Shown here: in pieces, positions 1-64,000 of the stretch | Position numbering within the stretch: the stretch's first letter is position 1 | Layout of the letters: every line of letters begins with the position of its first letter | NCBI GenBank assembly: GCA_030770425.1 | Contig: JASJFT010000049.1 | Span: forward strand, 1-64,000 | Source of the DNA: Darksidea phi | Lineage: Eukaryota; Ascomycota; Dothideomycetes; Pleosporales; Lentitheciaceae | Direction: 5' to 3' | Length of the DNA: 64,000 nt | Notes under the pieces: generated by a model | Told to the model about the DNA's origin: nothing | Databases searched by the model: none | Seen by the model: the letters and a program-made list of their open reading frames with translations, nothing else | Position numbers and translations under genes: made by a program

Positions 1-465
1 GAAAACGGCATAGCGTGACGACTCGGTGGCGCTCGGGCAAACCCTCGGGCTCGCCCGTTCATGATTCCCCCTTGTACTAGGCTAATCCTTGTGTTTAGCG
101 AACTCCCTGATCGAGCTTAGTCCCTGAGCCGTCAGCTCCGCGACAAGATACGAGCAGCTCCGCACAGGTTGAGGGAGCCGTAATGTAGTCATAATAAAAC
201 AGCGCATTATTCCAGACTACATTCTTCTCATATATTGGCCTCTACGTGAACGTGAGTTCTCATGCCGCCGGTAGGCGCCTCTATTAATCCAGGCATCGCA
301 GCACTCCATCTTGAATAGGATTAGGATGCAGCCTATCGGATAGTTTCTATGTCTAGCTGTTCTCTTGGATGCGCCTCTGATAGCATGCTGGTTACCACGT
401 CTAGCAGCATCGGTAGGAGTTGTGACTGCTTCATGGCACCGTTCAGAGTAATAAAGAGGCCAGGT
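1..465. other. no gene seen
   Basis: I see no coding region, RNA gene or clear repeat here. It lies downstream of the minus-strand oxidoreductase gene and would hold its 3' untranslated region. A 69-codon plus-strand frame at 349-558 overlaps that gene's end and shows no protein-like character. Confidence 0.5.
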
Positions 466-1733
466 CTACAGTGTACCTGTAGGCGCGTTTCCAAGCCTGA
501 TATACTGCCTTGGCCACTTCATGTTCACGCCCAACTCTTCCGCCCATGTACGGACTAAGTTCGGATCTCGCAAGAACTGTGTCGCGACAAGTACCATATC
601 GGCCTTGCCATCCCTCACTATGCCCTCCGCCATGGTAGCGTTGTTGATATTACCCACCGCTGCAACCGCCATGCTCTTTCCTTCCTTCCTCAGTGCCTTC
701 CTGATCTGATCCGCTAGCTTTACTTGATAGAACGCATCGTCCGTGGGAATGCGCTGGAGAGGGTTGTTGGCGGCCGAGGAAACATCAATAATGTCGACAC
801 CGATATCGTTGAGGATGAAGGCCAGTTTGATGGAGTCCTGGATGGTCCATTGCGGTGTCGAAGGCTCGTGTTCCATCCAATCGGTGCCACTGATACGCAC
901 TGACAGTGGCATGGAGTCGGGGATACGCGATCGAATCGACTTGACAACCTCAACGGTGAAGCGGATGCGGTTTTCAAACGAGCCGCCGTAGGAGTCGGTT
1001 CGAAGGTTTGCGCATGGTGAGTGGAAGGAGCTTAGGAGGTAGCCGTGGGCGGCGTGGACTTCGATCATGTCTACCTATTCGTTAATGTGCTTCTTTGACA
1101 ACTGCATGAATAAGAGCATGGGTGGTTGTTACCGAAGCCTGCCCGCACAGCTCTGTCTGCCGCATCCCCAAACGCCTTCACGACTGCGTCGATATCCTCT
1201 TGCGACATCTCTTTCGGCATGACATAATTCGGCAGGAAGCGTACAGGACTCGCGCCCCAGACCTCATCAGCCCAGCCTCCGTCTTCCCCCGTAACAATTC
1301 GTGTCTGGTATCCAGGATAGATGGGCGTCATACCACCTTTCCGTCCCGCATGCCCAAGCTGTATTCCAATCTTCTTGTCGCCTTCTTGGTCATGCACGAA
1401 ATCAACCACCTTTTTCATTCCAGCGATGTGCGCGTCATCCCATAGACCAACGTCTTGCGGTGAAGAACGACCGTTTGGCATAACGGCAGTGACTTCCATG
1501 ATTGTTAGAGCTGCGCCTCGGAAAGCAAATTGGCCGATATGCATTAGGTGGAAATCAGTCAGATGACCTTCTTGAGCGCTGTACATGCCCATTGGAGAGA
1601 CGACGATGCGGTTGGAAAGATGGAGACCGCGGATCTGAAAGGGTTGGAAGAGTTTGGGCGGTTGGGGAGTAGCTTTTTCCACGCTTGGTCCTCCGCCTGG
1701 GAGACCTTGAACTGTATTGGCGTTGAGGGACAT
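466..1733 (-). CDS. NADH:flavin oxidoreductase, Old Yellow Enzyme family (YqjM-like)
   Basis: Predicted FMN-dependent ene-reductase that would reduce activated C=C bonds with NAD(P)H in the cytosol. Two exons, 1133-1733 and 466-1070, join across a 62-bp intron (1071-1132) to give 401 residues. The join restores the core motif [18 protein letters not shown]. Other family signatures are SPMGMYSAQ near the N-terminus (flavin site), [20 protein letters not shown] and, near the C-terminus, [10 protein letters not shown]. The length is typical for the YqjM-like branch. The start is the ATG at 1731-1733; the frame stays open further upstream only through a non-ATG codon. The gene is divergent from a Zn2Cys6 regulator with about 300 bp between them, an arrangement common for inducible catabolic or detoxification genes. 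Family call is firm; the substrate is unknown. Confidence 0.9.
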
Positions 1734-1850
1734 GTTGGAAATTGACAAAGCTTTTTGTTATGAATAAATGATAAGTGGTAATAGAAAGCCTTTCAAACTG
1801 AGAGAGCACATTTTATATGAGGTGTCTGACGAGAATTGTCATTGTGAGTA

Positions 1851-1869
1851 CTCCGCCGATGAGGCGGAG
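1851..1869. promoter_or_regulatory. perfect palindrome with CCG/CGG half-sites in a divergent promoter
   Basis: The sequence shows CTCCGCC, a 5-base spacer GATGA, then GGCGGAG: 7-bp perfect inverted arms carrying CCG and CGG triplets. Dimeric Zn2Cys6 regulators are known to bind paired CGG triplets. The site lies between the oxidoreductase start (1733) and the start of a Zn2Cys6 gene (2032), so it could control both. Binding is inferred from context. Confidence 0.5.
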
Positions 1870-2031
1870 AAAGGGCCATGATCGGATGTACGCAGTGATT
1901 GTACTTCTAGACACGGGTCCACACTGAAGCATTAGGAAAACACCGCTGACAAATCCGGTACCTCCATGAACACGGCGGAAACATGATTGACGACTTTTCC
2001 TCTCTTCATTCCCATTTTATATTCAACAGCA

Positions 2032-4038
2032 ATGCCATCAAACTCACCTACTACAACATCTCCCAAGAAGCGTAAGCTCCGCAAAGGCGCTACTTCGTGT
2101 TGGGAATGCAAAAAGCGGAAGACCAGGTGCGTCTTTTCGACGGCGTACGGCAACGTGTGCATTGGGTGTCGCCATCGAGATACACTCTGTATAAGCCAGG
2201 CTGAAAAGGAACCAACTTTGGAGAATCTCGGAGATGGATCTAGGGCTGCTTCTGCTCTACGCCTTGAGCGCGTCGAAGCATTATTGGAATCACTTACCAA
2301 AAGCCAAGGAAGTAAAGAAGTATCCAAAGATTCAGACGCGGAAGTTAGATTCGTGAGCTCAACGCCAACTTTACCTGGAGCACCAGCTGTTGAAGCCATG
2401 CACAAGGAGTTTTCAATATCGACGAAGTTACCTAGACTGCGCGTCGTGGGGACGGCACTCTCGGAAACCCTCTACAACCTCCTACCGCCACAGGAGGAAA
2501 TCCAATCTCTCTGCGCTACCGACGTATTTACTCCCTGCTTCTTCCAACAGATGCTTACTCGAACCTATGTAGCTCCATCTGCATCAAACTGGGCACCATT
2601 AACGGGCGCGGAGGTGGCAAAGACTTCAGTGCGAAACGCCCACCCCGTTCTCATCGCTCAGAAGCTACTAATGTTCGCATGCCTCACCTACTACCCCCGT
2701 TCTAGCCCGACAATGGTGCAATGGCAGGCTAGGGCCGAGCAGATGGCTTCGGCGGCCATCGATCTAGTCACTACAAGAGACTCTCTAGTATGCAACGCCG
2801 AGGGACTTGAGTGTCTGATGATGGAAGCTTTATACCATGTTCACAATGGGGATCTCCGACGGGCATTTGGCGCAGTAAGGAGAGCGATGGCTACGGCACA
2901 CTTACTTGGTATTCACCGACCGCTCCATCGGCATTACCAGAGGATCGATGATACAGCACCCGATTTCGATCCGGGGTATATGTGGTATCGAATCGTTTAC
3001 GCAGATCGCATATTTTGTCTTGTACTTGGCCTACCGCAAGGATCCACGGACATCTCATTTGCGGAGCCGTCGGCTATGAATGGATTCAGTGCCGAGGAAG
3101 TGCTGGACAGGACTCATTGCGTGATTGCCTCTCGCATTTTGGATCGCAATGACCGCGAGCCCGACTCCGTAGTACTTACCCAGTCTATTGACGAACTTAT
3201 CCAAGCCACGACATCTACACTTCCCCCGGGCTGGTGGTCTATCCCAACGTTTTCCAAAATCAATACCCAATGCGACATCTTCATAGCGACCACACAGCTC
3301 GTCAGCCAAATCCTCCACTTCAACTTGATCAACCAGACACACCTACCCCACCTACTCAACTCCAACAATTCAAGTCCCCACGCAGCGGCGTACGAATATA
3401 GCAGAACCGCCTGCGCAACTGCAAGCCGCGAAATCCTAGATCGGTACCTCGTACTCCAAGAGTCGAACTTTGTCGCACATGCATGCCATTTGGTCGACTT
3501 CTTCGCTTTGATCGCAGCGATTACACTACTTATTCTACACTTAGAGAGACACTGGCAATCTGACTCTCAACAGCCAAATGTACTCTCACATATGCGCCAA
3601 TGCGATCGAGCTAGGGTCATGCAAGCAATGTCGTTCATGAAGAAAGCACCCGTGTGCAAAGCACCGAAGATCTTGGAGCAACTTTTGGCTATCGAAGATG
3701 AGGCTTTTGTCTCGCGAAGTGTAGGCGCGGGCAAGATCTTGAGAGATGATCCAGATAGTCGGCCATATTTCGAGTTGCGGATCCCATATTACGGCAACCT
3801 CAAGGTCAACTCGGTGAAGATCTGCTTGAAGAGAGCTCACGAAATTGAAGAGTTAGGCTCTTCTATTGAAACCTTGCCCGTAGCAGAGTGTCAAGGCAGA
3901 GAAGGCGAAGGGCAGGGAGATGGGCCCTCGTTCCAGAACTGGTCCTTGAATGATTTCGGAGCGGGTATTGGCGACGACGCTTATGGTGGGGTCGAGAACG
4001 CCTTTTTTGATAGCTTTCACGATTTCCTGGATGTTTGA
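2032..4038 (+). CDS. Zn2Cys6 fungal transcription factor
   Basis: A single-exon gene of 668 residues. A basic stretch at residues 12-18 leads into a Gal4-type binuclear zinc cluster with cysteines at 23, 26, 33, 43, 46 and 53 (spacing 2-6-9-2-6). The middle of the protein (about 170-500) has the helical character of the fungal-specific regulatory domain, including a HNGDLRRAFGAVRRAMATAH segment. The tail is acidic and glycine-rich. The ATG at 2032 was chosen because the longer frame opens only through a TTG. The protein should act in the nucleus as a dimer on CGG-type sites, and the divergent oxidoreductase with the palindrome between them is the obvious candidate target. I see no break. The inducer is unknown. 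Confidence 0.9.
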   Translation: MPSNSPTTTSPKKRKLRKGATSCWECKKRKTRCVFSTAYGNVCIGCRHRDTLCISQAEKEPTLENLGDGSRAASALRLERVEALLESLTKSQGSKEVSKDSDAEVRFVSSTPTLPGAPAVEAMHKEFSISTKLPRLRVVGTALSETLYNLLPPQEEIQSLCATDVFTPCFFQQMLTRTYVAPSASNWAPLTGAEVAKTSVRNAHPVLIAQKLLMFACLTYYPRSSPTMVQWQARAEQMASAAIDLVTTRDSLVCNAEGLECLMMEALYHVHNGDLRRAFGAVRRAMATAHLLGIHRPLHRHYQRIDDTAPDFDPGYMWYRIVYADRIFCLVLGLPQGSTDISFAEPSAMNGFSAEEVLDRTHCVIASRILDRNDREPDSVVLTQSIDELIQATTSTLPPGWWSIPTFSKINTQCDIFIATTQLVSQILHFNLINQTHLPHLLNSNNSSPHAAAYEYSRTACATASREILDRYLVLQESNFVAHACHLVDFFALIAAITLLILHLERHWQSDSQQPNVLSHMRQCDRARVMQAMSFMKKAPVCKAPKILEQLLAIEDEAFVSRSVGAGKILRDDPDSRPYFELRIPYYGNLKVNSVKICLKRAHEIEELGSSIETLPVAECQGREGEGQGDGPSFQNWSLNDFGAGIGDDAYGGVENAFFDSFHDFLDV

Positions 4039-4565
4039 CGAGGCTGGCTATTCTCTTGTCGCGCCTACGCGGGCATGCACAAGAGTGCAGGATGCGAAAC
4101 GATAAGCTTTATCATCAACCGCTGAAGCAAGGCCTAGCCGGCCTCCGTGCACAAGGCTTACCTATCATAGGCTGCACGGGTTGTGCATTTACATAAAAGT
4201 AGGTAGGCTGACGGATTTAATATACCATCTACGGCGGACAGCCTTACAGCATGCTGCAGGTGTTTTACCGGACGAACTATGTTTCTCACTTCTAAGCGAG
4301 GCAAAGCATAATTGGCTTTCAATCAAGCCACTGAATGCACAAATGGACCCACTGGATGCAATCCTTGCCTTGAGCCCTGTTGTAACACCCACATCAATAT
4401 ATCCGGCATCTTGGCGTGTTGTATCTCTCTGGGGGCCGTAAAAAAGCTTATAAGACTGCCTACCTTTCATTTTCGCACGGCTCCCAGCCTCGCCACCTTG
4501 CGCATCTTCTCTCGATCCGGCTAACAGTATCTAGAGATTCTGATTGCCGCCTTATTGCCGCAATC
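4039..4565. other. intergenic, no gene seen
   Basis: Short frames cross this stretch but none has splice sites or composition that convinces me. It holds the 3' end of the regulator gene and the promoter of the membrane-protein gene starting at 4566. Confidence 0.45.
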
Positions 4566-5864
4566 ATGCCTATTGTAGGCACCGGAGGCGGACGCCCCAG
4601 TGGCTTCAATGTCAGCGATTACTCACACAGCACTGTTTTCACGATTTTTCAGGACACGCTTGTGCATGAAAATGCACCTCCGCTGGTGACAAGATGGGAG
4701 GCCCCGCCAGATTGCCACGGTCGATGGATGCTAGTTGACACCGGGGGCAAGACTGAGAATGAGGTCGAATTTAGCCAATCAAGACCTCCCCTAGTGACTC
4801 CATCTTCCGGGCCACTCCCATCGTCGAAAATCCCACCATCTTCAACTACTATATTCCAATACACCGCATGGAGTACGTAGTAACTCCGTACGAAATCCAA
4901 GAGAGTCGTATACTAACCGACATACACCATTGCGCAGGCCTTGACCACGACCCCCTTTTCAAGTCATGCCAGCCCTATTCAGATATGCCGCTTTATAGTC
5001 CAGGTGTTTGCCCTGATGGGCAGCAAGTGGCTGAGGTGACGGAAATCCACGCCAACAAAACAGATGGCGGAGTGCAGACCTCCTGGCGGGCAAGCTGCTG
5101 TAGTAGGTAAGCACATTGGCCATCTCCAACAATACAGTGGCGTTGATTCAAATCACTGACATTTTTCCCTTAATAGTGGCATGACGTTTGGCTCCGACGT
5201 AGAGCGCTATTGTCAGAGCACCATCACTTCACCCCTCAATGTCCACGCGTACATCACCATCTCCGAAGGCTCTACAACGACATCTGTGTACGAGAATTAT
5301 ACCACAATTGGAGACTCTACCTCGACAATTATAAATATGACCTCCGTCGCAACAGGTCTAGCAGTGGCGGACCCCGTCGTAGTAGCCTGGGCTCTTGAAG
5401 ATATGGCTTCGTTCCCACCCGATTACCGCACATCTCTCGCGAATAAGATCGGGGTTGCTATGCCAAGTGCTACCCCAGCGAGCACATCGAGTCTTCCATC
5501 GCCAACGGGCGGCTTGGACTCGTCGCCAGGCCCATCACTCAGCCCTGGGGCGAAAGCGGGGATAGGTGTAGGTGTAGTGCTCGGCGTTGCGCTCATTACT
5601 GGAATAATCGCATTACTGTGGCTTCGACGGAGGAAAAGAGAACCAGCAGTAAACCCAAGTCAAGCGGGTGTCTCTGAAATGGAAGCCCAAGATGCGAATA
5701 ACGCGAAAAAGAAATCGTTCCTTGGTGGCAGGTGGAGGAGTGAAGTAGAGGCCAGTGAAACGCCGGCTCAGGAGTTGGACTCGACGGCCGTTCACGTGGT
5801 ACCCGGGCCGCCAGCGGAACTGGACTCGTCGCAAGTCAGAAATGATGAGGCGGTCCAACGATAA
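4566..5864 (+). CDS. single-pass membrane protein with Ser/Thr-rich ectodomain
   Basis: Three exons (4566-4872, 4938-5106, 5177-5864) give 387 residues. Intron 1 (65 bp) has a TACTAAC branch site, and intron 2 (70 bp) restores SCCSSGMTFGSDVERYC. The N-terminal part is cysteine-containing with no clear signal peptide, followed by a Ser/Thr/Pro-rich linker. One membrane segment lies near residues 290-312 (AGIGVGVVLGVALITGIIAL) and is followed by WLRRRKR, a stop-transfer signal. The tail of about 70 residues is charged. This layout is common among uncharacterised ascomycete surface proteins with the YSPGVCP and CCSSG motifs. A sensor or wall-contact role is possible but not shown. No catalytic motif is seen. 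Confidence 0.75.
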
Positions 5865-7455
5865 GGTGAATGGGAAGTTTTTAAGGACCATCATTTATTT
5901 GTTTGAATTTTCATAGTGGGAGTCTCTTTTACAAGGTCCGCACAAAACACAGTACTGTCGATCGTGAGATACCGACGAGGTGCTGTTTCGAACATTGATA
6001 GGGGACGAAAAGGAAGCTGTAAAATTATAATCTTTATTCATCTACCACCAATGCCATTACGGGTATGTATAACTAAGAATGGCTGGGTAAAGTGAGAAAG
6101 AAGCGTTGCAGTATCCTATTACAAGTATGGATACGCTTTACCTAAAAGACGTACGAAAGTCTCTACAGAGTTCACTCCTAGAACAATAGATGTCTTTTAC
6201 ACTAGTAAGAAATTACGACTCTTCTAACCTTATATAAATCGTTGATTCCAAAGCTAAAATAAGTTTACAGTCGAATCTATATGAATCACCGAAGAGAAAC
6301 GCGTAAATAGGAGCCCCATCACTTAGTACTCATAAACCTCTACTTTGTATATGCGTTTTTGTAATTTCTTTATTATAACGTCACTTAAAACGTCGCGAAG
6401 TACACAATGTAGCGAATCCAATTAGAGGTACTTTTCATCGCACTTAAAATACAGCTCCGAGTGGACTAATTATCTTCGATATTAGGTGGGAATACTATAC
6501 TTCGCCTTCTTAGGAATACATCCCACCCTTGTAATACAAAAATTACCATCGTGTATGACCTTCCTTACCAGTCAAAATTTGGTGATACTATAGTGGGGAA
6601 TCATCATCACTACCGACTAGGCTCGTAGCCTACCTCTTTTAGGTTCTTGTATACCATCCACAGGATCAGTCGCTGTATAGTATCGACCGATAGTAATAAC
6701 TTACTCTAATTGGCTTTGCAACTACTGCATCATACGGACATATACGATATTGCTATCCTAGTCAGTACCTTGATCGTAAGCGAGCCGGAGACATGGCCCA
6801 GGCGTAGATGATGACGTAGTAATATATCTTATTAGATATATAAGCGTTATTAAAGGTGGCTCTAGCGGATGTACCAGAGATTAGCCTAGGTGGTACCGTC
6901 TGTTCGCCTTACTATATACTAATCTTTATAGTGGTGACTAGTATCGGGTTCCGGTTCCTATACTTTAATTATTCTAAGCGCACGCCCGCTTAGAGAGGCG
7001 CTTACTAGATAGGTCTTAGTATTTATAGCTTAGAATATAGCGTAAGATAAGCTATACTACATATACCTCTACCTACCTAATTTCTATATATTTCGAAGCG
7101 TCTGTAAGGTCCTAGTAGGAGGGGTTCCGCCGTCCTCCTCGCTAGCGTCATAGGAGTAGTTCGCAATTTTAACGGTACTAAAATGGCGAATCTTTAACTA
7201 GTACGTAGTTCTAGACGTAGTTATATTACTACTACTTTAAGTCTAGAGCATGCTCGAAGCTGCTCCGTAGCGAATTAATATAGTATATAATTATATTAAT
7301 CCCTAGCCCTCTATAGAAAAGAGAAAATAATAATATAGGAGAGAAAGTTGGTAAGAACTGTATCTAAATAAAATAGATCTACGCGCGGGGACTTAATCGT
7401 AAGTTATATAGTTAGCCAAGCGTAGAGCTAATTATAGTTTTAAGGGTACGTAGCC
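5865..7455. other. AT-rich, RIP-like decayed DNA
   Basis: No open frame of note. The stretch is increasingly rich in TA, TAG and ATA motifs from about 6100 to 7440, as expected after C-to-T change on both strands in a repeat. It contains one arm of an inverted repeat (6918-7108) whose partner at 10154-10360 keeps more C and G. Confidence 0.6.
6918..7108 (+). repeat. left arm of inverted repeat flanking the HET gene (RIP-like copy)
   Basis: Aligned by eye, this segment matches the reverse complement of 10154-10360. The best core is CGCACGCCCGCTTAGAGAGG, shared exactly. It lacks about 17-19 bp present in the right arm and shows many C-to-T and G-to-A differences. Confidence 0.7.
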
Positions 7456-9777
7456 CTAAACCCTAGCTAGCTCAACGTTGGTATTGGCGCCCTTGTCGAG
7501 TAGCAGTTTGACTATCTGCCCGTTGCCACCGTATGAAGCTGCCCTGAGTGCGTTACCGTACTCTCCACCCTGCGCGTTAATATCGGCGCCCTTGTCGAGT
7601 AGTAGTTTGACTATCTGCTCGTGGCCGCGGTATGAAGCTGCCCCGAGTGCGTTACCGTAGTCTCCACCCTGCGCGTTGACGTCGGCGCCCTTGTCGAGTA
7701 GTAGTTTGACTATCTGCTCGTGGCCGCTGTATGAAGCTGCCCCGAGTGCGTTACCGTACTCTCCACCCTGCGCGTTGACGTCGGCGCCCTTGTCGAGTAG
7801 TAGTTTGACTATCTGCTCGTGGCCGCGGTATGAAGCTACCCCGAGTGCGTTACCGTAGTCTCCACCCTGCGCGTTGACGTCGGCGCCCTTGTCAAGTAGT
7901 AGTTTGACCATCTGCTCGTGGCCGCGGTATGAAGCTACCCCGAGTGCGTTACCGTACTTTCTACTCTGCGCGTTGACGTCGGCGCCCTTGTCGAGTAGTA
8001 GTTTGACTATCTGCTCGTGGCTACTGTATGAAGCTGCCCCGAGTGCGTTATCGTATAAACCACCCTGCGCGTTGACGTTGGCGCCCTTGTCGAGTAGTAG
8101 TTTGACTATCTGCTCGTAGCCGCAGTATGAAGCTACCCCGAGTGCGTTACCGTAGCCTCCACCCTGCGCGTTGACGTCGGCGCCCTTGTCGAGCAGCAGT
8201 TTGACCACCTGCTCGTTCCCTCTATATGCAGCTGCCCGGAGTGCGTTGTCGTACTGTCCACCTTGTACGTGCACATGGGTAATTTGGTGCAGTATCGTTT
8301 GAACGGCCAGCATGTGGTCCTCATCTATGGCCTCTCGGAGCACTTCTTCTTCCAACTTCTCTCCTTCTTCGTCTCCTACTTTTAAGTGCAGCAAGTGTTT
8401 CACAATATGGGCGCACCCTTGTAGTGCAGCCTGTACTATAGCTTTTTTCCTGTCATGAATAACCACTATCTTGACTCGGTGCTCAGGACTTCCCCATGAA
8501 ATTACCCGCAATCCCTTATCGTATTTCTCGTGTTCTTGAGATTCGTTCGTCCGGCCGCCTAGTACAAGCCTAACAACCTGACTGTGACATGTCTCATCGT
8601 CTTTGAAATTTCTTTCTAGTCTCTTTTCAAACAGGAGCAGCGCTGGATCATCAACAACTGGTATGCCCCGGGACATGAAGTTTGGTTCTTCGGGCATGAG
8701 CGGCACGTTCAGCACGTGCCCTGATTGAAGATAAGGGAAAAGAACCTCTGTTGCTTTCTCTTGTCCGAATGGTAGTACAAAACAGGTTGTTTCTAGAGTT
8801 TCGAAGTAGTACATGAGATTAAGAATCTCATGAACAGATAGAGGTGTGGTATGAAGCAGATATGTGACAGCCTGGTGAATAACTTGGTGAGTCGGCTTCT
8901 TGTAGTCTATATCAATGCTTTGGGTATCTAAAGGATCAGAGGACATGCCGAGTAGGGCGTATATCTTGTCGCGTTCGTCTGTTGCTTTACTCGCTTGAAA
9001 TCTGCGGAGGAGGGTACATAAGTCTCGTTTCTGGCCCCACCAAGATCCTGAACGGGAAGGCCCTGGCATAATCTCCAATACAGCTTGACAGTGCGGCTCA
9101 GGCTCTTCTCTAATTACGGACGGTGCACAGGCAAATATTTCCGCCGGGACAGACCAAGCGCCACAACAGACAGTAGCTTTTCGAGCGTTTGCTACTTCCT
9201 GTAGGATCCAGACCCGCGTGAACCACTGTCGGCCTAGCAGTTGCCGTAAACCGGTACGATAATCATCCCAACGGTTATCATCAAGCGTCAACTGTCCAAG
9301 AAGGCTATCTGGACTTGCCCTTGGGTACTGATTGAGTGTGTCCATAAGACGCATAATCTCTAACGTGGCCTTTCCCAGCCAGAAGAGAACTCCCTCAGCA
9401 GATCCGAAGATTTTTCCCATCTGTTGAACCTGCCAGCCCTGCTCTTCTTTGTCGGCTTGATTGATACATATCGCGTCAATCCATAGATAACGGTCTCTGT
9501 CGTGCAATCGCAAGTATTGTAACGCAGAGTACAGGTTGTCTGTTATCCAAAGCCGCTTTCGATCAAGTGTCATGCATTCCACAAGCTCGGTGCTGCCCCA
9601 TACGTAGGAGAGCGCTTCATATGAAACGTGTTCATCGTTCGATAGCGACTGCGGGAAAAGCTCACATTCGAGCTCAGGACCTTGGTATTTCAATAGCTTT
9701 AGGAGTCGGAAAGTCGGGTCCCCGGGTCGAAGCGGTGTGTACTGGTATGTCTCGAGAGCTGGTATTGGAGTGCCCAT
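7456..9777 (-). CDS. HET-domain protein with C-terminal ankyrin repeats
   Basis: A 773-residue, single-exon gene of the heterokaryon-incompatibility type. The HET domain shows YEALSYVWG at 53-61, LWIDAICINQ near 98-107, RVWILQEVANA near 188-198 and a later DERDKIYALLGM. A linker of about 180 residues follows, then eight ankyrin units of 33 residues, of the form YGNALGVASYRGHEQIVKLL plus DKGADVNAQGG. HET domains are known as signalling and cell-death modules in fungal self/non-self recognition; near-identical repeats usually form the variable recognition surface. The ATG at 9775-9777 was chosen since the upstream extension starts at GTG and reads poorly. There is no NACHT/NB-ARC motif between the domains, so this is a HET-ANK fusion rather than a full NLR. 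The gene sits between inverted repeat arms. Confidence 0.88.
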   Translation of the reverse strand: MGTPIPALETYQYTPLRPGDPTFRLLKLLKYQGPELECELFPQSLSNDEHVSYEALSYVWGSTELVECMTLDRKRLWITDNLYSALQYLRLHDRDRYLWIDAICINQADKEEQGWQVQQMGKIFGSAEGVLFWLGKATLEIMRLMDTLNQYPRASPDSLLGQLTLDDNRWDDYRTGLRQLLGRQWFTRVWILQEVANARKATVCCGAWSVPAEIFACAPSVIREEPEPHCQAVLEIMPGPSRSGSWWGQKRDLCTLLRRFQASKATDERDKIYALLGMSSDPLDTQSIDIDYKKPTHQVIHQAVTYLLHTTPLSVHEILNLMYYFETLETTCFVLPFGQEKATEVLFPYLQSGHVLNVPLMPEEPNFMSRGIPVVDDPALLLFEKRLERNFKDDETCHSQVVRLVLGGRTNESQEHEKYDKGLRVISWGSPEHRVKIVVIHDRKKAIVQAALQGCAHIVKHLLHLKVGDEEGEKLEEEVLREAIDEDHMLAVQTILHQITHVHVQGGQYDNALRAAAYRGNEQVVKLLLDKGADVNAQGGGYGNALGVASYCGYEQIVKLLLDKGANVNAQGGLYDNALGAASYSSHEQIVKLLLDKGADVNAQSRKYGNALGVASYRGHEQMVKLLLDKGADVNAQGGDYGNALGVASYRGHEQIVKLLLDKGADVNAQGGEYGNALGAASYSGHEQIVKLLLDKGADVNAQGGDYGNALGAASYRGHEQIVKLLLDKGADINAQGGEYGNALRAASYGGNGQIVKLLLDKGANTNVELARV
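7465..8256 (-). repeat. eight tandem 99-bp ankyrin-coding units
   Basis: Eight direct repeats of 99 bp within the HET-ANK gene. The inner units are nearly identical, down to the shared segments cccttgtcgagtagtagttt and gactatctgctcgtggccgc. Differences collect at a few positions of the 33-residue unit: 1 (Q/G/L/K/D/E), 3 (G/D), 7-8 (RA/GV/GA) and 11-13 (RGN, CGY, SSH, RGH, SGH, GGN). Confidence 0.9.
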
Positions 9778-10153
9778 GATCAAGGAAGGTAAGCGCGTTA
9801 GATGAGAGGAGTTGTGAAGTGTTCTATTGTCTGCGACACGGCTGAACCTAACGCCCCGTCGTACCAAAGGCGGGGCAGTGGCTAGCGCTAAGCCATCTGA
9901 CCATGGCGACCACCATAGATATTCAGCCGGCAAAACACCGGCTATCACTGCTTGGCGTGTTAATTTCCCGGGTACTACTGTTGCTAAGTTCGATCACAAG
10001 GCAATTTGCCACATCGAACCTTCGAGTATACCCTAGCTTAACCGACCAAGGTGTCCAAGAATTTTGGATTAAGTATTTGCTACCTTAGGCGGACGAACGC
10101 CTTGATCACACTAGTAGGGAGGATGGCTGACTTGCACCCGCAGCCGCCATGAT

Positions 10154-10360
10154 CTTGTAGACGTTTTGAAATGTATAGAAATTAGGTGGGTAGAGGTGCA
10201 TGTGGCATAGCTTATCTTACGTCACATTCTAAGCCACAGGTACCCATCCCCATAAATACTAAGACCCATCTAATAAGCGCCTCTCTAAGCGGGCGTGCGC
10301 TCAGAATAACCGAAGTGCAGGAACTGGAAACCGGTTTCGGTCACCACTATACTGATTGCG
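10154..10360 (-). repeat. right arm of inverted repeat flanking the HET gene
   Basis: Reverse complement of 6918-7108 with a richer C/G content. It lies between the HET gene's 5' side and the transposase relic. I cannot tell whether it is the end of that transposon or an independent element. Confidence 0.7.
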
Positions 10361-10517
10361 ACTATCTGATTATAATTTGGCTATGTAATCCTAACAAGCT
10401 GCCTCTAGATAATGTTATTATGCAGTATAGGCGCCTCGGGAGCTCTCCATTGTTGTATGACCCTATTCTCTCCTGCTGTGCTGCTGATGTTCTCGACTTG
10501 CACCTCACTTTGCCTTA

Positions 10518-12050
10518 CTATCTTCGCCTTTGGCCCTTCAATCTCTGACGTACCTTTACGTTTGCGTCCACGTTTTGCTTGCCTCGAGGTGGTTGCTTGT
10601 TGTCCTTCCCTTCTTCTGCTCTGCCTCCTTCCGGTAAGGTAGTTTTCTGCCGGCCACGCTTTGCCTTTGCCTTCGCTTCCTTGATAGCCTCCTTCTCAGC
10701 ACGCTTCGCTCGCGCTTCCTCAAGTTTGTCAAAGTCCATCACCTTCCCCTTCCGGAGCACTTATGATCTAGTAGACCGTCGAGCTCTACCTTCGTCGTTG
10801 ACCTTCATCAGGAATTTGATCTGATCTCGCTAAAGGATGCCCCTAGAAAATGCTAAATGGCAGCTTTCGAGAACTTTTCTAAGTGCCTTTGCAAATTGCG
10901 CTTGCTCCTTTCATCGAGGGCTTGGGAATCTTTGTTGACTATGATGTTCTGCAGCGACACCAGCCCCTGCGTGGTCACAGGCATCGCTGGCGTGAGAGGC
11001 GACTGTACGGTTTCTTGGAGTTCTACCGCGCCCGGCGGCGTTGCCTGATCTACTGCTGCGGTTGTTAACCCACTTGGAGGCTTTGGTATGCCTTGGAAGA
11101 CTCTATCTGCGTTCAACGAGAACAAGTCACATGTAGAAAATCTAGACCGAATGTTCCGCGGTGTAAAGGCCTTGCTTCTTACACGACTATATAGGCAGGT
11201 GAAGTGCTCCTTTCCGATAGTGTTAACACTGCCTTGAGTAGGGCGAATACCGAGACGTCGCAAGGCTAGAGCTTATAAGAAGTATAGGATAGTAGCCGAT
11301 ACGGAATAATATTATTTCTAAGGTAAAACTTAAGAATTTCTAGGGACTTATAGGTACCGAAACTATCGGTAATTAAGATAAGAGATCTACTATTAGCTCG
11401 TTCATTAGTCTTAGGGTTAAAAATACGCTTAAGTTACTATAGACTAATATAGGAATTAGTACATCGAGATTCGGAGTACGTATACTATTAACCTAGGGTA
11501 AAAAACGTAGTCTAGTTATTCCGATATATTATAGCCCGCTATATAATTATAGGGTTTAAATACCTACTATCGGTACTAATATATTTAGTCGTAGTTATTA
11601 TAGTAACTTAATACGCGTACCTCTATAGTCCCTAGTATTATCTTTACCTACGAGGACTTAATAGAGCCTAGTATAGATAAAATAACTCTACTTTTATCTA
11701 TATAATAAACATTCTCCGCTAGAATTACTAGATCCTATAATAGCCCTAACTACCTCGAACTAATATATAATTTATAGGTATATATTTTTCTCGTAACGGT
11801 ACTAGTTTAGTACTTTCTAAATAATATCGTCTAGTTCGTATACGGCGGTTTCGGCGGTCTAGCTAATAGGGGTTAATAAAGGGTAAGGTAGTAAGCTAGA
11901 AATACGATAAACTATACTCGAATAGAGTACCTAAGGTTAAATATTTAAAGGAGAAACTTTACTAGGGCTTCTTCCTCCTACGGAGTAAGGTACTATTAGC
12001 TTTATACTTTTTCCTTTATTAAACGCCGGCTAAGCGCCCGGTGGGTAAGG
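10518..12050 (-). mobile_element. decayed pogo/Fot-type DDE transposase relic
   Basis: Read on the minus strand, an open piece at 10853-11263 encodes a typical C-terminal part of fungal pogo-like (DDE_1/CENP-B) transposases: GKEHFTCLYSRVR, KAFTPRNIRS, LNADRVFQGIPKPP and ALDERSKRNLQRHLEKFSKA. Just upstream (about 11245-11330), the decayed sequence still reads EILKFYLRNNIIPYRLLSYT then SYKL-stop-PCDVSVFALLKA, recognisable as the HTSHKLQPCDVSVF block of the DDE domain. A lysine/arginine-rich tail follows at 10518-10760 in another frame. From about 11270 to 12050 the N-terminal half is reduced to TA-rich sequence with many stops, consistent with RIP. No intact element remains, and I could not fix its terminal repeats. 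Confidence 0.8.
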
Positions 12051-12084
12051 GTCGAGGTAGCGACTCCGCGATAGGGTGGTAAAC

Positions 12085-12107
12085 GGGTTGGGGTTAGGGT
12101 TGGGTTA
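12085..12107 (+). repeat. short degenerate telomere-like tract
   Basis: The tract reads GGGTTGGGGTTAGGGTTGGG followed by TTA, close to the fungal telomere unit TTAGGG but degenerate and only about four units long. It sits at the border between the RIP-mutated transposon relic and the normal-composition histone-like gene. Confidence 0.4.
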
Positions 12108-12222
12108 CAGATCTAAAAATAGATATTATAGATATTTATCATAGATAGTTATTATATTAGGTAGACAATTGAATTTAGAGTCTAGCCTATAGTATTGGCC
12201 CTGTCCTATGGAGAATAGCTAT

Positions 12223-12773
12223 TCAAGTGAAACCTGCATAACCAAACTTGCCGTAATACCGTCTTGCCAACTGCGAATCCTTCACCTGAATAGTAACTCT
12301 TTTGGCATGGATAGCATTTATGTTGCAGTCTATAAAAGTTAGTAAATAGTAAATAGTATAGTAATAAGAACTATACCTTCAAGGTATCCAACTAAGAATG
12401 ACTCCGCAGCCTCCTGGAGGGCCTCAATTGCACTTTTTTGGAAGCGCAATTCATTGCATTGAAGAGACGAATGAGTAATCTCGCGAACTAGGCGACTAAA
12501 GGGGACCTTGCGGATAAGAAGGTCGGTGGACTTCCGATATCGTCGAATCTCCCGAAGTGCAACAGCCGCGTGCTATTAGTCTCTAACCGTGATTAAGGGC
12601 CGTGATAACTTACTGCCTGGCTTGTAGCGACGCTTTTTCGGCGGCACAGGCCTCTTGCCACCAGCCGGCTGCTTTCTAGCTGGATTGCGGGCAGCCTTCG
12701 CAGCTAGCTGCTTCTTCACTGTCTTACCGCCAGTTGCTATATGGTGGGCGGGCCTTTTCCTAGAGCGCGACAT
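12223..12773 (-). pseudogene. divergent histone H3 variant with CenH3-like features; one splice acceptor apparently lost
   Basis: Exons 12614-12773, 12377-12565 and 12223-12329 would give 151 residues with an H3 histone fold. The tail starts MSRSRKRPAHHIATGGKTVK and continues KQLAAKAARNPARKQPAGG, so it keeps the TGGK and KQLAxKAAR parts of H3. It lacks the TKQT (K4) and ARKS (K9) contexts and has Asn where H3 has K27. An extra KRPVPPKKR precedes RYKPG. The fold shows [30 protein letters not shown], loop 1 [26 protein letters not shown], then AIHAKRVTIQVKDSQLARR. Loop 1 is two residues longer than in H3, as in CENP-A, but the Trp usual in CenH3 is Phe. Intron 2 (47 bp) is canonical. Intron 1 (48 bp) has a GTAAGT donor and ACTAAT branch site, but the in-frame 3' end reads GCGG at 12566-12569 where GCAG is expected. 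The upstream TAG at 12573-12575 would shift the frame. Either it is a recent pseudogene or splicing is unusual. Confidence 0.7.
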
Positions 12774-12774
12774 T

Positions 12775-12830
12775 GTAGTAGGTGTATTGTATGTAGTAGG
12801 TGTATTGTATGTAGTAGATGTATTGTATAT
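12775..12830. repeat. 18-bp tandem repeat, three copies
   Basis: The unit is gtagtaggtgtattgtat, present as two perfect copies and one with a G-to-A change. It lies directly upstream of the histone-like start codon, so it would be in that gene's 5' leader or promoter. Confidence 0.8.
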
Positions 12831-12889
12831 AGAAGGTTTGGCTGAGCTAGGTAATGATAATAAGGGATTATTTAGGTATATTGGCGGTA

Positions 12890-13020
12890 AAGCGCGGGTA
12901 GTAAAGGTGAGCGGTGAATGCGCGGGTGAAGGTGAGCGGTAAATGCGCGGGTGAAGGTGAGCGGTAAATACGCGGGTGGAGGTGAGCGGTAAATGCGCGG
13001 GTGAAGGTGAGCGGTAAATG
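12890..13020. repeat. 25-bp minisatellite in the shared promoter
   Basis: About five copies of a 25-bp unit made of gcgcgggtgaaggtgagcgg plus taaat. The first copies are less regular. The array sits between the histone-like gene (start 12773, minus) and the four-exon gene starting at 13115 (plus), so changes in copy number could affect both. Confidence 0.8.
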
Positions 13021-13114
13021 CTAGCGAACGCGAACCCTACAATCTTATATTCTATTCCTACTAACACTAATCACTTCAACCAACTTTATCAAGCACTTTT
13101 ATTACGACAATACT

Positions 13115-14332
13115 ATGGATTCAATTATTCAAGAGCGTTTTGGCTCCCGAGAGGGCCTGCTGCCAAGTCTTGAGATTGAGGTCCCGCAAGGTTTCGAGCG
13201 TGAGGAATGGGAGAAGCTCACCGAGGTAATAATTACATTTATTTATAAGAGTATATACTAACTTATATAGGGTTATACTTGTGAAGAGCAAGAAGTTGAT
13301 GATATTCTTACGCAACGCGGTCAAGCTGGCTCTCGAAGGGGTCGTCCTACCAACCTAAGGGTACCCTTCAAAGGCCAGCTAAGCTCTAGTTCTCGAGCTA
13401 TTGCGCAGAGAGACCGAGCTGCTCTACTTGATAGGGAAGGGAAGGCCCTTAATAACGCGAAATCTGCCGACCGTGCCGCCAAATACCAACTTACCAATAA
13501 GCTCAAAACGAAAGATGAGAAATACAAATCTTGCACCAGCGAAGCTAAGCAGCAAGAATATCTGGATGCTAAGCTGGAAGTGCTTGCAGAAAAGCGCTAT
13601 AAGGAGCAGAAGAGTGGTAAGTTAACAGAGTTGTTTATCACATATTCTTTCTAATAAACTATAGCTGAGTGGCTGCAAACCCGTCTTGATCGCGTGCACA
13701 AGAAGTGGGAGAACATTTATCAAGAAGTTGATACGAGACACCACCAGAGAGCCTTGAAAAAGGTTTCGGAAGCGGACAAAAGCAACTCAGATTCTATTCC
13801 TCAAGGCCATGCAGTTCAGCGAGTCTATGGGCCAGGTGGCGCTCTACAGAAGATTATGCGCAAAGCCTACCAAGAAGGGTTAGCAAATCTCATCAACAAT
13901 ACTTTTGAAAGCAAAGAGGCGAAAGTAGAGTGGCAGCAATTTGTGGATAGCCTGACGCCTGATGAGATGGCTGTAGTAACAGATGAGAACTGGACGTAAG
14001 TTTAACACATTATATTGTCACGTATACGTGCTAATTAAGCTAGACAACGCGAGCCTACACCAATTCCTGACCTTCTGGGCAATCAGGATAATATTGTTCT
14101 GTATAGCGATAGACCATATGTGTTGGGCAACGACAGCGATGAATGCGAAGAGGAAGTTGATGATGATTCGGAGATTGACGATTACTATAATCAGATGGAA
14201 AATGAGTATGAGACTGAGGAACAGTGGCAGGAGACTCAAGCAGATGCTGGTGAAGCAGATGCTAATAACTCTGAGTCAGAGTTTGAGGGCTTTACAGACT
14301 TCGAAGGCTTCTCTGACAATGATGAGGCATAA
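13115..14332 (+). CDS. unknown protein, basic helical body and acidic tail
   Basis: I do not recognise this protein. Four exons (13115-13225, 13271-13616, 13665-13995, 14044-14332) join through introns of 45, 48, 48 and 48 bp or less, all GT..AG, to give 358 residues with no internal stop, so the gene looks functional. Residues 1-37 contain MDSIIQERFGSREGLLPSLE. Residues 55-150 are rich in Lys, Arg, Ala and Gln and likely helical, with a GRRGRP-like basic patch (SRRGRPTNLRVPF). A segment LQTRLDRVHKKWENIYQEV follows, then YGPGGALQKIMRKAYQEGLA. The last 70 or so residues are very acidic (DSDECEEEVDDDSEIDDYYN and similar). Acidic tails are frequent in histone-binding and chromatin proteins, and the gene is head-to-head with a histone H3-like gene; a chaperone role is an inference only. 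No membrane segment or signal peptide is seen. Confidence 0.65.
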
Positions 14333-14915
14333 GTAGAGATTACGGGTTAGATAGTAGTTATCACAGCCAATAATCATGTTCTATAACGCAAACTGGAACG
14401 CTGACCATACTATTATAATACATCTAATTCATGCCGAGCCTTAATTTAGACTAGACTGAATCTTAATTTAAACCTAAATTAAATACCTTATAATTAGGTT
14501 TCAACCAGAGTAGCCTAGTAAAGTAAGAGAGGTTCTGTTCTATACACTCTACTTCAAGAACATCAATAGTCTATCACAGCTTTTTATCATAGTGAAACCT
14601 CTTTCTACCAGCCACTGCTCCTAAGCCTCCGAAATTGAGCTCACTCTGAAGATACGCGGATTAACCGGGGTGGCAAGCTAAACCAACATCTGAGGGCGTT
14701 ACGAATCGGTCGATGGAGATACCAGCGCTACGGCAATCCTCGTTGCAAATCCATAGGGAGAGAGACACATAGCTATAGAAAGCTATTCTATGGACGGTAG
14801 ATATATAAATCTACTATGGAATGATTTCCGACTTCTAAATGAGGAAAGTGCTTCGTCACGCTGTGTGATTCGCGAGATGGTATGCGACGTTAATAAGTTT
14901 CGAAGCTAAAGTGAA
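14333..14915. other. intergenic, no gene seen
   Basis: Moderately AT-rich sequence with no open frame that I trust. It separates the four-exon gene from the converging kinase-like pseudogene. Confidence 0.4.
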
Positions 14916-16196
14916 CTACAAATGCGGAGTTGCAACACCAAAAAAAAAAGCTACAGACACTAGTTCCCAGTTGTCACTGCCGTTGCCGGCCTCTTGAAAC
15001 GAAAAATTGATGACTCCCACGCAGGCTAAGACAAGCAAAGAACTATGTAGTATATCGTCACCTGATTGCCGATTGATGAGCCCAATCTCCTCCATCAACA
15101 CATCAGCATTCGGCCTCAGTGACGGCGTACGAGACAAGCATCTGTTCAACAATCTCCTTAACTTCTCAGAATATTCCCACATGCCTTCTTCCACCTCTCT
15201 ATCGAGGATTGGACGCATACTCTCCATTGTTGGTTGAGTAACCCGGTAGCACAGACACCAAATCACGAGGCCGGTCTAGTAGATATCTGCGGCTTCGAGA
15301 TGGCCTTTTGCATCGCTTTCGGGGGCTAGGAACTGTGGGTCTTGGACAGGGAGGTTCACATCAGAGGAGTAAATGCCGCTGCGTACAACACTAGATTTCT
15401 CCACGGCACAGCCGAAATCGCCGAGGACGACGCGAGGGCAGGGCGTGGAGCCATTTGAGGTGAGCATGACATTGGAAGGGATAATGTCGCGGTGTATGAT
15501 AGGATCCCAGCTCCCGTCGTACTCTGAACAATCTCGGTTCTTACCGAAATGACAAAGCTGTAAGGCTTTTGCTAATGATTCGAACACGTGCCAAATGAAG
15601 TCCTCTGGGATAATGTTTTGGTTATTTCGGTATTTCTCGATCACCGAATTGAGTGTGCCGCGATCGCAATATTCGAGGCAAATGCGATCGAAGACTTGCT
15701 GGAAGTGATTAAATTGCCAACAAGGCTCGCTTTCCGGGTGATTACAGGCATTTCTATCTCCAGCAGGGATATATTCATGAAGCTTCGTGATATTCGAATG
15801 GCCTGCAAGCCGTTTTAGGAATTTAATCTCGGCATCAGCACCGCCTGCGGGTAGTGTCTTACACAAAACAACCTGATCGTTGTTCAGGTCCCTTACGAGA
15901 GAGATGCCGCGATTGAAAAAGCCACCTGCCTCAATTAATATTCGGACAAGTTCATATCCACGGGGGGGCTTGGTGCTCTCGGGGGTAGGAATAAAGCATT
16001 TGGTTTCGAATCGATCCGTGTCTGGCTTCTGAAAGATCTTCAGCCACGCTGACTTATCAGCTAGGGTGTTTCGAGAAACATTAGACGAGATTTCCAATGC
16101 TAAAGTGCTTGAAGAAGCAAAGACGGTTGCCATAATCACTACGTGAGATAACTGTATGAAAGGATATGGGAGTATACTGACTGAACAGATGTTCAT
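14916..16196 (-). pseudogene. protein kinase-like gene with an in-frame stop
   Basis: One reading frame runs from the ATG at 16194-16196 to a stop at 14916, but it is broken by TAG at 15276-15278 in the sequence AADIY-stop-TGLVIWCL, exactly where kinases have ADIYSLG. Upstream parts show a candidate catalytic Lys (VVLCKTLP), an alpha-C Glu (EIKFLKRL), the catalytic loop IIHRDIIPSNVML, the LGDFGCA metal site and an APE-like FLAPES. The glycine loop is poor, and the usual catalytic-loop Lys (HRDxK) is Ile here. The part after the stop (LLNRCLSRTPSLRPNADVLM) is the normal end of a kinase domain. An alternative start is the ATG at 16131-16133. Either a pseudogene or a truncated pseudokinase; a sequencing error at one base cannot be excluded. 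Confidence 0.7.
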
Positions 16197-16606
16197 TTAC
16201 GATGTACATTTATAAAGGCGAAATTAAACAATGCAACAGACGGTTTGTATAACACAATAAGTGCCAAACAATGTATTAAGAGGCTTATACAACATAGTCA
16301 AAAAAGAGCGTGCTAGGTAGTCTGCAGGATAACAGTCTCCGCCTTCTTTTCTAATTGCGTAGATACCCAGGTCTCAGTGCAGCTCTAGCTACTCTCTTGA
16401 ATTACCTCTCATATCCAGTGAGATACGTGATGCGCTAATGTAAACAACGTACAACCTATTGAAGGATATAGTTAAAAAATTATTCCAAGCCTGACGAAAC
16501 CTTAGGCCACAGGAAAACAGAGGGATCTAATCTTCTTCGTTCAATGAGAAATTTCAATAATTATGCCCCGTAATGAAAGAAATTATACTAAAAATGTATT
16601 ATTCGC
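16197..16606. other. AT-rich intergenic, no gene seen
   Basis: No protein-like frame. It would hold the promoter of the kinase-like pseudogene on its left side. Confidence 0.4.
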
Positions 16607-17542
16607 CTAGGGGGATGGAACACATACTGCGGAGAGCAAAGCCAACCCGATACCAAACCCCTCTACCCAATATTCTTCAATGGGCCGCAGGCTAACGTAC
16701 CGACGACGTTGATCCTTCCTCGCAGTTTCACTAGGTTGCTCCGCGTTAGATCTATGCACCGGCATGGTACATGTACGGAATTCTAAGAAATTGAGGGTGC
16801 CCGAATCTACAAGGGCATCAAGGATGATTTTTCCAACCAGCGCCATCTACCGCGTCATAACAGTCATAGAATCGGACCGTTTTGAGACTAGATATGTATT
16901 CTACGAGAAACCCTTCAAAGTGGTTATCGACGACGCAACCGGTCATCATGAGGTGGGCCAGATGTAGGAAGGCGTCGGGACCATGCCTAAGAGAGGGAAT
17001 TTCGATGCTCATTGCTGCGTACCACACCTTTTACCAAGCTTTGAGCGAAACTCGACGCTACTTAGGCGTTGTTCCGAAACTTGGGAGACGCTGAACTCTG
17101 ACACACCGACAACCCGCCGGTGCCTCTCCTTGCTCAATTGCTCACAATGTGGTACATTTAACAATGCTAAGGGTTCCATCAAAAGGCCCGGCCTCTACGT
17201 ATAATTCAATGTCCGAGCGGAGTTCCAGAATGATACTGCGAGGCATCTCAAAGCTGTAATGAGCACGGAGCTTTGTGAGATCGAACATGCCATCGCTAAT
17301 CCGCAAAACCTTCAGTTCGGGAAGCGCCTTCAGCACGGAAACAAGACGCAATCGTAGGCCGGCATAGTCTTCGATGCGTGCCAGTTCGCAGTCTTCACCA
17401 AGAACCGTATACCTAACACTAAGCAACTAAAACAACGGTTGATAGTCAAAAGATTCTGAAAACCCTCAATCACCGATCGATTACTGCCGTCATATATTGT
17501 CACATCCTTATCCCTGTACTCCCATGACTTAGACAGTGTCAA
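16607..17542 (-). pseudogene. fragmented leucine-rich (F-box/LRR-like) relic
   Basis: Four overlapping minus-strand frames follow each other in order (17330-17542, 17142-17426, 16818-17027, 16607-16846) and read like one protein broken by frameshifts. Examples are LKALPELKVLRISDGMFDLT, then EYISSLKTVRFYDCYDAVDG followed by AGWK, then KIILDALVDSGTLNFLEFRT. The pattern LxxLxxLxFxxC at 25-30 residue spacing suggests leucine-rich repeats, as in fungal F-box/LRR proteins, but I see no F-box. Some junctions could be introns; I found no good splice pairs. Function cannot be assigned. Confidence 0.45.
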
Positions 17543-17892
17543 CAGTTTTTAGACGGTGTTGTAAAAGAAAACGAAGCGCAGGCATGGTGATATATGCAAT
17601 GTTTATAATAACGCATTCTCATTTGGGTTCAGCTAGAGCGCGTGCTTGAACTGCATGGGGCGCAGACAAGCGTAGCTCACTTCACCCTAAGCTATCCCTT
17701 GTACCCTAAAATCGACCATCGATAGGCCGGTACTGAGCCTTCCTCAAACACGGCCATCCCATACCTCCTATCAAGCACTCATGGTATCAAAAGAAAAAGA
17801 AAATTGATCATGACTTGCCTTTAACCCCATGACCACATCTTCGCAATAACGTGGTCGTAGTGGGAGACTACTTCGCGTAGAAGCCGGTATTC

Positions 17893-19257
17893 TCAGTCTC
17901 CGATTACAACCGGCATGAGTTGTGTTCCATCCGTCACTCCGACATGCTCTGCGGGGTTCTTCCCGTCGTTGGGGACGAGTTGCTGCCAGTCGAATGACCA
18001 TGTGGCATCAGCCTTGAACGGTGTCTTGTGGATGAACTTAGACACGTCCTCCTGCATCTTAAGCAGTTCCAGATATCCAGCAACCTCTGCCAATACATCT
18101 TGCTTGATACCTACGTCTGCAACGCCCTTGAACTCGGGGATCTCCAACAAGTTGTGGGGTTGTGCGGCGGCCTTTAGCGCGGAGTCATCGATGAGAATGG
18201 TATTGCGTTGATCAAATCGCTTGCCTGCCTCGTATCCAAGCATGTTGCACTGAATCTCATCGGAAGCCCACACGCGAGTGAGGTCTTTGTAGCACTGGAC
18301 ATTCTTGCTATACTGGGAAGGAGTAAGACCGAGTGTATTCCTCGCCCAGATAGCGATGAGCTGCGCCTTGTAGTCCTCGAGTCCATGTTCGACAAGGGCG
18401 TCGACGTTCTCTGGCCTGGCTGAAGACCAGATCATGACGGCGAAGTTGTCGAAAAGATACTGAAGGAACTGGGTAAGCATAGGACGTCCGATCATCTTTT
18501 TCGGCTGCTTGCGTGGATTGGGCCGATGGAGAAGCGTTCCGTTGAGGTCGAGAATGACTAGTTTGAGGTCGGGGGGATCTACGACCTCAGGCTGGCCTGC
18601 GGCTTGCTGCATATATTCGGGGGTGGGCTGAGGCGCGGGCAACATGATCTTCGTATCTTTGCGCAGCTTGCGATCCGTCGGAGTCTCTGCGACAGGTGTT
18701 CTGTGTGCTTTGTTAACTCGCCAACTCCGTGAGTCATATGGCCGGACCCGGCGGAGCGAATCATACCCATTATTCACCTGGTGAGTACCACCCGGAGCCA
18801 AGGAAACGCTCTGAGCCTGGTTGATCTGTCCTTGGTATGCGGTTGGTACGAAGGATCTAGCTCTAGTGTTAACGCGCGTAGGTCTATGGCTTTGCTTGCG
18901 GTAGCCGCTGGACGTTTCATACTGCGCAGCTCCCGAGACATTGGTATAGGTTTGCTGGGCTGGCGCAAACATGTTCTGCATGCCGTAGAGATTAGGATAG
19001 AAGAAACCCTGCGGACCGCCTGCAAGGGCCATTTGTTGATAGTAGTGAGCCCATTGCTGGTTGTACTGCGCCCACTGATTGTAATACGCCCACTGATCGT
19101 AGTACGCCTGCGCGGCCTGGTCGTGGTGCGCCGAGAAGCGCGGGGCATGAAGCTGGGCCGCACTGGAGGATGGGTTTGGGTCGGCTGGCGGAGTGTTCGG
19201 GTCGTCACTCTGTTCATGAGGCCCAGAGGGGCTGCCGAAGCGATCGTGGCCGCTCAT
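17893..19257 (-). CDS. FCP1-like/NLI-interacting-factor (HAD) domain protein
   Basis: A single-exon gene of 454 residues. The first 200 residues are low-complexity and rich in Gln, Tyr, Trp and Pro, with a repeating QWAYYNQWAQYNQQWAHYYQ segment. The C-terminal half is an FCP1-homology HAD domain: VILDLNGTLLHRP near 233-245, GRPMLTQFLQYLFDNFAVMI, WSSARPENVDALV, and NTILIDDSALKAAAQPHNLL. The catalytic signature is DxDxT in classical FCP/SCP phosphatases; here the second Asp is Asn (DLNGT). The first, nucleophilic Asp and the DDS motif remain. The likely role is protein dephosphorylation or binding. It is divergent from RRP36 with 371 bp between the starts. The ATG at 19255-19257 begins the only protein-like part of the frame. 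Confidence 0.85.
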   Translation of the reverse strand: MSGHDRFGSPSGPHEQSDDPNTPPADPNPSSSAAQLHAPRFSAHHDQAAQAYYDQWAYYNQWAQYNQQWAHYYQQMALAGGPQGFFYPNLYGMQNMFAPAQQTYTNVSGAAQYETSSGYRKQSHRPTRVNTRARSFVPTAYQGQINQAQSVSLAPGGTHQVNNGYDSLRRVRPYDSRSWRVNKAHRTPVAETPTDRKLRKDTKIMLPAPQPTPEYMQQAAGQPEVVDPPDLKLVILDLNGTLLHRPNPRKQPKKMIGRPMLTQFLQYLFDNFAVMIWSSARPENVDALVEHGLEDYKAQLIAIWARNTLGLTPSQYSKNVQCYKDLTRVWASDEIQCNMLGYEAGKRFDQRNTILIDDSALKAAAQPHNLLEIPEFKGVADVGIKQDVLAEVAGYLELLKMQEDVSKFIHKTPFKADATWSFDWQQLVPNDGKNPAEHVGVTDGTQLMPVVIGD

Positions 19258-19628
19258 GTCGGTAGCTTTGGTATTTTCGGGGGATGCGCTCTCCTGTGAA
19301 CCAAACGCCTTGGTGTAGTTAGTTGCGGTGACTTGGGTCGGTGGGTGGTGCTAGAGGTACCTGGAAGCCAGAGCGGGCGTCATGAGGCAAGCGAGGGCGG
19401 AAATTTGGCTGACAACGGTAAAGATGAATGCGTGGAGCGAGGCGGAGGGAAAGGCTGCTGAGCATGAGCTACAACAATAACAACAACACGTGGAGATACA
19501 GAAGGAAGGCGCGATTCTGCCTGCCGGTGAAGGGACGTGCCGGAGCGGAGCTACGTTTCGCCGGGCCTGGCCAATGAGAATGTGGGGCATCAAACTTTTG
19601 ATGCGCTTCCAACAACCGGTCGCACCAA
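19258..19628. promoter_or_regulatory. bidirectional promoter region
   Basis: 371 bp between two divergent start codons (FCP1-like gene, minus; RRP36, plus). It holds a caacaataacaacaacacg tract at 19472-19490. No TATA box is evident, as is usual for housekeeping genes. Confidence 0.5.
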
Positions 19629-20727
19629 ATGCCGCTCTCCTCGAAACTCGACCGCAAGCTGCGGGCTGCGGAAGAGAGCTCCGATGATGAAGAATTCTAC
19701 GAGGTTACGGACCGCTCGTCGTCGGCCTCTGTGATCGAATACGCAGATGTCGCAGAAGTCTTGAGCTCGGGCGACGAGGAAGGCGATGGACTGGGAGAGG
19801 AGGAATCGGGCGAGGAGGAGGATGAGGAGTCCGACGAAGATGTGCAGGCACAGATGAGCAAAGTCTCGTTCGGAGCACTGGCCAAAGCACAAGATGCGCT
19901 GGTCAAACAACAGATCGCAAGTCGAAAGCGCAAGCGGGGCGACGAATCGTCGAAATCGCAGGAAGAGAAGCTTCAAGCATTGAGAAAAAGACTGCACGAA
20001 ATAAAGGCTGCAAAGCTCGCGCAAGGCCCTCCACCGAAGAAGTCGAAATCCAGCAAAAGCCGGGCGACACGCGCGGAGGATGACGACGAACAACTTGATG
20101 ACGACGCCTCTGAGTCCGATGCAGCCCCACATGCGCGATCCAGCAAACACGCCCCAGCCGTGCAATCGAGCAAAAAGGCTGTGTCCCGCAAGCGCAAGGT
20201 TGTGGATGTGAAGAAGCCTATTTCTCGCGATCCGCGCTTTGATAACATCTCCGGGCCGGCACCCGACGAGAACACACTGAACAAGCGATATGCCTTTCTG
20301 AACGAGTACAGGGCGTCCGAGATGGCAGAACTAAAGGATGCCATCAAGAAGACCAAGAACGAGGCAGACAGGGAGAAGCTGAAGAAAAAGTTGCTGTCCA
20401 TGGAGTCGCAGCAAAAGGCGCGCGAAAGAAAGGAGAAGCAGCAGGAGGTGATCCACGAGCACAAGAAGAAAGAAAAAGAACTAGTCAAGCAGGGGAAGGC
20501 ACCGTTCTATCTGAAGAAGTGTGAGTATTCTCTCGACACCGGTGCATTGGATCCATTGAGCAAGCATGATGCTAATTCCTCGTATAGCCGAGCAAAAGAA
20601 ACTTGCATTGATCGACCGCTTCCAGAATATGAAGTCGAAGGACCGCGATAGGGCGATTGAACGACGTCGCAAGAAGACGACGGCGAGGGAGCGGAGAAAC
20701 ATGCCCGCCGAACGGCGTGCCGCTTGA
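19629..20727 (+). CDS. RRP36: rRNA biogenesis protein RRP36
   Basis: Component of the 90S/SSU processome needed for early cleavages of pre-rRNA in the nucleolus. Exons 19629-20520 and 20588-20727 give 343 residues; the 67-bp intron joins LKKS to EQKKLALIDRF. The N-terminal 200 residues are acidic, then Lys-rich and disordered. The conserved RRP36 region starts at about residue 198 with ISRDPRFDNISG, followed by NKRYAFLNEYR, a long Lys/Glu helix, KQGKAPFYLKK and the basic end RAIERRRKKTTARERRNMPA. Length and order fit fungal RRP36. The intron before the last 46 residues is required, since the unspliced frame ends without the conserved basic tail. Confidence 0.9.
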
Positions 20728-21549
20728 AAAGCGTTTGTGGATATATCAAGCTATTCACCATGTGCGAGATACCTTCTTAGATGTATGCATTGCTTGTATA
20801 CAGCCTATCTTCTCAAGCGCTCAGGTCCAACGGTTCACCCTGGCTGTTAAGATGACCTAGAGACGGCGCAATACGAGCGAACAAGAGGTGAGGCACACCT
20901 ACGCTTGGTCAGCATTATCTAGCCTCGTGCCACATGCCACAGTCTTTATTTGCAAATAACCTAACTTGAAGCTAGAAATGCAGAAGACTCTCAGCGGGGC
21001 TTATGGTCTTCCCATAGCATATGTATATTCACATCATGTTTGTAGCGACTGAATGGTTATCTTTGGTAAGCAGCCAATTCTACTGTGAGCAGTTGTTCAT
21101 TCCCGTTGAGGACATTTGAGCGGGAACAACCATCGCTTCCGCCAAGAGTGAGAAAGACTAAACTACTTCAAAGGGACGCCGTGGTTTGACAACAGTTGGC
21201 CAGGCTCTCACCATTTCTATTTTAAGAGCAAGACCCTGAAAGTATGGTTATTTAATGTCTGTTAGACACATTAATTCGCCCAATTAATTAAGTGCTAACC
21301 AGTAAAGAACGACGACAGAGTGGTTGCAGAACGATTTAATATAAGCAGATTTGATATACGATAAGACCGGGTAACAACCCTAGCAGTACGCACCCGCGTT
21401 TTCCACTTCAAACGAACTCATTCGTGAACTTTCTATATAATACTGAGAAAGTGCTCTGCGCTCTCAAACAACCTTCGGACTAGCCTCGACACCGAGTCTG
21501 CCAAGCAGGTTTTGACTTGGTTGCACGCCTCATATTTTCGTCTTCCACA
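20728..21549. other. intergenic with a TATA box
   Basis: No gene is seen. A TATATAA at 21434-21440 lies 110 bp before the start codon of the secreted-protein gene at 21550, a plausible core promoter for a regulated gene. Confidence 0.5.
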
Positions 21550-22197
21550 ATGCGCTTCGTCAATATAGCTACCGCATTTGCTCTTTCCACTTTAACGCAA
21601 GCCTTCGTCATTCCATCCGGTACGGCCGACGGCGTCTACGCAGTCTCTACCCGCGAAGATGGCACAGATGTCCACATCAAGATCTCCGATGCTCCGGAAA
21701 CCAAGCGCGACCCGACCGACATAACTTCCATCGCGGAAGCGAGCGCTCTGACACGCCGTCAAAGCGATCGCATCTGGTGCGGTTGCGGATACAACATGGA
21801 TCCTGGTAACTGCGATGCTGCAGTAGCCGATCTGAAGAATCAGCTAAGTAAGCCAATTCCAAGCTATACCCACATCTAATACTCCGCCGAATGTGTTCTA
21901 ATACGATGGTTTGCAGAACCTGCGTTCGTCAACGCCGGAATGGCGTACTACTCCATCCGGGGAAACGTTGTTGCTTTCGCGTGCAACCGTCAGCGCAATG
22001 CAGAGCTGGCATATCTCATCTTTGCTGGTAATTATACGACTGCGCTGGAACGTATTACGGGGTCTTGCGGACGGTATATTGCGGGGTCTACTGAGCTTCA
22101 TGATGATAAGAGGTCGATTATTGTGGGGTATCAGCGGTATAAGAATGGGGATGATTTTTGTACTAGTTCGACATATTCTTCGGCTAGTCGGTGCTAG
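21550..22197 (+). CDS. small cysteine-containing secreted protein with a dibasic-processed prosegment
   Basis: Exons 21550-21847 and 21917-22197 (69-bp intron) give 192 residues. A signal peptide is clear at 1-18 (MRFVNIATAFALSTLTQA). A prosegment follows with dibasic sites KR at 52-53 and RR at 69-70; cleavage at the second by a Kex2-type protease would release a mature chain of about 122 residues starting QSDRIWCGCGYN. The mature part has seven Cys (77, 79, 88 and four later ones, the last at the C-terminus). The odd number may mean one free thiol. I recognise no family. Size, secretion and Cys content fit an effector-like or antimicrobial-like protein, which is inference. The ATG at 21550 is chosen because it begins the signal peptide; a TATA box lies 110 bp upstream. 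Confidence 0.75.
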
Positions 22198-23120
22198 GCT
22201 GTGTCGATGGCTCGGGAAATGTAAGGATTTTTGGGTGGGGTAGTTAAGGGGCGGGAGGGTTGTTCGACGTTGTTATATTCTTGACGGGTTTTGCACTCTA
22301 TATGATCTAGTAGGATTGCTCGGTTACTTTGTTAACTATTTTATGGTGGGTGGAAAGGGCAAGCAGAATGCTGAATGAGCTTTACAATATGCTTCGGTGT
22401 CCAACATAACGCGCTGCGTACGCTCAAAGAACTACTTTGTCCAACCTGAGAACTTCCAGACACACGATGTCATGTGCATTGGTTGCCTTGATGACATATT
22501 CGAAATGATCCGCTGCGTTCTGGCCATCGCTTCCAGACTGCGCAGACATATAAATCCTAACTTCCCCATCTCTGACGGCCGTCTGCAAGCGTGGGGAAGA
22601 ATGACGCAGCTCCTATTACGCGAAATAGACGGAATCCCATCTCGTGTTGCAAATGCCATGTCTCCAAAATCTCGCTTAGGCTGCCCACCGCGTCGCAGCC
22701 CCACGGCTCAACCTTCCCGTCTACTCACCACACCATCTCGTCTCTCTTCACAAACTAGACACGCCAACCACTCAATTTCCAGCATTCTGCACGCTAAAGT
22801 CGCTCTGCATGCACGAACGCAAATGCATCGGTGTTCCGTTCGCCATGATCCCTGATAGCGTTGCAGGCATGCGTCTCAAGCAGGGCTGTGCCGCAGGCGA
22901 GGCGTGCCGTCTGTCGTCATCTACGTCATATCTGTTCCCCGTCCCACCCCAGCCTCCTGTCCATCTCAAAAAGCTGGCACGGCCACATTCGCTGGCTCGT
23001 TCTGCATTCTCATCTCTCTGAAGATAATAATTGTATCGCTTCGTCAAGTCTGCATTCCATTGGTTCATTGAGAGTTGTCCTTCTTAGCGTCTACCGATCT
23101 TCAGACACTAGTTCTCCATC
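22198..23120. other. intergenic, no gene seen
   Basis: Open frames on both strands at 22397-23068 overlap each other and none reads like a protein. This stretch holds the 3' end of the secreted-protein gene and a C/T-rich promoter for the BTB gene. Confidence 0.4.
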
Positions 23121-24112
23121 ATGTCGGACGCCTCGCACCAGGACAAGCCGCTCAATGAGTACGTAGATCCCGCCATTGCCTTTGCTCTAACCTGCGATCC
23201 GCAGCGTCGCGCATCCACTTGTGATTTTCACTAACACGCCCTAGGCTCCTCTCCCGTTCCATGGTCGATCTCTACGTCGGCCCTTCCAACACACACTGGA
23301 TCCTCCACGAGAAGCTCCTTTGCCACCACTCTCCCTACTTCCGTCGAATCTTCTACAAGAAAGACAGCAAAGCCTCAGACCAAAAGACTTTCGGTCTCCC
23401 CGACGAGGAGGACCCTCCCTTCAAGACCCTCGTAGGATGGCTGTACAGCTCCTCTCTCCCCGTCCCGCGGGAAGAGTCGGATCTCAGCATGCTGTTCGAT
23501 CTCTACCTCATGTCTGAGAAGTTTGAGATGGCGGCATTGACCGCGGATGTCCTGCAGGTGGTGAGGGAATGGTACAAGTACTCAGATACGTATCCGGGCT
23601 TGAGGCGAGTGCAATATATTTATGCGAATACCGAGGAGGGTAGTCCGATGCGGCATATGCTTGTGCACGCTGTTGCGCGTCTTATGGTGCTCGAGAAGGG
23701 TATCCCTGCGCACTGGGATAAGGCACTTCGTAAGAATGGGCAACTCGCCGTGGACATCATCAAGGCTATTCAGGACTGGAAGCTGGATGAAGAACTTATT
23801 CCTGATTCGCGCGATGACCCCGCGGGAGCAGAGGAGTTGGTCGATGTAGAGGTTGAACTTGTGGATGCTGAAGGTGAGGGTGAGGAGGAAGAGGGAGAAG
23901 AGGTCGAGGGTGGTGCAGAAGAGGAGGGTCGGGAAGAGGTTGAGGATGACTCTGAAGACACTGTCGTCGATTCACCTATGCAGCCACATCACCCTGAACC
24001 AATTAAAGACGCAAAGAAGGGTGAGGGTATGGTTAACGGGTTCAAGAAGATGGCATTGCAAACGGTACCGAACGGTCTCACAAACGGCGACTACGGCACT
24101 TTGCAACACTAA
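23121..24112 (+). CDS. BTB/POZ domain protein
   Basis: Exons 23121-23158 and 23245-24112 (86-bp intron) give 301 residues. After the short first exon (MSDASHQDKPLNE), the BTB fold begins with VDLYVGPSNTHWILHEKLLC and HHSPYFRRIFYKK, then FKTLVGWLYSSSL and LFDLYLMSEKFEM, a standard fungal BTB layout. The C-terminal third is very acidic (EGEGEEEEGEEVEGGAEEEG) and probably disordered. BTB proteins dimerise and often act as adaptors for cullin-3 ligases or transcription complexes; there is no kelch, MATH or zinc-finger partner here, so the role is open. The weak splice acceptor CCTAG at 23241-23244 restores the frame. Confidence 0.82.
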
Positions 24113-25091
24113 AGTGGCGCGACTTCATTACTTGGCTTCAATTTGTTGACTGCGAAAGCTTGCTTTTTATGCGGTGGCATTTGTGTCTGGTTTTGAGTTT
24201 TTTCACCTACTTTTTCGACGGAACTTAATGCTTTGGGTACTCTTTTCGCTTGACATCATTTTCGAAGGGGGTTTTGTATGTATTCTAAGCCATATTTTAG
24301 GATATTTTTCGATGGATTTCATCTGGTTGGCTACCAGATGCAAAAGGGTTCTTCTTATCGCAACATGGCCTGTCTCTCTGTACTTGTTCCATACATATCT
24401 AATAGTGTCTTGCTCTACTAAGATGACCGTCATTATAGCATGTCATAAACCTAGCTCCCTCTTTCTCATTCTCATCTAACCGAACACACTAAGCGAACGT
24501 CCAAGTCCCGCTCGTACAAAGCACTAATCACCGCACAGAAGCTCGTATCACTTTGCGACTGAGGTCATGGACATAGGAGGGGAGGTATGATTGGTCAGCT
24601 AGCTAGCTAGTTACCTACGTAGCTGTTATCTCATTACTCCGACACTCTCCAAACCCGCGGCCTGCTTCCATAAGATTACTTAAAGGATGATTAGCTTCAG
24701 TCCTACGTTCCATTGGCCCGGAAGCAGTCAGAAGCGCAATTGCTCCTTCGTCCAGCAAGACACCGTTCCTCCGGAGCCCAGCTCCTACCTTTAACCCACC
24801 ATCTTCCCCACTCCATGCGACCCTTGCTTCAATGTGATCATAAGCAGAATACTCCCAGGTCGCTGATATATAAACCATCCGTTCGGCCCTATCTAAAACC
24901 ACATCTCCAGAGCTTCGCATTCACAAGTCCTTCAACGAAAAATATGTTGGAATTGCAATCACTGCCAAGCACACCGTGACCTCGGCTATGTATATAAGCT
25001 CCACGCAAGCCTCTAGTAATCAAGCAAGCTTCATCAACCTCAGCTTCCAACAAAATATAAACATAGTACATTGTTTCTATCTCACGCAAAC
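24113..25091. other. intergenic with TATA-like promoter
   Basis: No gene is convincing. A TATATAAGCT at 24991 is 101 bp before the start of the GFA-type gene, and another GATATATAAA lies near 24863. A GCTAGCTAGCTAG stretch occurs at 24598-24611. Confidence 0.45.
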
Positions 25092-25724
25092 ATGGCCGAC
25101 GGCTTCGCAGCAGCAGACAAGTCCAAACCATTCATCGCAAACAACAGCCTTGCCAAAGACCGGGGCTACAGAGATGGACTCCCAACAGCAACCTGTCTCT
25201 GCGGCGGCGTGCAATTAGCCTTCGTAAGCCCACCCCACTCCCCTCTCCTCCCACCCGCATACTCCAACCCGCATCACTCTACTCACTAACCCGCCCACCA
25301 GCCCGTCGAAGGGCCCGGCCTAATCAACACCTTCGTCTGCAACTGCACCGACTGCCGCAAACTCACCGCCTCCATGTTCGCATCCAACTTCGCCATCAAC
25401 GACAAGTACCTAGTGCACGTGCGCGGCCGCGACAATCTCAAGTCGTGGTATAATCCCGTCACGCCCGTGCGCCACGAGGGCTCCATGACAGACTACTTCT
25501 GCAGCACGTGCGGGACCCTCATGTACCGCGTCAGCTCGGCGTTTCCCAATGTGCCTATTTTGCGGATTGGCTCAGTGGACGATTTGAGTTTGCATGAGAC
25601 GAAGCTGAAGCCGCAGTGGGAGCAGTTTACGAAGGATCGCGTGAGCTGGTTTGGGGGTGTTAGTGGGGGTGATGTTAGGAAGATTGAGGGCAATTCGAAG
25701 ACGTATACGCTTTCTGGGGGGTAG
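25092..25724 (+). CDS. GFA/CENP-V domain zinc protein (glutathione-dependent formaldehyde-activating-like)
   Basis: Exons 25092-25223 and 25302-25724 (78-bp intron) give 184 residues. The zinc ligands of the GFA (Mss4-like) fold are present in order: C35 and C37 in TCLCGGVQ, C57, C59 and C62 in FVCNCTDCRK, and C111 and C114 in YFCSTCGTLM. Family members include bacterial Gfa and eukaryotic CENP-V, but most fungal members have unknown substrates, so a formaldehyde role should not be assumed. The end (NSKTYTLSGG) is typical for the fungal members. The protein is likely soluble and cytosolic. The start follows a TATA box by about 100 bp. Confidence 0.88.
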
Positions 25725-26272
25725 GTGCGTATGGTTGTTTGGTAGTGTTGGCGGGGCGTGGGAGAAGTGGTGGTGGTGGTGGCCATCGACTGTGAGTACA
25801 GTACCAGAAGATGCTGCTTGGTTGTGTTTTGTATGTTTATTCCAATACGCACGTTATTCAACATTCTATGTCTTTGATGCATCTCGTAAGCTCAGTAACC
25901 CAGACTTTAGCACTCCCAAGTAAACACCCACAAACAACAAACCCTCTATCCAACCCATTCCCCCCCCCCTGCGCGATCCGTGAAAACCCCCTCGTGGGCG
26001 ACATGCGAAAAACACCTTGGATCATTAGGCCACACGGTATATCGGTATTCTTTTCCTAGCAATCCGCAACATACTATGTTCCTAAACCGTACCACTGAGG
26101 TAGGGTTAGGTTGCCCCCAGGGGCGAAAATGGAAGCTACCCCCGGGGGTAAAGGAGTTAGCGGTCTAGACTAAATTAAAGTATATCAAGGGCGTAGGTAG
26201 TAATAAAAGTTAGTCGGAGTTATCTCTACGATCGATATAGCGGCTTAGAATTAGTTATATAAGAGGTTATAG
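25725..26272. other. intergenic leading into repeat
   Basis: No gene is seen. A tagggttaggtt tract at 26101-26112 is telomere-like but only two units long. Composition becomes AT-rich toward the dispersed repeat. Confidence 0.4.
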
Positions 26273-27531
26273 CCCCTCCCCTAGGAGCTTGGGCCACTAC
26301 CCGGCGTGACGTCACGTTGGCTCCTGGGCTGGCTATGTTTTTCGTAATTCTAATCACCTTATTATGTTTTAATGTTTTAATATCTTACGCAATAGTATAG
26401 GTAGTAACTATACGATAATAATAGCTCCTAATTTACTAATAATATATGTAGACAGTTAAACGCGCCAACAACCTACTAACAACAATAGTAAGGTAACCTA
26501 CGCTAGGCTACTTCTTAGTCCTCTACTTACCGGTAGCCTCCCTAGCTAGGTATCCCCGTCGTCCTCCGTCCTGCCTATCCGTACGGGTTCCTCCGTATTC
26601 GATCCCTTACGTTATCGTTCGTATCGTATCTACTATAGATACTAGCTCTATCTTCTACGTTAGGTATTAGTTCCCTTAATAGCCTACTAAGAAGGTCGAT
26701 TTTTTCCTCCTAAACGGTCTTCCCTATATAAGCTTGTCCTCTAGCCTACGTAGACGGAATAGCTACCTCTTAACGAAATACTTATCCTCGTTATATAGGG
26801 CCTCGGACAGGAATATATTATAGGTAACTACTAATAGCTATACGAGAATCCTATCGCCGCTTGTTCCCTCGAATATGTCTAACGTATAGTTAGTTTTATA
26901 CTAATAATTATTATAATTAAGGAGTCCTATCAATAGTACCTCCCGCCTATAGCGCCGGAGACGCTCCGCCGCGATATTTGAAAGGTTTAGAGCGCTATAC
27001 TCGAATAGGCTATTATACTCTAGTTCCTCCTACTAAAGGTCCTACTAAAGGACTAGGCGAACGATCGTTGGTAAAGATATATAGTTAGTAGGTATTAATA
27101 GTAAGTTTAAGGAAGAGGGTATATTAGTACTACTACTCTCGCTGTTACCAGAAGACTGAGGATATATAGTAAGGAAGCTGGCTAAGGATAAGAGATGGAT
27201 ATAGTAAGGAAGCTAGCTAAGGATAAGAGATAGATGTAGTAAGTAGGATACTAGTATCATCGCGGGCAATCTTTATACTATAGGTAGTAGTATTAGTACG
27301 CTAACTCCTCGCTACCGCTGTTGGTCTCCCAACGCTCTATAGTTCGGCATCACATGTCATTTCTCGTCCAGCGCCTTAATGTTCGAAATATTACCTCGTC
27401 GTACTGTGTACAGCTCTACAGCTCTATTATCGTGTATAAGGTGTAAGTATAGCACCTCTACTGTGTACAAACTCCTACTGTATTTCGTGCGGACCTTCTG
27501 AAGAGACTCCCACTATACAAATCCAAATCAA
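26273..27531 (+). repeat. dispersed repeat, copy 1
   Basis: About 1.26 kb that matches 60302-61480 along its whole length, and whose last 250 bp match 41643-41921. The 5' end holds the palindrome CGTGACGTCACG inside inverted CTAGGAGC and GGCTCCTGG arms. The body is TA-rich with many stops (RIP-like) and shows no coding frame. The class of element is unknown; this copy has no clear target duplication. Confidence 0.8.
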
Positions 27532-27569
27532 ATGTCCTTTTGCTATGCTGTCTCTTCTGTCTCTTTTCG

Positions 27570-28325
27570 TTATCCGATGGATGATTCCGTCTGCCTTTGT
27601 ACATAGAGCTCTTTGTTGTCATTTTTCACAATGGTTGCGATATCTCCGACTGGTACGGATATCACTGGATGCTTCTGTTTAGAGGCAGTCCTCTTGAAAT
27701 TCCTTGTCGGCATCTGCGAGGTGTTTTGTTGCCGCGCAAGGGGGTTGGCAAAAGGAGTAGCAAGCTTTCCTTCTGACATGCCTGCGAGAAAAGTCTATCA
27801 ATGGTTAGTATCTTGTTTTGTGAGAGGGGTCAGGGGTCCTTCAAACCTTCAACGGTCTTACTCTCCAGCGAATCCCTTTTGCTGAAACCCAGCTCCATAT
27901 ATCGATCTCTTTCCTCAGTCTTCTTTTCCTCAGCTTGTTTCGCTATCTTGACTTGATCCCGGGCAAGCGGACCGAACGGATCCTTGACATCTGCGATAAG
28001 CTCACGCCCTACCTCATGTTCTATGGCCTCTTCGTTGAACAAGTCGGTCTGCCGCAACACAGTATATTCCGATGCAGGAAATGATTGCATCGGCGAAACA
28101 GCTGTGGAAGTCAGAAATTGTGTTGAACTCTTCTCCTCGTACGAAGTGATCCGTTGACCCTTGCCGTTCTTCACGCGTATTGACTCATCGATTGATGAAG
28201 CTGATGGTATATGGTAAGTTTGGACGTTACACGCATTTTTAATATGTTGGTAGTTCTTCTAAGACTTCAGGAGATGTTGTAGTACTTTCCGCGTTCCAGC
28301 GGTTTATGGCTTCGTCGGAAAACAT
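27570..28325 (-). CDS. unknown protein, gene model uncertain
   Basis: I do not recognise this gene. On the minus strand, a frame from about 28240 down to 27847 (IRVKNGKGQRITSYEE to KRDSLESKTVEG) splices across 27782-27846, with a good branch site (ATACTAACC), into GMSEGKLATPFANPLARQQN and ends at 27570. Upstream, an ATG at 28323-28325 opens MFSDEAINRWNAESTTTSPE, but its frame stops at TAA near 28237, so linking it needs a frameshift or an unseen intron. The protein is hydrophilic, with Lys/Glu-rich helices and no signal or membrane segment. It is either a real gene with a misplaced first exon or a slightly broken one. Confidence 0.4.
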
Positions 28326-28572
28326 TATGAGAATTTTGGGTTGTGATGTTGCAAAATAGGGATTCAACGGTGGCAAGTGATAGTCATTAGGCGCGTATGA
28401 TGGTTTTCGCTGAATCGTAGTCTCTAGAGAAGTGGGGAGTGTTGCCTTGACAAGTTATTTGTATTTGCTAAGGATAGTGACGGCTGCTTTCCATGAAGTC
28501 ACTTTTTACGAGATTTGAAAACACAAACCCACAAAATATCGACAGCTCGTCAATTGTTCACCTCTCCACAGA

Positions 28573-30075
28573 TCATTCACTCCACTTCTTCCCCCTAAAT
28601 AAGCCCCATCCCCGCTTTGACTTTCCATTCACGGCACTGTCCACCTTCAAATCCTTGGGTACTTCTACAAACTCAAAGTCGTCATCATAGGGGTTAGGCT
28701 TCTGTGATTTGGCGCCATCTTCACCATCTGGTCTTGCGAAGAAAGTGACGAGACCTTCTGAGGATGATGTGTAGGCACTGATGCTCTTTTCATCACCTTG
28801 CTCTTCGGACGCTACCAGTCGTCTATCTACTTGAGTGGATGGTTGTTCTTCAGCTTGGGAAGCGGGGCGCGATAAGCCCTGAAATAATGAGATGTCGCGG
28901 AGCGCCGATTCGAGTTCTTTGTTTGGCTTAGAGTCAGGAGCCTCGCATGCAACGATTGGCACTTCTACGTCGGACCCAAGAGGTATATCTAATAACCCGT
29001 TGGCACGAGCTAATGGTTGCTGCTGCTTTTTAGTGCACACAGATAGCTGTGAGTCTTCCCGCTTATTTTCAGTGCGCAGTCTCTTCTGTGTATATTGCCT
29101 GATATCAAGGTCTTCGGACATGTCATTGTTCTCCTCTTCTACTTCCGAATCAGGAGGCTCGTATACTAGCTTGGTGGGTTGACAAGAAGGTTGTGACTGC
29201 CGTATAGTGGGGAAAGGAGGCGTTAAGGTCTTCGATACTTCGTTAGCGCGGAGCTTGCGCACGCTCTCGAGGGTCGGTGATGCTGGACGGTACGAATCCT
29301 TCAGCCTAGGAGAGGAATGGAGATTCTTCATTCCCTGTAAGGTTGGAGACGTGGAACGATCATCATCCTTCACCTGGGCCTTTTCGAAAGGTAAGCGTGG
29401 CACTGCCGGTATGATACGGCGCTGCCGAATTCGCCGCTTTTGCTTGTCTAACACAATCGCTTCATCCCGAATCATTTCCTCCATGGGTTCTTTCCATGGC
29501 CAAGACGTAGACTTTGTATTTATGGGTGGGGGTATGGGTTCTCGCAATACGACATTTTGCCGCCCATCTTCTATTTCATCACGCTGCCACTGCGCTAGCG
29601 ATGATAGAGTGGGACCACCAGGGTACTGTCCCGATCTCTTAGTATCTTTCCATGGTACTGACGAATTTTTATTCGAGAGCATTGCTCGTGGGGCGCGTGG
29701 TGCATTATATGGCGGACTAGCTGGCGTTGCGGGCTTAGATGCAATTCGCTTCCATGCTAGTTTCTGAGTTGGCTGTTGTTGGTGATCGCCCCTGAAATTC
29801 GTTAAGGTCGTGGTTTGTGCTTGTGCAGGGGTCTCGAGCGTAGATGCTAAAGGAGGGAAAGCTGGGGTGAGGTCAGCAGATGCTGTTTGTGCGTATGTGA
29901 GCGGAGTGTTGAAGGCGGCTGCGGGGATAAGAGTTTGGTCTCGAGCGACTGGTGGCTCATGTGAGGATGGGCACGGAGGATCGTGTTCTGAGTATGCCCC
30001 TGACATAGGGTTCCAATTCTGGTGGCTTGACTGGGTGCGGGGCTTGCAGCTGATGTCTTTCCTTGTTAGAGGCAT
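28573..30075 (-). CDS. unknown, largely disordered protein
   Basis: A single-exon frame of 500 residues with no recognised domain. It is rich in Ser, Pro, Arg and Gln throughout. There are two near-repeats, RSTSPTLQGMKNLHSSPRLK and YRPASPTLESVRKLR, in the middle, several acidic clusters (SEVEEENNDMSEDLDIRQ), and a basic end (NGKSKRGWGLFRGKKW). Such a layout fits a regulatory or scaffold protein with many phosphorylation sites; no function can be named. The ATG at 30073-30075 is the first in the frame. Codon choice looks like the neighbouring genes, and the long opposite-strand frames are shadows. Confidence 0.6.
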   Translation of the reverse strand: MPLTRKDISCKPRTQSSHQNWNPMSGAYSEHDPPCPSSHEPPVARDQTLIPAAAFNTPLTYAQTASADLTPAFPPLASTLETPAQAQTTTLTNFRGDHQQQPTQKLAWKRIASKPATPASPPYNAPRAPRAMLSNKNSSVPWKDTKRSGQYPGGPTLSSLAQWQRDEIEDGRQNVVLREPIPPPINTKSTSWPWKEPMEEMIRDEAIVLDKQKRRIRQRRIIPAVPRLPFEKAQVKDDDRSTSPTLQGMKNLHSSPRLKDSYRPASPTLESVRKLRANEVSKTLTPPFPTIRQSQPSCQPTKLVYEPPDSEVEEENNDMSEDLDIRQYTQKRLRTENKREDSQLSVCTKKQQQPLARANGLLDIPLGSDVEVPIVACEAPDSKPNKELESALRDISLFQGLSRPASQAEEQPSTQVDRRLVASEEQGDEKSISAYTSSSEGLVTFFARPDGEDGAKSQKPNPYDDDFEFVEVPKDLKVDSAVNGKSKRGWGLFRGKKWSE

Positions 30076-30463
30076 GATGGGTGCTACTGCTGTTTTTGGT
30101 ATTGAAACTTGCGATGAGCTCTCCTTTTCGCGAGAGAAGTGTTATGGAGAAGGGACCTTGACTGTAGAGGATAGTAAATATAGAGGTTGGGGGAATTTAC
30201 GAAGAGACTGGCGGTCATGTTGGCATATTTCGTGTACTCTAGGGTGCCTACGATGCGTCACATTTTTGGTGTTAATCTGCAGGTCTACGCCTTATGTCTA
30301 AGTATCGGTGTCAGCCTCCCTTCCTTCAAGTCTTGGGTGCAATTTTACAATCAGCTTCAATAGTCTTATGACACGATTGGAAAGGTGATGCACAAGACGG
30401 CGCTATGTTGAAAACTTATACTGTAATGCGTCATGAAGCGTTAATCAGGATTGAGCGTCTTCG

Positions 30464-30560
30464 CCGCGGTTGCCTAAACCGCAGTCGCCTAAACCACAGT
30501 TGCCTGAGCCGCAGTTGCCCGAACCGCAGTTGCCTGAACCGTAATTGCCTAACTCACAGT
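30464..30560. repeat. 15-bp degenerate tandem repeat, about six copies
   Basis: The unit is close to ccgcagttgcctgaa, with changes between copies. It begins in the region upstream of the disordered-protein gene and is immediately followed by a second, unrelated array. Confidence 0.75.
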
Positions 30561-30583
30561 TATAAGCATGGAAGCTGTATTAC

Positions 30584-30692
30584 CCCTTGAAGGTATACAG
30601 GATACGCGATCCCTTGAAGGTGTGCAGGATACGCGATCCCTTGAAGGTGTGCAGGATACGCGATCCCTTGAAGGTGTGCAGGATACGTGATC
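30584..30692. repeat. 27-bp tandem repeat, four copies
   Basis: The unit comprises cttgaaggtgtgcaggatac plus gcgatcc; the inner copies are identical, while the first has gtatac and the last has tgatcc. It is non-coding; frames through it only reflect the period being a multiple of three. Confidence 0.85.
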
Positions 30693-31108
30693 CAGCAGAG
30701 GAGCTGCTGCCCGAGATTGACGGCGCGATGGCTGCTACTCATTCGATGCCTACGCCTCACTGCCTCGCTCTGAACTGTGCCGCAAGGATCGAGGTGCAGA
30801 TTGCAATCAGGCTCCATCTCCGCGGGAGAGGATAATGATGAGAACGAGTAAGTAACGATTTGAATAGCTGAATATCGATTACCCGAAACGACGGCCATGC
30901 AGCTCAAGATGGCATTCGGTATGGTCGGTTGGACGGGTGCATTGAAAGGTTATGTTTCGCGATGACTGAAGCCGAGAGGTAAGCACCGCCACACTTAGCC
31001 ACCACTAGCCACAAATGACGTTTCCGCGCGTCCCTTGTCATCAAAGTCTAAGCAGCACTCGACCATACTCTATAGCGACGCGCTATCACCTCCTCCCCTC
31101 TTACCACC

Positions 31109-31114
31109 ATGTAA
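31109..31114 (+). promoter_or_regulatory. minimal start-stop upstream ORF
   Basis: ATG followed at once by TAA, in a strong context (CACCATG), one base before the ATG at 31116 that opens the PXB/DUF3818 gene. If present in the mRNA, it would load and stall ribosomes just before the main start, lowering translation or diverting it to the second in-frame ATG at 31122. Confidence 0.45.
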
Positions 31115-31115
31115 G

Positions 31116-33322
31116 ATGCAAATGTCGTCCTCAACCCTTAACTCCGCGCAGACGCACGCGCTCTTCGATATCTTGATTCACCACCAGCTCTACTCCGAAA
31201 TCGAAGCCTTCAAGTACCCCACCACCATCGATCAGTATGGATTCCCTTTCTGGAAGGTGGATGGCGTGCAGACGACGGCCCCACTGCTGCAGAATATGCT
31301 GAATAAGTTTGTTCTGAGGCTGCCGGGTGTGAAGAATATCGTGCTTGACTTTTGGCAAGAGAAGGTGCGGGCGCTGGTAGCGAAGCTGGGCGAAGCGGAA
31401 CTGAGCGAGAGCTACGATAAGGGCGCGATAGGGTCACGCAAAGCGCTTGCGACGGCTATAAGTAGTTTGCTGGAATATGTGGCGCGGGGTATGTTGGGGG
31501 GCTATCCGGTGCGGCAAGGGAAGGTGGGGGAGAGGAAGGAGTATGATACCAGCAAGCCAGAGGACATACTAGAGGCATGGGATGATGGCATGAGGGAGCT
31601 GATATACGGTGACCTTCTCGATGAGTTGTTCAAGACGGTCAGTGTGACAGGAAAGCTGGAAGAACACTCGAGCGTGGTCAAGGCGGCACATGAGTACATT
31701 CTACTAAAGTGAGCGTCTCCGCTCCCGTTTAGATCGCATCTAATGAGTGTAGTCTGGCATCCTTCCTCCACCATATCTTCATCATGTCCCCAGACGGACA
31801 GTACCTCCTTCATCTCCTCGAGAACGTTCACCGTCTCATCCCCTATACTCTTGTTAGACAGACCTTACGGGTAGGAAACGCTGCGACGATGATCAACGGC
31901 ATGGTGCGACTAGTTCTGGCAAAGCTATCTGTTACCGCCGTCACGAACTGGATAGGCCTCACAAACAATTCCAACGATGGCATGAACCTCATGCAGCAGA
32001 TCATCTCGACCGTCATGGCTTGGGACACATCCGAGTTCCAGAAACGGGCACAGAAGCTCGAATCGAATAGAGATGCACCGAACAAGGACGTTTTCAAAGC
32101 GATCAAGAACCACGTATATGCTTCTCGGGACAAGCACGACGCTGCACGCAACTTGTCGATACAGGAGTCAAAGTCCATTATTGGCGTGATACTAGAGATG
32201 GCGGATCCATCGGTTGACCCTAACTCTTTGACAGAGCATGAACACGGAATTGCTATGGAGTTCTACAGCACATATCTCTCGATTCGCGACCGCGAAGAAC
32301 TTACCAAAGTCCTCTGCAAGATGCAGCCCGATTTTCTGACATCTGCAGTTCGCGACACTGTCTCCGCCTTTGACCCAATCATTCGCGGCGTGCACAACGC
32401 AGTCGACCTCTCAGGTACCGTTACTGACGCCGAGAACTTCCTCACGGATCTAATCAAAATATCGAAGCCAAGGAAGGCGAACGGGAGTGGAAGTCGTGCG
32501 GGCTCAAGGGAGAACAGTCGCGATAGCTCCCCGAACTCGGGCACTCCCGCGAGCGTGACAGATGCAGCAGGGAACATACATTTTCCAACAGTAGAGGACT
32601 ACGTTCAGATGCTGCGAAAGCACATGCCCTCATCACACAGGTTTTTCCACCAGATCTGTAAGAACGCGCCCGACCTCGCAAATGAATATCGCGACTACGC
32701 AAAAGCCGTCCTTGCGGAGTTCCGCATCGATGAAGCCGCCAGAGCAGTCGAACAGAAAGGCGAAGGCGGCGCTGGAAACATGACCGCGCCTCTACAAGCC
32801 CTCTTCGCAACCCTATCGTCCGAAAAGCAAGATGAGCTGAAGAAACTTCTGGACCAACACGAGAACCACCTCAAGCGCCTAAAATCAATTTCTCATACCC
32901 GTCTAAAGGCCATCCTAGACTCTACACACCCCAAAGATCCCTCCAAGTCTACCCCTGCAGCGAAAGGCACAACCCATGGGCCAGGCATGTACCTCTCCCG
33001 TTGGCATTCCCTTCTCGACTCGGCCTACATCACGCCCGCAACCCTCACAGGCCCTGTTCGCCGTGGTTGGGAAGTCAAAGGTGAGCTCGACGGCAAGGGC
33101 CTCAAGACGGACACTGTCCTCGACAAAACCGGTCATAAGAGGATAGGAAGTAAAGATCGCAACGAGGGCATCAATATGGCTGATGGAACGGGTGATGCGG
33201 TGGAGCGGCGCGAGAAGAAGAGGGATGGGCTTGAGGAGGATAAAGTTAGAGGCGTTTGGGAGGGCATGCAGACTGGTTGGGTGGGGGTCTGTAGGGGGTT
33301 AGAGGTTATGCGGTCGGATTGA
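31116..33322 (+). CDS. PXB (PX-associated) and DUF3818 domain protein
   Basis: Exons 31116-31708 and 31753-33322 (44-bp intron) give 720 residues. The N-terminal 130 residues match the PX-associated (PXB) region: LNSAQTHALFDILIHHQLYS, EIEAFKYPTTIDQYGFPF, LLQNMLNKFVLRLPGV. The rest, from about 200, matches DUF3818: YLLHLLENVHRLIPYTLVRQ, AATMINGMVRLVLAKLSVTA, and later VEDYVQMLRKHMPSSHRFFH with a charged helical end. In the longer yeast-type relatives, a PX phosphoinositide-binding domain lies between these parts; I see none here, so this may be the short paralog. The role is probably membrane-associated lipid or trafficking work. A start-stop uORF lies directly before the ATG. Confidence 0.75.
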
Positions 33323-34361
33323 TTGCGTCTCTGCTCGGATGTACTATTGGAGGGTCGGCGTTCGGTAGATGGGATGAGCCTGCCCGGCCGGGAGGCAATG
33401 AACTGGCATACATGGTTGCATATGATGTGTTAAGGGTTTGGGTACGGCGTTGCGCGTATAACTGCATCGGCTTTCAGCGGGCATGGAAGCGTATCACAAG
33501 CACATCACAAATACATCTAACGCTCGCGCATGTACGATGCCCATCCCCGCAAACAAAACCCGCTCAATATATTCCTTCTTCCGTCTAGCCTTCTTCCCAT
33601 CCGTCATGTACATGCCTCAACATTCAAAGACGGCGCCCATGCTGCCGATCTCCGACCCTCCGTCTCCGTCTCCGTCTCCGTCTCCATCTACGGGAGATAT
33701 GCGCTTCCGTGCCTAGTGCGCCCGTTGACGTCACGCGCAAGAGCAACGCCGGGTTTCCGGGCTCGGTGTTTCCCTCGGTACCGGGTGGGGGCGGAACGGA
33801 TTAGTCAGGCTAATTATTGTAATTACAATTGTAAGGGAGGGAGGCGCATGAATGGACTGCTACCAGTGGATCGATTTTGCCACAGCAATTTTCCATACAA
33901 AAGATCTCTCCGTGATCTGTGCAAGCGTGTCTCACTGACGGTGCGTTCATGCCCCCTCCCCTCTTGTAGTGGCTAACGGCATGCGAGGGTGTAGGGTTGG
34001 GATGAGGGGTTTGAGAAGGTGTGGCGGGTGACGGCGTCTTTTACAGGTGGGGCTAGGGGAGTTTTTTGCGCTAGATGTTGGATGTGGAGACGCGGGATGA
34101 CGTGGGATGCAGGGTAAATTAGAAACAAAGGGCGAAAAAAAAAGAAGATGGAGGGAAAATGCATATTTAATTTTTTATATAGGCCTGCATGTAGTTGTCG
34201 TCCAGGCCAAGCCTTTGTATGCAGATGGTTAGGATAATGTTAGGATAATGTGTAATGTGCAGTTGATAACTGGTATCTCGATACCCCCCTAAACGCCAGT
34301 TGTTGTGCTACGCAAAGACTCCGCCGCCTATTCATCGTTACAGCTTCTCAATCTTGCGTCC
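33323..34361. other. intergenic, no gene seen
   Basis: Contains a short (ccgtct)n microsatellite at about 33659-33690. It is the 3' side of two converging genes. No reliable frame. Confidence 0.45.
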
Positions 34362-36478
34362 CTACCACATAAACATCTTCTCGGGCATCGCATCCACATC
34401 TGGGACTCTAAACCCTTCCTCTCCTTCCTCCCAAGCAACCGTCCCGACGCTCAACGTCCAAGCAACAATCACCATCCTTGCTACCAAGGCAATCGTCGGG
34501 ATATCAAGAGGTAAGCTCGTCTTCAACACTCCCTCAATATGACGACCCAAGTTGGTCAGTGGGAACGTAGACGAATCACGTGGCGATGTGGCACTCATCC
34601 GTGAACCCGGACTAGCCGGGATAGGTGTTGGCGCACTGGAAGAAATGCTAGAGTCTTTGGAGTGACGGGAATGACGTACAACGTGGCGGGAGGGACTAGA
34701 GTGGCGTTTGTGGTTCGTCGTAGTAGTGGCGGACTCGTTGTCCTTGTTCAAATAAGCAGCGACGGCATCCTCGTACGACCGTTCCATTTGCTTCTTTAAC
34801 TCCTCTCGCACGGCGGTGAGGACTTCATGTGGTTCTATGTTTGGTACGAGACACATCAGTCGCTCGAGGAGGGTGATGTATCGATGCATTCGCGCAACTT
34901 TGTCTGCAAGCGGCTCATCCGCACTCTTCAAACTGCCGGTTGCTAGTTTCCCGAGCTTTTCGCGCTCGCGCAAGAGCAAGCCTGCGTATTTGTCTTCGTG
35001 GAGTAGGCCGAAAAGGTGGAGGCCGGGGGAGTGCCGGTGTACTTTTTCGACGAGCGCTTCGAGGCGTTGGAGGAGCCGGCCCGGCACTAGACCGCCTGAT
35101 GCGACGAACTGGACAGTGCCGATGAGGGGTGCTGAGGCGAGTGGAGTAAAGCCACCTGTGAATGGGAGATTGGCGATGGCGTGGAGCAGCGTGGGTGTTG
35201 ATGTTGGCGTTGAGGATGTTGCTGGGACGAGGTTGTGGAAGCTAGGTAGTTTGGCATGGGGAAGGCTGGCGAGGAAGGTTGGTGCGAGGGCTTGTGGAGT
35301 TGCCTTCTGAAGCTGAAGTTGTGCGCCGGATTTTAGTGCATCTAACGTTTTGGTTGTGGCAAGGATGGAGTTGGTTTTTGCGTCCGAAGAGAAAGGAAGA
35401 GAGCCGGATGCGAGATGCTTCGCATAAAGGGTGGAGTAGCCCGAGCCCCGAGCAGGTAGCTGGGAGATACTCCGCTTGTGTCGCGTGAGCGAGACGTGGT
35501 AGCCGCCATCGTCAGTTGCCGCACCGGAGATGGAGAGGCCGTACGCGCCTTTGCCCACGGCGGTGTGTCTTTCGGTCTTTTCGCCCTCCTGCACCCTAGA
35601 GGGCTCGACTGGACTTCCAAGAATAACAGACAGTGCTGCAAGCTCCCTCGCAGTGATCCTAATGCCGGTCCGTCCCTCAGAGTACAGTGCATGTTGCAAG
35701 TCTTGAGCCCACAGCCCCTGTGCTGGCCCCTGCCCACCGTCTACCACTGACCCCGTGAACGCAGAGACCAAAACCTGTGCCACTTTCCTCGATCGCGCCG
35801 GACTCAATCCCATCTCTGCCAAGTCGATCGAATTACGTTGTAATCTGGGCGGCAATTCTGGTCGCCCATGCCCGTGTCCATCACCCCTGTTCGTTCTGAC
35901 CGACTGACTCCGTCGTAACCCTTTCTTGGTTGTTGAAAGGAATTTGGTGATCTCCGAAGGGTATTTCGAGCGTTCTGACGCAGGGCGGGCCCGCAAATCA
36001 TTCGCGAATGCGTTGTGGAGGGTTTCGAGGGGAATGCCGCCGGGGTGTCCTTGTAGACTGTCATATAGAGTAGAAGAGTAGATACCCTCGTCTCCGGCTT
36101 TGATGATGGCTGAGAGCGTTGGAACCCAATCTCCACGTTCTTCTTTCTAGCACAGGTCAGTCAAAGCCGAAAGGAGATTGTGGTATAGGGCTCTGGTCCT
36201 AGGTATGTCTCAGGAAGTCTCCTCCATATTGCTCGTAAACAGCGTAATTGCGACGCTTGAAAATTTATCATGGTACATACCGGTGTGAACAACTTTGTCA
36301 AAGCCCCTCCCTTGAAAAAGAAAGAACTCTGCCGCTCAACAGAGTACTCATTCTCCTCATCTTTGTGATCCTTGCCAGGCCTGTGATGAACCCAAAGAAA
36401 TCTTGCGACGACAACCATGATGGATACGAAAGAAAAACCAAGGACCACGCTCGCTGCGATGATATCTCTGTTACGCAT
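34362..36478 (-). CDS. unknown protein with one N-terminal membrane segment
   Basis: Exons 36281-36478 and 34362-36146 (134-bp intron) give 660 residues. The splice joins ALTKLFTP to KEERGDWVPTLS in frame. Residues 5-28 (DIIAASVVLGFSFVSIMVVV and on) form one hydrophobic segment followed by HHRPGKDHKDEE, suggesting an N-terminal anchor. The body has Arg-rich and Ser-rich parts, then a conserved-looking helical region HRYITLLERLMCLVPNIEPH, EVLTAVREELKKQMERSYED. Another hydrophobic stretch lies near the end (IPTIALVARMVIVAWTLSVG). I do not recognise the family. If an automated model started at 35996, it would miss the anchor and about 117 residues. Confidence 0.65.
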
Positions 36479-37617
36479 CGTGAAGGGCGCCTGGGCGAGT
36501 TATTATAAATACCATTCACGATTGTTTGGCGGAGTTACTCGGACGTTGGACCCTGCAAGCGGACCCTGCAAGCGAATGTTGTGGAACGCACCCAATCGGG
36601 TCGCAAGGAAGCCACGGGCTCTAAACACGCCGGCGAAGTAGCGATCGGCCGGCCTATGCGAGCGCTAGAGACCTGCTGCCCATTCCTCCCGATGACTCTG
36701 ACGCGAGCACATGAACAGGACGGAATGCGACGTATAGAAGAGCGCGGAAGTGCCGCGGACAAAAACGGCGCAACCGAGCCCGGATCCTGGAAGGCAGCAA
36801 GGCCACCAATACAAGCATGATTCCTCCTTTGAATTAGTGGAAGCCAACTCTCGTGTGCTCGTCAAAACATTAATAATGTGGCCGGGCATCTGAAATGCCG
36901 CAGACCGGGAAACACTTTATCCCACGACCTTCTAGGCCTAGTCTTGGCCGATTCCAGATACGAGGGCTTGTTCTTCCGCAAGATCATTGACTCTTGTCGT
37001 TCTAATAAGATTGTTCCGAGCCTGCAGGTGATCACTAACGCGGTAAGAAGCTGAGCCTGCAAAGTCCCACAGCATCAGCCCCGCGCAGGTGTCTCACAGC
37101 GTCTAAGATGTGTCTACTATACTTCGAGAGGCCAAATCGATTGAGGAAACTGCTTACAATAGTGAGTATAGAAGTTAAAAATGAAGTCCGAACCACGGGT
37201 GCCGATTAGGAAGCCATTCTTGCTTAGCTGAGCAGCACTAAATTCGCGTCCCAAGAGCGACTACACGACCTCCAAGAAGACAATAGCGCCCAGAGGATTT
37301 GAGAAACTATAGCCCACGAGCTCAACCAAGTACTTTTCGACTGTCAGCACGGCATTTGCTTAATGGCACCAGGCATCTGATCAGTCTCACGAAACGAGCA
37401 TACGACCTCTACTCCTTCGGAGCAATTCCTGCACCTTCAGTAGCTTCTTTCGCGAAAGCGGCAAATTTTACAAGAGGGCATTGCATGTGCTCTCGGTTCT
37501 TTGACGCGTCATTTCCTTTGGTATTCATTTGTTAACACTACTTGTACATATATTCGATCCTACAAATTCTTCAATCAAAACATAAACCCGCCACACATCA
37601 GTCCTCTCCTTCAGGCC
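36479..37617. other. intergenic, no gene seen
   Basis: No frame with convincing splice sites or composition. The composition is normal, not RIP-like. Confidence 0.4.
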
Positions 37618-39348
37618 TCACTGCCTTCCCTGAACTTTGGCCCAGACATCTTTCAGACACATCGACCTCCTCGACCTGCCATTCTCGATTCTGTGCCCTC
37701 TCTTGGGTGAACTGCGTCCACAAAGAGAACATGGCTCTGTCCTTGATATCAACGATTGCTGTGTAGTCGGACCCATAGTTAGATTCGGACGCTGAGGTTG
37801 CGGCTGTGGCGCTGGTCGAGAAGGTTCAAAGGTGGAGTTTCTGAAGTCCTCTGAGGGACTGATGTGGTTAGGGGGTAGTTGATGCCGTGGGGCTAGTGAC
37901 TGTGGCCGCATTTGTAGTTGTGGCTGTGGCGTTTGGTAGGGTGGAGGCGGTGGTGGCGGCGGTTGTTCGATCGGACCTGGAAGTCTTGGGAGGGGCTTAT
38001 CAGGTGATGTTTGTGAGATTGGAAGAGGTCCAGTGGGCATATCCAATGGCATGGAAGAGATAGGGTGAGTCTTCTCCATTGTGTGGTCTCGATTTGATCG
38101 ATTAAGACGAGACTGTTGGGCTCCTGCGTTGCCGTCAGTCACTAGTTTCAACGGAGTCAGGTAGCCCATTTTGGGGTTTGAAGACTTGCTGAACTGTACT
38201 GAACTACTCCGTAACGTTGGAGGCGATATAGAGACTGTTCGTGGTTCCGTGGTCGGCACGTGCATGTCGTCTTTATCGGTGAAGGATCCCGAGCGCGGTA
38301 ATGAGCCAAGCTCAGTGCCGATATTTTTAAAAGCGGGTGGAGTTGGGATTGAGGATGTAGCAACACTATCGTATATGGTATCCCGCGACGGACCCGAAGT
38401 CACTGCGCACCCGCGCGAAGAGCCTTGGGACGATGACGTCCTCAGCCTCGAAGCTGGTCTCAGAAATGCGGATGTGATACGGTTGGTCTCACTTTCATTT
38501 CTTCGCGTAGCAGCTTTCGACGTTGCAATAGGTGGCTCGTATCTAAGCGCGGAGTCTTTCGAAGGAGTCGACATTGATCGTAGTTCAGACTTCGGCACCA
38601 CGCCTGATACAGCACTCTCTTCGGTAGTCTTGTCTAGAATTGGACTGTAGAACGCAGTCTGTACCGATGCCGGCGACGAGCTCCTGTATCCGACATCAAT
38701 GGCTGAGCACCATTTCTCGATTGGCGATGGCGTCTTTGGAGGTATCATGCTCCGTTCCGATAAAGGCCTCGGGGGCTTTGCGTTTCGCATGGCATGGCTC
38801 GGAGCACTTTCGACTGGTATCTCTGGGATAGGATCAAGTAGCATTTCGCGAGAGGGTTTGCTATACACACTACTAGCCGCTGACTGCGGCTCACCGGCTT
38901 TCCAGCAAGTAGTCGGCAAATTGCTAGATTCCATATCTCTTAAGGCATCATGGATATGAGTTTTAGAGATTTTTGCAGTTCCTGAGAAATTCTCGCCAAG
39001 GGTTTCATGTGGCGGTGCTCGGGGTGGCCTTCTCGAGGATTTGAGTTCGGTTTTCAATTCGTCAGGTTCGGTACCTGTTAAGATATCATCCTCCAGCAGT
39101 CGTCCGAGCGGTTTTCTTCGTAGAAAGGAGAGCGACGGCCATTTATATCTACCCTTCGCTGTGGGGCATTTCACATTCGAATTATCGTTCGACAAGATTC
39201 TTAGCAAACGGTGCGACACCTTTTTGTCGCTAGCCTCTGCGTCACTCACTTCACCTACACCGTCCACGTCTACATCTCTGTTTGACCACCCCTGATTCCA
39301 ACGCTTCTCTATCTTCGTTCCCACTTTCGCCTTACGTTTCAAAAACAT
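37618..39348 (-). CDS. unknown proline/serine-rich disordered protein
   Basis: A 576-residue frame opening at the ATG 39346-39348. The start is basic (MFLKRKAKVGTKIEKRWNQG). The middle is Ser/Pro-rich with several SP/TP sites, and a proline tract GPIEQPPPPPPPPYQTPQPQ lies near 450, a possible SH3/WW or profilin ligand. Near the C-terminus is a CSLCG then RRSMCLKDVW segment, possibly half of a zinc site. No catalytic domain is seen. Function is unknown; polarity or cytoskeletal adaptors often look like this. A 5' exon upstream of 39348 is possible. Confidence 0.55.
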   Translation of the reverse strand: MFLKRKAKVGTKIEKRWNQGWSNRDVDVDGVGEVSDAEASDKKVSHRLLRILSNDNSNVKCPTAKGRYKWPSLSFLRRKPLGRLLEDDILTGTEPDELKTELKSSRRPPRAPPHETLGENFSGTAKISKTHIHDALRDMESSNLPTTCWKAGEPQSAASSVYSKPSREMLLDPIPEIPVESAPSHAMRNAKPPRPLSERSMIPPKTPSPIEKWCSAIDVGYRSSSPASVQTAFYSPILDKTTEESAVSGVVPKSELRSMSTPSKDSALRYEPPIATSKAATRRNESETNRITSAFLRPASRLRTSSSQGSSRGCAVTSGPSRDTIYDSVATSSIPTPPAFKNIGTELGSLPRSGSFTDKDDMHVPTTEPRTVSISPPTLRSSSVQFSKSSNPKMGYLTPLKLVTDGNAGAQQSRLNRSNRDHTMEKTHPISSMPLDMPTGPLPISQTSPDKPLPRLPGPIEQPPPPPPPPYQTPQPQLQMRPQSLAPRHQLPPNHISPSEDFRNSTFEPSRPAPQPQPQRPNLTMGPTTQQSLISRTEPCSLCGRSSPKRGHRIENGRSRRSMCLKDVWAKVQGRQ

Positions 39349-39677
39349 GAATTTGGGCTCCTCCTGAAACGCCTTCGTCGCAACCTCTTCACTGACAATC
39401 TCTTTACGAGTCGCGTATTCTTCTCCCTCTAATACAGTTTGGATCTCTTTAGCTGTAGGTGTCTAAATTGTCGTCGACTGGATGCACTCGGCTTATTAGA
39501 AGAGCAAAAGACATTTTCAACACGGTCTCAAGGCTTCAAGATGCGACATCATTGTGGCGTGTAGTGTTCAACGGGTTTTGCTCGCTTTCGGCCTCATTAT
39601 CGACGCGCGCCGTATCAAAACTTTATCGAAGTTACACTATTTCAAGGCATGTTGAAACTGAAAGAGATTGAAAATTT
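39349..39677. other. short intergenic, no gene seen
   Basis: Between divergent starts (39348 minus, 39678 plus). It could hold a missing 5' exon of the minus-strand gene, but I could not support one. Confidence 0.35.
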
Positions 39678-39998
39678 ATGGTTCGGTTTTCCGGAAACAT
39701 CTTCGTGGATTGCAGCTATGCTGCCCACACACAAAGGACGCTACTAGACTTCAGCATCGATGCGACCTACCGCAAATCGATTCGCGATTACGTCCTCAGT
39801 ACGCCAAAAATCAGATACCTTATCCAGCCCAGACGGCCCAGCGCCACAGTAACATTCGAATCAAGCCGCCAGATAAAGGAATGGGTCATGAGCATCGGGA
39901 TCCACTTTCCAATAAAAACTCCCACAAAAGAAGAGTTGGTGGACAACTGCAATGAGGAAGTCATTCGTGTACTCAAATATCCCGATTTTGGGGGATAG
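39678..39998 (+). CDS. small unknown protein
   Basis: A 106-residue frame from a good ATG (39678). It has a balanced composition: DATYRKSIRDYVLSTPKIRY, PSATVTFESSRQIKEWVMSI, EELVDNCNEEVIRVLKYPDF. There is no signal peptide or membrane segment. I do not recognise it. It could be a small real gene or a remnant. Confidence 0.35.
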   Translation: MVRFSGNIFVDCSYAAHTQRTLLDFSIDATYRKSIRDYVLSTPKIRYLIQPRRPSATVTFESSRQIKEWVMSIGIHFPIKTPTKEELVDNCNEEVIRVLKYPDFGG

Positions 39999-40289
39999 AG
40001 TCTTACTCACTCCGGGTCTTGGATGGTGTTTACCATGAAAGGGGTACCATAAGGAAGCAAAGGAAGAAATTGTTGCTCTTTGAGCAGATGGTAACAAGAA
40101 CGGCCATTGGGAAGGCATGGCAGGCGGTAAGAAGAAACTAGTCTATGTATCAAAGCCTGTCCCCTCCTAAAATGAATGTTGCGGAATATATTACTTGGTA
40201 ACGTATACTGTTTAACTAATTGAAGCCCAGGTCGCTATATAGTGATATTATACCTATATTAACAAGTCCTGCACAGATAGCAAAGCACT

Positions 40290-41140
40290 CTACAGATGAG
40301 GAGAGGTCAACAGGAGAAAAGATCGAGCCAGACCATCGGGAAACCCCACTATTTCCCGTAGAAACCTGACAATGCCATCCATATCATCAAGCTCGTGCAG
40401 CCAGTGACCACCATCCTCGAAACATTGCATCTCCACCTGCATTCCAATGTCTCGCAAAGTTTTTCCCAACTCTGGTCCGTTGGTGAAAGGAATAACAGTG
40501 TCGTCGCGTGAGTGCTGAAGCAGTACCGGTGGGCGCATAGCGGACGCCAAGTCCGGGATTGTGAAATCCTTTCCAAAAGGCATGTCGAGCAACTTGTGCA
40601 GGGATTTGGTTCACTGTTGCGAACTGAAGTTGTTGTTGATGAGTGTCTCGCGCAATTCGTCTTGCAGCGGTAACCAGCCGCAAAGGCCCACGAAACCCCC
40701 AACCCGCACGCCGTTTAGCAGAAGCGCAAGTAGGGCGGTAGCGCAGCCCTGACTAATTCCGGCAAGAACAATCCTCTCGAACCCAACTATAGCACTTCCC
40801 CTTCTCAGCACTTCCAGTATCTGCTGTACACTGTCTCGGAGGTCAGGCTTCTGGATCTCAAAGCAGTGGTTGGGATGCTGCACCGGTATCATGTCAAACC
40901 ATTGACTCATCTCCTCTTCCTCAGTTTCCGCCCATCTTGCAGTAGCTTTGGGAAAACCTATTTGATGCTTGGGAATATATGCGTGAAGAAGCGATCGTCG
41001 CTTGCTTGGCTCTCGAAGAGTTCGCTTTCGAATTCAGTCGCGGTGCTGCCACGCCCGTGCAGAAACACGACTGTGTGCGTGTGATTGACGGTAGGCAGAA
41101 TGACGTGTACTTCAGAGACGGCGGGAGCGATGACGGTCAT
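40290..41140 (-). pseudogene. carboxylesterase/acyl-protein thioesterase-like, broken
   Basis: An alpha/beta hydrolase of the phospholipase/carboxylesterase family in three pieces. It starts at the ATG 41138-41140 with VVFLHGRGSTATEF (oxyanion region). An in-frame TAG at 40958-40960 replaces the Trp expected after FFTHIFPSIK. About 15 bases further, one base is missing, so the frame must shift to read FPKATARWAETEEEEMSQWF. The nucleophile motif LAGISQGCATALLAL is intact. A second in-frame stop (TGA, 40611-40613) follows NNNFSSQQ, after which the same frame continues with TKSLHKLLDMPFGKDF, the acid residue region LQHSRDDTVIPF and the His in FEDGGHWLHEL. Three lesions with intact catalytic triad motifs indicate a fairly young pseudogene. 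Confidence 0.75.
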
Positions 41141-41642
41141 TTTGGTAAAGTTTTGATGTACTGTTCGAGGTTGCGCGTTGCGGTGCGAGGTCTGCGTGCG
41201 AGTGGGGCTGAGCGGAGTCAATTGGAAGGTCGGGGCGCTAGGTTACACTAGCGGTTCTGTGCGATTCTCAGAAGATGGTTGTCAGAAGGAGATGAAGAAG
41301 GTACATCAAGGGGGTTTTTATAGGTAGGCGATGAATTATTAAGCGAAGGTTGAAGATAGAACCATGGTTCAGTTGGGCAACTTTTTCCCAGACCGACATT
41401 TGGTATTAAACCAATGGACTAAAAGTGTCCTACTTTTCCCCTCAAGGACTATAGGATATAGGTAGCATTCTGAGCCTCTGATAGCTTAAGATACAAAATT
41501 GAACCTATCAGTTTGATAAGCTTAATTCAGATCCCTTTCTTTAAGTTTGTCTAGCAGGTACTTTTTTAAAGATTTCTAAGAAAAAACTGTAGTGAAAGTC
41601 TATATTTACATCCCAGTTATTTATTTTAATAGTATCAGGTAA
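41141..41642. other. intergenic, AT-rich
   Basis: No gene is seen. From about 41340 the sequence is AT-rich and leads into the dispersed-repeat fragment. Confidence 0.4.
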
Positions 41643-41921
41643 TTCTTATACTGTGGATGGCAGGATGGGTGTGCTAACTCATCGCTACCGCTGTTGAAGT
41701 CTCCCAACGTTCTGCGGCTCGGCAGCACATGTCATTGCTCGCCGCCTTTCAGTATTCGAATTATTACCTCGCCAATATCTCACGATCGATAGTACTATGT
41801 ATAGCTCTATAGCTCTATTGTCTTATATAAGGTATGGGTATAGCCTTTACTATATACAAAATCCTACCATGTTTCGTACGGATCTTCAAAAGAGGCTCCC
41901 ACTATGAAAACCTAAACCAAT
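41643..41921 (+). repeat. dispersed repeat, copy 3 (3' fragment)
   Basis: It matches the last 250-280 bp of the repeats at 26273-27531 and 60302-61480, including cgctaccgctgttg, tcacgatcgatagtactat (shared with copy 2) and the end agaggctcccactatg. The 5' part of the element is absent. Confidence 0.75.
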
Positions 41922-43374
41922 TATAATAGTATAACAGTAAGAGTAGAAGTTATTTAGAGCAAGTATAATACTAAATACGGTTTATAATTATATATCGCCG
42001 AGGGTACCTCTATATATGTATACATAGTCTGAGACCTATACTATATTAAGACGACTATTATTATTATAGAGACGGCTCGAAGAGTCTATCGAGTCTGCTG
42101 GGAAGATGGATATTATTGTTTTATCTACTACTTTGCTAGCCGAAAGGCCTCCTCGAGCGTAGCTCGGACCTTCGTATGTATATCGTAGTGTGTCACAGTG
42201 AGGGCTCAGGATGTATCACTGTGAGGAAATAGAAGTGAAGACTGCGTTGATTGTGAAAGCTCCGTATGAGAGCAGCTTATATAGAACAGAATGAGGCGTA
42301 GCAGCCAGGAGCAGTTATGTGAGCTGATCTGGTGTGTGAGCTACTGATATACTGAGTCACTCGGCAACCATACGGTTCACTTCACCATGTTATACGTAGT
42401 GATGACTGTAATTAGTACTCGAGGGGTATTTCATGATATTATCATGAAGCGAGGAACAAGCGTAGCGATATCCATTCGGGTCCGCCGAAATCGAATATCA
42501 CTACGGAATCTATAATAGGATAGTGCTTATGTTATCCGACGTTTGATTTGCTAAGCCAATCAATTTGTACTACCATAGGTCCTAGAGATCTAGCCTCACC
42601 CAACCAAAATCAGCTACCCTACCGAAATCAGTATCCGGCTCAGTATCGAGCCTAGTATCCTACAAACCACGGTTCTTGATCTTTGTCCCACCAGTTCCCG
42701 CTCCCGCTTCCGCTATTGCCCTACCCCGCCCCCCTTTCCTCTGGTCGCGTGTTGAGGCTCGTGTCGGATGAAGCTAGTATTGGCTACCCACCGTTCCACG
42801 GTTATAGCCGATACTAAGCGTCCACTCTTTTCGTATATAGTTGATATTCTAGTACTAGTTTTTAGATGTCTATAGGTTATTATTAGAGTATACTACCCTC
42901 TATAATAGTATAGTTACGCAATATAGCTTTTTCTCAAGAGAAAACAATAGATAAAACGAAGCCATTGAAAGTAGTTGTCTATTAAAAACGCTAATAGGTG
43001 CGGATTGCAGATGTCCTTACGATTGTCAGCCTTCTTCCTGGGGACGCAAGGGATGACCTCATACGGGGGAGGGACAATTGGTCTCCACACGTACCATTCA
43101 TTCACACTACCGCATTTACCTACTTTTAGGCCAAGATATAGTTTTATGTTTGCGGTCCTACGACAACGCGTGAATACTATATATCCACCCTTTCGATTTA
43201 ATTTTGAGGAACCGCTCGAGTCACCTTGCTGTGTCAAAAGCCTTCCCTGCTAGCTTCATTGCCAAACGGGTATGCATATATGACCTAGAACAAGTACGCG
43301 ATAACTCCTTAAATGCCCTAGATAACTCCTCTAGATGGTCCCTGAGATTCCACCACTTGTTTATCTCATCCACT
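41922..43374. other. decayed repeat-rich DNA
   Basis: RIP-like sequence at 41922-42180. Then 42190-42480 is less mutated and starts TGTCACAGTGAGGGCTCAGG; it contains a direct near-repeat (CACAGTGAGG, CACTGTGAGG) and could be a retroelement end, but no partner copy is in the window. No coding frame. Confidence 0.4.
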
Positions 43375-45334
43375 ATGTCGCCGCGACGGCCACCACCAGG
43401 AGCACGAGATGCCCAGGGGGGTGCGCAACCACAGTGGATTGCAGCATATAACGCACGCTTTATGGCGCAATCCCAGAACCCGATAATGGTCCCATACCAG
43501 CAGGAGCAGCAGCAGCAGCAGCAGCAGCAGCCATACCGGATGACGGAGTACGAGCAACAAATGCTGCTGGCATCGCAACGTTCCCTGATGACTCACTCGC
43601 AAATGTTGGCACACCCACAGCCGATGATGGCACCTCCGGAGCAGTCCATGTTAGCCGCTTCATCTTCGATGATGTTACCACAAGAAACTATGGTGGATAA
43701 CCAGCCTCTGACAATGGCACCGCAGCAGCAGATTACGGTAGCGCGGCCATGGCAGCAGCGAGGGAAGGCAGGGACGACAACTGAAAAGAATGACCGGGAC
43801 TCTGCTATGGAAGAAGAAGAGCAAGTCTACGAGATGAAAGCTCGGGAGCCCGCTCCAGAACTCGAGAGATCACCCGCGATGTTTGAGCAAGATATTAAGC
43901 CAAACAATCAGCAGATGAAAGCCAAAACAGATGGCAAGACTATCTCCGTCCGCAAAACCGACCTTCTCATCACCTTCCACCATACCCGTCTCGTCAAAAA
44001 CGACGACCGAATTTATGTACCGCCATCTTCAAAAGCGCAACTCCATGTCTATCCCGTTGGAATGTACCCCGAAGCTTTCCCCCCCGGCACAACCGGTGTG
44101 TTTATTCCTATGAAGTCGAACACTTCTCTGCGTATCAGCTTCCAGACGCGCATGAAGTGTGGCAGAAACCCGTATCTCATCCGCGTCTATGCCGGCACTG
44201 TCAACATCATCTCCGGCAAAGTCGACTTCAAAAAGCAAGACGGCAAAGAGCAAGACTACATTGTTGTGCCGGATCAAGAGCACATCGACGGCTTCGCGGT
44301 GACTAATGAGAAAGCGCGGCAGTTCAAAGCGCCAACGGAAGGCCCAGGATTTTCGTTTGATTGGCCGTATGAGCAGGAAGAGCCTCACTTCAGCAACCTG
44401 CGCTTTGAGATTACGCCTTTCGAGTTCGAGCACGTAGGCGACTTCTTTGTCAGGGCGAATGGGTGGATGGATAGGAAGATGATGCTGCCGATTCGTCAGA
44501 AAGAGCAAATGCGCATTCCGGCGCGCATCCAGAAGTACTTTGGTATTGATTCGACATTGACAAAGTGGAAGTATCGGGGGAGGAAGTTCCCAGAAGGTAA
44601 ATTGCCTGCCTTACACACGATGTTGTGCAGAGGAAGCTAATCCTGACCACTACCAGACTGGACCGTCGAGCAGGTCGGCGTGCCACCTGACCCTGAGGTA
44701 AGTCTCTGTATATGACCAGTGTGCCCGTCCTAAACCTAACAGCGCCGCCGCAATGACACTATCGACATCACCACCACCCAACCCGTTTTCCTAACCGCTA
44801 GCGCCAATCGTCTTGAGAAACTTCAAAGTAAAGAAATGCTCAATCACTCGGAGTACAATAAAGACTACCGCTACTTCATTAAACCTCTCATCAATGACCC
44901 CGAAGAAGCCGAAAATAAAGTCGATAGGGATATCGTTCCTACCCGTGCCATTCAAACCGGCGGACAAGTCGAGCAGTTCATTGCCTACGATCCGTATCCC
45001 AATCTTTGGAATCCCAAGCGCACTACGATCTTCGAAGTTCATATCGTTGGCGCAGAGAAGTTTAAAGAGATCACGGAGATGGGCCCGAAAAATGCGCCAG
45101 AACATGGGCCGCCTAATCCTGAGGCTGTACGTGGGGAGGAGGAGGAGGTTGATGCGTATAAGGAAGAAGTTGATTTCACGCTTGATGAGCCTATTGAGAG
45201 TAAGTGCCTTTAAGAGCTTGTGAGGGACATTGTTGACAAGTCTCGCAGAGTTCGAAATACGGAATTTTGGGGCGACGTTTGCTCCAAAGTTCACGAGCGT
45301 GAGAGACCACATCGTTGTGCGACGGCAATCTTAA
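43375..45334 (+). CDS. unknown polyglutamine-containing protein
   Basis: Four exons (43375-44596, 44657-44697, 44743-45199, 45249-45334), with introns of 60, 45 and 49 bp, give 601 residues. The 41-bp second exon encodes DWTVEQVGVPPDPE. The first 180 residues are Gln- and Met-rich with a run of about nine Gln from a CAG repeat near 43505. The rest is folded-looking: TISVRKTDLLITFHHTRLVK, FIPMKSNTSLRISFQTRMKC, NLRFEITPFEFEHVGDFFVR, NHSEYNKDYRYFIKPLINDP. It ends FGATFAPKFTSVRDHIVVRR. I do not recognise the family. A nuclear or transcription-linked role is only suggested by the Gln-rich start. The last exon must be spliced, since the open frame ends early without it. Confidence 0.65.
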
Positions 45335-45785
45335 GAGGGGTTAATACAGATCGCGGTTCGATGACATCTTCCCGGGTTCGAAGGTAAATACGTTTCATGT
45401 CATACAGAGAACCCTGGCAGAAGTATGCAAATACTCTCTCTGGGTAATGTATCCATACTCATATTGAGGTTCTGTAACATAGCCTGCTTGTGTGTAGTTG
45501 GCGGCATGGAAGCCCAGTAGGACAATGAATTGTATTTGAACTGGAGAAAACGCCCCTTGCCCCATACTAGAGCTTTAACCTGATCTCAGCAGACACATGA
45601 AACTATTATCCCGAAACCCATCTCTAAATTGATACTACATATGAATCCATGATCGACGCGCTGCACTCATAAGGTTGTCCATCCACTGGCACCTCCCACG
45701 AGAGCCACTAACAGTGTTAAACATTTGCACAAGTCCTCAAGAAATGTTTAGAAATTAGCAACATAATGACCACTGTACCCCTTCT
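45335..45785. other. intergenic, no gene seen
   Basis: 3' region between the polyQ gene and a converging broken gene. Nothing recognised. Confidence 0.4.
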
Positions 45786-46497
45786 TCAAGTCATGCATGG
45801 TGCAGAACTCATGCAGCGGACCGTGGGGGTTGAGGATCTCCGCGGACAGAGATTAGCACATCTAGACCAAAAGAGGAATCGAGGCTTGCAATGGCGCTTC
45901 CGAGAGTCACCGTATCCAAGCGCGGTCACTTCCGGCTCGATATTCTCTTCCTTGATGCCCTTAATTTGTACGACAAACATGATTTTGCCGAACTCGCCAG
46001 AGATACCGCTGGGCTCTTCGTACAGTGCGAAGAAGGAAAGACCATACAATTTGTATGTGCTTGTATCAATGGGTTTGAAGGAGGGTCAAACCCAGTAACA
46101 TTCTCGTAGACGCCGGAGATCGGAAGTTGGACATGAAAACAGTAGTGCCGTCGGTGAGCCAATCATTGCCGTTTTGATCTGGAAAGATCACTCGCTTGAT
46201 CTTTCCGCCTGCAGCAACGCTTATCTGATGGATCGGGGCAGAACCACCGCCTCGCAGACGACGAACGATATAAATGGCCGTGGCCTGTTTCGTAGTGTCA
46301 GTGAGCTCCTCCAAACAAAAGGGCACCGACTCAGTCAATACCTTCTGAAGCTTGTGATACGAGGGAGCCCGCCTATCTGCGCAGGTATCGGTATTATACG
46401 GTAGCGAAATAATCTCGTTCATACCTTCCAACTGGCGCCCACCGGAGATAAGATGTTGATTACCGGGAGGTATTTCTTCCTTGTTGTGGGGAGACAC
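45786..46497 (-). pseudogene. unknown gene broken by two frameshifts
   Basis: Three minus-strand frames follow one another: 46066-46497 (YHKLQKVLTESVPFCLEELT, HQISVAAGGKIKRVIFPDQN, TTVFMSNFRSP), then a short piece in a second frame (SGVYENVTGFDPPSNP near 46115-46068), then a third (IDTSTYKLYGLSFFALYEEP, EFGKIMFVVQIKG). The pieces read as one continuous protein if one base is shifted near 46118 and another near 46068. There is no room for introns at either point. The family is unknown to me. Confidence 0.55.
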
Positions 46498-46546
46498 AAG
46501 GAGTTATGCCTATAATAGGGTTGACTAACGGCCGTTGACGTATCCT

Positions 46547-46619
46547 GACCTAGAAGACATAGGGAAGACGTAGGGAATATGTCTTCTAGGTCAAAGATAT
46601 GATTCCCTATGTCTTCTAG
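46547..46619. repeat. nested inverted repeats (hairpin-forming)
   Basis: GACCTAGAAGACAT (46547-46560) is the perfect reverse complement of 46579-46592, with an 18-base loop. CTAGAAGACATAGGGAA (46550-46566) is the perfect reverse complement of 46603-46619. One left arm can thus pair with either of two right arms. Confidence 0.85.
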
Positions 46620-46763
46620 ATTATTCCCTGACGGATAGCTCGATGGCTACGGGGGAAGGCGAGGTGTTCGAGAATGGCGTTGGGTAAGGAGTCATCCCCG
46701 TATGGTTCATTATACAGCGAGGTATTATTGTACTATAGCTGCTAGATGTGATATGATTATAGA

Positions 46764-48744
46764 TCAAGCATCCGCGACACGACGTTTGCCTTTCCTACTC
46801 CGCTTTTTCTTCTTGCCTCCTCCCTCCTTAATGTTCACATCATCATCCACAACACTGTGTTTTGAATCTCGAATCGGGATCCCCTCCTCCTCGCCGACTA
46901 GAACCTCAAAGCCGCCCTTCGGCCCTTCCGCATCACCGAAAGTGTCCAGTCTCCATTGCCTCAGCCTCGCCTTCTTGCTCAACTGCTTCTTGTCTTTCTT
47001 TTTTTTGACTGGGTCACGGAAGGTGGCGAGCTTCTTCAGACCGGCGAACTCATTGAGCTGTTTGTCACTCGCGAGTAAGATGTCCCGAGCAGTCATACCG
47101 AAGGCGGTGGGTGACGTTTCGCGATAACGGAAGCGGCTGGGTGCCATTGATTTGGAGGATGCTAGCGCGGCTTCGTACTGGAGGCTGTCGTCAACGAGGC
47201 TCTCAATGAGGCGGCGGTCGCGGCGAGAGGCGCTCTTTGCTTCTGCACGCTCCTGTTTGCGCTGTTTCGATGACTTCTTCGATTTGGCCCCATCTTCATC
47301 CTCCTCCGCCGAAGCTTTGGCATCCTCTTCGTCTGAGGATAACGTGAAAGCTGGCCGCACCTCCTCTTCGTCTTCAAAATCCGGAACTAGATCCTTGATG
47401 TCAATGTCGTCATCAAACTTGGGCTTCTTAGGCTTTTTCTTTTTCTTGCTTGCTCCATCATCACTTCCCGACCCAGCCTCGCCATCCTCGTAGTACGCGT
47501 CTCCAAACCTTTTTTGCATCTCCCTATCCCATTGATCGTCAGACCAGTCTGCCTCCAGGACGTCCTTCCACTCTGCCACGTTGAAGTCTCTCCCCTTCAA
47601 GCCGCCAGTCTCCCGGATCTTATTGACCTTCTCCTCCATTTCCTCGATCTTGAGCTTCCGCAGCCGTATGAGATCTTCTTCCCGTTCCTTTCTTTCAGCC
47701 TCCCGTTTCGCTCTTGCCGCATCGCGAGCCTTGCGTCGACTGCTCTGGTCATCTCGGCGGACCGTCGTCTTAGCGACCGCGTCACGAGCGTATGTGACGA
47801 GCTTCTCATTTGCACCGGTGGTATCCTCAAAGTACAGGTTGTACGCATTCTCCCATTCTTCGGCCGCAGCGTCTTCGTCATCGTCATCGGACTCGAGCGG
47901 CTGAAAACGAGAGTCTCCTTTGGGCACCCAGGCGCGCGAGGCCATATAATTGGATAAGAAGGTTTCGGGGTCCCTGTCGGCCTTCATGACGTCTTCTGCC
48001 GTGATTTTGACGGGCTCCTTCTTGGACAGCTCCGGCTCCGACCTGGCCTTGACTACCAAAAAGTCATCTCCTTCGTCATCTGAGTTTTCTGCGTTCAATT
48101 CCTTGACTAGGTTCTGCCGGGCTTCCTCCTGCTCCTGCGCATATGTCTTGCGCGGTACTTCTTCCTCGTCGCCAAAATTGCCTTCCAGCAAATTCTTGGT
48201 GTGGTATTGTCTGAGCGTCATTGATTCGTCTTTCTTTGCATCATTGCTGGTATTTGCATTGGACTCCTCCGTGTCTTGGAAGAAGTTCACGTTCGAATCG
48301 TAGATGCGGGGGTCTTTGGAGCGGAGCGCTTGAAGCGTAGCGGAAATTTCTTGGTCGAGGGCTTCGGTCACAAACTCGCCAGCGTCGTCTTCCTCTACAC
48401 CTTCCTCCGAGTCTTCCGAATCGTTATCTCCATCCTGCAGCGCCTTGGATTTGCCATACTTTTCCTCCACTGCGGCTGTCAGCAAAGAGACGCAAAGTGT
48501 ACAAAACTCCATGCGTACATCTATGTTTGTCTTCCCGCTTCTTGTTGTATTCGAAGCGACGCGCATACTCCTCGTTCACTTTCAGCGACACACCGCCGGC
48601 CTCGCCATCCGTCTCATCCTCGCTGTCGTCGAGCAGCTTCGTTTTTTTAGCGGGTCGATTCGCGGCAGAGTCTAGAGGGATGTATGCTTCGGCGTGTTGA
48701 CGTTTGATGCCGATGTTGGGCTTTTCCTGCTTCGTTCTGGCCAT
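46764..48744 (-). CDS. KRI1: KRI1-like ribosome biogenesis protein
   Basis: Nucleolar factor for 40S subunit assembly that works with Krr1. Exons 48519-48744 and 46764-48475 (43-bp intron) give 645 residues. The splice restores the conserved RFEYNKKREDKHR-S-AVEEKYGKSK. Other family marks are the acidic N-terminal stretches, DPRIYDSNVNFFQ, TLRQYHTKNLLEG, FLSNYMASRAWVP, the Lys/Glu helical centre, and the C-terminal KRI1 domain ESLVDDSLQYEAALASSKSM, PSRFRYRETSPTAFGMTARD, ILLASDKQLNEFAGLKKLAT. It ends in a basic tail (KKKKRSRKGKRRVA). The length is normal for the family. Confidence 0.92.
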
Positions 48745-49031
48745 TTTCTGTGGTTGTGGGGTGAGGTTGGCGGGACTGGGCGTGAGGATTCAAAAATTGT
48801 CACTGCCAAGAGTTCGGGGACGGAGTTGCGGCGAGACTTTCACCGGGCGGGTCTGACGTCGGGCACTTTGGAGCATAGCGACTCGCGCGCTTGAGCATGA
48901 AAGAAGCCGCGACTCTCCACATCCTATACCGCTATTCCCCCTTCCGCTATGTACTTATAGATCGAATTTATCATTCTCCCGCTACTATTGCATAACGATA
49001 CCCAGAGTGCTTTAGTGACGCCACGAACACC

Positions 49032-52000
49032 ATGGCTGACGATGCCGCGCCGCAGCAGCCCGTGCTGGAGCCGGTGGAGAAACCGCTGGCGCTGATGTAT
49101 GCTACACCACCTTCTACACATCTGATTGAGTACTTATACCGCTTTATAGTCCTGTCGTGATCAAAGAAGCCGCTCTAGATTCCCCGACGTTTCGCGCAAC
49201 CGCTGTCCACTTTAGTGACCAGATCGACCTCATAGAACGATGGCTGGATTCCTACGTCCGTGCCGTATCAAAGCTCGCCACCGAGATGAATGCGCTGCAG
49301 ACGCTCGTAGACAACTACATACAGGCGTCGCATCCTCCATTGCAGCTGTCGGAAGCTGTCATCGACCACGATTACACCGTCTTAGCGCTGAAGCGCTTCG
49401 GCGAGGGCGCACGCGAGTTCTGGAATAGCACATTGCGGGGCATGAAGCGGGCAGAGGCCAATATCTGTGATCCCATCAGAGCATTCGTGAACAATGATCT
49501 GCGCATGCTGAAGGATGCCCGAAAGAACCTGGATGCGGCGCAACGCACCTTCGACGGGGCCATCGCCCGGTACGCCGGACAGGCCAAGACGAAAGAGCCT
49601 TCTTCACTGCGAGAGGATGCCTTTCAGCTGCATGAAGCAAGAAGAGCATACCTGAAGGCGAGCATGGACTTCTGCGTCATGGCGCCCCAGACCAGAGTGT
49701 CACTAGACAAGCTCCTGGTCAAGGTGATCAACGAGCAATGGCGCGACATGCGGTCGGCTCGGGAATCATCAGGCAAGGCATTCGCCACCTGGAGTGTCGA
49801 TGTGGACCGTGTGCGAGGCTGGAGCAAAGAGATGGAAAATGGCGAGCGCGTCTTCAAGCGCGAGCTACATCTGGCGAGACAACAGGTCGAGAGCAGCGCT
49901 GAGCTGGGTGCTCGACCGTCGCGCGATCTAGACAGCTACGCGGCCTCGACCGTCCCGTACCTGGGCACCTCAGGTCCATCTACAGCGAATCTCCAATCGC
50001 CAGCGCGACCGGACGTGGCCAATGAGAAGGCGGAAAAGCAGGGTTGGCTGTTCCAGCGCACCATCACGGGCAAGCCGGCACGGACGTACTGGGTGCGCCG
50101 GTGGTTCTTCGTCAAGAACGGCATATTCGGTTGGCTCACGCAGGGAACGCGATCTGGCGCCGTTGAGGAGTCTGAGAAGATTGGCGTTCTGCTCTGCGGC
50201 ATCCGTCCAGCTTTCCAGGAAGAGCGTCGTTTCTGCTTCGAAGTCAAGACAAAAGACACGACCATCCTCCTCCAAGCTGAAACCCAAGCTGACCTCACTG
50301 GATGGATCTCGTCGTTCGAAGTGGCTAAGCGGAGGGCGCTGGAAGACTCATCGAAAGACGGCATGCCCGGCGCCGTGGATGCAGCATTCTCCATCAGTCC
50401 TCCTGTCGCACCAGAGTTTGCTGCGAAAACGTCTGAAGGTCATGCAGCCCATGCCAGCGATGAGCTTGGTGCGCTCGATCGTGCAGAAACACTAGCCATT
50501 CCTACCCCTGATGGCCTAGCCACCCGCCCAAGCTTCGACGTCGCACGCCGCGGCACAGCGCCCGACCGCGACGGTGAGAGCAGCAAGCGGGATCATGCTG
50601 CAAGAATCATGGAGAAATTAGACTTGACGCGCAAATCTACCGTCGGACCCCAGCTAAGTGGAAGCAACCCGTCTTCCGCCTCTGGTGGCATAGCTAGCCT
50701 CATCTCTGCAAGTCTCGCCTCAGCAAGTCATAACATTGTACAGGTCGGACAGATTACTGCACCTGCGCCTGGTCTGCCAGATACTCGCCTGGTAATGGGC
50801 CAGACGCTGCCGGCTAGCAGCCTTGCTCCATCCACACTCGCTAATCCGCCCGCTCCGACTAACCTCAGTAAGGCTGCCGTTGCTGTGAGTGGCGAGCGAG
50901 GCCTTGGTATAGGCCGGTCTGGCAACATGCCCGGTGGGCTGATGGCCAATCTATGGGGTTCCGTCAACTGGGGCTACGTCAACCGCCTAGCACGGGACGA
51001 CGACCCTGGACTGCGCGATAAACGCAGTTTCTCGGATCCTCCCAGTCCTGTAGGCCGTTCCCCGGGCCTCGATCCATTCCCCACCCCAACACTGGCAGAA
51101 AGTCCCTCTCCAGGAAATGCAACTCCGGCGAGCGCTGCGCATCGCAAGACTATGAGTCTAGGAGGTCCGGCTCCATCAGCCGTTCAAAGACCAAGTGTAG
51201 TCACCCAAGACTTTCCCAACTATTACCCGCTTGCTTTGCGCCTGCAGGACGCACAGTTCCGCATCCTCTTCCCTACCGTCCCCCAGGCGGAGAAGGTCGT
51301 ACTAGTCTTCCGTGCAGTTTGGAACCCAACCGAGCAACAGGAATTCCCCGGTCGTGTTTATGTCACTGCAAGAGATATCTACTTTTACAGTAATCATCTT
51401 GGGCTTGTACTTATCACTAGCGTCAGCATGGCATCCATTGACGAAGTCACTGCGGCGCCTGGGAAAGACTGTGACTTTTTATTTCTCCATTTCAAGTCCA
51501 GCAAGCGCGAAGACGGAGCTACGCGGATTACGGTTAAGACTTTCCTCGAGCCCTTAAAGCTTCTCCAGCGGCGGCTGAATTTCCTCGTCCGCAACGCTAC
51601 CACCGGAGAACAGGGGCTAGAGGAGATTGTGAAGCGGCTAATCAAACTGGAGGCCAGTGACGCGGACCACTCACCGAGTGCAGACAGCTGGGAAGATGTG
51701 TCGGCGCATACGCCAATGGATCCTGGGTATGGCAAGGACCTCAAGACGAGTTTACGCATTGATGGCAACCTCTTTGGGCCGTCGGGCGCTCACGTGCACA
51801 AGGACGCTACTAAATTCAAGCTACCGTCCCAGCCGGTAGTCTTCGCACCACAAGGCATGACTGAAGTCGCAGTCGAGAAAGAATACGACGTCAGCTCGAA
51901 GGGTCTATTCCATATTCTCTTCGGTGACAAGAGCGCAGTGTTCCAGATGCTCTATCGCGAGCGATGGGCCCAGCGTGTGGTGCAAGGGCCGTGGATTGCC

Positions 52001-53250
52001 AGCGATCAAGGCCTTAAACGTCGTGACTTTGAGTACGAAATAGCGTCAAAGTCCGGTGCGGTCGTCATCAATGATTACCAAGTCATTGAAGTGTTCAACG
52101 ACCATCTCTGCTACGTCGTCGCTGAACGAAAGACCCCATGGTATCTCCCGGGGCACGATCACTTTGTGTTACTAAGCAAGATTGTAATCACACATGTTTC
52201 CAAAGCGCGCTGTAAACTTGCCATCTACTCCAAGGTCGATTGGGCACGGAACCCACGCTTCGCTAAGAAACTCATCGAGCGTCAAGGTCTGCAGGATATG
52301 GAGCTAGAATCGCAAGATCTGGTGGATGTGGTCAACGACCAAGTTGCCAAGCTCGGAAACAACAAGAGCACCGGAAAGGTGACTAGCATCTTCGGACAGG
52401 TCGGCGTCGTGACCCAGGCCTCACAGTTTGCTGCGGAAGATATTCCGCCGCCAAATAGACCACGAAAGTTCAAACTAAGGCCCCAGACGACCGGCTCATT
52501 TGTTCTTCAGCTTATTGGCAACATTCTCGTCAGCATCATTTCGACTATGATGAGTTGGATACTCGCGGTTTTCACTGGGTTGGGTAACGTTATATCCGCG
52601 CACCAACTCCTCGTCCTGTTACTCGTCATAAGCGCTGGCACAAATTTCTTCTATACCTCGAAAGATTCGTGGGATTGGTGGAATGAGCGCAATGCAGCGA
52701 GGTTCATGTCGCGTCTTGGAGTTGGACCTTCGACTTCAATGACGCGGTCAGTTTACATTCGCGACCTTGAGGACAGCTTCTTGAACATCAACAACACTAT
52801 TATACCCTTGCCGTCGTCTATAGACGCCGACACGAACAAATGGTCTGTCCATCCTCAAACATTCATTTCTGCACTACAGACTAACGTACCAACAGCCACC
52901 AGACCTTCACTTCCCTTCTCACAAACCCCTCCTCGCACCCCACGTCGCCAATATCTCCCTCCATCTACTCCATCCGGCGTCTCCACCACACACGTCAAAA
53001 CCTCGGTTCGCATCGCCATGACCTCCTCGTCGCGCTTCGCGTCGTTAATCGTATCGAGAAGGAAGTTATAGAAGCAGAATACGAAAACTGGCTCCTAGAC
53101 GAGACGCACAAATGCGAGCGCATCGAGTCAATGCTCGGGGAGCATGATCAGAAGAAGAAGAAGGAAGTGGAGTCATGGGCCAAAGGGTATTGCGGGGACT
53201 GTGAGAAGGCGCTTGGGGGTGTTAGGGAGGGCAGGCAGAGACTCATATGA
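49032..53250 (+). CDS. BAR-PH-GRAM-VASt protein (SIP3/LAM-type sterol transfer family)
   Basis: Exons 49032-49096, 49150-52842 and 52896-53250 give 1370 residues. The order is BAR-like coiled region (about 32-279: FSDQIDLIERWLDSYVRAVS), PH (about 315-418: KQGWLFQRTITGKPARTYWV), a disordered Ser/Pro linker, GRAM-like (about 717-840: LQDAQFRILFPTVPQAEKVV), VASt (about 925-1094: EVAVEKEYDVSSKGLFHILF), then hydrophobic segments at about 1136-1190. This matches yeast Sip3/Ysp1 (Lam3/Lam1), ER-anchored proteins at plasma-membrane contact sites with sterol-binding VASt domains. The last intron (53 bp, GACTAAC branch site) is needed: without it the protein ends in nonsense at 53071 and loses RHDLLVALRVVNRIEKEVIE and the following 60 residues. 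Start ATG 49032 lies in exon 1 with MADDAAPQQPVLEPVEK. Confidence 0.9.
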
Positions 53251-54338
53251 GAGTTGTTAGAAATAAGTGGTAGATGATAGAGAGGCGGCTTTGCATGATT
53301 GGATGAGCGATTTTTGTGCATTTGAGCGAATAGATGATCATGATACCCTTTTTTATCCTGTCTTTTCCCAAAGAATGTATCCATAGGAGGTACTTGTCTA
53401 GGTATTTAAGTAGAGAGCGAGAGATGAAGCGACGAATAGAGGTGGAGTGTGCATGGCAATAAGCTAAGCGTTAAATATACAAGTTGTGAAACCGGCACTA
53501 CGGTTTACTCAATAGCTGATAGTCGGTCTTTTTTGCATTGCAAATTCAAAGAGGAACAGAGGACATTTCAGAAAAGAACCACGCAGAACCATCACAATAG
53601 TAATTACACCTCCGAAAATCGTTCACAGAGCTCTTACCAATTTCCTTATATCTGTTCCATATCTCTAGGTCTGGGGCAAAAGTTCATAAATATTTTAACA
53701 CATTGTACTAGGTAACTGTATATAGGCTTCTGTTAGGGCACTGTGTACACGACATATAAAGACCGTACTTTAGACTCGTACCGCACATCGCATATAGAAA
53801 GGCACAAAGGATAAATAAAGCACTATATAGGCTTCGCTATCACAAGAGAGAGCGGGTTTGATTGATGGTTGAAAAGTGGTTGGACAAGACTGTTGCGATG
53901 ATGAGGGTACGGATAGCGAATATGGGAGATAGAGATGGAGGTAGGAGATTGGGATAGTGTTAGATGAAGAGGGATGCGGAGGACGAGTGGTCGGGGGATG
54001 GGGAATGGGGAAGGTCTGGGAAGCATCGAAGTAGTAGAGGGCGAGGTTGGAGATGAAGGTGGTGATGGGAAGAGTATTGACGATGATGATGCAAGGAATG
54101 TGCTAGTAGGATTCTAAAGATATGCTAGTATAGTATGAGGAACATGCTGATGCTCGTATAATACTATGTCGTAACAAAGATAATACTACAAAATGTAAAC
54201 AAGAAGTGAAGAGATAAGAAAGGATCTGGACTTGTGACACCTACTTGGTGTAGAGCACCAATCGAGTAGTCGTACGGTAGTGCTCTGCACGCCTTCTCGC
54301 TCCCGCGCGTCATCGGTGCCAGCACCACTTCCTTAGGC
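53251..54338. other. intergenic, no gene seen
   Basis: 3' flanks of two converging genes. A purine-rich stretch at 53860-54070 is on the plus strand. No reliable frame. Confidence 0.45.
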
Positions 54339-55169
54339 CTAAGTCCCCTTCATTCCAGCGCCCCATCGCTCAGCGAACGGGTCATAGCTAGCATTCGTCC
54401 AGCGTGTATACTCGCTTGCATCGGCAATATACTGCGCAACCGATTCGCCATAGACGTCCGAAACAAAAGCATACGCGGTGTCGATGGCAGCAGACACGCC
54501 AGAACCCGTGTAAATGTTTCCGTCAACGACCCAGCGAGCGTGGGAAATGTAATCGATGTTGTTGCCAAAGCTGGTAGCCCACTTCCAAGCTTTCTTGTTG
54601 GTGGTAGCTTTCTTGCCGTCGAGGACGCCCGCGCGAGCAATGATGGTACTTCCGGTGCAGACGGAGATGAGGTACTTGAGCGAGGGGTACACTTTCTTGA
54701 CGAAGTCGATTTCTTTGTCGACGTTGCCGCGTGTACCGCCGCCGCCGGGGACGAGGAGCACTTCGATGGGTCCGAGGGCACTGGCGCGTTCCATATCCGT
54801 CTTGTTGCACTCCTTTGCGTGGTCCATAGAGAAATTCTTTGCGGCCATTTCAAGGTAGTGGTCCACTGTCACCGTAGACCACAACTTGACGCCAAAATCT
54901 AGGCCTTTAACTGGTGGGGTGGTTGTTGCGGGCGTGTCGTTGGCGGTTATGATGGAGAGTCGCATGGGACCCGTATAATTGGCGTATAACATTGCTAGGC
55001 CGGTGAATACATCGAGCGGGCCGAACATATCAATTGGTGTGACTGAGGGAGCGACGAGAATGCTGAAGTGGTGGGGAACGGCTGTAGTGTTTTCTAATGG
55101 GGGAATGCCCTGAGGGAGGGCGGCCATAGGGAGGGCTGCGAGCAGCGAGAGTGTCTTTGTGAAACGCAT
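54339..55169 (-). CDS. secreted DJ-1/PfpI-family protein
   Basis: A single-exon gene of 276 residues. A signal peptide is evident at 1-20 (MRFTKTLSLLAALPMAALPQ). The DJ-1/PfpI fold follows: HHFSILVAPSVTPIDMFGPL, DVFTGLAMLYANY, IEVLLVPGGGGTRG, the nucleophile elbow LISVCTGSTIIARAG with Cys, and HARWVVDGNIYTGSGVSAAI. This is the isonitrile hydratase/transcriptional-regulator-like GATase1 group. A secreted form is unusual for a family of mostly cytosolic enzymes, and several NxT/NxS sites fit glycosylation. The ATG at 55167-55169 is selected because the upstream extension begins at TTG. The reaction is unknown. Confidence 0.85.
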   Translation of the reverse strand: MRFTKTLSLLAALPMAALPQGIPPLENTTAVPHHFSILVAPSVTPIDMFGPLDVFTGLAMLYANYTGPMRLSIITANDTPATTTPPVKGLDFGVKLWSTVTVDHYLEMAAKNFSMDHAKECNKTDMERASALGPIEVLLVPGGGGTRGNVDKEIDFVKKVYPSLKYLISVCTGSTIIARAGVLDGKKATTNKKAWKWATSFGNNIDYISHARWVVDGNIYTGSGVSAAIDTAYAFVSDVYGESVAQYIADASEYTRWTNASYDPFAERWGAGMKGT

Positions 55170-56563
55170 GATGGGTATCGTAGTATTCGTTGAGTGTGTG
55201 TGGCATGATTGGTTGTACAAGAGGATATAAGAAGGGCGATGTCCCGGGAGAATTCGTCGAGGTCAGCAATCTAAATAGTGTGCTCGAAAACGCCGGACGG
55301 ATCAGCGTTAGGCAGAATGCCTATCTCACAAAGTAATCAAAAGAGCGAATGAAATGGACGACAAGGGCCTGCGAAGAAGTTGTGAACGGATAAATGAGTG
55401 GTGGATGAGTGCTTAAAGGGGTGGGGGCAGTGAACAAAGAAGTGAACAAAGAAATATCCGAACGAAACGAACACACCTTATATTCAGACCGAGGGAGTAC
55501 GCCCCGCGGTAGCACTATACAACTCTCTGTACACATTATGGTACTGTGAAACTTGCGACATTAGATAGGATGGCGAAACATCTTGGAAATCCGAGCGGAC
55601 GCCATTGATTCGTGCGAGTTGTTTCAGACAGGCTGGGGATAATCTGTGCACCGCCGCGGTAAGGCTGCAAGGCTGTTCCGCACTACACGTGATGTATTTG
55701 TACGATATCAAGTCTTTTTCTTTTTTCTAACGCGGAGCTAGTTTTCCGCGTCCGTTAGTCTCGCCTCGCGTGGCTTCAGATAGATTGACAAACGGATTAA
55801 GACGCTCCTTGGCTTCGTCGGGCTCGTCGCGTCCCTGCTGCAGGATTCGGCCATGGGATCAAAGTAGCAGGCATCAAAAAGAAATGCCGGTAAGACTTGA
55901 CACACGTTTGGAGTGATATGTGGATAGAAAAGCCTCGGAGCCCGGGGGGAAACTAAGCGTTTTCTTGGCGACCTGCCCTCGCATCTACGAATCGTCTTGC
56001 TATACAAAACGTCATAGGAATGAATTTTCTTTGAGTACTTTGCCTTCAATAGCTTATCTAGGAGAAGTTGGTATACAAAAAGCGTTACGGTGTTAAGGGG
56101 TCGCCAAGCAAACCCTCACTTTCCCCCTCAGGCCTGTGGCCGATGGAGGCGATTTTCCCCTCTCATCGTCGCGTCAACTGCTTCTGCAGCGAGGGAGTAT
56201 TGTCTTGTTTGTCTTGTAAACTTGTGAGGCTCAAGAGTTCACGGTCGGTAGATGTAGAAGGATCGAGGAAATGAGAGCAAGAGTTCTTGAGCCGAAAAAA
56301 GAATTCTAGAGTAGAAAATGTCTTGAGTGAGGATAGAATGCGTATCAAGAGAAAGAATAGATTGCCCAAAGCCCCCAAAAAGTCTATAAGAGAATGTGTC
56401 GAAGGTGAATGTAAGATACAACGATGCCAAAAGAATGAAAGTCCGAACGCCGCCAAGCATGCCCTTTCTAAATGTGCTGCCCCACTCTAAATCCCGTACC
56501 ATCCGACTGATGTCCCGCATCGCTCATATCGCCCCCAAATTATAGCCAGGTATTGTTGGTCGC
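55170..56563. other. intergenic, no gene seen
   Basis: Several short frames, none with protein-like composition. It holds the promoter of the DJ-1-like gene and the 3' end of the next minus-strand gene. Confidence 0.45.
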
Positions 56564-57688
56564 TTACCACTGGTTGACCTTGTCGTACCTCTTGTGGACG
56601 ATCCTGTCGCCAGTCACGTCGTCGCGGCGGCTGTTCTTCTTGCCGCCAACCATGATGTTCTTGTCAGCATTGAAGCAGTTGTTGGTGATGGTCGCGCTGC
56701 AGAGAGGCCACGCCCTCTTAGCATCCATATCGCAGAAGTAGCCCTCCTCCAGAGAGATGAAGTCCGGACCCCAGGATGTACCGCTCTTGCAGAGCTCGAG
56801 GGCGCTGTGGTACTTGCTCGTGCTCTTGTTGAGAATGCCCTGGTGGACACGGCGGCCTTGCTCGGCAAGTTCAGTGCTGGTGCCGTTGACCGTGACCTCG
56901 TCGTCGAAGTCGCGCTTGTCGTCCTTCTTGCCCTTCTTGTCGAGCGCCCACTCAGGAGTGTGCCAGTTGGCTGAGTCCTTGACCTTGGCCGGGTCCACAT
57001 CGAGCAGAGTAGTAGCCTCGAACTCGGGATAGGGCTTGAAGACGGGAAGGGCTTGTTCGCGGGCGAGGCTGTCGTAGAACTTAAGGCGGGGGGCAACGTT
57101 GCACCAGAGATCCTTGTCCTCGGTCATGGACTGAGCGCGCTCAGCAGTAGCGACGAAGGAAGGAATGTGGATTCCGATGCCCTGGGTCTTGATGCCGTTG
57201 GTCGCGTCGCCGTCAATCCAGACGCACTTGGGAGTGTAGAGATCCTTGGATGAGAGAACCGTAGTGGACGGGTACCATGGGGCACCACAAAACTCGCCGA
57301 CGTCTCCATACCAAGCGAACTCCAGGCCGTCAGGCCAGGTTACCGAGATGCCTGCTATGCAGATGGCGTCAACTCCCTTCTGGGAGAGAGAGATGTACTG
57401 GGCCTGAGCGGCAGACCCATCGCTCCCATCCGCCTTCATCTCTATCTTCGCGTCGTAAGGTGCTCCCGAGGCGATCACATCGCCACCCTTGACAGACCCA
57501 ATGAGATTGCCATCGATGTCGAAAGCAGCCACGTTAGGAGCATTGCCGCTGGTGTCGGTGCCAGTACCCCCGTAGATGCGGACGGTGGTCACCAAAGGAT
57601 CGCGACCAGGCATCATGCTGCCGAGGAAAGGAATCATGGTTGCAACACCGAACACGATGCTAAACACGTTGAAAGCTGCCATCGCCAT
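56564..57688 (-). CDS. probable secreted protein of unknown family
   Basis: A single-exon gene of 374 residues. The hydrophobic N-terminus (AAFNVFSIVFGVATMIPFLG) can act as a signal peptide or anchor. The next part is beta-rich: DPLVTTVRIYGGTGTDTSGN, NVAAFDIDGNLIGSVKGGDV, then VDAICIAGISVTWPDGLEFA, WYGDVGEFCGAPWYPST and CVWIDGDATNGIKTQGIGIH. About eight Cys are present. A KKGKKDDKR basic segment and a KNSRRDD site near the end could be processed. Proteins with this WPDG/WYGD/WIDGD pattern occur widely in ascomycetes without known function; this is from memory of the pattern and not checked. The ATG at 57686-57688 is used; the one two codons later is equally possible. Confidence 0.7.
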   Translation of the reverse strand: MAMAAFNVFSIVFGVATMIPFLGSMMPGRDPLVTTVRIYGGTGTDTSGNAPNVAAFDIDGNLIGSVKGGDVIASGAPYDAKIEMKADGSDGSAAQAQYISLSQKGVDAICIAGISVTWPDGLEFAWYGDVGEFCGAPWYPSTTVLSSKDLYTPKCVWIDGDATNGIKTQGIGIHIPSFVATAERAQSMTEDKDLWCNVAPRLKFYDSLAREQALPVFKPYPEFEATTLLDVDPAKVKDSANWHTPEWALDKKGKKDDKRDFDDEVTVNGTSTELAEQGRRVHQGILNKSTSKYHSALELCKSGTSWGPDFISLEEGYFCDMDAKRAWPLCSATITNNCFNADKNIMVGGKKNSRRDDVTGDRIVHKRYDKVNQW

Positions 57689-58887
57689 CTTTGCTGATTG
57701 TTTGGCGGAGTAGTTTGTTAAAGAAGGTAGTAGTTAATGAAGAGGAGTGTGGGTTGTAAAGGTTGAATGAAGCTGTCGAAGCTGGTAAGAGTAAAGAGTG
57801 TGGAGAAGAAGAGGAAGAAGAAGTTGTTGTTGCTATTGGAAGAGAAGTTGTTGTGCGGATGATATTTGCAGTGACGGCCATCCACTGAAGTTATATACTG
57901 TTTCGATCTCGCAGCATCATCACGGACATGTTAGCGTGCCGTGGCCCAAACGGAGAAACGACATCATGTTCGACACTGCAACTTGCGCGGTGATTGTGCG
58001 TCGGACTGCAATAGGGTGTGGTAGCGCAAGTCTGCTTGCTGGGAGTGGAGCTGCGGCATCGGAAAGGTTTCCTTGGCCTCCATGCCGCCGGAACGGTATT
58101 TTGGGGAGTGCTGACGAAGTTAAAGCAACCAAGTCCGAAGGGCACAGAAAAACTTTGGTAAGAGGTGATAGGCTGAGGACCAGCTACTGCCCTGGCGATC
58201 TTCTCGCTTAGATCGGCTTGTCGCACTGTGGGGTGCGTCAGCTTACTATTTCGTCCAGTGGGTACAGAGCTGTCTCTCCCTTTGGCGCCGCTAGACCCCA
58301 CGAAATTTATGCCGTCGGCGTTTGCATACGAACTTTCGGATAAGCATAGAGCCACTAGACCACCGCGTACCTTGCTTTAGCTCGGTGGCAACCCGGCCAT
58401 CACCGACGGACGTGCCTCTTGGCAGTCAAAGTCCGATTCTGCTCTCCCTTGCTGCATTAGCCGCGTTTTCGGAGTGCGCAAGTCTCGATCCTTTTCTATG
58501 GCTGCGCCCTCGGAGGGCCCACATAGATTTCGTGCCAGTGGGCTAAGAATGGTCACGGGGATGAGACCATTATGGTGCGGTGAACAAAAGCAAGCATGAA
58601 CTAAAACGGGTAGCAATGGCAGAATGGCTCGATTACCAGCAGGGTATCACACAAGTAGACTGTGGTGGAGCGCATTTCGCGGTGTAGTACAGATCGGACG
58701 TTTCGCGGTTCGTTTTAGAGGACTGTTACCCGCATTTATTGCATCATTATTTCCGCGTCTATCCTTTCTTGCTTACTCACTCCAATCAATTCTCCGCACG
58801 GTCAAAGACATTACTCATGTACTCCAGCAGTCAAAGTCACGTGTTTGGTCTCGTACCCGCTGTTTGCAAACAGCCTTCTCCTAAATT
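57689..58887. other. intergenic, possible upstream part of a relic gene
   Basis: No intact gene. The stretch 58624-58884 has an open frame (ILRTVKDITHVLQQSKSRVW) that could be an upstream piece of the relic at 58888-59425; support is weak. Confidence 0.35.
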
Positions 58888-59425
58888 TTGTTGGCAGTAT
58901 CGCAAAATCTTCTGACCCATCTCGGCCATGAGATCGACCCTCAACGACGAGCAGGCGCGCTTGCTCAGCAACCAATTACTTACATTTTGGACGCACTACC
59001 ATCGCCTCCGCCGCTAGCACGACATGCTTCTACCATAGATGGTGAGCTTATAGTAACCCTTGGCGGAGGACCTGACCTCCCAAGACTAGGTAAGCAGCCT
59101 GCTGTTGACCCTATAACAGTCCCAATCCCAGCTCTTCGAGAGCGCCTCTACGACCCAAGATCTTCAATTACTTCATCGATCGGGGGCCAGCCGAGGACAT
59201 TTTTGGTAAAGAGGTGACCACCCTGATTTGTTCATGGATATATTCTCTATTACCGACATCCACAATGCAGAGACAAAGTCGATGCCGACCGAAGTGATCT
59301 TCGAGAGGCGTACTAATTCTTGGGCTACTTACCAACCCGGCGACGCTTCGTATGAGACTGTTTTGAGGGTTTCGACTGTGCCGCTACATGCGAAGCTTGT
59401 AGATTATTATTCGAGCACTGATTGA
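58888..59425 (+). pseudogene. unknown relic with two frameshifts
   Basis: Three frames read as one protein: 58888 to about 59175 (PITYILDALPSPPPLARHAS, TIDGELIVTLGGGPDLPRLG, ITVPIPALRERLYDPRSSIT), then DRGPAEDIFGK in a second frame, then GDHPDLFMDIFSITDIHNAE and SYETVLRVSTVPLHAKLVDY in a third, ending at 59425. No intron fits between them. No good ATG opens the first piece. The family is unknown to me. Confidence 0.5.
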
Positions 59426-59866
59426 ATAAGCCCTCGGGTGTGACAGCTAGAAGGTGTTGGGGATTGTCTAAGCTATGATCATTTTATCAACTTTTGGTTG
59501 TTGATCTTTGGTTGTGCGCGCGGCATGCTCGGTTTATGGATCGCAGTGTTTTGCAGTCCTTTACAGCCAGACATTACAGCCATTCTCGAAATTCTTCTAC
59601 GACGGCGGTGTTCAGACAAGTCTTATTTCCAAGATTTAACAATGTCGTCGCAGCCCGGGATATGGCCCCAACGTGCAGTTGCTGTATAATCGAGCACCGT
59701 AGATAATGAAACAGACTCTGAACTTCCAAAAGTTTGCTTATTCGATCCTTCCCACATCTGATGAATGCAAACTTAAAGTAGACTAGTACAAGGTTTGACA
59801 GTGTCTCTTAGCACAGCTGCTCTTAGACGGGGCGCGAGCGCCCTCCTCTCACTATGGTACCGTGCC
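59426..59866. other. intergenic, no gene seen
   Basis: Nothing recognised. The sequence leads into a degenerate minisatellite. Confidence 0.4.
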
Positions 59867-60120
59867 CTAATCCTTGATGAGTGCACCCAATCCTTGATAG
59901 GGCAAACCCCTATCCTTGATGAGGGCGTCCTTATCCTTTATTAGGGCAGCCTTATTAAGAATCGGGGTATAGTATTAGGTACAGTATTAGGCTCAGTATC
60001 AGGCGTAGTATGAGGCTCAGTAACTAGCTAATATCGAGCTCAGCGGCTAGCCCATATCGAGCTCAGGAGCTGGCTGCGACAGAGCTTAGTAGCTGGCTGA
60101 GGTCGTTGGGTAGTATTAAG
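59867..60120. repeat. degenerate short tandem repeats
   Basis: First, four copies of a 21-23-bp unit around atccttgatgagggc (59867-59955). Then short units around agtattaggctc/agtatcaggc (59970-60020), and then units around gctaatatcgagctcag and agctggctg (60020-60105). Related motifs (ctgagctcgatatagg) return at 61481-61610 beyond the inserted repeat. Confidence 0.65.
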
Positions 60121-60301
60121 GGGGCGTGGGTGCTCGCGGGTATTCACATACTAGTACGTGAAATCTTCTACGTCATATACTCAACAACCTTAATACTTTA
60201 TACGTACCCTCTCGCTCCTCCTTCGTAGTAATATAATAAGAACTATATAGTTTATACGACTAAGTAAGGCACCCTCCTAAGCTCGATATAGGCTAGCCAC
60301 T

Positions 60302-61480
60302 CCCTCCCCCAGGAGCTTGGGCCACTACCCGGCGTGACGTCACGTTGGCTCCTGGGCTGGCTGTGTTTTTCGTAATTCTAATCACCTTATTATGTTTTAA
60401 TGTTTCGACATCTTACGTAACAGGTAGTAACTATATAATAATAACAGCTCCTAATTTACTAATAATATATATAGACAGTTAAACGCGCCGACAACGCCGA
60501 ACCTCCTACCCTCCCTAGCTAGGTATCCCCGTCGTCCGTCCTATCTATCCCTACCGGTTCCTCCGTATTTGATGTAACCCCTACGCTATCGTTCGTATCG
60601 TATCTACTATAGATACCAGCTCCATCTTCTATGTTAGGTATTAGTTCCTTCGATAGTCTACTAAGAAAGCCGATTTCTCCCTCTTAAACGGTCTTCCCTA
60701 TATAAGCTTGTCCTCTAGCCTACGTAGATAGTATAGCTACCTCTTAATAAAACGCCTATCCTCGTTATATAGGGCCTCGGACAGGAATATGTTACAGGTA
60801 ACTACTAATAGCTATACGAGAATCCTATCGCCGCTCGTTCCCTCGAATATATCTAATATATAGTTAGTTTTATACTAATAATTATTATAATTAAGGAGCC
60901 CTATCGGTAGTACCTCCCGCCTATAGCGCCGGGGACGCTCCGCCGCGATATTTAAAAGGTTTAGAGCGCTGTACTCGAATAGCCTATTCTACTCTAGTTC
61001 CTACTAAAGGTCCTACTAAAGGACTAGGCGAACGATAGTTAGCAAAGACATGTAGTTAGTGGGTATTGATATAAGGAAGCCGGCTGAGGATAAGGGATAG
61101 ATATAGTAAGGAAGCTAGCTAAGGATAAGAGATAGATATGAGGAAGCTAGCTGAGGATAAGAGATAGATATGAGTGGGATGCTGGTATTATCGCGGGCAA
61201 TTTTTATACTATAGGTGGTAGTATTAGTGCGCTAACTTCTCGCTACCGCTGTTGGTCTCCCAACGCTCTGTGATTCGGTATTATATATTATTTCTCGTCC
61301 AGCGCCTTAATATTCGAAATATTACCTCGTCGGTATCTCACGATCGATAGTACTATATATAGCTCTATAGCTCTATTATCGTATATAAGGTGTGGGTATA
61401 GCACCTCTACTATGTACAAACTCCTACTGTGTTTCGTACGGACCTTCTAAAGAGACTCCCACTATGCAAATCTAAATCAA
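60302..61480 (+). repeat. dispersed repeat, copy 2, with flanking 14-bp direct repeats
   Basis: A 1,179-bp segment homologous over its length to 26273-27531. It is flanked on both sides by ATAGGCTAGCCACT (60288-60301 and 61481-61494), which looks like a target-site duplication. The end reads CAAATCTAAATCAA. The 5' end contains CGTGACGTCACG (60333-60344) between CCAGGAGC and GGCTCCTGG. The body is TA-rich without a coding frame. A 14-bp duplication and A-rich end would fit a LINE/SINE-type insertion, but the surrounding array has similar units, so chance within the array must be considered. Confidence 0.8.
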
Positions 61481-61610
61481 ATAGGCTAGCCACTAAGCTC
61501 AATATAGGCCAGCCGCTGAGCTCGATATAGGTTAGCTGCTGAGGCTGATATTGAGCCTGATGCTGAGCCTGATACTGAGTTCAATATAGGCCAGCTACTA
61601 AGCTCGAGGG
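61481..61610. repeat. degenerate array of gctgagctcgatataggcca-like units
   Basis: About six imperfect units of 20-24 bp combining GAGCTCGATATAGG and GCCAGCCGCT-like halves. This continues the array seen before 60302. Confidence 0.6.
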
Positions 61611-61969
61611 AAAAAGGAAAAGGGGGAGCGAGTATTATATATTATAGTTTAAATATGGTAAATTTTAGCTTTGATACGTTTATACGTTTTAGGCTTTTTC
61701 ACGCTAATAAATATAAAAAAAAAGCTATTAAATAAAAACTATATTTAAATTTTTATTCTGCCCTTATTAAGGATGAGACGATTGTTCCATAGTGACTTCT
61801 TTCATCTCGCCACACTTCTTTATCCGCTGTTTCATCGCTCTTCCAGACAATGAAATATGTGTTAGAGCCTCTTTGTTCTCCATACCGTTACTCTAAGTGT
61901 CGGCTCCCTACAAGGTTTCAAGTCAGCGTCTCTCTCATCCAAAACATCAACCTGCGCGAAGCAATCAAC

Positions 61970-62926
61970 ATGCCGAATACCACCACTCCACGTCGCTCTC
62001 AACGCCTAACATCAAAGAAAAAAAGCACATCCGCCTCTGTAACCAAATCTTCATCTCACAACTCTGACACTGCATCTTCAACCTCGATCGCCAAAACTGA
62101 ATATCTCAAGAGTTGGCTCCGCCACAAGTCCTCGAGCGTGTCTTCCATTGACCTCGACCTTATCGAATCAAAGCTCGCCACCCAATACAACAGTGCAGGC
62201 CGCAAACCCAGATCCGCTACCAAGCCGCCAGCCGCACACTTCATCGCCGACTCCGCCTCATCCTCCGACTACTCCACCGACTTCGAAGCTTTCGATGAGG
62301 AAGATTCTGAAGACGAATACGGCGAACTAGCCGACCTCTCTGCTGATAATTTTGAGTGGGGAGCGGCATATAACGTTGATGCTAGCAGGAATAATTCATA
62401 TGATAGCCGGTATGAGCCTGGGAATGAAGAGTATGAGACGGATGAGTTTGTTGTTAGAGATGATGAGGATATTGAACAATGGAACGATAGTGATGAGGAG
62501 GTGGAAGAGGATGCTAAAAAAAGGGGCGATGATGATCTTTGTGATCCAGAGAACACTATTGCAATACGCCGCTCTAGCAGCGAGTCCAAACTTTTCTTCT
62601 CGGATCCTGAAGATACCTCCAACCTTCTCGCGCTCCCTCTCTGGTCGGAGATTGACTTTAGGTCTGAGGATATAGAGGCTGAGAACGAGCCACTCATTGT
62701 TGATGTATCTGAGGAAATTGTGGAGGAGATTTTGGATGCCCTAGCTTTGTTTTCGAGAAGATGTAATAGGAATAGGCAGCCGATTAGACTTAAGCTATCT
62801 GCTAGTGCGCTCGAGGATCGAGAGGTGAAAGACGCGCTGGAGAGTACGTTGAAAGTGGGGCTTGGGAGGAAGTTTTCACTTGAAGATGGGAACCAAATAT
62901 GGGTCATTGGACCGAAGGTTGTTTGA
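61970..62926 (+). CDS. unknown acidic, probably nuclear protein
   Basis: A single-exon gene of 318 residues from the ATG at 61970; an ATG at 61850 in the same frame would add 40 residues that read poorly. The start is basic (TPRRSQRLTSKKKSTSASVT), similar to nuclear localisation signals. The middle is strongly acidic (DFEAFDEEDSEDEYGELADL; DDEDIEQWNDSDEEVEEDAK). The C-terminal 90 residues look folded: IVEEILDALALFSRRCNRNR, QPIRLKLSASALEDREVKDA. I do not recognise a domain. The role is unknown. Confidence 0.6.
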   Translation: MPNTTTPRRSQRLTSKKKSTSASVTKSSSHNSDTASSTSIAKTEYLKSWLRHKSSSVSSIDLDLIESKLATQYNSAGRKPRSATKPPAAHFIADSASSSDYSTDFEAFDEEDSEDEYGELADLSADNFEWGAAYNVDASRNNSYDSRYEPGNEEYETDEFVVRDDEDIEQWNDSDEEVEEDAKKRGDDDLCDPENTIAIRRSSSESKLFFSDPEDTSNLLALPLWSEIDFRSEDIEAENEPLIVDVSEEIVEEILDALALFSRRCNRNRQPIRLKLSASALEDREVKDALESTLKVGLGRKFSLEDGNQIWVIGPKVV

Positions 62927-63795
62927 GATTCCCGGTTGTGGCAAAAGAGTGTATTTATTAGGTGGACATTTTAAAAATAAATTTAGATTCGAGGTATATA
63001 GTACGCTTTATATACCTATAAGGCTAGTAAACCCTATATTACTTATCGAATAAGTAGTAGCTATCGCGTCGTTAAACTCGTGGAATAACCCAAAAAGGTG
63101 ACATAAAAAGGCATTTCGTCCCGAATACCTTGAAACGCATGTAAAGGTTATCACAGTGCCGAAGACAGCGGTCGGCGTCAAGGATACGGGGTTCATCGAT
63201 GGACGACGTCATCTTCGAGATGATCAATGAGGTTGAAATCTGCGCCATTGCGTCTTAGGAGAAGAAGACTCTCCTCGATTAGTTGATAGTACCAAGACAA
63301 GGGGCCAACATATGATTGAACTATTTTGGAACAGTGTGGTTGGGCCGCCGTTAGCCAATAAGATAGTTTCGGACATCGCCTGAACACCGCACAACGTTCA
63401 AATTGCAGTGCGTTTGACCGGCTAATTCCCGCAGGGTGTGGATGCCTGCTCTGTCTTAGGTGTGTGGCATAGCATTAATGTAACCCAATAGATAGGAGGC
63501 CTGACTGATTGGGTATAGCGCCCCTCCCACCGCTCAAGTTAGTAAGCGTGCTTACTCGACTTCTAAGTATATGTTCACGAAGTATTCAAACTATTATTTT
63601 TATTTATAGTTTCAATGTTGTCATCAAATGTTATAAGTGTATATAAATCAGGTATATCTACTATTTGTATGATGGTTCTTCTTAAAAACCTTGACAGCTT
63701 TATTTTGCCTGTCTCTTAACGTGTTTCCTCGCGAATTTTCGAACTTCCTCACTACTAGGCTCTTTTCTGGTCTTCTACACCAGCCTAACAACAAC
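62927..63795. other. intergenic, no gene seen
   Basis: A minus-strand frame of about 58 codons (MAQISTSLIISKMTSSIDEP) around 63074-63247 is too weak to call. It holds the promoter of the GMC oxidoreductase. Confidence 0.4.
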
Positions 63796-64000
63796 ATGCC
63801 CGAATCTACCCCCAAAGACATCATCATCGTTGGAGGTGGAATTGCTGGTTGTGTCCTGGCATCCAGACTGCACGAGAAGAGCAAGGCTCTCAGCATCCTC
63901 ATCATAGAAGCTGGGAAGGATGTCGCCGGCCATTCCCTTACATCCTCTCCACTTGCTTGCTTCTCCTGCCACCACTCTGAACTCGACTGGGCGTACTCAA
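63796..64000 (+). CDS. GMC-family FAD oxidoreductase, 5' part (cut by window end)
   Basis: The first 68 codons only. After MPESTPKD comes the FAD/ADP-binding beta-alpha-beta motif IIIVGGGIAGCVLASRLHEK followed by SILIIEAGKD, where the Glu binds the ribose. Then HSLTSSPLACFSCHHSELDW AY fits the GMC (glucose-methanol-choline) branch. Such enzymes oxidise alcohols or sugars and may be secreted; no signal peptide is seen here. The start is the first ATG in frame. The rest lies outside the window. Confidence 0.85.
   Translation, partial: MPESTPKDIIIVGGGIAGCVLASRLHEKSKALSILIIEAGKDVAGHSLTSSPLACFSCHHSELDWAYS

Follow-up and report, generated by a model that had tools for sequence, protein, structure and literature searches.

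A divergent histone H3 gene of Darksidea phi, a putative member of a transposon-borne H3 family

What kind of histone H3 is encoded in a 64,000-nucleotide stretch of the Darksidea phi genome (contig JASJFT010000049.1, positions 1 to 64,000; hereafter, the window), and how did it come to lie there? A sequence-only reading had described, at 12223..12773, a divergent H3 variant with an H3-like tail and a loop 1 of CENP-A length, located among RIP-mutated repeats and possibly tied to an accessory region or mini-chromosome. That the gene encodes a divergent histone H3 is borne out by the profile match of its product (PF00125, E=6.9e-34) and by its closest PDB match, which is also a histone H3 (E=3.7e-41). 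Below, we consider the structure of the gene and its surroundings, its relatives, the transposons in which such relatives reside and the explanations that might account for them.

Gene structure and surroundings

The gene, denoted H3L after the family discussed below, spans 551 nt on the minus strand, from an ATG at 12773 to a TGA at 12223, and its spliced product is a histone H3 of 151 aa, for which two introns, unmentioned in the sequence-only reading, are required (Table 1). Intron 2 has clear signals and the short length typical of fungal introns. Intron 1 contains, besides its GTAAGT donor, a branch-like ACTAAT, and the GG in its acceptor place is needed for RYKPGTVALREI and for the 151-aa product, which continues across the junction as RYKPG-TVALREI. 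When GT and GC donors were combined with eight acceptor dinucleotides, AG acceptors yielded seven open-frame solutions. Six of these use GC donors and the remaining one a GT donor (12647, GTGCCG, 75 nt), and each gives a protein of 123–142 aa from which conserved residues are deleted; among the GT and GC donors tried, no AG acceptor preserved the conserved protein. The GG found where an acceptor would be expected in intron 1 raises the possibility that this copy is dead; judging from its splice signals, it appears to be either impaired or else unusually spliced.

Table 1. Locations of the features discussed; coordinates refer to the window unless a contig is named.
Feature	Location	Strand	Remarks
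RIPed block	11270..12110		DDE_1 (PF03184) remnant above cut-off; abuts H3L
H3L exon 3	12223..12329	-	DCNINAIHAKRVTIQVKDSQLARRYY..., stop TGA
H3L intron 2	12330..12376	-	47 nt, GT-AG, TACTAAC (GTATAG..TACTAAC..TATAG)
H3L exon 2	12377..12565	-	histone fold; loop 1 longer by two residues
H3L intron 1	12566..12613	-	48 nt, GTAAGT donor, GG in acceptor place
H3L exon 1	12614..12773	-	tail as far as RYKPG
Spacer separating divergent H3L and ACID	12774..13114		18-bp and 25-bp tandem repeats
ACID	13115..14332	+	358 aa; 4 exons (13115-13225, 13271-13616, 13665-13995, 14044-14332)
RIPed Helitron family with H3-like gene	L011 (C174:1-10000), L018 and related loci		histone part in at least 22 places

The neighbouring gene, ACID, is intact and divergently oriented to H3L, and its product is acidic at the C-terminus, where the last 99 residues include 34 acidic and 2 basic ones. 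ACID has a single match in the genome, as does the DNA of 12100-14650. No Pfam match above cut-off and no NCBIfam match were obtained for its product, and two of its exons, modelled separately, gave helical but weak models (mean pLDDT 66.1 and 62.7). The juxtaposition of a basic histone and an acidic protein encoded by a divergent gene hints at a chaperone pair. The two tandem arrays of the spacer (18 bp and 25 bp) occupy 12774-13025, upstream of both genes.

The RIPed block that abuts H3L contains the remnant of a transposase that we take to be of the Tc1/mariner type, and has few dispersed relatives, occurring at 10 places in the genome including itself. We considered this block as a carrier of H3L and rejected it, as it holds the DDE_1 remnant and gives no sign of carrying the histone gene. 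RIP bias is milder across 12.0–13.5 kb and H3L itself shows no strong RIP, so the earlier placement among RIP-mutated repeats is right for the one strong adjoining block and overstated otherwise.

A position inside a hAT element was likewise rejected: no pair of TIR and TSD was found around the gene, and the hAT dimer domain PF05699, detected at 7 places in the genome, was found at none on the window contig, whereas a profile search for DUF659 was silent on controls too and, hence, uninformative. In the light of these results, the window contains an H3L protein rather than a demonstrable H3L-hAT element; RIPed domains can escape such searches for transposon domains and ends. Nor was the gene found inside a Helitron copy: matches to Helitron loci are confined to 26–27 kb and 60–61 kb and fall in the repeat flanking one such locus, L034. 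The corresponding segments, 26273-27307 and 60302-61237, are copies of a repeat of ~1 kb that are 82–84% like the stretch beside the Helitron copy (L034 6873-7844).

Seven of the 10 neighbouring frames scanned had Pfam matches, including HET-ankyrin, kinase, NIF phosphatase, RRP36 and KRI1. The genes for RRP36, NIF phosphatase and KRI1 lie about 5–34 kb from H3L on the same contig, which argues against an accessory chromosome and, thus, against the accessory region or mini-chromosome proposed earlier. The HET-domain protein, encoded at 7459-9993 on the minus strand, contains many ankyrin repeats, nearly identical to one another, within a single open frame.

A family apart from H3 and CenH3

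A search for the other H3-type genes of this genome (51.35 Mb in 477 contigs), which the sequence-only reading had called for, located the ordinary H3 on contig C6 and CenH3 at C454:135567-135960. Relatives of the window protein were taken from the best 120 rows of each of two protein searches and, therefore, represent an incomplete sample of the family. They include named members from at least six species of four genera, namely, Pyrenophora tritici-repentis, P. teres (two rows), P. seminiperda, Paraphoma chrysanthemicola, Massariosphaeria phaeospora and Alternaria gaisen; the window protein and three unnamed proteins from short contigs complete the set. Paraphoma and Massariosphaeria belong to Pleosporales, as, presumably, do Pyrenophora and Alternaria. 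One profile search was dominated by tandem double-H3 proteins, and no relatives of H3L or ACID were confirmed in viral contigs.

In a tree of 37 rows, the 11 H3L rows are united in a single clade (support 100/98) separate from the 14 H3 rows, with the window protein nested inside a 10-row subset (97/93). The eight H3L rows remaining in a second tree, from which nine of the 37 rows were dropped (five Helitron rows, P0223, P0037, P0229 and a partial CenH3), are again united (100/97); near copies from P. tritici-repentis (P0028 and P0227) and the fragments P0224, P0225 and P0296 were excluded from the trees. Thus, the variant has relatives elsewhere, including in P. tritici-repentis, and does not group tightly with the H3 or CenH3 of its own genome; such a grouping would have spoken against the original proposal. 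The AU test rejected the grouping of the window protein with its own H3 (p=0.0006), which rules out a recent duplicate of ordinary H3, and with CenH3 (p=0.005), which, together with the separate CenH3 on C454, argues against a CenH3 identity. On this phylogenetic evidence, the window gene is very probably a member of the H3L family.

Residue counts were obtained from an alignment of the 11 H3L rows, including the two from P. teres, with the numbering of H3. The claims made earlier about the tail of the window protein hold up: TGGK and KQLAAKAAR are present, the K4 position is Arg, the K27 position is Asn and the K9 position is Ile when TGGK anchors the alignment (HHIATGGK versus ARKSTGGK), although the aligner places His there. 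In addition, the K79 position is occupied by Leu. Lacking the MARTKQTARKSTGGK tail and the K9 and K27 contexts, the protein cannot be classified as a canonical H3. Across the family, K14, K18, G12 and G13 are present in all 11 rows, K23 in 9/11, K27 in 9/11 (lost in the window protein and in P. tritici-repentis, where it is replaced by Gln), K4 in 5/11 and K9 in 3/11, exclusively in the three unnamed proteins, with many different residues replacing K9 in the others. The presence of K9 in three rows and of K27 in nine indicates that loss is not universal in H3L.

Two residues, N110 and Y130, occur in all 11 rows, that of the window included, and are taken here as diagnostic, as defined from these same rows; residue 131 is Tyr in 10 rows and Phe in one. 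R116, D123 and L126 (11/11) and H113 (10/11), which we take to be residues of the H3-H3' interface, are conserved as well. Similarity to solved H3 structures, combined with the preservation of this interface, implies that H3L can pair with H4. Loop 1 of the window protein is, as had been noted, two residues longer than that of the H3 of this genome, a resemblance to CenH3 that is insufficient alone; the additional residues are found in only 3 of the 11 rows (the window, P0023 and P0024) and, therefore, are not a trait of the clade, so that a CenH3-like identity does not follow from this length. A longer loop 1 and a divergent tail are shared with fungal CenH3 (CENP-A), but the latter forms a different clade and is represented in this genome by a gene of its own.

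The introns set the family apart as well. The ordinary H3 of this genome is interrupted twice, in the codon for Arg8 and in the one that follows VTI, and CenH3 has one intron, between QRL and VREI, whereas the H3L introns lie at PG-T and LE-D, two sites at which both H3 and CenH3 are uninterrupted. Given that these introns are private to H3L, the gene is neither a fresh copy nor a retrocopy of the H3 found in this genome. Three unnamed fragments (P0224, P0225 and P0296) run from intron 2 into exon 3 at the same site as in the window, and P0225 matches the P. tritici-repentis H3L (P0027) on both flanks, with exactly 16 extra residues at the site of intron 2. An insertion of 16 aa has been described in the second H3-like copies of Pseudocercospora (Dhillon et al., 2019; PMC6710886); by its length, the same as in P0225, it might be suggested to represent an unspliced H3L intron 2.

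Transposon carriers of H3-like genes

H3 genes carried by transposons were described in 2013 and 2019 and interpreted as captures of a host housekeeping gene (PMC3538342; PMC6710886). In P. tritici-repentis, as described there, 26 H3L genes reside inside a hAT transposon, along with a transposase and a central ORF; H3L is represented by ESTs, and the protein was assigned neither to H3 nor to CenH3 (Manning et al., 2013; PMC3538342). It resembles the window protein in this respect and in its tail insertions (PMC3538342), and the two share the clade, N110 and Y130. By contrast, the P. tritici-repentis genes are near-identical copies in a hAT element (PMC3538342), encode a loop 1 as long as that of H3 and have Gln in place of K27, whereas the window gene is a single copy with no transposase found around it, a loop 1 longer by two residues and Asn. 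Passages searched in the paper on the P. tritici-repentis pangenome (PMC9594970) did not contain the word ‘histone’.

The hAT elements of Mycosphaerellaceae, according to the 2019 report, contain hundreds of RIP-dead H3-like copies, for which capture of a host transcript without introns was inferred; once RIP had been reversed in silico, the copies showed no introns (Dhillon et al., 2019; PMC6710886). These copies cluster apart from the P. tritici-repentis H3L, and the respective hAT elements are dissimilar, which argues against a single H3L family (Dhillon et al., 2019; PMC6710886). Compared by description, the copies of Pseudocercospora, Cercospora and Sphaerulina resemble a family of elements in the genome considered here in being RIP-destroyed, transposon-borne H3 genes of Dothideomycetes, but they are reported as intron-less captures and are carried by hAT, unlike the Helitron cargo described next (PMC6710886).

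This family is represented by a RIP-destroyed repeat of ~11 kb, on the minus strand from C174:3915 to about 14880, the upper edge being placed where the matches of other copies begin; two parts of the repeat give 69 and 56 matches in the genome. Its domains, read in RIPed frames through stops, are arranged in the order DUF6570 (1.2e-12), Helitron_like_N (1.4e-4), PIF1 (2.8e-4), Pif1_2B (1.1e-4) and, near the 3' end, histone (9.7e-6). The Rep and Pif1-type helicase domains are, thus, collinear, with DUF6570 alone among the Helitron-type domains passing the Pfam cut-off and Helitron_like_N, PIF1 and Pif1_2B falling below theirs; a genome profile search with PF14214 was silent on controls too and carries no weight. 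The histone core is spanned by 22 of the 69 matches, as counted on the 43 largest, the 26 shorter ones, inspected by eye, adding none. Five of 11 loci contain the exact string with which intron 2 starts, and in each of them the intron measures 51 nt and occupies the H3L site; intron 1 is present at the matching site in both copies read.

A 46-bp 3' end (CTCGCTCCGTA..AATTTT) is shared by 10 of the 11 Helitron loci, with differing flanks, and an inverted ACGGAGCGAG is present at the 5' ends, exactly in one of the five other copies shown and with 1–2 RIP-type changes in three more. This arrangement may correspond to the asymmetric terminal inverted repeat of Helitron2, with which the family also has Rep/helicase-type matches in common; the H3-like gene distinguishes the present family, no such cargo being mentioned for Helitron2 in the pertinent passages (PMC5148889). 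The tree does not unite the Helitron H3 with H3L: the AU test leans against the two as one clade (p=0.044), while the grouping of Helitron H3 with CenH3 is not rejected (p=0.26); the Helitron rows have a composition skewed by RIP. Judging from intron sites and domain content, a Helitron of this genome probably carries a relative of H3L.

Competing origins and possible role of H3L

We estimate at roughly 0.6 the probability that the window gene is an H3L member with a transposon history, identity and history being taken jointly; the transposon history of this copy, on its own, is likely. Under this explanation, H3L would be a Pleosporales histone H3 family that travels as cargo of DNA transposons, in a hAT element in P. 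tritici-repentis and, probably through a relative, in a Helitron here, and the window gene would be a stranded single-copy member, no longer in a working element and impaired at intron 1, that is, a late relic. Whether it is also simply a pseudogene, decayed and serving no role at present, is an even bet that concerns this copy only and is compatible with the above explanation: the failure to find a protein-preserving AG acceptor for intron 1 and the adjoining RIPed block speak for decay, but the exons are otherwise open, intron 2 is clear and the divergent neighbour is intact.

Published interpretations point in a different direction, namely, that transposons repeatedly and independently captured ordinary host H3 (transduplication), with subsequent drift and no function of H3L itself. 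Both reports interpret their cases in this way (Manning et al., 2013, PMC3538342; Dhillon et al., 2019, PMC6710886), and the separately clustering, intron-less copies of Mycosphaerellaceae agree with it (PMC6710886), as might the varied residues at K9, which also fit relaxed constraint. Such a history is nevertheless unlikely, considering that all 11 H3L rows stand in one clade apart from the 14 H3 rows, share N110 and Y130 and have introns of their own, and that K14, K18 and the tetramer interface show no drift. We find it quite improbable that H3L is a host-owned variant with a chromosomal role, in development or stress, that was secondarily captured by transposons, the window copy and ACID being its original home: the single copy, the lack of transposon ends and the core-gene surroundings would be so explained, but intron 1 of this copy is defective by usual rules and the clade includes a high-copy transposon gene (PMC3538342, as described there). 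That the gene encodes a second centromeric H3 or a histone of an accessory chromosome, as the length of loop 1 might suggest, is hardly credible in view of the AU result against CenH3, the separate CenH3 gene, the restriction of this length to part of the clade and the core genes nearby.

If H3L is indeed transposon cargo, its properties suggest what it might do. H3K9 methylation is the mark that founds fungal heterochromatin. H3L would pair with H4 and enter nucleosomes in which position 9 and, in the window protein, also position 27 could not be methylated, whereas K14, K18 and K23 could be acetylated; because of this combination, H3L nucleosomes may resist H3K9me/HP1 heterochromatin, and such resistance would favour a transposon carrying H3L. 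Fungal DNA transposons, including hAT and Helitron, share genes for TET/JBP dioxygenases, proposed to counter silencing, and a transposon supplying H3L would similarly loosen its own silencing (Kojima, 2025; PMC12730594). The parallel lies in a chromatin-related gene common to several DNA transposon lineages; the difference is that TET/JBP are enzymes that act on DNA and, as reported there, occur in other fungal groups, whereas H3L is a component of the nucleosome (PMC12730594). ACID could be a carrier or chaperone for H3L. The conservation of H3L across genera favours function, and we regard the anti-silencing mechanism as a tentative possibility. The more comprehensive proposal, which we consider speculative, is that H3L is a selfish histone: a transposon-encoded H3 clade that passed between hAT and Helitron, lost K9 in most lineages but retained the sites of acetylation and the tetramer interface and, with an acidic chaperone-like partner, keeps the element out of H3K9me heterochromatin, in which case the published ‘captured H3’ of Dothideomycetes would represent a single old family that has introns of its own rather than the product of repeated captures.

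Beyond the two reports (PMC3538342; PMC6710886), no transposon-borne H3, Helitron carrier or single H3L clade was found among the titles and abstracts listed, a literature largely without subscription journals. New here are the H3L introns at two sites uninterrupted in the H3 and CenH3 of the same genome, and the position of the window gene next to a divergent single-copy gene with an acidic tail, with no transposase found around it. By sequence comparison, the single clade uniting six named species of four genera, three unnamed proteins and the window protein among the matches listed also appears to be new, as does the RIP-destroyed Helitron family of ~11 kb, in which an H3-like gene lies close to the 3' end and is interrupted at the two intron sites of H3L. 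Collectively, one clade with private introns, the repeated loss of K9 beside constant K14 and K18 and the Helitron as a second type of carrier suggest a histone kept by mobile elements. If this is true, transposons would fight silencing via the nucleosome itself rather than via an enzyme, and natural H3 proteins without K9 would become usable for studying how fungal heterochromatin forms and spreads.
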